From: an uncultured Alphaproteobacteria bacterium
GTDB lineage: Bacteria > Pseudomonadota > Alphaproteobacteria > RF32 > CAG-239
Assembly (NCBI GenBank): GCA_944393235.1
Contig: CALXZJ010000009.1
Coordinates: 1-52,071 of the forward strand
Direction of reading: 5' to 3'
Length of the DNA: 52,071 nucleotides
In this document: positions 1-52,071 of the stretch, in pieces
Layout: each line of letters starts with the position of its first letter
Position numbering within the stretch: position 1 is the first letter of the stretch
The notes under the pieces: generated by a model
The model's database searches: none
Told to the model about the DNA's origin: nothing
Seen by the model: the letters and a program-made list of their open reading frames with translations, nothing else
Made by a program: the position numbers and the translations under genes

Positions 1-155
1 TTGCAAAATAAATGTATTTACGCGGTATTCTAAACCGTTTTTTTTTTTTGCAATTTTAAAGAGTCTGGTGGGGATAAATTTCTATTAATAAAAGTAACTC
101 GGCGCCATACACAAAAAAGGCGCTTATTGTCAAAATTCTTATCCGTTATAAAAAA
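1..155. other. Intergenic stretch downstream of cca
   Basis: No gene is supported here. An AT-rich inverted repeat joins TTGCAAAA at 1-8 to TTTTGCAA at 46-53 and encloses a run of 13 T after a short CGGT/ACCG stem, which might be the weak end of a plus-strand transcript from outside the window. A second small stem, GCGCC at 102-106 with GGCGC at 119-123, lies just past the cca stop codon and could act as its terminator on the minus strand, although its U-tract is poor. Confidence 0.3.
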
Positions 156-1391
156 TTACGATACTTTGATAAACGTTTTGGCAATATCAGCAAGTTGATA
201 ATAATCTAATGAAAAATCACTTTGCAGCCATTCATTTTTTAAAATCCCGAGTAGTTTGCCGATTTTAGAACTATCTGCTATGCCAAGTTCAATCAAATCG
301 CTGCCTGAAATAGGAAATTTTGGAATTTCAATATGGTCAATGCAATCAAACGTTTTTAATAAATCAAAATTATCAATACTATTTTGCGCCAAATCAAACA
401 AAATTTTATCTTTGCAAAATTGTCTGCCGTATAAATAAACAGCCTGTTTTAAGGATTTTTCATCAAGAGATTTTTGACAATTAAAATCATATTTAGCCCA
501 ACTAACCAAGCGGTTTTTCTGCTCTTTGGTCAAATGAAGCCGCATTGCCAAATTTTCAGCCAACTGAAGATTTGGGCAATACATAATAAACAATCGCCTT
601 AAGGCATCAGGTTCCAAATTGTTTTGTAAAATAATATCAGATAATTTTTGCAACTCTTGCAAATGTTCGGAGATTGGCAAAATATAGCTTAAAATATCAT
701 TTTCAAAAATTATGCGTAAAGTTTTAACGACATTTGGCGTCAACAAAATTTTGAACAATTCATCGCGAACTTGTTCAATAGCAACATCTTTTAACAAATC
801 TCTATTCTCAACGCAGGCTTTTAAGGATTTTATATCAGGTTCTTTTTTACCAAAAATCGAATAAAAGCGAAAGAAACGCATAATACGAATATGATCTTCC
901 TTAATTCTGTCATCAGCGCTGCCGATAAAGCGAATAATCCCTTGTTCCAAATCCGAAATACCATTGTAATAATCAAAAACATTGCCATGTTCGTCGGCAT
1001 AAACGGCATTGATTGTCAAATCACGTTTTGAAGCATCAGAAAGCCAATCATCTGTAAATTCAAAGTCAGAATTTAAAGCATAACCCTTGCGTTCTTTATG
1101 AAGAGAAGACACCGCAATAATTTTATTATTAATCACAACGCCGGTGGTAGCAAATTTAATCCCGATAGGCACAGTTTTTAAGCCGGCATCTTGACAAGCC
1201 TCAACCAACTCATCTGGGGTTAAATCGGTAGCCAAATCAATTTCAAAACTTTTCAGTCCTGCCAAAACATCTCGTACAGCGCCGCCGACAAATCTTAAAA
1301 TACCGCCGTGACCTTCAACAGCACGAAAAAGTGCCAAAATGTTTGTATCAGTAATAATTTCATTGATGTCTAAGTATTCGGGTCGAATCAT
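156..1391 (-). CDS. cca: CCA-adding tRNA nucleotidyltransferase (class II)
   Basis: Adds or repairs the 3'-terminal CCA of tRNAs in the cytoplasm without a nucleic-acid template. The N-terminal nucleotidyltransferase head carries the class II signature GGAVRD, followed by the region that normally holds the DxD metal site. Here that site reads EID, so the first carboxylate is Glu rather than Asp. The segment KRDLTINA and the motif EDHIRIMRFFRF further on are the usual neck-domain landmarks. The length of 411 residues fits the short alphaproteobacterial form. I chose the ATG at 1391 because GGAG sits 8 nt upstream of it; the longer frame to 1454 would begin upstream of the apparent -10 box and has no Shine-Dalgarno sequence. 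The family is certain; CCA-adding as opposed to poly(A) activity is inferred from family membership. Confidence 0.93.
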   Translation of the reverse strand: MIRPEYLDINEIITDTNILALFRAVEGHGGILRFVGGAVRDVLAGLKSFEIDLATDLTPDELVEACQDAGLKTVPIGIKFATTGVVINNKIIAVSSLHKERKGYALNSDFEFTDDWLSDASKRDLTINAVYADEHGNVFDYYNGISDLEQGIIRFIGSADDRIKEDHIRIMRFFRFYSIFGKKEPDIKSLKACVENRDLLKDVAIEQVRDELFKILLTPNVVKTLRIIFENDILSYILPISEHLQELQKLSDIILQNNLEPDALRRLFIMYCPNLQLAENLAMRLHLTKEQKNRLVSWAKYDFNCQKSLDEKSLKQAVYLYGRQFCKDKILFDLAQNSIDNFDLLKTFDCIDHIEIPKFPISGSDLIELGIADSSKIGKLLGILKNEWLQSDFSLDYYQLADIAKTFIKVS

Positions 1392-1442
1392 ACTTAAAAC
1401 TCCAAAAAGATTCAAATATTTGCTTTCTTTTAACAGTTTAAA

Positions 1443-1470
1443 TTTATAATGCAAATAATATTTTCAACAA
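1443..1470 (-). promoter_or_regulatory. Probable sigma-70 promoter of cca
   Basis: On the minus strand TTGTTG (1465-1470) and TATAAA (1443-1448) are separated by 16 nt. Transcription would start near 1436, leaving a leader of about 45 nt before the ATG at 1391. The match supports the shorter cca start. Confidence 0.4.
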
Positions 1471-1495
1471 ATATCAGAAATGTGAGTATTTTAAG

Positions 1496-2002
1496 ATGTA
1501 TAAGTATTTAATTTTAGCGATTTTTTTGTTCACAAACGGGGCATATGCCATGGAAGCCCCGCGCTTAATCGGCGAATATGGAGATTGGGTGGCATACACT
1601 TATAAAGAAAATGGTAAAAATGTTTGTTATATGGCTTCAACGCCCAAAAAGGATGAAGGAAAATACACCCGCCGCGGGGATATTTATGCGGTGGTGACAC
1701 ATCGTCCGGGGGAAAAAAGTTTTGATGTTTTTAATCTGGTAGCAGGTTACACATACAAAAAAGGCTCTAAAGTAACCGTCAAAATCGGCACACAAACTTT
1801 TGATAAATTTTTTACCGATGAAGATAAAGCCTGGATGTTTACTGAAAAAGACGATAAAGCCTTAGTCACTGCCATGAAGCGCGGACAGCGCATGATTGTA
1901 GACGGCGTTTCTTCCCGCGGCACCAAAACCAAAGACACATATTCTTTGCAGGGCTTTACCCGTGCTTATAAAGCTATCAGCGCCAAATGTGGTAAAAAAT
2001 AA
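1496..2002 (+). CDS. IalB-family (invasion-associated locus B) exported protein
   Basis: A 168-residue exported protein. A signal peptide (residues 1-18, cleavage after AYA) precedes a domain with the IalB-family layout: GDW near the start, a Cys in NVCYMAS followed by a Pro, and a second Cys close to the C-terminus (SAKCGKK) that can pair with the first. IalB was named for erythrocyte invasion in Bartonella, but the family is widespread in free-living alphaproteobacteria and its biochemical role is unclear, so no virulence role should be read from this hit. The stop codon overlaps the rlmN start by one base (TAATG), so the two genes are translationally coupled. Confidence 0.8.
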   Translation: MYKYLILAIFLFTNGAYAMEAPRLIGEYGDWVAYTYKENGKNVCYMASTPKKDEGKYTRRGDIYAVVTHRPGEKSFDVFNLVAGYTYKKGSKVTVKIGTQTFDKFFTDEDKAWMFTEKDDKALVTAMKRGQRMIVDGVSSRGTKTKDTYSLQGFTRAYKAISAKCGKK

Positions 2003-3069
2003 TGACAGACAAAACAGAGCTCATCGGTTTAAGCAAGACCGAAATCCAAGAAAAGCTAATTCAAATGGGCGAAAAACCTTTTCGCGCCAAACAACTTTGG
2101 CAATGGCTTTATTTCCATGGCGAAACCGATTTTGATAAGATGAGCAACCTTGCCAAAGATTTGCGTCAAAAACTTAAAAACAATTTTACCATAACCCGCC
2201 CTAAAATTGTAGCGGAACAAGTTTCTAAAGACAAAACCCGCAAATGGTTGCTTGAGTTTCAAGACGGTCAACGGGTAGAAATGGTATATATCCCCGAAGA
2301 CGACCGCGGCGCGGTATGTATATCAACTCAGGTGGGTTGCGCCGTCGGTTGCAGATTTTGCCATACCGGCAGCCAAAAATTAACAAGAAACCTGACAGCG
2401 GGCGAAATTGTCAGCCAGTTTATGGTGGCACGCGATACATACGGCGAATGGCCGAGCCCAACCGCTGAGACGCGGTATTTATCAAATATTGTGGTTATGG
2501 GCATGGGCGAACCGTTGCATAATCCGGAAAATGTGATTAAAGCATTAAATATCTTAACAGACGGGGAGGGCATAGCCATCTCTCGCCGCCGTATAACAAT
2601 GTCTACTTCCGGCATTGCCCCGAAAATTGTTTCAACCTTAAAAGCAACCGGCGTGCGTTTGGCGATTTCTTTGCATGCGCCGAACAATCAAATCCGCTCA
2701 AAGATTATGCCGATTAATGACCGTTTCCCGATAGAGGAAATTTTAAAAGCCTGTCAGGAATATCAAAGTGGCGATGGCAGCCGTTATATAACATTTGAGT
2801 ATCTGATGTTAAAAGATGTCAACGATTCATTGGACAATGCCCGCGAACTGATTGCTTTAATGAAAAAATACAAACTTCGCGCTTCGTTTAATTTAATACC
2901 ATTTAACCCATGGCCCGGCTGTATTTTTCAGCCAAGTACGGAAAAAAACATTAAAGCGTTTGCCGACGCCTTGGAAAAAGCCGGTTTTGCCGCACCGGTG
3001 CGTGTTGCCCGCGGTCAAGACATACTGGCAGCTTGCGGGCAGCTAAAGTCGCAAAAGGAAAAGTCTTAA
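2002..3069 (+). CDS. rlmN: Dual-specificity rRNA/tRNA adenine-C2 methyltransferase RlmN
   Basis: A radical-SAM enzyme that methylates C2 of an adenosine in 23S rRNA and of A37 in some tRNAs. The [4Fe-4S] motif CxxxCxxC is visible as CAVGCRFC at about residue 110. The two catalytic cysteines of the RlmN/Cfr mechanism are represented by the Cys of VCISTQVGC upstream of the cluster and by the Cys in ILAACGQL near the C-terminus. The GMGEPLHN motif and the STSGIAP block are typical of RlmN. The length of 355 residues is normal. It is co-transcribed with the IalB-family gene through a one-base overlap. Confidence 0.95.
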   Translation: MTDKTELIGLSKTEIQEKLIQMGEKPFRAKQLWQWLYFHGETDFDKMSNLAKDLRQKLKNNFTITRPKIVAEQVSKDKTRKWLLEFQDGQRVEMVYIPEDDRGAVCISTQVGCAVGCRFCHTGSQKLTRNLTAGEIVSQFMVARDTYGEWPSPTAETRYLSNIVVMGMGEPLHNPENVIKALNILTDGEGIAISRRRITMSTSGIAPKIVSTLKATGVRLAISLHAPNNQIRSKIMPINDRFPIEEILKACQEYQSGDGSRYITFEYLMLKDVNDSLDNARELIALMKKYKLRASFNLIPFNPWPGCIFQPSTEKNIKAFADALEKAGFAAPVRVARGQDILAACGQLKSQKEKS

Positions 3070-3072
3070 CAC

Positions 3073-3100
3073 TTGACAAAAATAATTTTATGTGTAAAAG
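3073..3100 (+). promoter_or_regulatory. Candidate sigma-70 promoter for the 3126 gene
   Basis: TTGACA (3073-3078) is followed after 16 nt by TAAAAG (3095-3100). The -35 box is perfect and the -10 box is weak. Transcription would start about 20 nt upstream of the ATG at 3126. Confidence 0.35.
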
Positions 3101-3125
3101 TGCAGGCAAATAAAATTATTAATAT

Positions 3126-3542
3126 ATGGATAAGGATAAGCTGCCTTTATGGGTACTGTATGAAAACGGCGAATCTTTATACATAGAAGACAGACAGCCG
3201 GTAGCGGTTTTCCTTAAACCTGATACAATTGCTGTTTACATTCAAGATTTGCCAAAGATGCCCTGGAAAGAAGCCAGCAGGATGTGCTATGAAATGGAGG
3301 TTGCTAATTTATACTGGCAAATCCCCAATTACAAACAACTGCAAGCGCTTTTAGATTATCAGGAAGAACTTGACCAAACCCTAAAGCTCCTCAACCTACC
3401 CCCTTTGCGAAAGAAAAAATATTGGGGTAGAGATAAAATAGGGACTGATATGAGAGTTGGTTTAGATTTAGCGCTGGAGCGGGAAATTTATATTGAAGAG
3501 TGCCAGTATGCATTTACCCGCCCGTTTTTAAGACTTGGCTAA
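3126..3542 (+). CDS. Small cytoplasmic DUF1566/Lcl-C-like protein
   Basis: A 138-residue protein without a signal peptide. I do not recognise a specific gene, but the order of motifs resembles the DUF1566/Lcl C-terminal fold: PWKEASRMCYEM, then YWQIPNYKQLQALLDY (compare the family pattern 'DWRLPnikEL.sLvdy'), an aromatic YWGRD where the family has YWSS, and a terminal AFTRPFLRL where it has 'vRpVR'. Family members are usually exported or surface proteins, so a cytoplasmic version would be unusual. No convincing Shine-Dalgarno sequence precedes the ATG. It stands alone between rlmN and a strong bidirectional terminator. The fold assignment is an inference from motif order. Confidence 0.6.
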   Translation: MDKDKLPLWVLYENGESLYIEDRQPVAVFLKPDTIAVYIQDLPKMPWKEASRMCYEMEVANLYWQIPNYKQLQALLDYQEELDQTLKLLNLPPLRKKKYWGRDKIGTDMRVGLDLALEREIYIEECQYAFTRPFLRLG

Positions 3543-3572
3543 AAACTCCTTAACTTTTAAGGAGTTTTTTTT
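3541..3572. terminator. Bidirectional intrinsic terminator
   Basis: The stem CTCCTTAA/TTAAGGAG (3546-3553 with 3557-3564) is extended by A:T pairs on both sides and flanked by a T-run on the plus strand and by A's that become a U-tract on the minus strand. It can therefore end both the plus-strand gene at 3126 and the convergent HTH gene that stops at 3576. Confidence 0.8.
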
Positions 3573-3575
3573 GTA

Positions 3576-3884
3576 CTATTTTGATAAAGAATTATATATT
3601 TCTGCATTTTCTTCAAACTCCCCATCAAGAGGTTTATATTTACGTTCGTCAATCAAGCTGACCGTAAACCATTTGCGGTAAAAATACAACAACTTTGCCA
3701 TGTCAAACGCCAAAATGTTTCCCGTTATTTCGGCGCGTTTTAACTTGATTTCGGCAATGCCGGTCGCCGCCGAAACCCGCGAGGCGCTTAAACCCAGTTG
3801 TTTGCGATATTCGCCCAGGCAACGCATGAGTTGTTTGTTAAATGACCTTTTGACCACTTTGGCGTGGCCGCTTCCTTTACTCAT
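3576..3884 (-). CDS. Small XRE-like helix-turn-helix protein
   Basis: A 102-residue protein whose segment from about 22 to 78 follows the XRE/Cro pattern (LGEYRKQLGLSASRVSAATG, then a second helix pair), a likely DNA-binding domain, with a charged C-terminal tail. A strong ribosome site (AAGGAG, 8 nt spacing) precedes the ATG. Its upstream region is the terminator of the first of two tandem small-RNA genes on the same strand, so any read-through from those RNAs would enter this gene. Whether it regulates the RNAs or is simply their neighbour cannot be told from the sequence. It could also be the remnant regulator of a mobile element, but no such element is visible nearby. Confidence 0.65.
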   Translation of the reverse strand: MSKGSGHAKVVKRSFNKQLMRCLGEYRKQLGLSASRVSAATGIAEIKLKRAEITGNILAFDMAKLLYFYRKWFTVSLIDERKYKPLDGEFEENAEIYNSLSK

Positions 3885-3910
3885 ATTTTTTGCTCCTTAA
3901 TTTGTTTATA

Positions 3911-3947
3911 AATTAAAACAAAACCACCTTAAAAACTTTTAAGGTGG
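3911..3947 (-). terminator. Intrinsic terminator of sRNA copy 1
   Basis: On the minus strand CCACCTTAAAA pairs with TTTTAAGGTGG (3924-3947), directly followed by TTTTGTTTT. It lies just upstream of the HTH gene, so read-through would extend the RNA into that gene's leader. Confidence 0.85.
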
Positions 3948-4078
3948 GGAGCTGAAAAACTGTGTAAACTCAGTCAGGTTTATTCGTACCCGAAGGTCTT
4001 ATTTCGCCCACTCCCCTTAGTAAGGAGTTTGTTTACAAGATGTTTTTCAGACACCACCGCCAACCGACGGCAGTGTCT
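3914..4078 (-). ncRNA. Tandem structured small RNA, copy 1
   Basis: An RNA of about 160 nt read on the minus strand, defined by an upstream promoter and a downstream intrinsic terminator. It begins with a hairpin (4049-4078, 13 bp including G:U pairs, loop GGUU) and continues with a local ACUCC/GGAGU hairpin. A segment at 4031-4037 can pair with 3963-3969, which is the loop of a later ACUG/CAGU hairpin, forming a pseudoknot. The RNA ends with CUCCCC merging into the terminator stem. It aligns without gaps to copy 2 over 128 nt with 96 identities, and the differences include four compensatory base-pair changes. No known RNA family is recognised. The paired-copy arrangement and CU-rich motif recall trans-acting sRNAs such as alphaproteobacterial AbcR pairs, but I see no sequence homology to them. 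The exact 5' end is uncertain. Confidence 0.78.
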
Positions 4079-4106
4079 ATATTAAAGAAAACAAAGTTTT
4101 TTGCAA
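4079..4106 (-). promoter_or_regulatory. Promoter of sRNA copy 1
   Basis: Minus-strand TTGCAA (4101-4106) and TAATAT (4079-4084) are separated by 16 nt. Copy 2 has identical boxes at identical spacing while the spacer sequences differ, which argues for selection on the promoter. By the usual -10 to +1 distance the start would fall near 4072-4075, a few bases inside the first hairpin, so either the start is early or the hairpin is partial. Confidence 0.7.
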
Positions 4107-4132
4107 GTGCTTTCTTTAATATAACTCCGGTT

Positions 4133-4168
4133 ATAAAACAAAACCGCTTTGAAAAAAATCCAAAGCGG
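4133..4168 (-). terminator. Intrinsic terminator of sRNA copy 2
   Basis: On the minus strand CCGCTTTG pairs with CAAAGCGG (4144-4151 with 4161-4168), followed by TTTTGTTTT. Its stem sequence differs completely from the copy 1 terminator while the position and design are the same. Confidence 0.85.
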
Positions 4169-4299
4169 GGAGCTAACAAACTGTCACTAATCAGTCTCTG
4201 TTATTCGTGCATAAAAGCCTTATTTCCAGAACTCCCCTTATCAAGGAGTTTCTAGTGAAGATGTTCGTTAGACACCACCGCCAACCGACGGCAGTGCCT
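4135..4299 (-). ncRNA. Tandem structured small RNA, copy 2
   Basis: The upstream member of the tandem pair, read on the minus strand, about 165 nt. It has the same architecture as copy 1. The first hairpin (4270-4299) differs at one base that turns an A:U pair into G:U. The ACUCC/GGAGU hairpin follows, then the segment 4253-4258, which can pair with the loop 4184-4189 of a later ACUG/CAGU hairpin, then CUCCCC (4167-4172 on the complement) running into the terminator. The least conserved part is the central region between the conserved AAAUAAG and CGAAUAA blocks, where copy-specific targets might be contacted; that is inference. An ATG-initiated plus-strand frame runs through both copies but has no protein-like character. 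Confidence 0.78.
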
Positions 4300-4327
4300 A
4301 TATTAAAGGAAACCACATGTTTTGCAA
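4300..4327 (-). promoter_or_regulatory. Promoter of sRNA copy 2
   Basis: Minus-strand TTGCAA (4322-4327), 16-nt spacer, TAATAT (4300-4305): the same boxes and spacing as copy 1, so the two RNAs can be transcribed independently. Confidence 0.7.
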
Positions 4328-4344
4328 GTGTTTTTTATGTTTTA

Positions 4345-4382
4345 TTTAAAAACAACCGCGCCTGATAAAAAGGAGCGGTTAT
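4345..4382 (-). terminator. Terminator of the ADP-dependent kinase gene
   Basis: Just past the kinase stop codon the minus strand reads AACCGC, a short CC/GG extension, a loop, then GCGGTT followed by GTTTTT. It insulates the sRNA promoters from the upstream gene. Confidence 0.7.
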
Positions 4383-4401
4383 AAACAAAGAAAAAGCGAT
4401 A

Positions 4402-5796
4402 CTATCTTGCCGCCACCAGCGAAAGCGAAGAAATCGTGTCACCCATACCGACCAATGTTATTGGTTTTTCAATCAAAATTGTCGGCACCACAATCAAATC
4501 CCAGCGGCGATAGCGCCCAATACCGGTTTGTGCCAAATCATTTTGACCGGTCGCCCAAGCCAAACTATCAGCTTCAATTAATCCGACATCGGAAACTTCA
4601 CGTCCGTGCGCCCATAAAAGTTCGTCAATTGAACCGGTTCCGGCTTTGGCGGCGGCAATGGTTGCCGCTGTCATCATTCCTTTTAAGTTTTGCTCCGGTG
4701 AGATTTTAAAGTTTGTATCTTGTAAAGTCATATACAACCCGAACATATGCAGCTGAATCCGTGGCACAGAGGTCTTTTCTTTAATTTTAACCAAGCCGGA
4801 AAACAAGTTTTCCGCCGTTGTCTGTTGTCGGCAACGCTCAGCCAACGCCTCTTCATCAATAACTTCCAAAATATCTATGGTTTCACGCTCATTGATACCG
4901 ATTGAATCCATTAAAGGCGCAACTTTGTCAATAATCGCTTTACGGATAATTTTATCTTGCGTCGAGGCTATTTCTAAATGAAAAATGCAATTCGGATTGT
5001 TTTTGCGCCAAGTTTTAATTTCAGGCAGAATGTTATCAATCAAATTTTCACCTTGATTGTTGGCAGTCAAAGCATGGAAACCGGATAAAACAACATAGTC
5101 AACCGGATTGTTATGAACATGATGCATAAAGTATTTATCGGTAATTAATTTAAGATTAAGCGGGTCATATGTTGCAATAAAACGGTTAGATTTCGGACAA
5201 CGGAACTTTTGACCTTCCAATTCCAGTATATCACCCTTGTCAAACTCAATAATCCAATGAATAAGCGGAACATCATTTTGCCGGTCAATTTTATAAGCAG
5301 GTAAAGCATTGCCTTTTTCATCAAAAGAAAGCAGATTTTCAAGTTTGGCAAATTGCTCAGCTTGCAGTTTTGGTAAAGAGTTTGTATGCACAAAAACATT
5401 TTTAATGCCGACCGTGGCCAGAGCGTTGCCGACAATTCCGCCCTGTCCGCCGATTTGCAAACGATCATAACCGAGGTTTTTATCCATCCAGTCATAAACT
5501 TCTTTTTCTTCGGTAATCCATTCTTCGGCAATTCCTTTGGTAAAGCATTTAAAAATCCCCCGTATAACATCATCGGGGGTTAAAATTTTTGTTTGCTCAA
5601 CATTTTCAAGATCTTTTAACAACAAATTTCTGGACTTTGCCAATTCAACCAACCGCTTAGCTGAAAGCTTAATAACGGCATCAATGTTGGCGTTAAAACC
5701 GGTTGCTGCGGCATTGATTTCTTTTATTTTTGCCAACTGCTCCGGAACAATCTGATACTTTTTCTGCCAAATTTTTTTCAAATCAGGTGTGTCCAT
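4402..5796 (-). CDS. ADP-dependent sugar kinase (ADP-PFK/ADP-GK family)
   Basis: A 464-residue member of the ADP-dependent phosphofructokinase/glucokinase family (ribokinase-like fold), which phosphorylates glucose or fructose-6-phosphate using ADP and releases AMP. Visible signatures are GFNANIDAV (33-41) and GGQGGIVGNAL (116-126) in the sugar site, VLSGFHAL, FHLEIAS, the SIGINERE block, and the C-terminal VGMGD motif (450-453) whose Asp is the expected catalytic base. The length matches the family. A good ribosome site (GGAG, 7 nt) precedes the ATG. It follows the Mic60-like gene by 49 nt on the same strand and has its own terminator. The family is best known from archaea and animals, so its presence in an alphaproteobacterium is notable. 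The glucose versus fructose-6-phosphate preference cannot be decided here. Confidence 0.85.
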   Translation of the reverse strand: MDTPDLKKIWQKKYQIVPEQLAKIKEINAAATGFNANIDAVIKLSAKRLVELAKSRNLLLKDLENVEQTKILTPDDVIRGIFKCFTKGIAEEWITEEKEVYDWMDKNLGYDRLQIGGQGGIVGNALATVGIKNVFVHTNSLPKLQAEQFAKLENLLSFDEKGNALPAYKIDRQNDVPLIHWIIEFDKGDILELEGQKFRCPKSNRFIATYDPLNLKLITDKYFMHHVHNNPVDYVVLSGFHALTANNQGENLIDNILPEIKTWRKNNPNCIFHLEIASTQDKIIRKAIIDKVAPLMDSIGINERETIDILEVIDEEALAERCRQQTTAENLFSGLVKIKEKTSVPRIQLHMFGLYMTLQDTNFKISPEQNLKGMMTAATIAAAKAGTGSIDELLWAHGREVSDVGLIEADSLAWATGQNDLAQTGIGRYRRWDLIVVPTILIEKPITLVGMGDTISSLSLVAAR

Positions 5797-5845
5797 AAAT
5801 TTTCTCCGTATCTAAAAAATAATCCTTAATATAAAATTTTTAAAG

Positions 5846-6892
5846 CTATTGAACAACAGATTCGTTTTTAAGATTTTCAACTTTCATAAACGCCAAGGTC
5901 AATGCTTGAATATTGTTTAAAGCTTGAGCAAAATCCACAGTTTTGACATATTTTTCTTGCCACGACTTAAATGCAGGCGTTTGATATTGAACATTTGTTT
6001 GCATTAACAAAACGGCTTGTGAAAAATCACCTTTATTAACAAGCTGATAAATCTTGTCGGCATCACTTTCTTTAACGGTTTTAGAAATATTTTCTTTGTT
6101 GCTATGCTCAACAACAATAAGTTTGCTTAATTTTTCTTTCCAGCTTGAAGTTTCCGAATTCGTTTGTTGTTCGGAGCTATCAGATGTTTTATTTGTATTT
6201 TTGGCATTTTGTCCTTCATACAAAAGATTAAACTCATCAATCAACATCTGTGGCGTTGCAACCCCGTTTGCTGCTGATAAGGCAATAGTTTCGGCAGCTT
6301 TTTCCATATTTGTACCGGCTGCCAGTTGGCGCAAAACTTCTGCCTCATACACAAAAGGCTTGCCGCTTGCCGAAGCATCTTTTACCAACATGGCCGCGGT
6401 TAAAATCAACGCGCCTTGCGAGCTGACCTTACCCAAAGTTTGAACTTTTGTTTCCAACCCGTCAACCCGTGTCACAAGCCCTAAAACAGCGGCATTACTT
6501 GCTTTTGCATCTAAAATTTCTTTATTGATTTGTAAAGATTTATTGATTTTTTCATTAAGAAAAGCTGTTCTTTTAACAAAGGTGTTATTGATTTTTTCCC
6601 ATTCCTGTCGGCTGATATCCTGCGATTTTTCTGCTTGCAACGCCTGCACCTGATTACTAAGTCGGATAATTTGTTCTTTAAGCGCGTCAATCTCTTGTTT
6701 TTGCAAAGAAAGTTCCTGCGATTTAGCAAAAAGCTGCGGATTTTGATAAACATACCAACCGCCAGCTGCCGCTAATATCACAACCGCGGCAGCGATTAAC
6801 TTTCCGGAAATTTTATTTTTAATAGGTGTATTATTTTTACCGTCTGTCGATAAATTTTCAAAAAAAGATTTTTTTTCAATGTTTTTTGCCAT
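5846..6892 (-). CDS. Mic60/mitofilin-like inner-membrane protein (alpha-Mic60)
   Basis: A 348-residue protein with a short cytoplasmic N-terminus, one membrane span at about 30-50, a long predicted coiled coil (about 60-160) and a helical C-terminal domain with a linker rich in Ser, Asn and Gln. This is the architecture of alphaproteobacterial Mic60, the bacterial relative of the mitochondrial cristae-organising protein, which bends the inner membrane. The assignment leans on context: in many alphaproteobacteria the mic60-like gene lies by tsaD and the hem genes, and here it is directly divergent from tsaD, although the hem genes are absent. I took the ATG at 6892 (GAGG 8 nt upstream) over a TTG eleven codons earlier. 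The C-terminal mitofilin signature is too diverged for me to confirm by eye. Confidence 0.65.
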   Translation of the reverse strand: MAKNIEKKSFFENLSTDGKNNTPIKNKISGKLIAAAVVILAAAGGWYVYQNPQLFAKSQELSLQKQEIDALKEQIIRLSNQVQALQAEKSQDISRQEWEKINNTFVKRTAFLNEKINKSLQINKEILDAKASNAAVLGLVTRVDGLETKVQTLGKVSSQGALILTAAMLVKDASASGKPFVYEAEVLRQLAAGTNMEKAAETIALSAANGVATPQMLIDEFNLLYEGQNAKNTNKTSDSSEQQTNSETSSWKEKLSKLIVVEHSNKENISKTVKESDADKIYQLVNKGDFSQAVLLMQTNVQYQTPAFKSWQEKYVKTVDFAQALNNIQALTLAFMKVENLKNESVVQ

Positions 6893-6918
6893 TTTTCCGT
6901 CCTCTATCTGAATAATTC

Positions 6919-6947
6919 TTGGCAAGAATATTTTTATAGTTTATATA
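6919..6947 (+). promoter_or_regulatory. Probable sigma-70 promoter of tsaD
   Basis: TTGGCA (6919-6924), 17-nt spacer, TATATA (6942-6947). A start near 6954 gives a leader of about 35 nt to the tsaD ATG at 6989. A TTG codon at 6974 is in frame but less likely to be the start. Confidence 0.5.
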
Positions 6948-6988
6948 ATTAAAAAAAAACTGCAATAGATTAATTGGATTATACAAAA

Positions 6989-8065
6989 ATGATAGTGTTA
7001 GGAATTGAAAGCAGCTGTGATGAAACCGCCGCCGCCATCGTTAATGAAAACCGCGAAATTTTAGGTCAGTCGCTGCTTTCACAGGAAGAACACAAAGCCT
7101 ATGGCGGCGTAGTGCCGGAAATTGCCGCCCGTGCGCATTTGGAACATATAGATGAAATTATAGAGCTTTGCGTAAGACGAGCCGGCATTAAATTGCAAGA
7201 TTTAGATGCCGTTGCTGCCTCTGCCGGTCCGGGTTTAATCGGCGGGGTGGTAGTAGGTGTTATGGCTGCAAAAGCGTTGGCGTTGGCTTTAAACAAACCG
7301 TTTGTCGCCGTCAATCATTTAGAAGGGCATGCTTTATGCGCCCGACTTTCCAATGATGTGGAATATCCGTATTTGTTATTGCTGGTTTCCGGCGGCCATT
7401 GCCAGATTTTGGTTGTTAAAAACGTAGGCGAATACGAACGTTTAGGCACCACAATAGATGATGCCGCCGGCGAGGCTTTTGATAAAGTGGCAAAAATGTT
7501 GGGCTTGGGATATCCCGGCGGTCCGATGATTGAAAAATCCGCTGCCGTCGGCGATGAAACGCGTTTTTCCCTGCCGCGACCGCTTATCGGCTCCGATGAT
7601 TGCAACTTGTCATTTTCCGGTTTAAAAACGGCGGTGCGTAAATTAATTGAATCATATAGCCCCGACGGAAATTTAAATCATGCGGCAATCCCCGGCAAAG
7701 ATATTGCCGATATTTGCGCCTGTTTTCAATACGCGGCAACCGATTGTTTGGTACGCAAGCTCAAAAAAGCCATTAACATCTTCAAACAAAAATATCCTCA
7801 AGGGCGTCATTTGGTGGTTTCCGGCGGTGTGGCTGCCAACACTTATTTACGGGAAAAGTTGCGGATTTTGGCTGATGAAAATGGCTTGGAGTTTGCTGCG
7901 CCGCCGATTCGTTTTTGTACCGACAACGGTGTGATGGTGGCTTGGGCGGGGCTTGAACGATTCCGCGCCGGCTATACCGATTCGCTTGATTTTAAACCGC
8001 GTCCGCGCTGGCCGTTGGATGAAAACGCGCCCAAAGCGGCAGGCGCCGGCGGTGTTAAGGCTTAA
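6989..8065 (+). CDS. tsaD: tRNA N6-threonylcarbamoyladenosine transferase TsaD
   Basis: Transfers the threonylcarbamoyl group to A37 of ANN-decoding tRNAs, working with TsaB, TsaE and TsaC; tsaE lies 7 kb downstream. The ASKHA-fold signatures are clear: the start MIVLGIESSCDETAAAIV, the metal-binding NHLEGH motif (two His), SGGHCQ, GEAFDKVAKMLGL and VVSGGVAANTYLR. The length of 358 residues is typical. The start at 6989 matches the family consensus. The C-terminal 15 residues are rich in Ala and Gly and lie beyond the conserved domain. It is followed by nth after 12 nt, so the two are probably co-transcribed. Confidence 0.96.
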   Translation: MIVLGIESSCDETAAAIVNENREILGQSLLSQEEHKAYGGVVPEIAARAHLEHIDEIIELCVRRAGIKLQDLDAVAASAGPGLIGGVVVGVMAAKALALALNKPFVAVNHLEGHALCARLSNDVEYPYLLLLVSGGHCQILVVKNVGEYERLGTTIDDAAGEAFDKVAKMLGLGYPGGPMIEKSAAVGDETRFSLPRPLIGSDDCNLSFSGLKTAVRKLIESYSPDGNLNHAAIPGKDIADICACFQYAATDCLVRKLKKAINIFKQKYPQGRHLVVSGGVAANTYLREKLRILADENGLEFAAPPIRFCTDNGVMVAWAGLERFRAGYTDSLDFKPRPRWPLDENAPKAAGAGGVKA

Positions 8066-8077
8066 GAAGGGAAAAAT

Positions 8078-8734
8078 ATGGAAAAACAACAAACAAATCT
8101 TCGCCCGCCGAAAGAAACGTTGAAAATCATGGAAATTTTCAACAAAGAGAATCCTAACCCGCGTTGTGAGCTTAATTTTAAAAACGCCTATACTTTACTG
8201 GTAGCGGTGGTGTTGTCGGCACAAAGCACCGATAAAGGCGTCAACCGCGCAACGGAAAAACTGTTTAATATTGCCGATACACCGCAAAAAATGCTTGATT
8301 TGGGGATAGACGGCTTAAAAGAGCATATAAAGACCATCGGTTTATATAACAACAAAGCCAAGAGCATCATGTCTTTAAGCAAAGATTTGGTTGAAAAGCA
8401 TAACGGCGAAGTGCCGCACAACCGCGAGGCTTTGGAAAGTTTAGCCGGTGTCGGTCGCAAAACCGCAAATGTCGTGCTGAATGTGTGGTTTAATGAGCCG
8501 ACTTTGGCGGTGGATACCCATGTTTTCAGAGTGGCGCACCGTTTGAATATGAGCCAAGGCAAAACACCGCTGGAAGTTGAAAAAGACTTATTGAAAGTTT
8601 TGCCGCCGGAATACGCCAAAAACGCCAATCACTGGCTGGTGTTGTTCGGGCGTTATATTTGCAAAGCTCAAAATCCGGACTGCCAAAATTGTCCGATAGC
8701 GTTTTATTGTCATTGTTCAGATAAAAGAATATAA
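8078..8734 (+). CDS. nth: Endonuclease III
   Basis: A bifunctional DNA glycosylase/AP lyase that removes oxidised pyrimidines in base-excision repair. The helix-hairpin-helix segment LAGVGRKTANVV contains the catalytic Lys, followed by the catalytic Asp in AVDTHV. The C-terminal [4Fe-4S] cluster ligands have the exact C-x6-C-x2-C-x5-C spacing (CKAQNPDCQNCPIAFYC). The length of 218 residues is normal. A strong ribosome site precedes the ATG. Confidence 0.96.
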   Translation: MEKQQTNLRPPKETLKIMEIFNKENPNPRCELNFKNAYTLLVAVVLSAQSTDKGVNRATEKLFNIADTPQKMLDLGIDGLKEHIKTIGLYNNKAKSIMSLSKDLVEKHNGEVPHNREALESLAGVGRKTANVVLNVWFNEPTLAVDTHVFRVAHRLNMSQGKTPLEVEKDLLKVLPPEYAKNANHWLVLFGRYICKAQNPDCQNCPIAFYCHCSDKRI

Positions 8735-8768
8735 TTTTAAAAGTTTTTCAAAAGCAAACGGCGCATAC

Positions 8769-8797
8769 TTGATATTTTTCTAAAACCGTCCTACATT
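8769..8797 (+). promoter_or_regulatory. Probable promoter of the bat operon
   Basis: TTGATA (8769-8774), 17-nt spacer, TACATT (8792-8797). The start would be near 8804, about 20 nt before the ATG at 8824 with AGGAG between them. This indicates that the bat genes form a unit separate from nth. Confidence 0.45.
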
Positions 8798-8823
8798 TTA
8801 CTTTGGAAACAAAAGGAGCGGTT

Positions 8824-9267
8824 ATGGACAATCTGCCGTTGTTAAGAGACATACATTTACCTGAAGATGTATCGGCTTTTCCGCCCGGATACGGTTGGGC
8901 GGTGATTGCCGGTGTATTAGTGTTGTCATATGCTGGTTATCGTTTATTCCGCTATCTGAAAGTCAAAAGCAAAAAATATTATGCCTTAAAACTTTTGCAA
9001 AACGCAAAAGCGGACAATTTGTCATCAGCGCGGCAAATTTCAGAAATTTTACGCCGGATTTGCGTTTATAAATATAAAGAGGCAGCTTCTTTGTTCGGAA
9101 AAGAGTGGATAGATTTTTTAAATGCCAAAAGCCGCGCTAAAATAACAAATTCCGCCGCCGAATTGCTTGTTTATGCGCCATATATGCCTCAATCCGAGCG
9201 TTTTAAGCCCGAAGATTATCAGCAATTAAAAACCTTTGCCAAAAACTGGATAGGAGAAAATTTATGA
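8824..9267 (+). CDS. DUF4381-type membrane protein of the Bat operon
   Basis: A 147-residue protein with one membrane span at about 24-42 following a proline-rich start (LPLLRDIHLPEDV), the layout of DUF4381 proteins that sit between DUF58 and BatA genes. The function is unknown; members are thought to belong to the membrane-bound MoxR/Bat complex. The ATG at 8824 has AGGAG 5 nt upstream; an in-frame TTG at 8803 is less likely. The stop overlaps the next gene by 4 bases. Confidence 0.75.
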   Translation: MDNLPLLRDIHLPEDVSAFPPGYGWAVIAGVLVLSYAGYRLFRYLKVKSKKYYALKLLQNAKADNLSSARQISEILRRICVYKYKEAASLFGKEWIDFLNAKSRAKITNSAAELLVYAPYMPQSERFKPEDYQQLKTFAKNWIGENL

Positions 9268-10274
9268 TTGTTTTTCTCTATCCGTTTATGATTGTTTTGT
9301 TGTTATTGCCGTTTTTGGTACGTTATCTGCTGCCGGCGGTGCGCGGTATATACGGCGATGCGTTAAGAGTTCCGTTTGTAAAAGATTTTGCACAAATTGA
9401 AACAATGCAAAAAAAAGGTGCGGATTTATCATCATCGCCAACCAAATCAGGCGGCGTTTTCTGGTTTTTATTCATTGTCTGGAGCTTGCTTGTGTTGGCA
9501 GCCATGCGTCCGCAACAAATCGGCGAGCCGATTCGTTTAAAAAATGACAGTCGGGATATCCTGATGGTTTTGGACATTTCCACCTCTATGTTGGAAACAG
9601 ATTTTTCTTATCAAGGCAAACGGTTGGATAGATTAACCGCGGTCAAAGCGGTTGTTGCCGATTTTATCAGAAAACGCCCTGCTGACCGCATGGGGCTGAT
9701 TTTGTTTGGCACCAGAGCTTATTTACAAGTGCCGTTGACCTTTGATAAGTCTTCGCTTGATGAGGTTTTATGGTCAATGGAAGCCGGCATGGCGGGAAAT
9801 TCCACTTCCATCGGCGATGCATTGGGTTTGGCGCTGAAGTCTTTGCAGCAAGAAAAAAATACGGCTGACAAGCAAAACAAAATCATTGTTTTGTTAACCG
9901 ACGGCGAAAGCAACGACGGCAGTTTAAGCTTACCGCAAGCAATAGAGTTGGCGGAAAAAGAAGGTGTGAAGGTTTATACCATAGGTGTCGGTAGCGGCAG
10001 TTTCTCGCTGGCAAATGCATTTTTTGGCATAAAAAATTCGCCGCTTGATGAAGAAAGCTTAAAAACACTGGCAGAAAAAACCAAAGGGCGATATTTTCGC
10101 GCTGATGATTTAAAAGGTTTGGTCAACGTGTATCAGGCGATTGATCAACTGGAACCCGAAAATCGCGAACAAAATTTTGTTTATCCGCGGCAGGAGCTTT
10201 ATTATTGGCCTTTGTTGGCTGCGTTTGTTTTGGCGTCAATGATGGCTTATGCATATAGGAGGCGGCGGGCATGA
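9264..10274 (+). CDS. batA: BatA-like von Willebrand factor A protein
   Basis: A 336-residue inner-membrane protein with N-terminal membrane spans, a VWA domain (about 95-290) and a C-terminal span. The metal-ion-dependent adhesion site is intact: DISTS at the start of the domain, a Thr in the middle segment, and the TDGESNDG block. BatA proteins act with MoxR-type AAA+ ATPases in envelope-stress or oxygen-tolerance functions, but their mechanism is poorly defined. Neither moxR nor a DUF58 gene is adjacent. Stop and start overlap with the next gene (ATGA). Confidence 0.85.
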   Translation: MIVFLYPFMIVLLLLPFLVRYLLPAVRGIYGDALRVPFVKDFAQIETMQKKGADLSSSPTKSGGVFWFLFIVWSLLVLAAMRPQQIGEPIRLKNDSRDILMVLDISTSMLETDFSYQGKRLDRLTAVKAVVADFIRKRPADRMGLILFGTRAYLQVPLTFDKSSLDEVLWSMEAGMAGNSTSIGDALGLALKSLQQEKNTADKQNKIIVLLTDGESNDGSLSLPQAIELAEKEGVKVYTIGVGSGSFSLANAFFGIKNSPLDEESLKTLAEKTKGRYFRADDLKGLVNVYQAIDQLEPENREQNFVYPRQELYYWPLLAAFVLASMMAYAYRRRRA

Positions 10275-11983
10275 ACGGTTTTTTTAGTGAGTTTATCTTC
10301 AATTTTCATTTTTTGCGCCCGTGGCTGTTGCTTTTGCTGCTTGTTCCCGCGATATTTTATTTTATTTTATTTAAAAACGACGCCAATTTAAGCAGCTGGG
10401 AAAAAATCTGCGATAAAAAACTTTTAGACTTTTTGCTGATAAAAGGAGATAACGGCCGCCGCAAATTTAGCGTATTTTTGATTTATGCCGGCCTGATTTT
10501 CAGCGTGATTGCCGCCGCCGGCCCGACATGGCAAAAGGAAGAGCAGGCGCTTTTGCTAAACAATAAGCCGATTATGATTTTGCTTAATTTATCAACCGAC
10601 ATGCAACAGTCCGATTTATCACCGAACCGCTTGACAAGAGCAAAACTTGAAATAAAAACTTTGCTGGAACAAAAAGGTGTGGCGGATACCGAAAGCGGCT
10701 TGATTGTTTATACCGCGGAACCGTTTATGATTTCGCCGTTGTCTGATGACGCGGGATTAATAACCAATCTGCTGCCGGCGATAAATTTTGACATTATGCC
10801 GTTAAACGGCGACCGTCCGGACAGAGCCATCGATATGGCGGCAGAAAAAATCAAAGCGGCGGGTTATAATCACGGCGATATTATCTTGTTTGCCGCAGCG
10901 GCCGGAACGGATTTTTCGGCGGTACTAAAAGCAGCTGAAAAGGCAGCAGCTGCCGGCATACGGGTCAACACGGTTAATGTTTCTGCCGCAGCTTCCGCCG
11001 GTTTAAAGCAAATAGCCGAAGCTGGTCAAGGTATAACCGCGGAAACGACTGATATAAATAAAATTGTGAATCGGTTAAACAAACCGGCGCAAAATGATAG
11101 AAAAGAAAGTGCCAATATGTCGGAGAATTGGAAAGATTTTGGTTATTACCTGCTCATTGTGCCGCTTTTGTGCTGTCTTTATTTTTTCCGCCGCGGGTTA
11201 TGGCTTGTTGTTTTGACAACAATAATATCAACGCCTGCAACGGCAGGATTCTTCTTAAATGACAATCAGGAAGCGATGAAACTTTATGACCAAGGGCAAT
11301 ATGCCAAAGCCGCCGGCCAATTTAAGGACGAACAATGGAAGGCGTCTTCATGGTATCGTGCCGGCGATTATGTCCGTGCCGCCGATTCTTTTTCTAAAGC
11401 CAAAGACCCCGAAAGTTTGTATAATTACGGCAATGCTTTGGCCAAGAGCGGCAAGATTGAAGAAGCGATAAAACAATATGAGAAAGTATTAAAACAAAAT
11501 CCACAGCATGAAGATGCAAAATATAATTTGGAATATTTAAAACAGCAGCAACAACAAAATCAACAGCAACAGCAAAATCAGGATAAAGATCAGCAACAAA
11601 AACAACAAAGCTCTGCTGACAATCAACAACAGCAAAATCAGCAACAGAACAATCAGCAGCAAACGCCGCAAGAAGAGGCTTCTTCTGAAAACCAACAACA
11701 ACAGCAACAAGCTCAATCTTCGGCGAATTCCGAAGAAACCGAAGATAAAAATCAAAATAAAGAAGATTCCGCCACGCCGCAGCAAAACAGGCAAAATCCT
11801 TCTCAAACAACAGAAGAAGAGCGCCAACAAACCGCACCGGCCAAAGAGGGGGAGAAAGATGAAAAATATGACGAGGAAGCACAAGCGCGCGCTCAACAAT
11901 TTCGGGAAATCCCCGAAGACAAAGGCGGGCTTTTGCGCGCATTTATTTATAAAGAATACATAAAAAACAGATATGGAGATTAA
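10271..11983 (+). CDS. BatB/BatC-like fusion: degenerate VWA domain, TPRs and a Gln-rich tail
   Basis: A 570-residue protein. Two N-terminal membrane spans lead to a VWA domain in which the metal site reads NLSTD instead of DxSxS, so metal binding is probably lost. Two further hydrophobic segments follow (about 292-325), then TPR repeats (about 338-425; MKLYDQGQYAKAAGQF, SLYNYGNALAKSGKIEEAIKQY) and a low-complexity tail dominated by Gln, Asn and Glu. This corresponds to BatB fused to BatC. Long open frames on the opposite strand of the Gln repeats are artefacts of the CAA/CAG repeats. The ATG overlaps the batA stop, and batD follows after 1 nt. Confidence 0.8.
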   Translation: MNGFFSEFIFNFHFLRPWLLLLLLVPAIFYFILFKNDANLSSWEKICDKKLLDFLLIKGDNGRRKFSVFLIYAGLIFSVIAAAGPTWQKEEQALLLNNKPIMILLNLSTDMQQSDLSPNRLTRAKLEIKTLLEQKGVADTESGLIVYTAEPFMISPLSDDAGLITNLLPAINFDIMPLNGDRPDRAIDMAAEKIKAAGYNHGDIILFAAAAGTDFSAVLKAAEKAAAAGIRVNTVNVSAAASAGLKQIAEAGQGITAETTDINKIVNRLNKPAQNDRKESANMSENWKDFGYYLLIVPLLCCLYFFRRGLWLVVLTTIISTPATAGFFLNDNQEAMKLYDQGQYAKAAGQFKDEQWKASSWYRAGDYVRAADSFSKAKDPESLYNYGNALAKSGKIEEAIKQYEKVLKQNPQHEDAKYNLEYLKQQQQQNQQQQQNQDKDQQQKQQSSADNQQQQNQQQNNQQQTPQEEASSENQQQQQQAQSSANSEETEDKNQNKEDSATPQQNRQNPSQTTEEERQQTAPAKEGEKDEKYDEEAQARAQQFREIPEDKGGLLRAFIYKEYIKNRYGD

Positions 11984-11984
11984 A

Positions 11985-13793
11985 ATGCACAAGAAATTTA
12001 TTTTAGCTTTTATCTTTGTAATGTTAACGAGCATGAACACTCATGCCGCAACATTGTCGGCATCGGTTGATAAAACGACAATTCCGTTAGGCGAGGCTTT
12101 TACCTTGACCATAAACGCCGATGAAAATCTTAACGAAAGTCCGGATTTGAATGTTTTACGGAAAAATTTTAAAGTTTATTCCACTTCCGTTTCCCGCCAA
12201 AATTATATTATCAACGGTCAAAGTGAGGCTTCTGTCACCTGGAAAATCGGCCTCGTGGCGCTAAATGAAGGTAATCAGGAAATTCCGTCCATTCCGGTCG
12301 GCAAGGATAAAACACCGGCGGTAAAAATCAACGTTATCGGAGCATCATCAGCAATATCTAACGATTCGGCTTTAGTATCAGAACCCTCTGCACAAAATGA
12401 ACAGGTCGCGACATCAGCCAAATATGGTATCAGAGCCTTTATTGAAAACAATGAAAAACCGCATTATGTTCAGCAACAAATAACATATAACGTGGTCATA
12501 AGCGATGATGGAAGTTTAACCGGCGGTGAGCCTGTTTTTGACGCAAATGAAGCAGGAAATTGGATAATCCGCAGCCTCGGGCAGCCGCAATCAACCACCA
12601 AAACGATAGAGGGCAAGAAGATAAGAGAAACAACATTTAGATATGCTTTGTTTGCGCAAAAAAGCGGCGATTTAACAATTCCGCAAGTATGGTTTAACGG
12701 TTATGCGCTCCAGCCGAATAGAGCAAATAATACTGATATTTTTAACCAAGATATTTTTAATTTTACTATAAAAATGCCGGCAATGTTCGGTATGGAAAAA
12801 CCGGTTTCACTTCGGGTACCGACAAAAAAAATTAACATTTTGCCGGTTCCTGCAGATTATCCCGGCACATGGTGGCTTCCGGCTGAAAAAGTAGTTTTAA
12901 ACGCCAAATGGTCGGATAAAGTTCCGCAATTTAAAGCAGGAGAAGCTTTTAGTCGGGAGATAACATTACAAGCCGTCGGGGTGACCGAAAGCCAGCTGCC
13001 GGATATTAAGTTTCCACAAACCGTTGATTTTCGCCAATATCCGGAAAAGCCTATCCGTCAAAGTGGTTCTGTTAACGGCTTACCGGCTGCGGAAATGAAA
13101 GTTATTAATGTATACATTCCTGAAAAAAGCGGTCGTTTAACTTTGCCGGCAATAACGGTAGATTGGTATAACACTCAAACCGGAACTTTTGAAAGGGCGA
13201 CCATACCGTCTGAAGAAATTGATGTCGTACCAAACCCGCAGCTCGTGAATTTTTCAGACAACACAAACCACAATGCCGATATAGCAAAAAACACAACATC
13301 AAGCACTGAAAGACCAATAGCTAAAGACAATATGCAGCAAATCAAACCTGAAGAAAAATCTGTTGTGGCAACACAAAACACGTTTTTTTATATAATTTTG
13401 GTGGCTGTATTCGCTGCCGGTATGTTAGTCAGTTGGATTCTGTTCAGGCATCGTCCGGTTGCTGGTAAACCGCAGTGTGAAATGAGACAGTATCCTGAAT
13501 ATCTAATAAAGAAAGCTTATCAAAATGATTTTCGTTCTTTACGCGATGGTTTGGTTTCTTGGGCAACGGGATTTTATCCGGAACATCAAATAAACAATTT
13601 AAAAGATGTGGCACAGGCTGCCGAAAATCCGCAATTTGCACGGCAAATAGACATAATTTTAGCAAAATTATATAACCCTCAGGACGAATCTTTGTGGAAT
13701 CCAAAAATTTTTAGCGATATTTTAAAAGATTTGGTGAAAAATAAAAACAAAACTGCAAAGGAAAAATTGCCATTGCCGCCTTTATATGGTTAG
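11985..13793 (+). CDS. batD: BatD-like exported protein
   Basis: A 602-residue protein with a signal peptide (cleavage near THAA at about 22), a large beta-rich periplasmic part and one membrane span at about 465-485, followed by a cytoplasmic tail: the BatD ('oxygen tolerance') plan. The start ATLSASVDKTTIPLGEAFTLTI is typical of the BatD immunoglobulin-like repeats. I chose the ATG at 11985, one base after the batB/C stop and with GGAG 6 nt upstream, over one at 11973. It is the last gene of the operon; no strong terminator follows. Confidence 0.85.
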   Translation: MHKKFILAFIFVMLTSMNTHAATLSASVDKTTIPLGEAFTLTINADENLNESPDLNVLRKNFKVYSTSVSRQNYIINGQSEASVTWKIGLVALNEGNQEIPSIPVGKDKTPAVKINVIGASSAISNDSALVSEPSAQNEQVATSAKYGIRAFIENNEKPHYVQQQITYNVVISDDGSLTGGEPVFDANEAGNWIIRSLGQPQSTTKTIEGKKIRETTFRYALFAQKSGDLTIPQVWFNGYALQPNRANNTDIFNQDIFNFTIKMPAMFGMEKPVSLRVPTKKINILPVPADYPGTWWLPAEKVVLNAKWSDKVPQFKAGEAFSREITLQAVGVTESQLPDIKFPQTVDFRQYPEKPIRQSGSVNGLPAAEMKVINVYIPEKSGRLTLPAITVDWYNTQTGTFERATIPSEEIDVVPNPQLVNFSDNTNHNADIAKNTTSSTERPIAKDNMQQIKPEEKSVVATQNTFFYIILVAVFAAGMLVSWILFRHRPVAGKPQCEMRQYPEYLIKKAYQNDFRSLRDGLVSWATGFYPEHQINNLKDVAQAAENPQFARQIDIILAKLYNPQDESLWNPKIFSDILKDLVKNKNKTAKEKLPLPPLYG

Positions 13794-13879
13794 TCGGGCT
13801 TTAAAAACCCTTGCAGAAAAGATTGAAATATTGATTTTTCTGTGTTCTAATTGAACAGACAGTAACATAAGGGTATGCC

Positions 13880-14956
13880 ATGTTTTTCTTAAAAAAAGTC
13901 TTTTTGGGTTTTGGTCTTTTAGTTCTCTTATATCTCGGAAGTTCCGGTACGCAAAGCAATAGTTTGTTTATGCAGGGAATGGGGTTTATCGGGCTGATTA
14001 TCGGTCTGGTAATTTTATATATTTTCGGTCGGATGGTATGGAAAGGACTGGGCTGCCTGCCGTCTTTTCTGATTTTATCAGCAGTCGTTTTATTTATGAT
14101 GTATGCTTTAGGAATGTTTAATAATGGCTTAGCCGGAGTTGGGCAGAACATAATGCAGTTTATTGGTTATGGTTCTGTTAAACAAGCAGATGTAAGCTCC
14201 GAGCAAGACGATTCGGAAACTTTAGATACAAAGTTTTCTGAAGAATTTCCTCAACCAAAAGCAAAAAAGCTTAAGTCAAACAAAAAAACTGAAAAATCAG
14301 TAAATACAGAAGATGAAGATTCTATTGAAGGCGCGAGTGCAGATTTGTTTGGCGGTATGCCGTCTGCAGAACCTGAAGAAGAGCCCGAGCCAGAAGAACC
14401 CGGCATGATTGAAAATATGTTTTCAGCCATCACGGGCGATAAAAAGAAGCAGGAGCAGCCCAAACCGTTTAATCCGAATGATTATCCGGTGATATATGGT
14501 TCGGCTCGAGTTATCAATGGCGATACATTAGAAATATACGGCAAATATTTTCAACTTTTTGGTATTGACGCGCCAGAATCAAATCAGACCTGTGCCAACC
14601 GACAAGGGCGGTCATACAACTGCGGCAGAGAAGCAGCGATGTGGCTCAAAAATTGGATTGGTAACAACGAATTAGAATGCCATGTTTTGCAGCAAGATAC
14701 AAAAGGAAATATGGTTGGAACATGTTCTTACGGACCATATGATTTAGGTGCGGCATTGGTCAATGCCGGTTGGGCTGTGGCTTATGTAAAATACACAGAC
14801 ATATATTACCCTTATGAGATGCAGGCGCAAAAAAACCGTCGTGGTTTGTGGCAAGGCACGTTTTACAAACCTTGGGATTGGCGCAAACTGCAGTCCAGAA
14901 AAGCTAAAATTAAAGTGATTCGTCCAAAAGAGCGTAAAAAAACAATTTTTAATTAA
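13880..14956 (+). CDS. Membrane-anchored staphylococcal-nuclease-fold protein, probably inactive
   Basis: A 358-residue protein. The N-terminal 95 residues contain about three hydrophobic segments, followed by a charged linker rich in Glu and Lys (about 100-195) and a C-terminal SNase-like domain (about 200-345). The family motifs are visible: NGDT (213-216), GIDAPE (228-233) and the end GLWQGTFYKPWDWRK. The two catalytic arginines of the nuclease appear to be replaced, by Gln225 in FQLFGIDAPE and by Asn277 in the segment KGNMVGT, where active members have 'R' in RL.GIDAPE and YGR. I therefore read it as a nucleic-acid- or protein-binding pseudo-nuclease. It ends just before tsaE. Confidence 0.75.
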   Translation: MFFLKKVFLGFGLLVLLYLGSSGTQSNSLFMQGMGFIGLIIGLVILYIFGRMVWKGLGCLPSFLILSAVVLFMMYALGMFNNGLAGVGQNIMQFIGYGSVKQADVSSEQDDSETLDTKFSEEFPQPKAKKLKSNKKTEKSVNTEDEDSIEGASADLFGGMPSAEPEEEPEPEEPGMIENMFSAITGDKKKQEQPKPFNPNDYPVIYGSARVINGDTLEIYGKYFQLFGIDAPESNQTCANRQGRSYNCGREAAMWLKNWIGNNELECHVLQQDTKGNMVGTCSYGPYDLGAALVNAGWAVAYVKYTDIYYPYEMQAQKNRRGLWQGTFYKPWDWRKLQSRKAKIKVIRPKERKKTIFN

Positions 14957-14981
14957 TATGCTTAAAAAAGGTTCTGCCGAG

Positions 14982-15464
14982 ATGAAATATGTTTACCATT
15001 GCAAAACGGAACAACAAACCGAGGAATTGGCAAAATCTTTGGCAAAAACAACCCAAAAAGGCGATATCTGGGCGTTGTTTGGCACATTAGGCATGGGCAA
15101 AAGCGTTTTTGCCAGAGCGTTTATAAAAGCTTTAACCGGTGCTGCGGAAGTGCCGAGCCCAACGTTTACTCTGGTGCAAACTTATCCCACGCCGGATTTT
15201 GATATTTTTCATTATGATCTTTATCGTTTAAAATCGCCGGAAGAAATTTGGGAATTAAACATTGAAGAAGCCATGTATAACAATGTTTGCTTAATAGAAT
15301 GGCCGGAAAAAATGGGCGCATATCTACCAAAAAACATCTTCCGCGTGGAAATAAAACAAGATAAAGACAAAACCCGCCAAATTGAAATTGATGTTAGTAC
15401 AGAAGACAAAATAAAGCGAATAACACAATGCGGGAGAAAAGCCGATGACCAATATGCAGACTAA
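14982..15464 (+). CDS. tsaE: tRNA t6A biosynthesis ATPase TsaE
   Basis: A 160-residue P-loop ATPase that supports the TsaB-TsaD complex in t6A synthesis. Visible are the Walker A motif GTLGMGKS, the switch-like PSPTFTLVQTY, HYDLYRL and the LIEWPEK motif. I prefer the ATG at 14982 because it matches the family N-terminus; AAGG lies about 10 nt upstream. An in-frame ATG at 14958 would add eight residues and has no ribosome site. The 3' end overlaps hprK by 20 nt, so the two are translationally linked. Confidence 0.92.
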   Translation: MKYVYHCKTEQQTEELAKSLAKTTQKGDIWALFGTLGMGKSVFARAFIKALTGAAEVPSPTFTLVQTYPTPDFDIFHYDLYRLKSPEEIWELNIEEAMYNNVCLIEWPEKMGAYLPKNIFRVEIKQDKDKTRQIEIDVSTEDKIKRITQCGRKADDQYAD

Positions 15465-15894
15465 ACGGTTATTGAAAAACATTCATGGTACCTGCATTTG
15501 TTTACAAAACAAAGGCGTTTTACTGTTGGGTAAAAGTGGTAGCGGCAAATCAGATCTTGCTTTACGCTTGATAGAAAACAAAAATGCTGCTTTGGTTGCC
15601 GATGATAGAGTTGATTTGTTTGTAGAAAACAAGAAAATTTTTGCCGCTGCTCCGGAAAGCATAAAAGGTCTTTTGGAAATAAGAGGCATCGGCATTGTAA
15701 AAAAAGATTTTATTAATATAACAACGATAGATTTAGTGGTTGAGCTTGTGCAAAATTTAACAAACGTTGAACGTATGCCATCGGAGCAATTTTGGGAAAT
15801 TGACGGCGTGAAAATACCTCTTTTTTCCATATATCCGTTTGAACCATCGGCGCCGGACAAGATTGTTATAAAATTGAAAGCCTTGCTTGATTAA
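15445..15894 (+). CDS. hprK: Truncated alphaproteobacterial HPr kinase/phosphorylase core
   Basis: A 149-residue protein containing only the C-terminal catalytic part of HprK, the usual form in alphaproteobacteria. The P-loop GKSGSGKS, the LVADDRV segment and the LLEIRGIGIV signature of the HprK active site are all present. It phosphorylates and dephosphorylates a Ser on HPr-type phosphocarriers and so couples the nitrogen- or sugar-PTS to metabolism. No PTS carrier gene is adjacent. A ribosome site (GGGAG, 8 nt) lies inside the end of tsaE. Confidence 0.9.
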   Translation: MTNMQTKRLLKNIHGTCICLQNKGVLLLGKSGSGKSDLALRLIENKNAALVADDRVDLFVENKKIFAAAPESIKGLLEIRGIGIVKKDFINITTIDLVVELVQNLTNVERMPSEQFWEIDGVKIPLFSIYPFEPSAPDKIVIKLKALLD

Positions 15895-15932
15895 TATAAA
15901 AAATTGCATAGTATGAAAAAAAGGATATCATC

Positions 15933-16724
15933 ATGCAAAAAAAACAAATTGAACATTTTTTAAGAACTCTGGGCAAGCCGCTGGTAAAGTTTATCATCGG
16001 GCTTGGTGAGCTGACATCTTTTATTGTAAAAGCGCTGTATCATTGTTTTGTTCCGCCATATTATCCTAAAATTTTTATCCGCCAACTTTTGGACATGGGG
16101 TTTTATTCCTTGCCGGTTGTCGGTTTAACAACAATTTTTGCCGGTATGGTGATAGCCCTGCAAAGTTATACAGGGTTTGCTCGTTTTGGCGCAGAAAGCG
16201 CGGTGGCATCTGTTGTCTTGATTTCCGTCACGCGTGAGTTGGCGCCGGTTTTGTCAGCCTTAATGGTGGCTGGTCGCATTGGTGCGGCAATGGCGGCAGA
16301 AATCGGCACAATGCGTGTAACCGAGCAAATAGATGCGTTGATTACCTTGTCAACTAATCCTTTTAAATATTTAGTAGCACCGCGTTTATGGTCGGGTGTT
16401 ATTGTCTTGCCACTTTTGGTTTTAATCGGCGACATCATTGGCATATTTGGCGGCTATGTTGTCGGTGTTTACAAACTAGGTTTCAATCCCGCCAATTATA
16501 TTAACTCTACTTTGCAAAATATAGAAGCGATTGATATTATTTCCGGCCTAACCAAAGCGGCAGTTTTTGGTTTTATTATTGCTTTAATGGGCTGTTATAA
16601 CGGCTATCGTTCCAAAGGTGGCGCACAAGGTGTGGGTGAGGCGACAACCAATGCGGTGGTTTCTGCCTCAATTTTGATTTTAATTTTCAATTACATTTTA
16701 ACCGAAGTGTTCTTTTCAAAATAG
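15933..16724 (+). CDS. mlaE: MlaE-type lipid ABC transporter permease
   Basis: A 263-residue permease of the MlaE family with about five membrane spans. The conserved stretch ELAPVLSALMVAGRIGAAMAAEIGTMRVTEQIDAL is the family signature. MlaE forms the membrane part of the MlaFEDB complex, which moves phospholipids between inner and outer membrane to maintain outer-membrane asymmetry. A ribosome site (AAGGA) precedes the ATG. The ATPase gene follows after 11 nt; the substrate-binding MlaD is not in this neighbourhood. Confidence 0.93.
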   Translation: MQKKQIEHFLRTLGKPLVKFIIGLGELTSFIVKALYHCFVPPYYPKIFIRQLLDMGFYSLPVVGLTTIFAGMVIALQSYTGFARFGAESAVASVVLISVTRELAPVLSALMVAGRIGAAMAAEIGTMRVTEQIDALITLSTNPFKYLVAPRLWSGVIVLPLLVLIGDIIGIFGGYVVGVYKLGFNPANYINSTLQNIEAIDIISGLTKAAVFGFIIALMGCYNGYRSKGGAQGVGEATTNAVVSASILILIFNYILTEVFFSK

Positions 16725-16735
16725 GCGATACGATT

Positions 16736-17497
16736 ATGGCAGAAGTTAAAATTTCAATACGCAATCTTTACAAATCCTTCGGCAGAAAACAAGTCTTAAG
16801 TGGCGTTAATTTAGACGTCCGAACAGGAGAATCTTTGGTGGTTATAGGAGGCTCAGGCACTGGCAAATCAGTACTGATTAAATGCATACAAGGGCTGCTC
16901 ATTCCCGATATGGGGTCTGTAAAAATAGATGGAGAAGAGGTTATCGGTCGCCGCCGTTCATTAAAAAACATACATAGCAAAATGGGGATGTTGTTTCAAG
17001 GCGGTGCGCTTTTTGACAGTCTTTCAGTTTGGGAGAATGTGGCTTTTTCTTTATTAGAAAACCAAAACATGGAAAGGGATAAAGCCAAGGTGGAAGCAAT
17101 CCGTGTGCTGCGGCAAGTTGGTTTGGCGCCGGATGTGGCGGATTTATCACCTTCCGAACTATCCGGCGGTATGCAAAAACGCGTTGGCTTAGCGCGGGCA
17201 ATTATCACCAAGCCGGAAATTATTTTCTTTGATGAGCCGACAACCGGACTTGATCCGATAATGGCTGATGTGATTAATGATTTAATTGTGGAATCTGCCA
17301 AAGGTTTGGGTGCCACAACCTTAACCATCACGCACGATATGGCTTCCGTACGCAAAATTGCCGATAGGGTGGCAATGCTTTATAAAGGCAAAATTATTTG
17401 GCAGGGGACGGTCAAAGAAATGGATAAAACCGAAGACCCCTACGTGCGCCAGTTTATCAACGGCAATTCACAAGGACCGATTAAAGTGGAAATTTAA
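16736..17497 (+). CDS. mlaF: MlaF-type ABC transporter ATPase
   Basis: A 253-residue ABC ATPase. Walker A is GGSGTGKS, the signature LSGGMQKRVGLARA has the LSGGM form typical of MlaF, Walker B is IIFFDEPTTGLDP, and the switch His is in THDM. It powers the lipid transporter with mlaE. radA starts 2 nt after its stop, so the lipid-transport and repair genes share a transcript. Confidence 0.93.
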   Translation: MAEVKISIRNLYKSFGRKQVLSGVNLDVRTGESLVVIGGSGTGKSVLIKCIQGLLIPDMGSVKIDGEEVIGRRRSLKNIHSKMGMLFQGGALFDSLSVWENVAFSLLENQNMERDKAKVEAIRVLRQVGLAPDVADLSPSELSGGMQKRVGLARAIITKPEIIFFDEPTTGLDPIMADVINDLIVESAKGLGATTLTITHDMASVRKIADRVAMLYKGKIIWQGTVKEMDKTEDPYVRQFINGNSQGPIKVEI

Positions 17498-17499
17498 AA

Positions 17500-18867
17500 A
17501 TGGCAAAAAAGAACACCATAGAATATGTTTGTCAGCATTGCGGCGCCGTATATCCTAAATGGCAAGGCAAATGCGATGCTTGCGGCGAATGGAATACAAT
17601 TGAAGAAGAAAAATCTGAAAGCAGTGGTTTTTCTGTTTTGCCGTCTAAAAAGAAAGGCGAAATCATAGATTTTGTACCATTAAGCGGTTCTACCCAGAGC
17701 TTTCGGCGCATAGCGACCAATATCAAAGAAATTGACCGTGTCACCGGCGGCGGATTAGTCCCCGGTTCGGCTATTTTGGTCGGCGGCGATCCTGGCATAG
17801 GCAAATCAACGTTATTGCTGCAAGTTTGTGCCGGTGTGGCAGATTTATCAATGGATAACGAATGTTATTATATTTCCGGCGAAGAGGCGATTGATCAAGT
17901 GCGGATTCGCGCGCAAAGGCTCGGACTTGCTGATTCACCGGTAAAACTGGCCAGTACAACGGAAGTCAAAGATATTATAGCAACGCTTTCCAAAGCCAAA
18001 CCGGCGGTAGTGATTATAGATTCCATTCAAACCATGTATCTGGAAAATGTTGAATCCACCCCCGGCAGTGTTTCGCAGGTGAGGGCTTGCGCGTATGAAC
18101 TGATTAAACTTGCCAAGAAAAAGGGCTTTGTTTTGTTTTTAGTAGGTCATGTTACCAAACAGGGGGCGATTGCCGGCCCACGGGTTTTGGAACACATGGT
18201 GGATACCGTTTTATATTTTGAAGGCGAACGCGGGCATCATTTCCGCATTTTGCGTGCGGTAAAAAACCGTTACGGTGCCACTGATGAAATCGGTGTTTTT
18301 GAAATGCAGGATAAAGGCTTAGTTGAGGTCGAAAATCCTTCAGCTCTGTTTTTGGCTGAACGCCAGGGCAATGTTTCCGGTTCATGTGTTTTTGCCGGCA
18401 TTGAAGGTTCCCGCCCGTTGTTGGTGGAAATTCAAGCTCTGGTCAGCCAGAGCGGATATTCAAGTCCCAAAAGAGCGGTAGTGGGGTGGGATTCCAACCG
18501 GCTTTCCATGATTTTAGCGGTGTTAGAAGCGCGTTGTGGAATGAATTTTAGTTCTCAAGATGTTTATTTAAATATTGCCGGGGGCTTAAAAATTTCTGAA
18601 CCTGCGGCAGATTTGGCGGTAGCCATGGCGGTTATTTCCTCTTTAACCAACAAACCATTGCCCTCAGACATGGTCATCTTTGGCGAAATTGGATTATCCG
18701 GAGAAATACGGGCTGTCAGTCAACCGAATTTACGTTTAAAAGAGGCTTGTAAATTAGGCTTTTCAAGCGCCATTATTCCTCCCGGATATGGCAAAGATAA
18801 AAAAACAAATGCGATTTCTATTTATGAAATCGGCAATGTTCATCGCCTTATCAACTGGTTTAATTAG
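17500..18867 (+). CDS. radA: DNA repair protein RadA
   Basis: A 455-residue RecA-like ATPase/branch-migration factor. The N-terminal zinc finger (CQHC and CDAC), Walker A GGDPGIGKS, the RadA-specific KNRYG motif (usually KNRFG) and the C-terminal Lon-like domain (LNIAGGLKISEPAADLAVA) occur in the expected order. The length is normal. No clear ribosome site precedes the ATG, so translation probably depends on coupling to mlaF. Confidence 0.95.
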   Translation: MAKKNTIEYVCQHCGAVYPKWQGKCDACGEWNTIEEEKSESSGFSVLPSKKKGEIIDFVPLSGSTQSFRRIATNIKEIDRVTGGGLVPGSAILVGGDPGIGKSTLLLQVCAGVADLSMDNECYYISGEEAIDQVRIRAQRLGLADSPVKLASTTEVKDIIATLSKAKPAVVIIDSIQTMYLENVESTPGSVSQVRACAYELIKLAKKKGFVLFLVGHVTKQGAIAGPRVLEHMVDTVLYFEGERGHHFRILRAVKNRYGATDEIGVFEMQDKGLVEVENPSALFLAERQGNVSGSCVFAGIEGSRPLLVEIQALVSQSGYSSPKRAVVGWDSNRLSMILAVLEARCGMNFSSQDVYLNIAGGLKISEPAADLAVAMAVISSLTNKPLPSDMVIFGEIGLSGEIRAVSQPNLRLKEACKLGFSSAIIPPGYGKDKKTNAISIYEIGNVHRLINWFN

Positions 18868-18876
18868 GAGCAAAAA

Positions 18877-19638
18877 ATGCAGCCGCTGAACAATTTGGAT
18901 GTTATCATTTTAATCATTACTGCCATTTCGGCTTTAATTGCTTTGTGCCGAGGCTTTGTTAAAGAGGTTCTCTCAATTGTCGGTTGGGTGTTGGCAGCCA
19001 TTGCTGTTTTTTATTTGCTGCCGGTTTTAACTCCTTTAGCACAAAAATATATTGCCAGTACAATGATGGCAAGCATTGTCACGGCATTGCTTATTTTAAT
19101 AATTTTTTATGTGGTATGGTTATTAAGTACCGATAAAATGATTGGCAAAGTCCGCACCAGTAAATTAAGTGCTTTAGATAGAATGTTAGGTCTTCTTTTT
19201 GGCGTTTTGCGAGCATGCCTGTTAGTCATTTTGTTTAATATTTTAATGACTTGGATGCTACCCGAAGAATCTGAATCCGAGTTTTTTGCGGATTCGCGTT
19301 ATTTCACATATGCCGGCGAGTTTGCTGATCCGCTTAAAGAGCTGATACCGCAATCTACAATAGATTTAATCCGCGATAAAAGTGCCGAAGTCGGGTTAGG
19401 TAGCAAGCCGGAAGAAGATGAATCAGAAGAAAAAGATTCTTCAACAGACAAAGAAGAAATTACTGAAGAAGAGAAAGAAAAAGCAGAAATAGACGAGCTT
19501 TTTGAAAAACTGGCACAGCCCAAAATTGAAAAAATCGAAACAAATAAAGCTGAAGAAGATGACAAAGAAGAGTTTGTCGGTTATAAAGAAGAAGAAACAG
19601 ACAATTTAGACCGTTTGATAGAAACAACGGTTGAATAA
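18877..19638 (+). CDS. cvpA: CvpA-family membrane protein with an acidic tail
   Basis: A 253-residue protein with four predicted spans in the first 125 residues. The segments LIALCRGFVKEVLSIVGWVLA and LSALDRMLGLLFGVLRA are hallmarks of the CvpA family (named for colicin V production, now linked to envelope stress and biofilm traits). Beyond residue 165 comes a long cytoplasmic tail of alternating Glu, Lys and Asp, probably disordered. A strong ribosome site (AGGAG, 6 nt) lies 10 nt after radA. Confidence 0.88.
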   Translation: MQPLNNLDVIILIITAISALIALCRGFVKEVLSIVGWVLAAIAVFYLLPVLTPLAQKYIASTMMASIVTALLILIIFYVVWLLSTDKMIGKVRTSKLSALDRMLGLLFGVLRACLLVILFNILMTWMLPEESESEFFADSRYFTYAGEFADPLKELIPQSTIDLIRDKSAEVGLGSKPEEDESEEKDSSTDKEEITEEEKEKAEIDELFEKLAQPKIEKIETNKAEEDDKEEFVGYKEEETDNLDRLIETTVE

Positions 19639-19662
19639 GCCATAACAAGTCGTTTAAACGGT

Positions 19663-21459
19663 TTATTCGGTAATATTAAGAGATTTTAAGCGTTCCACCA
19701 GAAGAGCTTCGTTAAAGTTTATAATAGCAGGGGCCGGCAAACCTTTATCAATTTTTTTACGAATAATATCTTTGTTAAGCTCTTCAGCGTCTTCTTTTAA
19801 GATAAGTGCGTGCTGCCATTGAAAACGCGCCTCGTCTTTGCGCCCGACCTGCCAATAAGCATCGCCCAGATGGTCGCAAACGATGGCGTTGCCGGGCAGA
19901 TATTCAGCGGCACGCTCCAAAACTTTGATAGAATCTTCATATTTGCCCATCCGATACAAAGCCCAGCCAAGACTGTCCATAATATGTCCATCTTCCGGAT
20001 TTTGCCGATAAGCTTCAAAAATCATATATAAAGCTTCATTAGAATTTTCATTATGTTGCAGCCAACCATATCCGAGATAATTCAAGACGAACGGATGCCG
20101 ATTGCTGATTTCCAGAGCTTTTTGCAGGGCTTGTTCAGCCTTGTTCCATTGCCCGTTACGTTCATAGGCTATACCGAGTGCATAATAAACGGTCCAATCT
20201 TGCTGAGCGGCTTCAGGCACGGTGCGAAGAGCTTTATGATAATATCTGATGGCTTCTTTAGGCCGTCCTATTACTCTGTTGACTTCTCCTAAATTAAACA
20301 AAATTTGGTAATTATCAGGATATAATTTGAGCAATTCTTCCAGTTTTAACAAAGCCTGTTGATTATCTTCTTGAAGCATATAAATGCTGGCAATTTTCAG
20401 CTGTGCCATAAAATAAATCGGCGATTGCGGACTAATTTTAGCATATTCATCAATAGCCTCATCATAACGCTGATTATTTTCCAGCAAATCAGCCATAGCA
20501 ATCAAAGCAACATCATGTTGCGGATTTAGATACAAGGCTAAAGATGTAAAAATTTGTGAAATATCACTATGATAACCGCGGAAAATTGTCCCGATATTAA
20601 ACAAAGCTTCTGCCTCGCCTTTTTGCGGCGAATCAATTAATTTAAGGGTTTCGTCCGGATTTGAATTATTAATATTCTGATAAAGGTCTAAAAGCATTTT
20701 AGCCTGAAAATTTTTATCATAATATTTTTTAACCAAAGCCGCCGCATCTGCCTTTTTTCCATTGCGGATATAAAAGTTGCTGATAATTTGCAATGAACGA
20801 TATGAAAGTTCCAAATTTTCGTTATTAACAACCGTATCAAAAGCTTTTTGTGCATTTTCAGCATTATCAAAATAATCATTAAGCATACCGCTATGCATAT
20901 AATACAAAGAAGTCAGACTTTTATCTTTTTTAAGTTTTTCCAAAATCTGCAAAGCTTCTGTTTGTTTGCCTTCTCCGGCGTATATCCATGCTTCAAAAAG
21001 CGGCAGTATAGATTCTTGATAAATTTTATCTTGAACATTTTGTATATTGGCAAGAGCTTCATCATATTGCTTTTTTTGCATTTCATCTGTCATAATGACA
21101 AAATGAATAAAATTATTTTTATCGCCCTTTTCCTGTGCAATTTTAGCATATTTTGCCGCCTCATCAATCCGCCCTTCGGAAGTAAGCAAAACATATGCCC
21201 GACCAATAATTTCCTGGTTATCTGCACCCAGATTAATAGATTTTATATAATAATCTGCCGCTGTGTTTAAATCTTGGCGTAAATGAGCCACGCGAGCGGC
21301 AAGGTATGTGCCGTAAGCCGTGTCTTTAAGAGGATAAACATAATTCAGAGATGTTTCCAAAGGTTGATTTTGGTGCATAAAATTTTCTGTGCAGGAATTA
21401 AAAACCCCGACACTGATAACAAGAGCTGCAATATATCCAACTTTCATAAAGTTCTTCAT
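19663..21459 (-). CDS. TPR-repeat exported protein, possible lipoprotein
   Basis: A 598-residue protein built almost entirely of tetratricopeptide repeats; clear units include DNYQILFNLGEVNRVIGRP, VYYALGIAYERNGQWNKA and AIVCDHLGDAYWQVGRKDEA. The N-terminus has a signal sequence ending VFNSC, a non-classical lipobox, so it may be lipid-anchored. Such alphaproteobacterial proteins resemble BepA/YfgC-like or PilF-like scaffolds, but no catalytic domain is present, so only a protein-protein interaction role can be stated. It stands alone on the minus strand, convergent with cvpA. Confidence 0.8.
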   Translation of the reverse strand: MKNFMKVGYIAALVISVGVFNSCTENFMHQNQPLETSLNYVYPLKDTAYGTYLAARVAHLRQDLNTAADYYIKSINLGADNQEIIGRAYVLLTSEGRIDEAAKYAKIAQEKGDKNNFIHFVIMTDEMQKKQYDEALANIQNVQDKIYQESILPLFEAWIYAGEGKQTEALQILEKLKKDKSLTSLYYMHSGMLNDYFDNAENAQKAFDTVVNNENLELSYRSLQIISNFYIRNGKKADAAALVKKYYDKNFQAKMLLDLYQNINNSNPDETLKLIDSPQKGEAEALFNIGTIFRGYHSDISQIFTSLALYLNPQHDVALIAMADLLENNQRYDEAIDEYAKISPQSPIYFMAQLKIASIYMLQEDNQQALLKLEELLKLYPDNYQILFNLGEVNRVIGRPKEAIRYYHKALRTVPEAAQQDWTVYYALGIAYERNGQWNKAEQALQKALEISNRHPFVLNYLGYGWLQHNENSNEALYMIFEAYRQNPEDGHIMDSLGWALYRMGKYEDSIKVLERAAEYLPGNAIVCDHLGDAYWQVGRKDEARFQWQHALILKEDAEELNKDIIRKKIDKGLPAPAIINFNEALLVERLKSLNITE

Positions 21460-21550
21460 CTTTTGTTCAAATTTTTATTAATGTTATACCAATTTTTACA
21501 ATCCATTCAACAAAAATTATATAATTATATGTGTAAATAATTGCTTTATA

Positions 21551-21580
21551 TTGCAAAATAAAGTATTTGCGCTATATAAT
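21551..21580 (+). promoter_or_regulatory. Promoter of the uracil-DNA glycosylase gene, predicting a leaderless mRNA
   Basis: TTGCAA (21551-21556), 18-nt spacer, TATAAT (21575-21580). The predicted start falls on or next to the A of the ATG at 21587, and no ribosome site is visible. The -35 box is the same TTGCAA used by the two sRNA promoters. Confidence 0.55.
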
Positions 21581-21586
21581 TTTCGT

Positions 21587-22372
21587 ATGGAACAAAAAAT
21601 AAACATAGTTGAACTGTTAGAATGGTACAAAATTGTCGGTGTAGATGAAATTTGCGGTGCTGCGCCGGAGTTAACCATACAACAATCGACCAACAAAGCG
21701 CCGGAGCTTTCTTCTAGTATGCAACCATCTGTGCGCCCGGCAATAACAACTCTGGCACAAACAACAACGACAGCATGTAAAAATGCCAGAGAATTATGTG
21801 AAAAAGCAACCACTTTGGAAGAGCTAAAAGAAATTGTTAATTCTTTTGAAGGTTGCGCTTTAAAGTTTAATGCCAAATCAACGGTTTTTGGTGCAGGGAA
21901 CACCAAAGCAGCCGTCATGATTATCGGTGAAGCGCCCGGTGCCGACGAAGATCGTTTAGGCATTCCGTTTGTTGGCCGCAGCGGGCATTTGTTGGATAAA
22001 ATGCTTTTAGCCGTTGGCTTAAAACGCGAAGATGTGTACATTACCAATGTTTTGCCATGGCGCCCGCCGGGAAACCGAACGCCAACCGATGCCGAAGTGG
22101 CAGTGTGCTTACCATTTTTAAAGCGGCAAATTGAGTTTATAAAACCCAAAGTCATTTTATTGTTAGGCGGAAGCGCCGCCAATGCGCTTTTAGATAACAC
22201 AGATTCCATATCTCGTTTACGCGGGCGTTGGTTAGAATATTTTATGTCAGATAAAACGCCGATTGCAGCGTTAGCAAGCTTTCATCCGGCATATTTACTG
22301 CGCAATAGTGCGCAAAAAGCCAAATCATGGAGTGATTTTTTACGGCTTTTGAAAAAATTAAAGGAAAATTAA
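21587..22372 (+). CDS. Family-4-type uracil-DNA glycosylase
   Basis: A 261-residue glycosylase that excises uracil from DNA. The motifs GEAPGADEDRLGIPFVGRSG and TNVLPWRPPGNRTPT (uracil pocket and active-site region) and the late FHPAYLLRN are all visible. A Cys in FEGCALKF corresponds to the first of the Fe-S-linked region seen in alphaproteobacterial members. The N-terminal 90 residues are a low-conservation extension containing a Thr/Ala-rich linker. I chose the ATG at 21587; the TTG at 21551 lies within the promoter. Confidence 0.9.
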   Translation: MEQKINIVELLEWYKIVGVDEICGAAPELTIQQSTNKAPELSSSMQPSVRPAITTLAQTTTTACKNARELCEKATTLEELKEIVNSFEGCALKFNAKSTVFGAGNTKAAVMIIGEAPGADEDRLGIPFVGRSGHLLDKMLLAVGLKREDVYITNVLPWRPPGNRTPTDAEVAVCLPFLKRQIEFIKPKVILLLGGSAANALLDNTDSISRLRGRWLEYFMSDKTPIAALASFHPAYLLRNSAQKAKSWSDFLRLLKKLKEN

Positions 22373-22431
22373 GTAAAAACAGATAATCTGAAACCAATTC
22401 TAAATTTTTAGATTTTTAAAGGGGGCAAAGA

Positions 22432-23205
22432 ATGAGTATTTTTCAAAAAGCATGGTGTTCAACATTAGCACTGTTTTTCACGGCGGGGGCTTTTACTGTT
22501 CAAGCACAGGAAGCGGTGCCGGTAGAAGCACAAACCACCAAACCCCGTGCGGTATTGTTTAAGGTACATGATATTAAACCGGTTGAAAATACTGAAGGAA
22601 TCATTACCCATTGTGACTTTTTAGTAACTTTTTATAACCGCACGACCGATAGCCTTCGCCAGGCACAGATTGATATGGGCTGGACAGATAAAGTATCTGA
22701 ACGCTACAAGATAGATGCAGAAGATTCTGAAGAAGATTCAACATCAAATCGCACCAGAAGCTCCCGCAGCAGCCGCAATTCTGAACCTGTTTTAGGTGAA
22801 ATTACCACCAGTGTAGACATGCCGGCGCTTGGCGCTTATAAACAAGCAACGGTTAAAGGTTCGGTCAAAACCGAGAAATGCTTTTTACTTTTAGACAATT
22901 TAGAGTTTAAGGTAGCCTCTTGCAGCATTATCGGACAGAACGACAACAACGGTTCTTCTTCGCGCAGCAGCCGTCGTTCGCGTGTAACATCTAACCGCAA
23001 CACTTCAGAATGTGCCAACTTGTTTGAATATGTCGATTCTAAAAATCCGGAATATTATGACGAGTTCAAGAACATATCTTATTCCGAACAAGAACGTCTG
23101 ACAAGCAATGAAAAGAAACAAGACATCAGCGACATTGAAGCAAGCTATAATACAATTATCAAAAACTTTGAAAGAGCAGACAACATCATAAACAACATCA
23201 AATAA
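22432..23205 (+). CDS. Secreted four-cysteine protein A
   Basis: A 257-residue exported protein (signal peptide 1-25, cleavage near VQAQ) that I do not recognise. It has four cysteines after the signal peptide: THC, EKC, ASC and SEC, with exactly 13 residues between the second and third. Two Ser/Arg-rich low-complexity insertions (about 103-120 and 177-193) interrupt the fold. A helical, charged tail follows the last Cys. The next gene encodes a shorter protein with the same cysteine order, so the two look like tandem paralogs. The ATG has a strong GGGGG-type ribosome site about 7 nt upstream. The function is unknown; disulfide bonding in the periplasm is likely. Confidence 0.75.
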   Translation: MSIFQKAWCSTLALFFTAGAFTVQAQEAVPVEAQTTKPRAVLFKVHDIKPVENTEGIITHCDFLVTFYNRTTDSLRQAQIDMGWTDKVSERYKIDAEDSEEDSTSNRTRSSRSSRNSEPVLGEITTSVDMPALGAYKQATVKGSVKTEKCFLLLDNLEFKVASCSIIGQNDNNGSSSRSSRRSRVTSNRNTSECANLFEYVDSKNPEYYDEFKNISYSEQERLTSNEKKQDISDIEASYNTIIKNFERADNIINNIK

Positions 23206-23215
23206 AAGGCAAAAA

Positions 23216-23932
23216 ATGTATAAATACTTGCAAATTTCGAGATTCTCCAAAACGCTTAATAAGCTTTGGCATAAAAGTTTGTTAGTATTTTGTCTTTGCC
23301 TTTTATTAACAAGTACGGCATCTGCACAAATGTTCGGCGCATCTTCCGGCTTAAACAATCAACAGCCTGCCGCTGCGCAACAACAACCGGCGGCAGCGCG
23401 TCCACCGGCTCGTTTTCGTGCCTCATCTTTGCCGGAGATTTTAGCCCCGGCAGATTCCAAACCAAAGGAAACCGCCTCCAAACCAACGGACAAATCTTCA
23501 CCGGCAAAAAAAGAAGAACCGGCAAAAAAGCGCTCTGAAACTAAAAAATCAAACCCTCCGGCAATTGTGCAGTTGCGTTTTGTTAATGGCGAGGTTGTTG
23601 TTGAAGATTTGCCCAAAATCATGCTTTATATGCGCGATTTTAAAATTGACCGCAACATCAACAACCGCCCGAGCTGCAGTGCGCGTTTTTACATTTTATC
23701 ATCAATTCCGGAAAAAATCACCAACATAAGCTATCGCCTGAAATGGCCGGAAATAGAAACCGCGCTCTCATTTAATGATGTAGAGCCCAACACCCCGACA
23801 TATTTTGACTATACCCTGTTGGGCGACGGCTGCTACAGCATGGACAAAGCTCCCAACATCATCGTGAACCGCTGCCGCATCAAAGGCATGAGCCAGCGCC
23901 AGTGTGCCGATGCTATCCAGTGGATGGAATAA
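23216..23932 (+). CDS. Secreted four-cysteine protein B
   Basis: A 238-residue exported protein (signal or anchor segment about 20-38, cleavage near ASAQ), followed by a low-complexity Ala/Pro/Gln stretch and a Lys/Pro/Ser-rich stretch to about residue 115. The conserved part (about 118-238) has four cysteines (PSC, DGC, NRC, RQC), again with 13 residues between the second and third, and a Trp in RLKWPEIE matching MGWTDK of protein A. It is probably an operon partner of protein A (10-nt gap). No known domain is recognised. Confidence 0.75.
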   Translation: MYKYLQISRFSKTLNKLWHKSLLVFCLCLLLTSTASAQMFGASSGLNNQQPAAAQQQPAAARPPARFRASSLPEILAPADSKPKETASKPTDKSSPAKKEEPAKKRSETKKSNPPAIVQLRFVNGEVVVEDLPKIMLYMRDFKIDRNINNRPSCSARFYILSSIPEKITNISYRLKWPEIETALSFNDVEPNTPTYFDYTLLGDGCYSMDKAPNIIVNRCRIKGMSQRQCADAIQWME

Positions 23933-23943
23933 GCGTTTACCTC

Positions 23944-23972
23944 TTGTCAAAAAAACTTATTTGTGCTACACT
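23944..23972 (+). promoter_or_regulatory. Probable promoter of the small membrane protein gene
   Basis: TTGTCA (23944-23949), 17-nt spacer, TACACT (23967-23972). It would give a long leader of about 110 nt ahead of the ATG at 24090. The leader contains a 13-codon ORF (24007-24048) of uncertain meaning. Confidence 0.45.
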
Positions 23973-24089
23973 GAAAATGTGAAAAAATATTAGTGTGGTT
24001 AAGATTATGTCGGGTTTTTGTTTTGTGGAGACCCTTACCGCTCTATAAAAATTTTTTCCATATTGTTTAACAAAAAAAATAAAAAAAAT

Positions 24090-24371
24090 ATGTTAGGAAC
24101 GTTTTTGCTTATATGCGCTGCAATCGGCGTAATAGGCGCATTTTTGAGCTGGCTATGGGAAAAGAGTGAAGGTTTTTTATCTTCGCTTTTGTCTTACTTC
24201 ATGAAAGGAATAGGATACGGCGTTATCCTGTTTACCATCATGTTTGTTGGCTGGCTTTTGAGCTTCTTCAGAAGCTGGGACATATGTGGAATCAATCCGT
24301 TCTGGATAGGGTTCTGCATAGGGGTGGTGGTTGAGGCTTATAACCTTGTCCGTCGCCTTATCCTTAGGTAA
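24090..24371 (+). CDS. Small polytopic membrane protein
   Basis: A 93-residue hydrophobic protein with about three membrane spans (around 3-20, 35-57 and 65-82), including the motif FLSWLWEKSEG between spans. I do not recognise the family. The ATG at 24090 begins a normal membrane-protein N-terminus but lacks a ribosome site. An upstream in-frame TTG at 24018 would add 24 residues that do not look conserved. A strong terminator follows. Confidence 0.55.
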   Translation: MLGTFLLICAAIGVIGAFLSWLWEKSEGFLSSLLSYFMKGIGYGVILFTIMFVGWLLSFFRSWDICGINPFWIGFCIGVVVEAYNLVRRLILR

Positions 24372-24373
24372 GA

Positions 24374-24499
24374 TTAGCACCGCTTTTGTTTTTTCAAACA
24401 AAGCGGTGCTTTTGATTGTTTTGCTTTTGGATACAATGCCACCGGCTCGATTAGTTTCTCAAATGTACCGTTTTGTACCAATTTGCCGATATCATCCAT
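24374..24499 (-). CDS. Small ORF of 41 residues coupled to the upstream charged-protein gene
   Basis: Reading the minus strand, an ATG at 24499 with GGAGG 10 nt upstream opens a 41-codon frame beginning MDDIGKLVQNGTFEKLIEPV. The ribosome site lies in the last codons of the preceding gene, whose stop (24503) is 3 nt upstream, which suggests translational coupling. Its last dozen codons (rich in Lys, ending RC) are formed by the terminator hairpin of the convergent gene. The function is unknown. It could be a degraded C-terminal fragment rather than a real small protein. Confidence 0.45.
   Translation of the reverse strand: MDDIGKLVQNGTFEKLIEPVALYPKAKQSKAPLCLKKQKRC
24376..24413 (+). terminator. 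Strong intrinsic terminator
   Basis: AGCACCGCTTT and AAAGCGGTGCT (24376-24386 and 24400-24410), further paired inward, are followed by TTTT on the plus strand. It ends the small membrane-protein gene and lies inside the 3' coding end of the 41-residue ORF on the opposite strand. Confidence 0.85.
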
Positions 24500-24502
24500 C
24501 GC

Positions 24503-24979
24503 TTATCGGCCTCCGAATTTTTCTTTGAATTCTCTATCAAAAACTTTATTTAATTCTTTTACACTTTGCTTTATTTCTTCTTCACTTTTTCCGTTAAGAT
24601 GGCCGTATTTTATAACAAACGCTGTATGTCGTTTTCTCCAATCCTCAAAGTCTTTTTTTCGCTCTTCTTCGGTAGGTTCTCTTTCCTCATGGGGGTTCAT
24701 TTCATTCATCACAATAAATTGGTTTTTAAGCATCCGTAAATATGCCCCGATTTCACCATCCGTTAACCCCTCGTTTCTCATTTTCTTGTGCCATTCGTCA
24801 TAGCCGCGGTATTCCATCTTTAACCCGTCACCAAGATATACTTTCCTTAAACCTATTCCCGTTTTATGTACCCCGCTTTCTTCTTCCGCATTATAACGCC
24901 ATTCTTCTTTATAGCGCTCATAATCTTTTTCTACCTCTTCTTTGCTTTGATAATTCCGGATTTCTTCTTTTATACTCAT
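24503..24979 (-). CDS. Highly charged helical hypothetical protein
   Basis: A 158-residue soluble protein dominated by Glu, Lys and Arg, with predicted helices and no signal peptide. A Tyr/Gly-rich middle (GVHKTGIGLRKVYLGDGLKMEYRGY) separates two helical parts. I do not recognise it. A ribosome site (AAGGAA about 9 nt from the ATG) supports translation. It may form a two-gene unit with the 41-residue ORF downstream. Confidence 0.6.
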   Translation of the reverse strand: MSIKEEIRNYQSKEEVEKDYERYKEEWRYNAEEESGVHKTGIGLRKVYLGDGLKMEYRGYDEWHKKMRNEGLTDGEIGAYLRMLKNQFIVMNEMNPHEEREPTEEERKKDFEDWRKRHTAFVIKYGHLNGKSEEEIKQSVKELNKVFDREFKEKFGGR

Positions 24980-25188
24980 CTCTGCTATTCCTTACAGATT
25001 GTTTTTTATATGTTTTTAATTTAGACTATGTTGTGCTTTTTATCAAAGATTTTGATAAAACCACATGCAAATTCTAAATATTTTTAAGCAAAAAAGCTGT
25101 TTTTTATGCCGGAATTAATTGAAAATTTAATATTTTATGCTAAAAAGCCGATAATCATGAGGTTTAAATAAAAAAGGGTTTTAGAAAA

Positions 25189-25935
25189 ATGGAAACACAA
25201 GCGCTTTCTGATGTTGTTAACACTGCCGCTCAAATGTCCATGTGGGATTTGGTTTGGGCTTCCGATACCGTCACCAAAGTGGTGATGATTGGTTTAATTG
25301 CCGCCTCCGTTTGGTCTTGGGCGATTATTTTTGAAAAATATGCCACGCTCCGCCATGTCAAAAAGATGTCCAAAAAGTTTGAAGAGGCTTTTTGGTCCGG
25401 CGGCTCGCTTGACCGTTTGTATGACGCCATCGGCAACCGTCCGCGCGACCCGATGTCGGCAATGTTTTTAGCCGCCATGAAAGAATGGCGCCGTTCCGAC
25501 ATCATGAAATCCAAAACCGACCGCAGCCTGCGCGGTGCTTCGTTACAGCAGCGCACCGAAAAAGCGATGATGGTTTGTATGGATAAAGAACTTGAAGATT
25601 TGGACAACCGCTTGGGCTTTTTGGCATCCACCGGTTCGGTAGCGCCGTTGGTGGGGTTGTTTGGTACGGTTTGGGGCATCATCAATAGTTTTAACGCCAT
25701 TGCCGCCACCCAGAGCAACTCGTTATCCGCGATGGCGCCCGGCATTGCCGAAGCTTTGTTTACCACCGCTTTTGGTTTGATTGCGGCAATTCCCGCCGTG
25801 GTGGCGTATAACATGATAACAACGCAAATTGACCGTTACGCCAACCGGCTGGAAAACTTTATTGCCGAATTTTCAACCATCTTGTCGCGTGAAATTGATG
25901 ACACCACCTTAAAGGCGGAAATGGCGGGAGAATAA
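25189..25935 (+). CDS. tolQ: Tol-Pal system proton channel subunit TolQ
   Basis: A 248-residue inner-membrane protein of the TolQ/ExbB/MotA family with three membrane spans. The conserved stretch LGFLASTGSVAPLVGLFGTVWGIINSFNAIA and the later APGIAEALFTTAFGLIAAIPAVVAYN are diagnostic. With TolR it uses the proton gradient to energise TolA during outer-membrane invagination at division. The intergenic region upstream (24980-25188) holds no gene; a loose TTGAAA/TAAAAA pair there may be its promoter. tolR follows after 3 nt. Confidence 0.95.
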   Translation: METQALSDVVNTAAQMSMWDLVWASDTVTKVVMIGLIAASVWSWAIIFEKYATLRHVKKMSKKFEEAFWSGGSLDRLYDAIGNRPRDPMSAMFLAAMKEWRRSDIMKSKTDRSLRGASLQQRTEKAMMVCMDKELEDLDNRLGFLASTGSVAPLVGLFGTVWGIINSFNAIAATQSNSLSAMAPGIAEALFTTAFGLIAAIPAVVAYNMITTQIDRYANRLENFIAEFSTILSREIDDTTLKAEMAGE

Positions 25936-25938
25936 ACC

Positions 25939-26376
25939 ATGGCAAACTCTCCGCGTTTTGTTTCCCATCGCCGCAAAAGCCGCCGCAATGCCGATGTTAA
26001 CATCACGAATTTGATGGACGTGATGATGGTGTTGTTGGTGGTGTTTATGGTGGCTGCACCGTTAATGACATCAGGCATTGCGCTTGATTTGCCCAAAGTC
26101 GGCGGCAAGGCGTTGGAAGGCAAAGAAACATCCATCAACATCAGCGTGGATAAAGACGGGTTTTATTACATCGGCAAAACCGAAGTTCCGGCTGATAAAA
26201 TTGTTGCCAAAGTCAAAGCCATACGCGGCGAAAATTCGCAAGTGACCGTTACCATTTCCGGCGATACGGATTCTTCTTACGGTCGGGTGATTAACTTAAT
26301 GGCGTTGTTAAAAGAAGCCGGTTTTGAAAAAGTCGGCTTAAAAACCGAACCGCGTCCGTTGGGGGCAGAAAAATAG
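25939..26376 (+). CDS. tolR: Tol-Pal system protein TolR
   Basis: A 145-residue protein with one N-terminal span (VNITNLMDVMMVLLVVFMVAAPL) containing the conserved membrane Asp that carries protons, and a periplasmic ExbD/TolR domain (SINISVDKDGFYYIGKTEV, DTDSSYGRVINLMALLKEAGF). It works with TolQ and is translated in the same operon. Confidence 0.95.
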   Translation: MANSPRFVSHRRKSRRNADVNITNLMDVMMVLLVVFMVAAPLMTSGIALDLPKVGGKALEGKETSINISVDKDGFYYIGKTEVPADKIVAKVKAIRGENSQVTVTISGDTDSSYGRVINLMALLKEAGFEKVGLKTEPRPLGAEK

Positions 26377-26385
26377 GCTGATAAA

Positions 26386-27390
26386 ATGCACAAACGGTAT
26401 CTTTACAGTTCCATCGGTTTGCATATAGCAGTATTCCTGCTATTGGTGTTGGATTTGCCGTATTTCGGTCGTCCGAAAATCACCATGGGCCAGGCCCCGA
26501 TAATCGTGGACTTAAAAGATGTCAAGCTGGCGGAAATGACCAATCTTCCGCCCAAAGCCGTATTTGGCAAAGAAAACAAAAAGGCCACCGTACCGGAAAA
26601 GAAAAAATCCGCGCCGAAGTGGACCACCGAAGAAACCGCCAAACCGGATTTACCGCCACCGCCCAAAGAAACCAAAGTTGAGCAACCGAAATCCGACTTT
26701 TTGGATACCACTCCGCCGGAACCGGCAAAAAAGCCGGTAAAAAAACCGGAAAGCAAACCTGTGCCTAAACCGGCGCCCAAACCGGCGGCAAAACCCCAAC
26801 CCAAACCGCAGCAACCGCCGCAGCCCAAAGCCAAACCGCAGGATAAAACCCCGCCGGTTAAACCCAAGGCTGCTAAAAAATCAACATCTTCCGCCAAAAC
26901 CTTGGCAAACCCGCTAAAAAGTCTGATGGATTCGGTCAGCGCGATGGAAAAAGAAATCGGCGAAACCGCGGCGCCTGCCGTCATTAAAGAAGGTACTGAA
27001 GTTGCCAATATGGGTATTGAAGGCGGCACCGGCGGTTCATACTTTAGCGAACTGACAATTTCCGAAACCGATGCCATTGCCGGTCGCTTGCGTGAATGTT
27101 GGAATCTGGACCCCGGTGCGCGCGGCATTGAAGATATGGTCATTGAAATCAGAGCGGCTTTAACCCGGGAAGGGACAATCCGTGATGTGCAGATTTTGGA
27201 TAAAAGCCGTTACAATTCCGACCCGCATTTCCGCGCCATTGCCGAAAGTGCGCGCCGTGCGGTTTATAGCTGCATGAACCATAAAGGCGCCAATATATAT
27301 AAAATCTTTCCGGAAAAATATGCCGATAAATACGACTTGTGGAATACGCTTTTGCTGCGCTTCAACCCGATGGATGCCAGCATCAAATAA
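26386..27390 (+). CDS. tolA: TolA-like protein with a proline/lysine-rich stalk
   Basis: A 334-residue protein: N-terminal span (about 7-22), a long stalk (about 60-175) made of Lys-Pro repeats (KPVPKPAPKPAAKPQPKP) instead of the long alpha-helical stalk of enterobacterial TolA, and a C-terminal TonB/TolA-like domain (about 215-334) with two cysteines (RECWNLDPG, YSCMNHKG). It links the TolQR motor to the outer membrane. tolB and pal do not follow as they usually do; ligA converges here instead. Confidence 0.87.
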   Translation: MHKRYLYSSIGLHIAVFLLLVLDLPYFGRPKITMGQAPIIVDLKDVKLAEMTNLPPKAVFGKENKKATVPEKKKSAPKWTTEETAKPDLPPPPKETKVEQPKSDFLDTTPPEPAKKPVKKPESKPVPKPAPKPAAKPQPKPQQPPQPKAKPQDKTPPVKPKAAKKSTSSAKTLANPLKSLMDSVSAMEKEIGETAAPAVIKEGTEVANMGIEGGTGGSYFSELTISETDAIAGRLRECWNLDPGARGIEDMVIEIRAALTREGTIRDVQILDKSRYNSDPHFRAIAESARRAVYSCMNHKGANIYKIFPEKYADKYDLWNTLLLRFNPMDASIK

Positions 27391-27407
27391 TCTTTGAAAA
27401 ACAGGAC

Positions 27408-29510
<2,103 letters not shown>

Positions 29511-30479
29511 CTAAAACAGATTTTGAAATTTACTGCCGGCGTTTTTGCGACGCTGCTTCAATTTGCTTAATTTATCGCTGACCACCGATGTATCGCGTCC
29601 GGTCTTGGCTAATCTGTCGTACATTCTTTCAATTTCTTTTTCCAAATAAGCTGTTTCAATCTCGTTTGCCAGCGTTTTGCGCTCTTCCAACGAACCGGAA
29701 GTACGGATACGTTGGATTTCTTCCCAGATATCCTCTACATAAATATGTTGCAGTTCTTTTTTCTTGAAAAAATAAGGCAGTTCATAAACCAACTGTCTGG
29801 CGTTAGCATAGGCTTCTTTACCGTCGGCACATTTGTTGTAACGAATTTTTAAAAGCCGGAAAGCAATTTCCAATTCTTTACTGCTGTCCACCACAATAAA
29901 AGGAACAGGGTCAGCAAAACCTTCCGCACTCAAAGATTTTAAAAACTCCAACAAATGGTGAAAGAAACCATTGATGTTGTAAATAATAAACGGTTTCATC
30001 TTAAGCAAACCATCTTGCATAGCCACGCAATCATAAGCCAACTCGTCCAACGTACCGACGCCGCCCGGAGCGAACACCACAAAATCGGCACCCAAAAGTT
30101 TCTGTTTGCGTTCTTCCAGAGTTTGCGCCAAAATCACCTCGGTTTGAGCAATTAAATCATCATCCGAGGGATAAAGACTATAATATTCCTTAGTTGTAAT
30201 GCCTTGAATGGGCGTGTCTTCAGAAACACATTGTTTTTGATTCCAGCCGTCCAACACACCGCGGGCAACGGCGCCCATGATGCCGCAGTTCGAAAGCCCG
30301 AAATCCAAGCGAAAGTCCATTTTAATAATCTGTCGGCCAAGATTATAAGCTTCTTCTTTATAGATGTTATCATTACCCGAACGTGAACCGCCGGCTACAA
30401 AAACCCGAATACCTTCTTTTTTGTTTTCTTCAATAAAAGAGTTTAACACTTCTTGTTGATTATTATGAGCTTCGGTCAT
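29511..30479 (-). CDS. LOG-family nucleotide-cleaving enzyme with a C-terminal extension
   Basis: A 322-residue protein of the 'lysine decarboxylase-like' LOG family, a Rossmann-type fold that hydrolyses nucleoside 5'-monophosphates to base and ribose-phosphate. The family motif PGGVGTLDE and the upstream ERKQKL motif are present. The N-terminal part reads GIRVFVAGGSRSG. An extra helical tail of about 100 residues follows the core. Its ribosome site GGAG overlaps the end of tgt (stop 3 nt upstream). The physiological substrate is unknown; cytokinin production should not be assumed. Confidence 0.82.
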   Translation of the reverse strand: MTEAHNNQQEVLNSFIEENKKEGIRVFVAGGSRSGNDNIYKEEAYNLGRQIIKMDFRLDFGLSNCGIMGAVARGVLDGWNQKQCVSEDTPIQGITTKEYYSLYPSDDDLIAQTEVILAQTLEERKQKLLGADFVVFAPGGVGTLDELAYDCVAMQDGLLKMKPFIIYNINGFFHHLLEFLKSLSAEGFADPVPFIVVDSSKELEIAFRLLKIRYNKCADGKEAYANARQLVYELPYFFKKKELQHIYVEDIWEEIQRIRTSGSLEERKTLANEIETAYLEKEIERMYDRLAKTGRDTSVVSDKLSKLKQRRKNAGSKFQNLF

Positions 30480-30482
30480 TTT

Positions 30483-32767
<2,285 letters not shown>

Positions 32768-32778
<11 letters not shown>

Positions 32779-33553
32779 TTTTATTCTCCTCTAAAATTTG
32801 GCAAACAATTTTTTTGACATCTTCAGCGCCCTCACAAACAGGATAACGATTTAACAACAGTGACTGATTAACAACTGCTTCGCGAATTCGGGAATCTTGA
32901 CGAATAACACCAAGTAAATTTAAATCCGTTTTAATAAATTCTTTTGAAGCTTTCAGTAAAGCTTTATAGGTTTGAACCCCTTCTTCTTGCGAAATTGCAC
33001 GGTTAATAATAATATAAAATTGAGCTTTAAGTGCAATTTTTTTAAGCATTTCCAATTTATGATATGTTGCAATAACAGATGCTGTGTCCGCATTAACCAG
33101 AATAAAAAGACTATCGCAAATATTCAAAAAAGGATTAATGGATTTTCCTTCATCATTAGCACAATCAATAAAAACATAATCATACATTTTTGCAAAATAG
33201 TTTAAATCGCCAGCCAAAAGCTGAGCTCTGCCCATGGGCGCCGTATTAAAACGATCTTCCCCCGGGAAGCTGCAAATAACATCAAATTTACCTTTATCAA
33301 AACGAGATAAAGAATTGTTTAACGTTTGACTGCCGTTTAACAATCTGTTATAAGCCGTACAATGCTCAATATTCAACTGTTTGGCAACATTTTCAACCCC
33401 GCCGTCAGCATCAAAAAACAATACTTTTTTCTTTCTCAAGCCAAGATCATGACACAAGGTTGTTGTTAGCCATGTTTTGCCAGAAGCCTTGGTTCCTGAG
33501 CAAACGGCGCAAATATGATGATATGAATTTTTATTTTGTTTCAAACTTTCCAT
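32768..33553 (-). CDS. MinD/FlhG-like ATPase with a variant P-loop
   Basis: A 261-residue member of the SIMIBI/ParA-MinD group. The P-loop reads SGTKASGKTWLT: the usual KGGxGKT has lost the first signature Lys position (Thr here) and has Lys one residue later. The middle VLFFDADGG (Walker A' Asp) and the DYVFIDCAND (Walker B) segments are present. Flagellar FlhG is one possibility, but no flagellar gene is near. The C-terminus overlaps the start of the J-domain/SH3 gene by 11 nt, so the ATPase may position or regulate that membrane protein. It heads the minus-strand cluster leading to ligA. Confidence 0.75.
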
Positions 33554-33674
33554 AGCAAAACTCTAAAGAATATATAAAAATTCTGGCAAATATCCGGAAA
33601 TTTTGCAATCAGTTAAAATCTTTTTAACACAATTTATTTATAATTAAAATAAACATTTAACAAAAGGAAGCAAA

Positions 33675-34580
33675 ATGAAAAAAATTTGGTTGATATTGTT
33701 GTTTTTTTTGCAAATGCTTGCATTTGAAGCAGTTGCACAGTCAATGGTAACAACCAAAAAAGATACCCGGCTAAATATTATTGAAGCGACCTCATTTCCC
33801 GATTATTTTCCGATATCTTATATTGAACAAAAAGGAAATTATACATATTTACATACAATTTTTGAAACAACTATGGAACAAGTTGCCAAAATGGGGAATC
33901 TTCAAATTGAATATGTTCCAAAAAAAGATTATGCTAAGGCTGTTGCAGATGTTCGGCGCGGTGAAATAGATATTTTATTGGGTATGTATTATGATACGGA
34001 ATTGTATTCTGGTTTGGAATATGTTTTTCCTGCTGTTTTAAACAACCCGATTTATATAATGATGTTGCCGCAAAATATTTCCAAAGTTAACAAACCGGAA
34101 GATTTGAAAAATTTACGCGGATTATATATCAGCAGCGAATATTTTAGTGATTATATGCAAAACAATTTTAAAAATTATAATATTCAACCAGCTAAAACAT
34201 CCCTGCAAGCATATGAAAAGCTATTTACCGGAGAAGCAGACTATGTTGCCGGAGGATATTATTATAATTATGCCGAAGTTTGTCGTTTAGGTTTAAAAAA
34301 TTATGTATCGTTTTCCAAAACAGCCTTATGGAATATGCCGCTTTTTATAGGTGTTTCCAAGGTGTCAAAAAACCACACTAAAATGGTAAAAATTTTAAAT
34401 AAATTTATTGCCGGCGGTAAATTTCAGCAAGACATTAACAAAACATTGAAAGAAATGGTATATCAAGCAGAGCTTAAATCACAAGGTGTTGTCCCGCCGA
34501 TGTTCGTAAAAAAAGCAACCGCAAATGATAAAACACCGGCAGATGAAATGCAGCAAACAGAAAACAAAACAGTAGAATAA
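33675..34580 (+). CDS. Family 3-like periplasmic solute-binding protein, orphan
   Basis: A 301-residue exported protein (signal peptide 1-22, cleavage AVAQ). It resembles amino-acid-type binding proteins: DVRRGEIDILLGMY followed by ISSEYFSDYMQ and ALWNMPLFIGVSK, giving the two-lobed fold. No permease or ATPase gene accompanies it, so it may act with a distant transporter, or have become a sensor or scaffold. The last 40 residues are charged and low in complexity. A good ribosome site (AAGGAAG) precedes the ATG. Confidence 0.72.
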   Translation: MKKIWLILLFFLQMLAFEAVAQSMVTTKKDTRLNIIEATSFPDYFPISYIEQKGNYTYLHTIFETTMEQVAKMGNLQIEYVPKKDYAKAVADVRRGEIDILLGMYYDTELYSGLEYVFPAVLNNPIYIMMLPQNISKVNKPEDLKNLRGLYISSEYFSDYMQNNFKNYNIQPAKTSLQAYEKLFTGEADYVAGGYYYNYAEVCRLGLKNYVSFSKTALWNMPLFIGVSKVSKNHTKMVKILNKFIAGGKFQQDINKTLKEMVYQAELKSQGVVPPMFVKKATANDKTPADEMQQTENKTVE

Positions 34581-34598
34581 ATAAGGAAGTGAAGATAG

Positions 34599-35264
34599 AT
34601 GGTACTTTTAATACAACATAGCGTTTCTCCCCAATCTCGCAAAATCAGAATAATGATGGCTGAGAAAAAAATGTTATTTGTCTTAAAAGAAGAGGAGCCG
34701 TGGAATCTTTCAAAAGATGTGTACAAGCTTAATCCTTCCGGTGAATTGCCGATATTTATATTTGATGGCAATGTTATTGCCGGAAATTATCCTATAACGG
34801 AATTTTTGGAAGAAACTTACCCAGACACTAAACTATTGCTTGGCAACAATCGCCAAAGAGCCGAAATACGTCGCTTATGCGATTGGTTTGATGGCAAATT
34901 TTATAATGAGGTCTACCGCTACATAGTTATTGAAAAAGTTTATAAACGTTTCCGAGATGGTTTACCACCGGATTCAAAAATATTAAAAGCCGGCATGAAT
35001 AATTTAAAGTTTCATATGGAGTATATTGAATGGCTTTCTGAAAGAAACAATTATCTTGCCGGTCAAGAATTTTCATTAGCGGATATAACAGCCGCAGCAC
35101 ATATTTCGGTTATAGATTATCTTGGCGACATTTCTTGGGAAGACTACAAAAATGCTAAATTGTGGTATTCCAAAATCAAATCCCGTCCGAGCTTTAAAGA
35201 TATTTTAAGCGATACGATAAAAGGGATTTTCCCGGCAAAACACTATACAAATTTGGATTTTTGA
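34599..35264 (+). CDS. fzlA: FzlA-like glutathione-S-transferase-fold protein
   Basis: A 221-residue GST-fold protein with an N-terminal thioredoxin-like half (HSVSPQSRKIRIMMAEK) and a helical C-terminal half. The segments CDWFDGKFYNEV, LADITAAAHISVIDYLGDI and the terminal HYTNLDF are characteristic of FzlA, the alphaproteobacterial FtsZ-binding protein that controls septal constriction. FzlA is not expected to bind glutathione. The identification rests on motif recall. It lies 2 nt upstream of a small lipoprotein gene. Confidence 0.8.
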   Translation: MVLLIQHSVSPQSRKIRIMMAEKKMLFVLKEEEPWNLSKDVYKLNPSGELPIFIFDGNVIAGNYPITEFLEETYPDTKLLLGNNRQRAEIRRLCDWFDGKFYNEVYRYIVIEKVYKRFRDGLPPDSKILKAGMNNLKFHMEYIEWLSERNNYLAGQEFSLADITAAAHISVIDYLGDISWEDYKNAKLWYSKIKSRPSFKDILSDTIKGIFPAKHYTNLDF

Positions 35265-35265
35265 C

Positions 35266-35730
35266 ATGAAAAAAAGCGTATTGACATTTTTAGCACTTTT
35301 TTTGTTTTCAGGCTGTACATGGTTGGCTGAAGGCAAAGGGCAAGTGATTTACCATTGGGAACGCCCGCGCACCGGTGTGGCAAAATTTGCCCGCGATCAT
35401 TCTGAATGCATGCGTGAGGCGGAAGATTTTAAATTTTTGCCCAGTATCAAAAACTGGTTTTATTCTGAGGAGGTGCGTTTTGATATTCGTGCTGATTGGC
35501 ATTCCGAAAAAGGCATTTGGGCAAGTTACGTTCCTTATGAAGGCGCTCAGCCTTTGGTGGTAAACTCTATTCGCGATGACCGCGATTCCAGTCCACGCAA
35601 ATACCGTCGTTGTATGGAAAAGCGCGGATATACCCGCCGTACCAGAGATATTCCATCAACAACCAACATCTTTATTTATAAGCCGCAGAGCATCAACCAA
35701 GATACATTATTTGAGGAATATTATCGCTAA
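35266..35730 (+). CDS. Small lipoprotein of unknown function
   Basis: A 154-residue lipoprotein with lipobox LFSGC at 13-17. The mature part contains a Cys (SECMREAEDF) and a later CMEKRGYTRR, a pattern seen in several small alphaproteobacterial outer-membrane lipoproteins where 'RC..GY' ends the domain. The function is unknown. It is co-transcribed with fzlA (gap of 1 nt). Confidence 0.75.
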   Translation: MKKSVLTFLALFLFSGCTWLAEGKGQVIYHWERPRTGVAKFARDHSECMREAEDFKFLPSIKNWFYSEEVRFDIRADWHSEKGIWASYVPYEGAQPLVVNSIRDDRDSSPRKYRRCMEKRGYTRRTRDIPSTTNIFIYKPQSINQDTLFEEYYR

Positions 35731-37121
35731 TTATATCCGCCGCCGGTTGCTTTGTAAAAAGCAATAATGTTCTGATAAACAGCGCCGTTGCTTTTGATAA
35801 AATCAGTTTGCGCATTAAGCAGGTCTTGTTCGGCTTTGAGCAATTCTGAAAATTCAATCAATCCGCTCTCATACTTATCACGCATAGCGCGTAAAACTTT
35901 TTGCATATTATTAACAGCGTTTTGCTGTGCCCGATTATGTTGATACTCGGTTTGCACGGCGCTTATGGAATTTTGCAGTTCTTCCACGGCTTGTAAAATA
36001 GTTTGACGGTAGTTTTCAAAAGTTTCTGCTTTAATTTCTTTTTGTAACTGAATATTGCTTTGCAGCTTACCCCAATTAAATAAGGGTAGAGAAATTTTGG
36101 GCGTATAGCCATAAGCTTGGCTGTCTGAATTAAAGAGTTTAGAACCGGCACCGGATTGAAAACCAAATAAACCGCCGATGCTTAAGTTAGGATAAAGTGC
36201 GGCAATAGCTTGCCCGATGGCAGCGTTTTGTGCAGCTATTGCTCGTTCGGCGGCTTTAACGTCAGGACGACTGCGTATAATATCGGCGGGAAGCTCATAA
36301 AGTTTGTAAATATCATAATGATAGGCCTTTTGTACTGGATTTTTGTGAGAACTTAAAACATCTGCCGGCAAATTATCCGGCAAAACGCCGGTTAAAACCG
36401 CCAAGGCATTTTTATAAGATGTTATTTGATTTTCTAAAGTCGGGATAAGTGCTTTGGTGCTTTCCGTCAAGTATTGTGCCTGATGATAAGTTGCGGCGTC
36501 CGTCAATCCGGATTTATATTTTTCTGTTACAGTTTGCAAAATGTCTTGCTGCAATTTCAAATTGTTTTGAGCATTGCTTAGTTGCGCCTGCATCGTTCTT
36601 AATAAAAAATAAGTATTGGCAACTTCTGCCGTTAACATCACCTGCAAATTGTGTAATGAAAAATAAGCTTGTTCAAACTCAGCCAAAGATTGTTCATTCA
36701 ACCGTCGTCCGGCACCCCATACATCAATTTCCCAAGCTGCGTCCAACCCAATTTGAAAATAGTTTGTATCCGCCGCCAAGCCGATGTTTTTGCTGGCTTT
36801 TGTGTACTCATATTGTGTATCGGTACTGAGTGTCGGCAAATATTGCGTGCGATTGATGGCAGCGATTGTTCTTGCTTGCCGCAGTTTTGCAACCCCGCCT
36901 TTAATTGTCGGGCTGTTGGTTAAAGCAGTTTCAATCAGAATATTGAGTGATTTATCATTAAATTGTTTGTACCATTGTTTTGAAACTTGCGAGTTTGTCT
37001 CTTTCAAATGGAGAGATTTGGCGATTTGTTCGTCATCAAAAACAATAGGTTCTTCATAATCAGGGCCGACCGTGCAAGAACAAAATAAAAACAGCAAGAA
37101 AACCGACAAATATTTAATCAT
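35727..37121 (-). CDS. NodT/OprM-family outer-membrane factor lipoprotein
   Basis: A 464-residue TolC-like channel of a tripartite efflux pump. The lipobox LFCSC and the following TVGPDYEEP are typical of the NodT/OprM subgroup. The two OEP repeats are visible ([27 protein letters not shown] and [23 protein letters not shown]), as is the signature [24 protein letters not shown] chose the ATG at 37121 (GGAGG 5 nt upstream), which overlaps the RND gene by 8 nt; the longer frame would run deep into that gene. Confidence 0.93.
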
Positions 37122-40100
37122 TGCCGCCTCCGTTATCAGAAATAATTGATGTGTTGTTTTGCGGTTTAAAATGTTCTTTAACCGTTTCAAACAAGGCAAA
37201 CAAAGCCGGAATAAAGATAATGCCGATAAAAGTTGCCGCAATCATGCCGAAAAACACCGAACTGCCGATGGCAATTTGCGAAGCGGCGCCGGCACCTTTG
37301 GCGACAACCATCGGGAAAACACCCAAAATAAAGGTTAAAGCAGTCATTAAAACCGCACGGAATCTTTCTTCAGCGCCTTTTTGCGACGCTTGCAAAATGC
37401 TATAACCTTGTTCGCGGTAGTCTTTGGTAAATTCCACAATTAAAATAGCGTTTTTAGCCGCCAGCCCGATGAGCATAATAAGCCCAAGTTGAGCGTAGAT
37501 GCTTAAAGATTGCCCCATAAAATGCAAACCGATTAAAGCGCCTAAAATGGCAAATACCGTTGAAAACATAACCGCGAATGCCAACATCCAGCTTTCGTAC
37601 AAAGCCACCAAAAACAAGTAACAAAATATCAAAGCCAGCGTAATCAAAATCATCGCCAACCCGCGAGCTTCCACCTCTTGCAGGCTCAAGCCGGTCCACG
37701 CCAGCCGATAATCTTTTGATAAAATTTCATCGGCGATATTTTGCATATTGTCAATGGCTGTGCCGCTGCTGATATTTTCTTGCGCCATTGCGGTAATGCC
37801 GGCGGCGGTATATTGATTGTAGCGGTAAATAATTTTTGGACTGATTTCGGTTTTAATCTCGGCAAAACTGCTTATTTTAACCGGAATGTCGTCTAAAGAG
37901 CGGACATAAAGGTTGCCGACATCATCAATGTCTTTTCGATAATCAAAATCGGCTTGCATAATTACCTTGTTTATCTGCCCGTTTAGAGTGATATTGTTGA
38001 TATAGCGGGAACCGAGATTGTTTTGCAAAGCCTCAAACAAATTTGATACCGGAATTTTATAAGATTCCAACTTGACACGGTCTATATCCAGATAAATATG
38101 AGGTGTTTCTGCGGTAAAGGTGCTAAACGCATACGCCAAATCAGGCGAACGATTGAGATGTTCCAGATACAAATTTAGATTTTTATAAAGTTCTTGCGGC
38201 GAGATTGTGCCGTCAACAGCCAGCAATTCTGCCGAAAGTCCGTCGCTTTGCCCGACCCCGGGGATTGACGGCGGTGTGAAAAAATTAAATTCTGCCTGAG
38301 AGTTACCGGCAAAATCTGCTGAAAATTTTCGGGTTAATGCTTCAATGGATAAATTTTTACTTTCCCTTTTATCCCAATCTTCAAGACCGATAACCCCCAG
38401 CGCCACATTTTCGCCTTGTCCGCCAAGAATGCTGTATCCGGCAATAGTGATACAATATTTAACCCCGTCTGTGTGAAGAGCTTTTTCTGTCAGTTGCTGC
38501 AGCACATCTTCGGTTTGGTTGATACTGGCAGTATCCGCGAGTTGAATATTGGCAAAAATAATACCCTGATCTTCTTCCGGCAAAAAAGAATCCGGCGTAA
38601 ATTTAAACCCGAGGGCGATAAGTGCGATGGTGCCGATAACGGCAGCAACAGTTGCCCACAATCTTGCGGCAAAAAAAGTAACAGCGCTTAAATATTTTTC
38701 TTTAAAATAATTCAAAGCATCGTCAAACTGCTTAAAAAAGCCGTGTTGTGCTGTTGTTTCTTCTTCATTTTTAAGCAAAATCGAACATAAAGAAGGGCTT
38801 AAGGTCAGAGCATTAAAGGCAGAAAAAGCCACAGAAGTTGCAATAGCGACAGCAAATTGCTGATAGATTTTTCCGGTAATGCCAGCCATTAACCCGACAG
38901 GAATAAAAATAGAAAGCAGCACAAATGTGGTGGCAACAACAGCGCTGCCGATTTGCTGCATGGCTTTAATGGCAGCTTGACGCGAATCCAGATGTTCATT
39001 TTCCATCAGATATTGCACGCGTTCAACCACAATAATAGCGTCATCCACCACCAGACCGATGGCTAAAATCATGGCAAACAGAGTTAAAATATTAATATCA
39101 AAACCTAAAATATAAACAACCATAAAAGTGGCGATTAAAGAAACCGGAATGGTAAACAGCGGAATAAGCGTTGTGCGGATTTTTTGTAAAAAAACAAAAG
39201 TGACCAAAACCACCAACCCAAAAGTAACAAACAAGGTTTCAATAATGTTGTCAATAGAAGCGCGCACATAAGCGGTTGAATCGTAGGCAATTTCAAAGAC
39301 CATATCGTCGGGAAAAGATTGAGAAACTTCTGCAATTTTGGCGCGGATGTTTTTCATGATATCCAAAGAATTTGAATTTGGCGTCTGATTAAGAGCAATA
39401 ATCACCGCTGGTTCATTTTTAAAGGCTGATTTGATACCATATGAATCCGCACCAAGCTCAACTTTTGCCACATCTTTGAGATAAACCACGCCGCCGTCTT
39501 CGGATGTTGCAACCACAATATTTTCAAAGTCTTGAACGCTGTTCAATAAGCCTTTTGCCGTCAAAGAAAGCACCATGTTTGTACCGGATGTGCTGGGCGC
39601 GGAGCCGAGGCTTCCGACGGAAGCTTGAACGTTTTGTTGTTCCACGGCTTGAATAATGCTGTTGCTATCCAATCCCAAAGAAGTAATTTTATTAGCATCA
39701 AGCCAAATACGCATACTGTATTGCGGCCCGAAAATCTGCACATCGCCGATGCCTTTAACGCGCGCTAATGGATTTTGCAAAGTTGTATGCGCGTAATTGC
39801 TTAAATACAGACTGTCGTAAGTGTTGTTTGGCGAGCGCAAAACCAACAAGGCCAAGATATTGGGGTTTTGTGTGGTAACATCAACACCTTGTTGGGTGAC
39901 AATGACTGGCAAATCAGACATAACCTGTTGCAGCCGGTTTTGTACTTTAACTTGTGAAATGTCTGGGTTTGCGCCGACTTCAAACGTGACGGTCAATGTA
40001 TAATTGCCGCTGTCATCAGATGTCGAAGACATATAAAGCATATTTTCCACACCGTTGATTTGATTTTCAGTCGGCACCGCCACCGTATCAACCAAAACTT

Positions 40101-40266
40101 CAGCGTTTGCACCGGGATATGTCGTTTTGACCACGATTTGCGGCGGTGTGATTTCGGGATATTGCGAAATCGGCAGCACGATAATAGCCAAAGCGCCTAA
40201 CAATACCATAACAATGGAAATAACAATTGCAAAACGTGGTCTGTCAATAAAATATGCTGAAAACAT
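37114..40266 (-). CDS. RND multidrug efflux pump (HAE1/AcrB-MexB type)
   Basis: A 1050-residue proton-driven transporter with 12 membrane spans. The HAE1 start [27 protein letters not shown], the [16 protein letters not shown] motif with the proton-relay Asp pair in span 4 and the span-11 region [15 protein letters not shown] with its Lys partner are all seen. The ATG at 40266 overlaps the MFP stop by one base (TGATG), with GGAG 8 nt upstream. Substrates cannot be deduced. It is the middle gene of a three-gene operon; no TetR-type regulator is adjacent. Confidence 0.95.
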
Positions 40267-41429
40267 CACTTGCTCTCCGTGTTCGGACTGTCGCTTGCCG
40301 GTTTTTCCAAGACGGGCGTAACCGTTTTATTCAAATAAGAAGCATTAAAGGTTTCAGCTAAAACAAAATCGCCTTTTTGGAAAGTATTCTCAACAATAAA
40401 GTCCGCATTTTCAGAAGCCAAAATATTTATTGTTTCTTTACTGATTTTGCCATTGCGGATAAGGTAAATATAATTTCCGTTTTCTTCTAAAGAAACAAGG
40501 TTTTTAGGTATTTGAACACTGTATTTAAAAATTTGGCGAACCAAAACCGTAACATAAGCGTTAGGTGTAAGCGTTTTACCGATATTCGCGAAATCAGCAT
40601 AAACGGCAATTGTGTTTGCGGCTTTGTCAATTGTATTGTTTGTATAACGAAAAACGCCATGCTTGGCAAATATTTGCCCATCGGCAAGTTGTAATAAAAT
40701 TTCATCATCGGCAAACGGCGAAGTTTTATCAAGCTCCTGCAAATACTCTTTATCGGTTATTGAAAAAACAACGCGTATGGGGCTATATTGCACAATGGAA
40801 AAAAGAACGTCCGAAGCCGGTGAAACATAGTTGCCTTTGGTTAAAGAAACCTCACCGACAATGCCGTCAATCGGCGCACGAATAACGGTATAATCAAAGT
40901 TGACTTTAGATAAAGCATAATTAGCTTGTGCTTGTTCAAGATCCGCTTGCGCAGATAAAAATTGTGTTTGAGCATTATCAAGTTCTGTTGGCGAAACCGC
41001 TTTATTGCCGGCTTTTTTTATCCGTTCATAATAAATGGATGCATTTTTTAAGGCGGTTTCAGCCTTTAAAACTTCGGCAGCCGCCGCGGCTAATTCAGCG
41101 CGGTATTGCTCTTGTTGCAAAACAACAAGAACCTCACCTTTGCGAACATATTTTCCGCCTTTAACCATAACTTGTTCAATATAACCGCTGATAAAGGGTT
41201 TAATTTCAGCCTCGTGTATGGGTACGACATAGCCGACGTAGCGTTTGGTAAAAGGAATGTCTTGTGCTTTAATTGGCAGAGCTTTTAAGGCAAGAGTGTC
41301 AGAGGTTTCCAAAGAGGTATTTGCTGATTTTTTGAGATGTTTTTGCCAAGCAGCAAAAGAAAAACAGCCCAGTATAAAGGCTGTTAAAACAAGAATAGTG
41401 GTAAAAAATATTGTTCTTTTCTTTTCCAT
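40266..41429 (-). CDS. RND efflux periplasmic adaptor (membrane fusion protein)
   Basis: A 387-residue adaptor with an N-terminal anchor span (about 7-28), the lipoyl half-motif [26 protein letters not shown], a coiled-coil hairpin (about 115-175), a second lipoyl half ([17 protein letters not shown]) and a beta-barrel. It joins the RND pump to the outer-membrane factor. It is the first gene of the operon. The 82-nt region upstream (41430-41511) shows no clear promoter. Confidence 0.93.
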
Positions 41430-41511
41430 AATTTTATACCCTTAAAGATAATCAGATTTTGTAAATTTAAATAGTAGGAAAAGATGATTATTCAAGCAGA
41501 TGAAAGAATAA

Positions 41512-42387
41512 TTATTGTATAACACCAACAGCTTTTGTTATTTTCCGGATAGAATTTAACTCAATCTGGCGTACACGTTCTTTAGAAATATGATAAGTTT
41601 TACTCAAATCATCCAAAGTTGCAGCCTTTTCTGCCAATCTTCGTTTAAATAAAATATCTTTTTCTCTGGAGTTTAAGACGCATAAAGCATCATTAAACAA
41701 ACGCCGACGATATCGCATGGTTTCTCTATAAGCCAAACATTCTTCCTGATTGGGTTTATTATCAGAAATAAAATCCATCCACTCTGTTGTATTGTCTGAT
41801 GCTCCGTCCAGAACAGTGTTCAATGAACCGTCATGTGCCTTTAAGCGCGTGTTCATATCTGTTACATCTTGTATGCTAACATCTAATGATTGTGCAATTT
41901 GGTTTAAAACATGTTGAGACATTTCACGGTCATCAATCAAATTAAGACGATTTTTAATTTTGCGTAAATTAAAAAACAATTTTTTTTGTGCAGCTGTCGT
42001 ACCAAGTTTAACCAACGACCATGAATTTAAGATATATTTTTGTACGGAAGCTTTAATCCACCATAAGGCATAAGTTGAAAAACGAAAACCTTTTTCCGGT
42101 TCAAATTTTTCGATAGCATATAAAAGACCGATATTTCCCTCAGAGATCATTTCGCTGATTGGTAAGCCATAACCTTTATATTTTGAAACAACCTTAACCA
42201 CCAGCCGTAAATGTGATGTCACAAGTCTATAAGCAATTTCTTTATCGCGTTTTTTTTGATATTCTATTGCCAGATTGTACTCTTCTTCTTGTTCCAAAAT
42301 CGGAAATTTGCGGATTGTTTGCAAATATCTGGTCAAATTATTTTCTGGCGAAAAGTCAAGTCCGATAAGTGTAGGCGAAGTATTCAT
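41512..42387 (-). CDS. rpoH: Heat-shock sigma factor RpoH (sigma-32)
   Basis: A 291-residue sigma-70-family factor. Region 2 is clear (EGNIGLLYAIEKFEPEKGFRFSTYALWWIKASVQKYIL). The RpoH box, diagnostic for sigma-32, is present as QKKLFFNLRKIKNRL. Region 4 ends with the helix-turn-helix LDDLSKTYHISKERVRQIE. I chose the ATG at 42387 (AAGGAG, 7 nt). It follows rluD, the usual alphaproteobacterial neighbour, with 96 nt between the two coding regions that could hold its own promoter. Confidence 0.95.
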   Translation of the reverse strand: MNTSPTLIGLDFSPENNLTRYLQTIRKFPILEQEEEYNLAIEYQKKRDKEIAYRLVTSHLRLVVKVVSKYKGYGLPISEMISEGNIGLLYAIEKFEPEKGFRFSTYALWWIKASVQKYILNSWSLVKLGTTAAQKKLFFNLRKIKNRLNLIDDREMSQHVLNQIAQSLDVSIQDVTDMNTRLKAHDGSLNTVLDGASDNTTEWMDFISDNKPNQEECLAYRETMRYRRRLFNDALCVLNSREKDILFKRRLAEKAATLDDLSKTYHISKERVRQIELNSIRKITKAVGVIQ

Positions 42388-42483
42388 GAGCTTTCTCCTT
42401 CTTATGTCATGACGTTGCAATAATAAGGAGAAGACAAAATTTCTTCAATATATCAAAAAGTTTTAATTTAGAGCATTTTCATA

Positions 42484-43479
42484 TTATATGTTATGTAAAA
42501 TGTGGATAAGTTCGCTAAAATCTTCCGGGAAATCGGTTTCAAATTTCATTTGTTTGCCGCTGCGCGGATGGATAAACCCAAGAGTCGCCGCATGCAACGC
42601 TTGCCGTGGAAAAGAATCCAAAAAGTTTTTCATGTCAGCCGGAAATTTCAAGGAAGACACATGGCTTTGTTTGTAAATTTTATCACCGATTAAACCGCAG
42701 CCGATACTGGACAAATGAACGCGTATCTGATGTGTTCTGCCTGTTTCAAGCTGGCATTGTACAAGGGCCGCTAAATTGCCGAAAGTTTCAAGGGTTTTGT
42801 AATGCGTTACGGCAAATTTTCCGCCTGTTTTAAGCAAAGCCATTTTTTTGCGGTCAAAACGCGAACGCCCAATGTTTCCCTTAATTGTACCTGAAGGAGG
42901 ATTAGGAATATTATAGACGATGGCATAATATGTCCTTTCAATGCTATGCATAAAAAATTGCTCAGAAAGTCCCTGATGTGCGAGGTCATTTTTAGCCACC
43001 ACCAGCAAACCGCTGGTTTCTTTATCAATTCGATGGACTATTCCGGGGCGTTTAACACCGCCAATGCCGGATAAATTATCTCTGCAATGATATAAAAGAG
43101 CATTAACCAAAGTGCCATGATAAGCTCCCGGCGCCGGATGAACGGTCATTCCGGCAGGTTTGTTAACCACTAACAGGTCATCATCTTCATAAACAATGTC
43201 AAGCGGAATATTTTCAGGTTGCGGGTCTGCCTCTTCCGGTTCGGGAACTTGTATTTGATAGACATCGCCTTCCTTAACCTTAAAAGAACAATCAGAAATT
43301 TCGGTTTCTTCGCAGGTAACAAAACCGTTTTTAATAAGTTTTTGGATTTGGCTGCGCGAAAATTTATAATCAGAGCAGTTTTTAGATAGAAAATCGCTTA
43401 TAAATTTATCTACACGTTCCCCTTTTTGCGCCGAAACAACGGGTTCGGTAAAAAAAATATTACAATTCTGTTCGTTCAT
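42484..43479 (-). CDS. rluD: Large-subunit rRNA pseudouridine synthase RluD-type
   Basis: A 331-residue RluA-family synthase with an N-terminal S4 RNA-binding domain (RVDKFISDFL, SRSQIQKLIKNGFV) and a catalytic domain bearing the HRIDKETSGLL motif, whose Asp is the nucleophile. It should make pseudouridines in helix 69 of 23S rRNA. The order rluD-rpoH is common in alphaproteobacteria. Confidence 0.92.
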   Translation of the reverse strand: MNEQNCNIFFTEPVVSAQKGERVDKFISDFLSKNCSDYKFSRSQIQKLIKNGFVTCEETEISDCSFKVKEGDVYQIQVPEPEEADPQPENIPLDIVYEDDDLLVVNKPAGMTVHPAPGAYHGTLVNALLYHCRDNLSGIGGVKRPGIVHRIDKETSGLLVVAKNDLAHQGLSEQFFMHSIERTYYAIVYNIPNPPSGTIKGNIGRSRFDRKKMALLKTGGKFAVTHYKTLETFGNLAALVQCQLETGRTHQIRVHLSSIGCGLIGDKIYKQSHVSSLKFPADMKNFLDSFPRQALHAATLGFIHPRSGKQMKFETDFPEDFSELIHILHNI

Positions 43480-43553
43480 TTTACAAAATTAAATAAATGT
43501 TAGATATTTTACATTAATTTTAATCTATATTGGCATAAAAGCAAGGATTGTTT

Positions 43554-43844
43554 ATGGATAAATTAAAAATTATTAAAACAACAGTTTTCTTTTTAACGTT
43601 TTGTATGGTATTTTTGTTATGTTTTCTCATAACAAAAATTATCATACAATGCGGGCAAGAACAAGATTTTTATACCATTAAGCTGGATATTTTGCCATCA
43701 CAAAAAGAATATAATCTTTTAAGCGATGGCCGGCGCTTATATATTTCCGCCGACAAAAAAATACATATCATTAATTTATCGGATAAAATTTATGAAGGGG
43801 TTGTTATCTTAGATAGCGGAGGTACAGAAAATGGCAAAAAATAA
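43554..43844 (+). CDS. Small single-span membrane protein next to rluD
   Basis: A 96-residue protein with one N-terminal span (about 8-32) and a small, probably beta-rich periplasmic domain (YNLLSDGRRLYISADKKIHIINL). No family is recognised; small DUF-type proteins of similar size sit by rluD in several alphaproteobacteria. It is divergent from rluD. Its 3' end overlaps the next gene by 14 nt. I chose the ATG at 43554 over the TTG two codons upstream. Confidence 0.6.
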   Translation: MDKLKIIKTTVFFLTFCMVFLLCFLITKIIIQCGQEQDFYTIKLDILPSQKEYNLLSDGRRLYISADKKIHIINLSDKIYEGVVILDSGGTENGKK

Positions 43845-44760
43845 AAACCAGTCAAAAAAAAACGATTCAATGCTTGATATTAACCAAACCATAATTGGGC
43901 GAATGGAACCGGAGCCGTCAAAAGATTCGGAAGATGATGAATTTGAACAACTTTTAAATAATTTTATTAACACGGACGATGCAAGCATTAATGTCGCAGC
44001 ACCGGCAGAAAAGCCTCTTACGGACATCAATGACAAAAAAAGCAATAACATACGAAAAGATATGGCACTCCTTGATTTAGGCAATGATGAAAATGAATTA
44101 GCACAAGCTTATGCCAATTTTATTGATGCCGTAACAGCCATTGCTGCCGCCAGATCAATTTCTTTGCCGGATTTTATCTTTAAGCCGCAAATGTTGGTGC
44201 CAAACTATAAACCCAGCATCGGTAGAAAAATTGTAGATGATGCTTCCTTATGTTGGGATATAATGCTGCAGGCATTTCCTGAAAAGCTTTCCATGCTTAA
44301 TCCCAATTCTGGCGATGAAGAATTTTTAAATTTTGCTGAAGGCTTATCGGATCAAAATTTACAATTGGCCATAATTTCTTACGTAGAAATTTTAATAGAC
44401 ATTGAAAATTGTGAAATTTCTTATGAGGAAAAACGTCTAAAAGCCCAACGCCGTCGAATTGAACGTGAGCTATATGAAGAATATCAGCGCCGCCGTGAGC
44501 GTAAGCTAAAATTTATAGAAGCGGTTAAAAAACGAAAATTTCCGGTAGATGCCGATCGTTTAATTAATAATTATTTCAAAACAGCAACAAAAGATGCAGA
44601 AGGAGCATTTGAAGCATTAACAAAAAATCCGGCTATTTACGCGCCGATAGAAATTCAAAAAATAAAACCGCGCTTGTTTGGCTTGATAAAAGTAACGCCG
44701 AAAGACGGAATACGCGAGAATCATCGGCTTGGGAGATTCTTAAAATACTTAAAAGTGTAA
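43831..44760 (+). CDS. Unassigned soluble protein, first of the coupling-ATPase cluster
   Basis: A 309-residue protein without signal peptide or membrane span. An acidic, probably disordered N-terminus (about 1-90) precedes a helical middle region, a strongly basic helix (about 205-235: RLKAQRRRIERELYEEYQRRRERK) and a C-terminal domain. I do not recognise the family. The start has a good ribosome site (GGAGG, about 8 nt). Co-orientation with the downstream genes suggests membership of the same accessory system. Confidence 0.6.
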   Translation: MAKNKNQSKKNDSMLDINQTIIGRMEPEPSKDSEDDEFEQLLNNFINTDDASINVAAPAEKPLTDINDKKSNNIRKDMALLDLGNDENELAQAYANFIDAVTAIAAARSISLPDFIFKPQMLVPNYKPSIGRKIVDDASLCWDIMLQAFPEKLSMLNPNSGDEEFLNFAEGLSDQNLQLAIISYVEILIDIENCEISYEEKRLKAQRRRIERELYEEYQRRRERKLKFIEAVKKRKFPVDADRLINNYFKTATKDAEGAFEALTKNPAIYAPIEIQKIKPRLFGLIKVTPKDGIRENHRLGRFLKYLKV

Positions 44761-44840
44761 AATTTTTGTCATAAAAAACATTCTGGACAAAAATAAAAAA
44801 CAGTGTTAAAGTATAAATATCTACAATACGGAGAAAACAA

Positions 44841-46874
44841 ATGGCAGAAGAAAGCACGGAAGAATTTAAGGCTAAATTAAAAGAAGATTCAGAGCGTCTT
44901 TTTGCCTTGTTGAGCAAAAAAGAGCTTTCGGCCGAAGACAAACAACAAGCAGATGCCATTATAGGAGCAAATCCGCAAATTTTAGGCTGGAAAGATTTTA
45001 CGGAAAAAGTAGCCCTGCCGGATTTAATGACAGAACATAAAAAAGAAACCGATATATCTAAATTGATAAACCGCTCGGAGCAAGCTTTACAAACGACCAG
45101 ACAAGTTTTGGACAATTTACAGCAAATGAAAAAAGAAGGGATGCTTGCGTCAGTAAAAAATCCAGCAGCAGATGTTATTGATACAGGCATAGCTCCAAAT
45201 GGTGAAACCATAGCAACGCAAACAGTTAAAAATATTAATTTTTTAGAAAGTCTGAAAACTCTACCCGAAAAAGCTGAAGAACAAGCCCTTGTTGCGGGGT
45301 ATAATAAAGAATACAAAGAGTTTCTAACCAAAATGTACAAAGATGAAAACAGTTACGGTGCCAATTCGCAAAGCCGAAATTTAAAAGGGGAAAGCACCAA
45401 AGATATTTTAAGAAATATATCAGCTGACCGAAACCCGGTACCAGTCGAAAGCCTGCGGCAAAATAATCCGCAAAATCATTTAAGCACAACAAGAACAGAG
45501 GAGAAACAAGCCATGCCGCAAAAAACATTAAGCATAGAAGAGCTTAAAGACAAAGCATATCAAGGCACATTAACGGTTGAACAAGCAAATCAGCTGCGCA
45601 AACACGATGATGATAAAAAAATTGCCGATATGAAAAATCAGGACGGCGATGCCAAAAAGAACAGGCATGAGCCCAGTAAAGATAAGTTTAGAGATGAAGA
45701 TGTCATCAAATACATGTATGAAGATTGGTTTTTGGGCGGCGCCAGCTGGTTGTTTAATACAGTTGAAGCCGGTGCATTGGGGCTTATAGATAGCGCTTGT
45801 GAGAAGGCCAGAGAAAGAGCGGCAAAATATCGTCAAGAAAAAGAGGACAAGAAAGAGAAAAAATTAAACGAATCTCATACGCGTGCCAACAATTTCCAAC
45901 AAATGACCGGCAACATGATGGATGGTTTGGGTGCTCAATGTCAGGCAAAAGCAGAATCATATAATGCTTTAATGCAAGAATTACGCGATAATTTAGGCAA
46001 CCCGAATCCAAATTGGCAGCATTTTGATCCAAACGATCCTTTTATTCAAAGACTGGAAGCCAATCCGGCCCAAGCCCGAAAATTTATAGATAAAACGTCG
46101 CAAGAGCTGCAAAACCGGACAAAGATGATAGAAACTACCGGAAAATTAGCGATGTTGATTACATCAACAGAAATGGTTGATGAGTTTATGAAAAACCACA
46201 AAACATGGAATAATAAGAACAACCAACCGGCAAGCAATGAAGAATTGCAGGAAATGTTTATGCAAAGATACCAAGAAACCCAAGGAAACATCTTACAAGC
46301 TCTGACAGTAATGGCTGAAGACAACCGAATAATGTCTGAGGCCATACACAACACAATGCCGGATCCAAAACCGGATTTAGAAACTTTTACGCAACAGCGT
46401 TTAACACAACAGCAAAACGATTTCTTAAAACAATTGGCTGAAAAAACCAAAGAAGCATCTTCTGTACAACAAGAAGATTTAAATAATAATCGTTTTAATG
46501 ATTTTAGCGATGAAAACGCATCGTCTAAGACCAGATCAAAGCTAAATCAAATTCATAAAATGATAGATGGTAAGATTAAAGATGGCAATCTTTATGACAA
46601 AGAAATTTTCAGCGTCGAGCATTCTAGAGAAAGAATTAACGCTAAAGCCGGCTTATATGAAGAGGCAATGAAAGAAAATTCACCGCAAAGCATGCAGAAA
46701 ATTTTTGAATATGCCAAAGAGTTAAACGGCTATCAGCACGAGACTTTGGAAAGCCGTCGGCTCGATGCCGCAGCCCGGCGGAATACGGTAGAAAAATATA
46801 AAAATCAAATTATAGGTCGGAACCAAAATCCTCTGACAAAAATGTTTGGAAAAATGGGGAATAATCAACGGTAA
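44841..46874 (+). CDS. Large unassigned Gln/Asn-rich helical protein
   Basis: A 677-residue soluble protein of mostly helical, Gln-, Asn-, Lys- and Glu-rich sequence. No membrane span is clear apart from a weakly hydrophobic segment near 295-312 (WFLGGASWLFNTVEAGALG). It resembles no family I know. In a cluster with a type IV coupling ATPase it could be a structural component, chaperone or secreted substrate, but this is inference. A good ribosome site (CGGAG, about 7 nt) and an 80-nt upstream gap support separate translation. Confidence 0.6.
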   Translation: MAEESTEEFKAKLKEDSERLFALLSKKELSAEDKQQADAIIGANPQILGWKDFTEKVALPDLMTEHKKETDISKLINRSEQALQTTRQVLDNLQQMKKEGMLASVKNPAADVIDTGIAPNGETIATQTVKNINFLESLKTLPEKAEEQALVAGYNKEYKEFLTKMYKDENSYGANSQSRNLKGESTKDILRNISADRNPVPVESLRQNNPQNHLSTTRTEEKQAMPQKTLSIEELKDKAYQGTLTVEQANQLRKHDDDKKIADMKNQDGDAKKNRHEPSKDKFRDEDVIKYMYEDWFLGGASWLFNTVEAGALGLIDSACEKARERAAKYRQEKEDKKEKKLNESHTRANNFQQMTGNMMDGLGAQCQAKAESYNALMQELRDNLGNPNPNWQHFDPNDPFIQRLEANPAQARKFIDKTSQELQNRTKMIETTGKLAMLITSTEMVDEFMKNHKTWNNKNNQPASNEELQEMFMQRYQETQGNILQALTVMAEDNRIMSEAIHNTMPDPKPDLETFTQQRLTQQQNDFLKQLAEKTKEASSVQQEDLNNNRFNDFSDENASSKTRSKLNQIHKMIDGKIKDGNLYDKEIFSVEHSRERINAKAGLYEEAMKENSPQSMQKIFEYAKELNGYQHETLESRRLDAAARRNTVEKYKNQIIGRNQNPLTKMFGKMGNNQR

Positions 46875-46904
46875 GAAGCTAAAAACAACAAAAAGAGGCT
46901 GGAG

Positions 46905-47399
46905 TTGTTAAAAAAAATTTTAAAATTTTTTAAATTTATTATTGTCGGGTGCGTATGGACATTTGCCCTTATATGTTTTGCGCGTTGGTTGCTGATTAAA
47001 ATTTGGAGTTTTGATATTTTTTATAAAAAGCAATGGGAAGTCATGGTTGGCTTTTGGAACAACAATGGCGTCATTATTGGCTTTTCAGATTACATGTTTT
47101 TTGTAACTTTATTGTTTGTGGTGGCTTTTTGGTTTTTCGGTTGGTATTTTTTTTACAAGCTAAAATACTCAAAGATACTCATAGCGCCGATTAATTACAT
47201 AGCAAACCGCGAATTAAAAAAATACGAAAAAGAAAGTAAGTATATCACATTTAAAAACATTTCAGTTGCAGAAAAGATAACGGTAGAAGACCTTATACAA
47301 GAACGCATCCACAAAGAAAAAAATGAAGATAATACCAAAAAAGCAGACTTGTTAAGAAAAAATATTTCAGAAAAAATAATTAAGCGTAAGGAGCAATAA
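46905..47399 (+). CDS. Two-span membrane protein with a VGCxW...WxFDIF motif (paralog 1)
   Basis: A 164-residue protein starting at TTG, with GAGG 6 nt upstream. Two membrane spans (about 10-33 and 62-85) frame a Trp-rich loop, and a charged helical tail follows. The first 70 residues align without gaps to the next gene's product; shared positions include VGC, Trp, Arg, W(S/R)FDIF, two spaced Trp and VI. The family is unknown. Adjacent to a coupling ATPase, it is a candidate membrane partner of that protein. Confidence 0.6.
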   Translation: MLKKILKFFKFIIVGCVWTFALICFARWLLIKIWSFDIFYKKQWEVMVGFWNNNGVIIGFSDYMFFVTLLFVVAFWFFGWYFFYKLKYSKILIAPINYIANRELKKYEKESKYITFKNISVAEKITVEDLIQERIHKEKNEDNTKKADLLRKNISEKIIKRKEQ

Positions 47400-47453
47400 A
47401 AACTTGTTAACTAATAAAGAATATAATATCCTCTAAACAAACGGGAGAAAAAG

Positions 47454-48971
47454 TTGAAACCCTTACTTGTACTGGCACGTATAACATTTGTTGGATGCCT
47501 GTGGAGCATTATCTTCACGGAAGGTATAAGGGTTATTATGCTTGAAAGCTGGCGTTTTGACATTTTTTGGCCAGCACATTGGCTTCATGCCTGGAATTTA
47601 TGGTCATCCGGCTGGGTGATTGATACACCGAAAGAATGGGCCTTTATCCTGATTATTGTCGCTTTTATCCCGATGCTATTAACCGGCTGGATTGCTTTAA
47701 GTTTAATTCCATGGGAACATTTAGTATGGAAAATAATAACATATCCGTTTCATTTAATTCGTTCAATATGGAAACCTATCAAAATAATAACCAAACAACC
47801 GGTTGTCGTTAAAAGAAAATCTTATAAAGAAATACGTCCGGCAGGTCCGCGAGCCCCAATATATGATTATAATGATTCTCCTGCAATAACTTCCTCTTCT
47901 GCTCCGGCGCCGGTTCAAACATCATCTCGTCCGCTTTCATCATCAGATAATCAAAGTATAAAAAGCAAGGCGGCTGCTGCCAAAGATACGTTCAGCCATG
48001 CGCTGTTTAATTTAGGTGATGAAGATGATGATTTTGATTTGGATTTTGATTCTTTTGAAAAATCAGACATTTTCAAAATCGACAGTTCCAAACCCAAAAA
48101 CCCAGAGAAAAAGGACGACAGATCAGACAAAAACAACCGTTTTGAGTTTCATGATGATGAAGATGATGATGAAAATTATATCAAGCCGAAAGAAACAAAA
48201 TATGAAGATGAAAAACGGCATAAAAACAATCACCAACAAGAAGACGATTATAATCCGCACCGGTATTCGGATAACGAAGAATATTCCCACCGCCGTGATA
48301 ATAAAAGCGCCGCATCTGATGCGCGTTCGGACAATCGGAAAAACGACAATCGCCGCGATCGCCGAGAAGATCGCCGCGTTAACGCTGAAACAAGAAATGA
48401 ACGCCGCCGCGATAATAAAAACGAAAACAAAAAACAACCCAAAGAAAATATATCAGAACCGCAGATACCAAACAATCCGGTTGCCGATATCTTAATGCAA
48501 AAAGGTTATGATGTTGTTTCTAACCTAACCATCAAAAACACTTTGGTTGACTTTATAGGCGTTGCAGAAGGCAAAATATGTTTATGCTTGGTTGACAAAG
48601 AGCCGGGAGACTGGCTGGCAGATGAAGAACGGTTTAATGATGAAGAGCCGTTGTGGTTTTCAGAAAGCAGTCATAGAATATCGCCTGTTCGAAAAGCCGA
48701 CATTGTATGCCAGGCATTATCTGATAAATTAGAAAGCAACAATGATGTGGATTTTGAGATAAAACCGTTTGTTATTATCCAGATGGGTAATATTATAAAT
48801 GCTGAAGATATGTTTGAAGTATGGGATGAAATTGGGGTAGAAGTCACGCGTATCAACCGCGGTAGTCCAAAAGAAATCAAGTTGTTTTCAAAGAGCATAG
48901 AAGAAGCTGAAGGAAAATTAAGCAAAAACAAATTAGATACGTTAAAAAAATTAATGCGTAACATAACATAG
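47454..48971 (+). CDS. Two-span membrane protein with a long charged linker and a C-terminal domain (paralog 2)
   Basis: A 505-residue protein starting at TTG with GGGAG upstream. Residues 1-95 are paralogous to the previous protein (two spans, VGCLW and WRFDIFW). A Pro/Ser region and a long Asp-, Asn- and Arg-rich linker (about 185-330) are probably disordered and charge-patterned. The last 165 residues form a folded domain (VADILMQKGYDVVSNLTIKN, LVDFIGVAEGKICLCLVD) whose pattern resembles a NERD or PD-(D/E)XK-like fold but lacks a convincing catalytic triad. The role is unknown; an inner-membrane component contacting nucleic acid or the coupling ATPase is possible. Confidence 0.65.
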   Translation: MKPLLVLARITFVGCLWSIIFTEGIRVIMLESWRFDIFWPAHWLHAWNLWSSGWVIDTPKEWAFILIIVAFIPMLLTGWIALSLIPWEHLVWKIITYPFHLIRSIWKPIKIITKQPVVVKRKSYKEIRPAGPRAPIYDYNDSPAITSSSAPAPVQTSSRPLSSSDNQSIKSKAAAAKDTFSHALFNLGDEDDDFDLDFDSFEKSDIFKIDSSKPKNPEKKDDRSDKNNRFEFHDDEDDDENYIKPKETKYEDEKRHKNNHQQEDDYNPHRYSDNEEYSHRRDNKSAASDARSDNRKNDNRRDRREDRRVNAETRNERRRDNKNENKKQPKENISEPQIPNNPVADILMQKGYDVVSNLTIKNTLVDFIGVAEGKICLCLVDKEPGDWLADEERFNDEEPLWFSESSHRISPVRKADIVCQALSDKLESNNDVDFEIKPFVIIQMGNIINAEDMFEVWDEIGVEVTRINRGSPKEIKLFSKSIEEAEGKLSKNKLDTLKKLMRNIT

Positions 48972-48980
48972 AGGTAAAAA

Positions 48981-51191
48981 ATGGCATTTCGGGAAAGAGG
49001 CGTAGAATGGGAAGAATATGATAACGCTGTCAAATGGATGGCGGTTACCATGATTATAACGCTGGTCGTCACACTTTTGTTAACGGTGTTTTCGTTGCCT
49101 TTAGCATATTTAATTGAACATGGCATTTCCAAAAAAACGATAGCCAGTGTTAAAATGTTTTTATCGGCAGTCCAAGAGCGCCCATCATTTTTATTTAGCC
49201 AATATTACAGTTGGATGCAAAAACTTTCAGGAGCTGAGGGTTTTTCTATTAGCCGTTGGCTTCCGGTATTGCCATTTCTGGCGTTGCCGATAGGCATCAT
49301 TACCGGAGCAATCACTTGCCCATACCGTTTCCAGTCCAATGTTCATGGTTCGGCGCGGATTGCCACTTTGCGCGACATTAACAAAATGGAACTTTTGGGT
49401 TTTGATGGTTTTTGCCAAGTTGTCGGCAAATTTAAAGGCAAAATGCTTTTATTAAAAGAAACCTTATCAACACTGTGCTGTGCACCTCCGGGAACCGGTA
49501 AAACAGCAGGGGTGGTTATCCCGACCATATTTAATTCGCCGACATTAAGTTTGATTGTCAATGACCCTAAGCCGGAGCTTGATACCAAAACATCAGGCGC
49601 TCGTGCCAAAGTCGGACCGGTGTTTGTTATCAACTGGGGTGCTGAAGACCGCCCATCGGAAGGGATTTATTACCCTAGCTGGAATCCGTTATCGCCGAAT
49701 GCCTTGCCGGCAATGGGGCCGGAGCGCGATATGTATATCGATTCAATTTGCAACATATTGGTGGAAGACCCGAAAGGAAGTTCTGACCCGATTTGGTCGC
49801 AAAACGGCCGCGCGGCCTTAAACGGTTTTATTCACTTTATTTGCTCCAAATGCGAACGGGCGCGTGCCAATGACTATTTTATTGGCCGCATTTACGAGGG
49901 GAAGCTTGATGAAGAAGACAAACGCGTTTTGGAAGGCTACTATAACGACATGCGCGATCCGATGGTGCCGAAAGCTTTGAGTGATTTGAAAAATGGAACG
50001 ATAACGATTGATAATTATTTGCCGATAGGCACATGGAATTTGCTGCCGGAAAAATGGATTGGTCGTGAATCTTGCATTGCCATGATTTTGGAATGGTTGA
50101 CCGAAGCGCAAATCAAACAAGCCCAAGAAATCAAACGCCGTTTGGCAGAAGGCGACCAAATGGCAGCAATGGCTGACCCAATGCACGACTTGTTGGATGA
50201 AGCGGTTGAAGAAGCCCGCAAATACGGCTATTCGCAACGCTGCTATACAGAGTTGAGCTCTTTGGCGGCCAAACCGGATAAAGAACGTGGCTCCGTTATT
50301 TCTACGGCATTTGCCGGCATCAACATCTTTAAAAACTCGGCTGTGGTGGCGCGAACCAGTTTTTCGGATTTGCACTTTAAGGATTTACGCGGCATGAAAG
50401 ATCCGGTAACCGGCGAATGGAAACCGATTTCGGTTTACTTATCCATTAACCAGACCGATGCCCGCGCTCTGGGTATGATTTCGAGCGTATTTATTGAACT
50501 GATGAGCTCATATCTTATTTCTAACCCGCCGAATTACGTTAATAAAACCGATGGCAAAATGGGGCCGTTTGGCTGTTTGTTTGTGTTGGACGAATTTCCG
50601 CAAATGCCGAAGTTAAAAGCGGTTATTGATGGCCCGGCGGTCGGCCGCGGACAAAAGGTTTCATATTTACTTATCGGACAAGATTTAGGCCAAATTTCGG
50701 GCAAATACGGCAAAGATGACTTGGAAACGGTTATTTCCACAACCGCATGCAAGATTATCCTTTCGCAAAACAACGAAGTAACGGCGCAGCGCTTTTCCAA
50801 GATGATTGGCAACCGCACGGTTCAAACCTCATCATATTCAAAAAACGAGGGCGGACTTGGCAAAAACTCCAATCCTTTTGCCAAGAACGTCAGTTATCAA
50901 TTGCAAGGTGTTTCAGTTATCAGCACGACACAATTGTTGAGTTTGCCGATGTTAAAACAGGTTGTTTTGATGCAAAGCTATATCGATCGCCCGATTATGG
51001 CAGATTCGCCGCGTTGGTATATGGATAGCCATATGCGCAAATTAGCAGCTTTGAAACCGTCGCCTTATGTTCCGGACTGGGTTGTTGCCCAGCGCGAAGA
51101 CATCAACGAAGACATGCTTTCTAAGCTTGGCATTGACTATAATCCTGATGAAGCAACAGATACTTTTGAGGAAGATACCGAAGCCTCTTAG
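48981..51191 (+). CDS. VirD4/TraG-like type IV coupling ATPase
   Basis: A 736-residue hexameric-type ATPase. Two N-terminal spans (about 20-45 and 94-113) precede the VirD4 start signature HGSARIATLRDINKMELLG, Walker A APPGTGKT (168-175; many VirD4 proteins have SGKG), NDPKPELDTKTSGARA, an all-alpha insertion (about 225-440) and Walker B LFVLDEFPQMPKL (533-545) followed by IGQDLGQISGKYG. It would recruit DNA or protein substrates to a type IV secretion channel. No VirB gene is in the window. Its ribosome site GAGG lies 6 nt from the ATG. The family is certain; the kind of substrate is not. Confidence 0.9.
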   Translation: MAFRERGVEWEEYDNAVKWMAVTMIITLVVTLLLTVFSLPLAYLIEHGISKKTIASVKMFLSAVQERPSFLFSQYYSWMQKLSGAEGFSISRWLPVLPFLALPIGIITGAITCPYRFQSNVHGSARIATLRDINKMELLGFDGFCQVVGKFKGKMLLLKETLSTLCCAPPGTGKTAGVVIPTIFNSPTLSLIVNDPKPELDTKTSGARAKVGPVFVINWGAEDRPSEGIYYPSWNPLSPNALPAMGPERDMYIDSICNILVEDPKGSSDPIWSQNGRAALNGFIHFICSKCERARANDYFIGRIYEGKLDEEDKRVLEGYYNDMRDPMVPKALSDLKNGTITIDNYLPIGTWNLLPEKWIGRESCIAMILEWLTEAQIKQAQEIKRRLAEGDQMAAMADPMHDLLDEAVEEARKYGYSQRCYTELSSLAAKPDKERGSVISTAFAGINIFKNSAVVARTSFSDLHFKDLRGMKDPVTGEWKPISVYLSINQTDARALGMISSVFIELMSSYLISNPPNYVNKTDGKMGPFGCLFVLDEFPQMPKLKAVIDGPAVGRGQKVSYLLIGQDLGQISGKYGKDDLETVISTTACKIILSQNNEVTAQRFSKMIGNRTVQTSSYSKNEGGLGKNSNPFAKNVSYQLQGVSVISTTQLLSLPMLKQVVLMQSYIDRPIMADSPRWYMDSHMRKLAALKPSPYVPDWVVAQREDINEDMLSKLGIDYNPDEATDTFEEDTEAS

Positions 51192-51199
51192 TGTAAAAA

Positions 51200-51928
51200 A
51201 TGGTTGATGAAATAAAAAACATACCAATAGAAAAAGTACTAAAATCTGCATTAACCCACATGCAGACAAGTTCAAAACAACTGCGATACTTTTGGTTGGC
51301 AAATTTTGCTTTTTTAAGCGCTTTTGCCCTTATTCCGGACGGGTTGTCAAATCCGTTAAGCATTGTTTGGCTAATGCTTTATTATATTTATTGGTGTGGT
51401 TTCTTTCGAGTATATTTCAAAAAAAAGCCATATTTTCTAACCATGGACATTTTCGGCAGTATCATACCATCTACCAAAATATTTTTCATAACTGTTTTGG
51501 CAGCATTTTTATTAATAATTTTGCCATATCTTCCTTTGTTCATGGGGTTTAATGAGAAATATTTATTGTTTTTTGAAAAATATATGGAAGCCCTGCAAAA
51601 CGCCGAAGCCGGCATATTAAATCAAGTTGTCTTGGCAATAATATTACTAATCATATCACCAATAATCATCTGCCGACCATATTTTGCGTGGATATCATCT
51701 TTGCAAGGCTTGAATGGCTCCATGCGCAAAGCTTTTCGCAAAACGGAAGGAAATTATTGGCGTTTTGCTTATATAATGATGATATTAAATTTACCATGCA
51801 TCGTAATTTATGAATTAGACTTATATTTAGGCTGCCATGGTTGGTTATCTGTCGGTTTTTATTCCATATTTTTTATTTATTTGAATTTGGTTTTTGCCAA
51901 ACTGTACGAATTCTTTTACACCGAATAA
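51200..51928 (+). CDS. Polytopic membrane protein of unknown function
   Basis: A 242-residue protein with about six membrane spans and little conserved charge in the loops, of the DUF975/YciC-like general appearance. It starts 8 nt after the coupling ATPase stop without a clear ribosome site, so translation may be coupled. I do not recognise the family; its place in the cluster suggests a membrane component of the same system. It is the last recognisable gene before the window end. Confidence 0.55.
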   Translation: MVDEIKNIPIEKVLKSALTHMQTSSKQLRYFWLANFAFLSAFALIPDGLSNPLSIVWLMLYYIYWCGFFRVYFKKKPYFLTMDIFGSIIPSTKIFFITVLAAFLLIILPYLPLFMGFNEKYLLFFEKYMEALQNAEAGILNQVVLAIILLIISPIIICRPYFAWISSLQGLNGSMRKAFRKTEGNYWRFAYIMMILNLPCIVIYELDLYLGCHGWLSVGFYSIFFIYLNLVFAKLYEFFYTE

Positions 51929-51970
51929 TATACTAATAATTGTTATTACAAATAAATACAATTTAAAACT

Positions 51971-51994
51971 GTGGACGGATATATATCCGTCCAC
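51971..51994. repeat. Perfect 24-bp palindrome
   Basis: GTGGACGGATAT is followed directly by its reverse complement. As RNA it could fold with an AU loop. It lacks a U-tract on the plus strand and has only AGTTTT on the minus strand, so it is a weak terminator at best and could equally be an operator. The rest of 51929-52071 holds no supported gene, although a frame at the very end (from about 51995 on, plus strand) stays open. Confidence 0.6.
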
Positions 51995-52071
51995 ATCCTA
52001 TCATGAGCATGCCTTAGAGCCGGGTTATTATTGCTGGACTGGAGAATGTAGAGAGATTCCAGATGAAGTTT

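Follow-up and report, generated by a model that had tools for sequence, protein, structure and literature searches.

The window analysed here, the whole of contig C9 (52,071 bases) of a genome of 1.43 Mb in 62 contigs, carries at 43831-51928 a gene cluster that we read, with a probability of roughly 0.7, as encoding an accessory coupling complex, assembled around VirD4, through which protein substrates are recruited to a chromosomally encoded VirB machine (T4ASS). The core of the module is formed by genes A-B-C-D-VirD4 (VirD4 is gene E), and gene F is a local add-on. Direct support comes from synteny, from co-occurrence with VirB4, from a single VirD4 clade, and from fold predictions, which are of moderate confidence for D and confident, though without a matching fold, for A. 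We infer the physical assembly of the complex, its substrates and its function, and the transfer of protein rather than of DNA.

The cluster comprises six open reading frames on the plus strand, as the original prediction of six co-oriented genes with short gaps had it: gene A (43831-44760; 309 aa), gene B (44841-46874; 677 aa), gene C (46905-47399; 164 aa, TTG start), gene D (47454-48971; 505 aa, TTG start), gene E for a VirD4/TraG-type coupling ATPase (48981-51191; 736 aa), and gene F for a polytopic membrane protein (51200-51928; 242 aa). The intergenic gaps are 80, 30, 54, 9 and 8 nt in that order. Hydropathy predicts two N-terminal hydrophobic helices for E, two each for C and D, about four for F, and none for A and B. 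An 11-bp inverted repeat 3' of F (51970-51995; pattern match, no strand assigned) is a possible terminator; terminator-like pattern matches are no more numerous than in shuffled sequence. E is the only one of the six with a named family: A, B, C, D and F gave no significant match in Pfam, NCBIfam or PADLOC, which agrees with the earlier statement that no companion was recognisable as a VirB, Tra or Dot/Icm component, and PHROGs, searched alongside these three collections, gave no useful lead for A, B, C or F either. A small ORF with one transmembrane helix (43548-43844) shares 14 nt with the 5' end of A; it is present in several relatives, has a sub-threshold match to DUF6476, and is probably outside the module. 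Further upstream, the translations at 37114-41429 (minus strand) represent an ordinary RND efflux pump and a membrane-fusion protein.

The assignment of E as a clear coupling ATPase was confirmed by a match to PF02534 (T4SS-DNA_transf) at 2.9e-54 (185.1 bits, over the cut-off), supplemented by PF12696 (TraG-D_C; 2.3e-22, 79.7 bits, over the cut-off) and TrwB_AAD_bind (1.8e-17); a phmmer search against the PDB gave no match. The N-terminal transmembrane helices are predicted by hydropathy at residues 15-47 and 93-114, and the PF02534 match ends at residue 687 of 736. E is the sole VirD4 found in the genome of the window.

The absence of VirB genes, as originally claimed, holds within the window, where none lies 3' of E and the contig ends, and does not hold for the genome. 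On contig C2, VirB4 (PF03135) was found at C2:30235, and the surrounding 39 kb (L048/L049) encode three TrbC/VirB2-like proteins (one over the cut-off), two VirB8, VirB9 (CagX), VirB10 (TrbI with beta-flower repeats) and VirB11; the Pfam matches are PF03135, PF04335 (twice), PF03524, PF03743, PF00437 and PF04956. No Pfam match for VirB1, VirB3, VirB5, VirB6 or VirB7 was obtained among the remaining proteins of the cluster, a result that applies to subunits neither small nor divergent. Hence the coupling system is not an orphan, and its VirB machine is encoded elsewhere in the genome. Outgroup homologues of E lie directly 3' of virB11 in three genomes (G029, G033 and G151) and on Erythrobacter and Sphingosinicella plasmids. 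In view of these outgroup loci, the virB set on C2 and the single VirD4 of the genome, the best reading of E is that it serves as coupling protein in a VirB/D4-type system with virD4 outside the virB operon; as virD4 and the virB genes are on separate contigs, we infer their cooperation from phylogeny. Contig C2 also encodes a type IVb/R64-like pilus cluster (secretin, PilO PF06864, T2SSE, T2SSF; L048:1466-11390, minus strand) divergent to virB4, with homologues placed likewise in family f23 (L226:11313-19206); a functional link between pilus and T4SS is possible. The VirB10 region consists of two large overlapping ORFs rich in beta-flower repeats (PF21785; L049:8492-12118 and L049:12081-16337), of which only the second has the TrbI domain; this may reflect a split gene or a frameshift.

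In a tree of 56 VirD4 sequences, all D-adjacent VirD4s formed one clade (support 100/97) together with that of genome G021, whose neighbouring genes are cut off, and the virB11-linked sequences fell outside. The VirD4 of G299 was also placed outside the module clade, in a position that is unsure because of its long branch. E contains an insert of about 55 residues (residues 295-349; 49863-50027, plus strand) that is present in 34/34 module VirD4s, in a second paralogue clade and in families f69 and f158, and is shrunk to six residues or fewer in all 12 VirD4s of the virB11-linked clade; it may be considered a candidate docking site. The second, distant paralogue clade (28-41% identity to E) is represented in many relatives (L069:8809-11151, L234-L237, L239, L031) and was not found in the genome of the window; in L069, the gene sits 3' of a gene for a pentapeptide-repeat protein. 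In the 0.9-Mb genomes of f69 (L224:9262-13447, L225:5105-9379), a VirD4 without D is located near an rpoH-like sigma gene. This resembles the place of the module in the family of the window, either by chance or because the two loci have a common origin.

The original prediction of a multi-protein system was borne out as a conserved set centred on the coupling ATPase: A, the B position, C, D and E recur in the same order in 16 relatives of the same family or order, beside rluD and mostly also rpoH. A wider scan of named genomes with an alignment of D gave 80 loci, nearly all from metagenome-assembled genomes labelled Alphaproteobacteria, Azospirillum, Rhodospirillaceae or proteobacterium, many of them from animal gut and rumen; going by these names, the family probably corresponds to the gut lineage generally known as RF32. 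D was present in 80 of these loci, E in 78, C in 77, B in 72, A in 71, the HNH-like gene described below in 16, and F in 13. The order A-B-C-D-E is kept beside rluD/rpoH in most loci, with exceptions mainly at contig ends, where most of the missing copies of A, B or E are accounted for. As to the earlier question whether all six genes travel together, this holds for A-E and fails for F. One record with the module (L180, JAISVX010000003.1) is titled Lactobacillaceae bacterium, a name that is probably wrong for this alphaproteobacterial module, and in another (L213:4009-9461) A, B and C are doubled in tandem 5' of D and VirD4.

Within a sample of 385 genomes of the class, an orthologue of A was found in 18 and a convincing D in 22 genomes of ten families (eleven with f2 added); a match to D in G124 was left out of the count (25 bits, residues 68-156 only). 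At nearly all D loci read in other families, D lies directly 5' of VirD4; in the exceptions, G299 has its VirD4 on a different contig, and G021 is cut off by contig ends. A VirB4 with at least 52% identity to that of the window's genome, fragments counted, accompanies D in 21 of the 22 genomes; the remaining one, G087 (78% complete), has D and VirD4 and no VirB4 match. The genomes of the sample lacking D have VirB4 at 43% identity or less, except G001 (93%). G001 was rejected as a virB genome without the module: its A and B run into the contig end, which falls inside B. In two families (f23 and f40), A and the B-position gene are located apart from D-VirD4, yet together, once with a paralogue of D. 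No A or D was found in 72,556 plasmid records. Searches of open-access literature gave no description of the module, of NERD or HNH proteins with VirD4 or of an RF32 T4SS, and the coupling platform around VirD4 appears to be undescribed.

Protein D consists of two transmembrane helices, an acidic linker with a KKKSYKxxRP motif, and a C-terminal NERD/PDDEXK-like domain (48456-48968, plus strand) with the conserved pattern GDWLADEE...PLWFSE...NIINAEDM. The NERD profile PF08378 matched 8/18 D homologues at E<0.01 (best 2.2e-6), and one homologue was over the curated cut-off, with the window copy below threshold. An AlphaFold2 model of the domain, built on eight sequences, had a mean pLDDT of 79 and a pTM of 0.78 (weak at residues 57-64), and predicted the order helix, strands, helix, strand, as in PDDEXK nucleases. 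The first Foldseek matches were NucS/EndoMS and AF1548, and with VIA the majority of the best 50 rows were PDDEXK nucleases (Z 5.2-8.6); a PDB profile search with D matched low-complexity linkers only. A Z near 8 alone is no proof, and the NERD match is independent of it, so that we predict, with moderate confidence, kinship of the D domain to NERD/PDDEXK. With the K-x3-G spacing of NERD laid on D, the position of the catalytic Lys is taken by an invariant Asp (D381), and two residues before it a hydrophobic side chain stands for the Glu. The (E/D)xK catalytic motif has apparently been lost, a reading that stays provisional because the register of the motif was aligned by eye. C matches the membrane half of D only. 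In other families, two D-type genes are often found in tandem at the place of C-D, and the D profile detects the C position in G007 and G285; C is therefore probably a truncated paralogue of D that has kept the membrane half.

Protein A is a soluble, all-helical protein with a disordered N-terminus and one helix of 60 residues (175-234), modelled by AlphaFold2 from 68 sequences with a mean pLDDT of 85.6 (about 93-98 over residues 81-309). No Foldseek match was better than E 1.5, and the fold has no clear PDB counterpart; talin VBS2, the best VIA match (Z 8.1), was rejected as a relative, as common arrangements of helices reach such values too. Protein B is mostly low-complexity or coiled and fast-evolving: its orthologues in the same position share 12-49% identity, with a short conserved patch around D287 (DEDVIKYMYEDW) and variable, often Gly/Arg-rich C-termini, and other families have positional counterparts. 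B may serve as a flexible adaptor or may itself be a substrate. F is lineage-specific and occupies the site where many relatives carry an HNH/SUKH gene pair; F and the HNH gene were never found together in the 80 loci.

In these relatives (part of f1, and f4, f23, f33, f40, f51, f70, f74 and f91), VirD4 is followed by the HNH-like gene and then by a gene for a SUKH-like protein of 141-164 aa. The HNH-like protein aligns (31% over 138 columns, pair 9e-17) with the C-terminal part of an LXG-HNH protein encoded by Bacillus phage SPR, for which Pfam reports LXG at 1.5e-57 and a sub-threshold HNH; the next gene in SPR encodes a SUKH protein, to which the SUKH-like protein of the module aligns as well (26% over 102 columns, pair 1e-8). 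The HHK motif of the phage protein reads, in 39/39 module homologues, H or M, then L, I, M, V or Q, then K or R. Its second His, which we take to be the general base from colicin-type HNH enzymes, is accordingly replaced in every homologue, and the protein is degenerate as judged from this motif. A profile search for HNH in the genome of the window (G000) gave nothing, and no SUKH gene is present at the window locus; the pair appears to have been lost in this species, with F in its place.

Four other explanations of the cluster were weighed. The original prediction had offered a stand-alone coupling complex, or a divergent T4SS working without VirB, and the window, with no virB gene and five companions without a family, does look that way. 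This is nevertheless very improbable, given the virB2-like, virB4, virB8 (two), virB9, virB10 and virB11 genes on C2 of the same genome, the co-occurrence of VirB4 with the module and the outgroup VirD4s encoded 3' of virB11. Two findings had been named beforehand as speaking against the prediction, namely a virB operon elsewhere and companions missing from relatives that keep the ATPase; the former was found, and the latter is true of F and false for A-D. That the companions are housekeeping or otherwise unrelated genes which merely stay near virD4 is hardly credible. The locus does abut the conserved rluD and rpoH genes, but D accompanies VirD4 also in families without rluD or rpoH nearby, the A-B and D-E pairs co-occur even where they are split into two sub-clusters, and D shares its phyletic pattern with VirB4 (at least 52% identity).

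The VirD4/TraG family is known best from conjugation, and NERD and HNH are nuclease folds, so that D or the HNH protein could stand in for a relaxase in DNA transfer by conjugation or mobilisation. We regard this as improbable: the HNH general base is replaced throughout, the ExK of D is apparently lost, the locus is fixed on the chromosome beside rluD/rpoH, and A and D had no match in the plasmid records. The relaxase profiles PF03432, PF03389 and PF08751 (MOBP, MOBQ and MOBF), the three families searched, had no match in 15-16 genomes of the family. The lack of these three relaxases and the absence of A and D from plasmids favour a protein-secreting role. An antibacterial T4SS, with the HNH protein of the relatives as delivered toxin, SUKH as immunity protein and B as a further effector, is somewhat less improbable, though still unlikely. 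The HNH and SUKH genes lie side by side and have their homologues in the LXG toxin/immunity pair of a phage of the SPbeta type, and B evolves fast; however, the general-base His is gone from all 39 homologues, which have no LXG domain, the pair is conserved beside VirD4 and not polymorphic, and HNH is absent from the window's genome.

For the preferred reading, an accessory coupling complex for protein substrates, the following mechanism is proposed. E would form a hexameric inner-membrane motor, as expected from its family, with C and D sitting beside it via their related two-helix membrane domains. D may offer its predicted, seemingly dead PDDEXK-fold domain as a cytosolic docking surface, A may act as a soluble helical adaptor, and B as a flexible, largely disordered adaptor or as a substrate. 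In most other families, the degenerate HNH toxin-like protein and SUKH would complete the set as soluble adaptors. The complex would hand the recruited proteins to the VirB machine of contig C2. A wider proposal is made more tentatively, at slightly less than even odds: the module may represent a distinct class of coupling complex, already present in the ancestor of at least ten alphaproteobacterial families and built around VirD4 from domesticated, dead nuclease parts. Its recruitment subunits would be a membrane protein of NERD fold and what was once an HNH toxin with its SUKH immunity partner, and the form in the window would be a derived one that lost the pair.

Coupling complexes determine the cargo of type IV machines, and Legionella Dot/Icm provides the only well-described example with several subunits. 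If the proposal is true, common gut alphaproteobacteria hold a second, unrelated solution, VirD4 motors would gain new adaptors repeatedly, and a toxin/immunity pair would be convertible into machine parts. The gene set A-E plus HNH/SUKH provides a starting point for a hunt for substrates in uncultured gut bacteria.

Among known systems, the VirB/D4 T4ASS with the order virB8-9-10-11-virD4 (for example on Erythrobacter aureus and Sphingosinicella plasmids, L214/L215) shares machine parts with the system of the window: E is 34-35% identical to the VirD4s of these plasmids, and VirB8, 9, 10 and 11 of the window's genome belong to the same families. The window system differs in having virD4 outside the virB operon, in the 55-residue insert, and in A-D alongside (plus HNH/SUKH in relatives). 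D resembles the NERD family (PF08378) in sequence, as matched in 8 of its 18 homologues, and in its predicted PDDEXK-like fold, but is membrane-anchored beside VirD4 and does not conserve ExK. The LXG-HNH/SUKH pair of phage SPR (spr_26/spr_27) shares homologous domains and gene order with the pair of the relatives, in which the LXG domain is lacking, the general-base His is lost and a link to VirD4 is present.

The long C-terminal tail of DotL binds DotN and IcmSW. E extends only about 50 residues beyond its family domain, whereas the C-terminus of DotL exceeds that of its counterparts in T4AS systems by about 200 residues. The Legionella Dot/Icm coupling complex combines the DotL ATPase with a membrane-anchored partner and soluble adaptors for protein substrates (PMC7280309), and the complex proposed for the window would share this plan with the DotL/DotM/DotN/DotY/DotZ and IcmSW assembly (PMC7280309, PMC12857230). 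DotM has three predicted transmembrane helices and an all-alpha cytosolic domain (PMC5802825), in contrast to the predicted alpha/beta, PDDEXK-like domain of D, and an identity of D with DotM was rejected on fold. PDB profile searches with D and the HNH protein gave no sequence match to DotM, DotN, DotY, DotZ or IcmSW, and the fold of A is unmatched. Since DotM is all-alpha and D is predicted not to be, and since E has no long DotL-like tail, the module is best regarded as analogous but not homologous to the Dot/Icm coupling complex, and not as a member of it.
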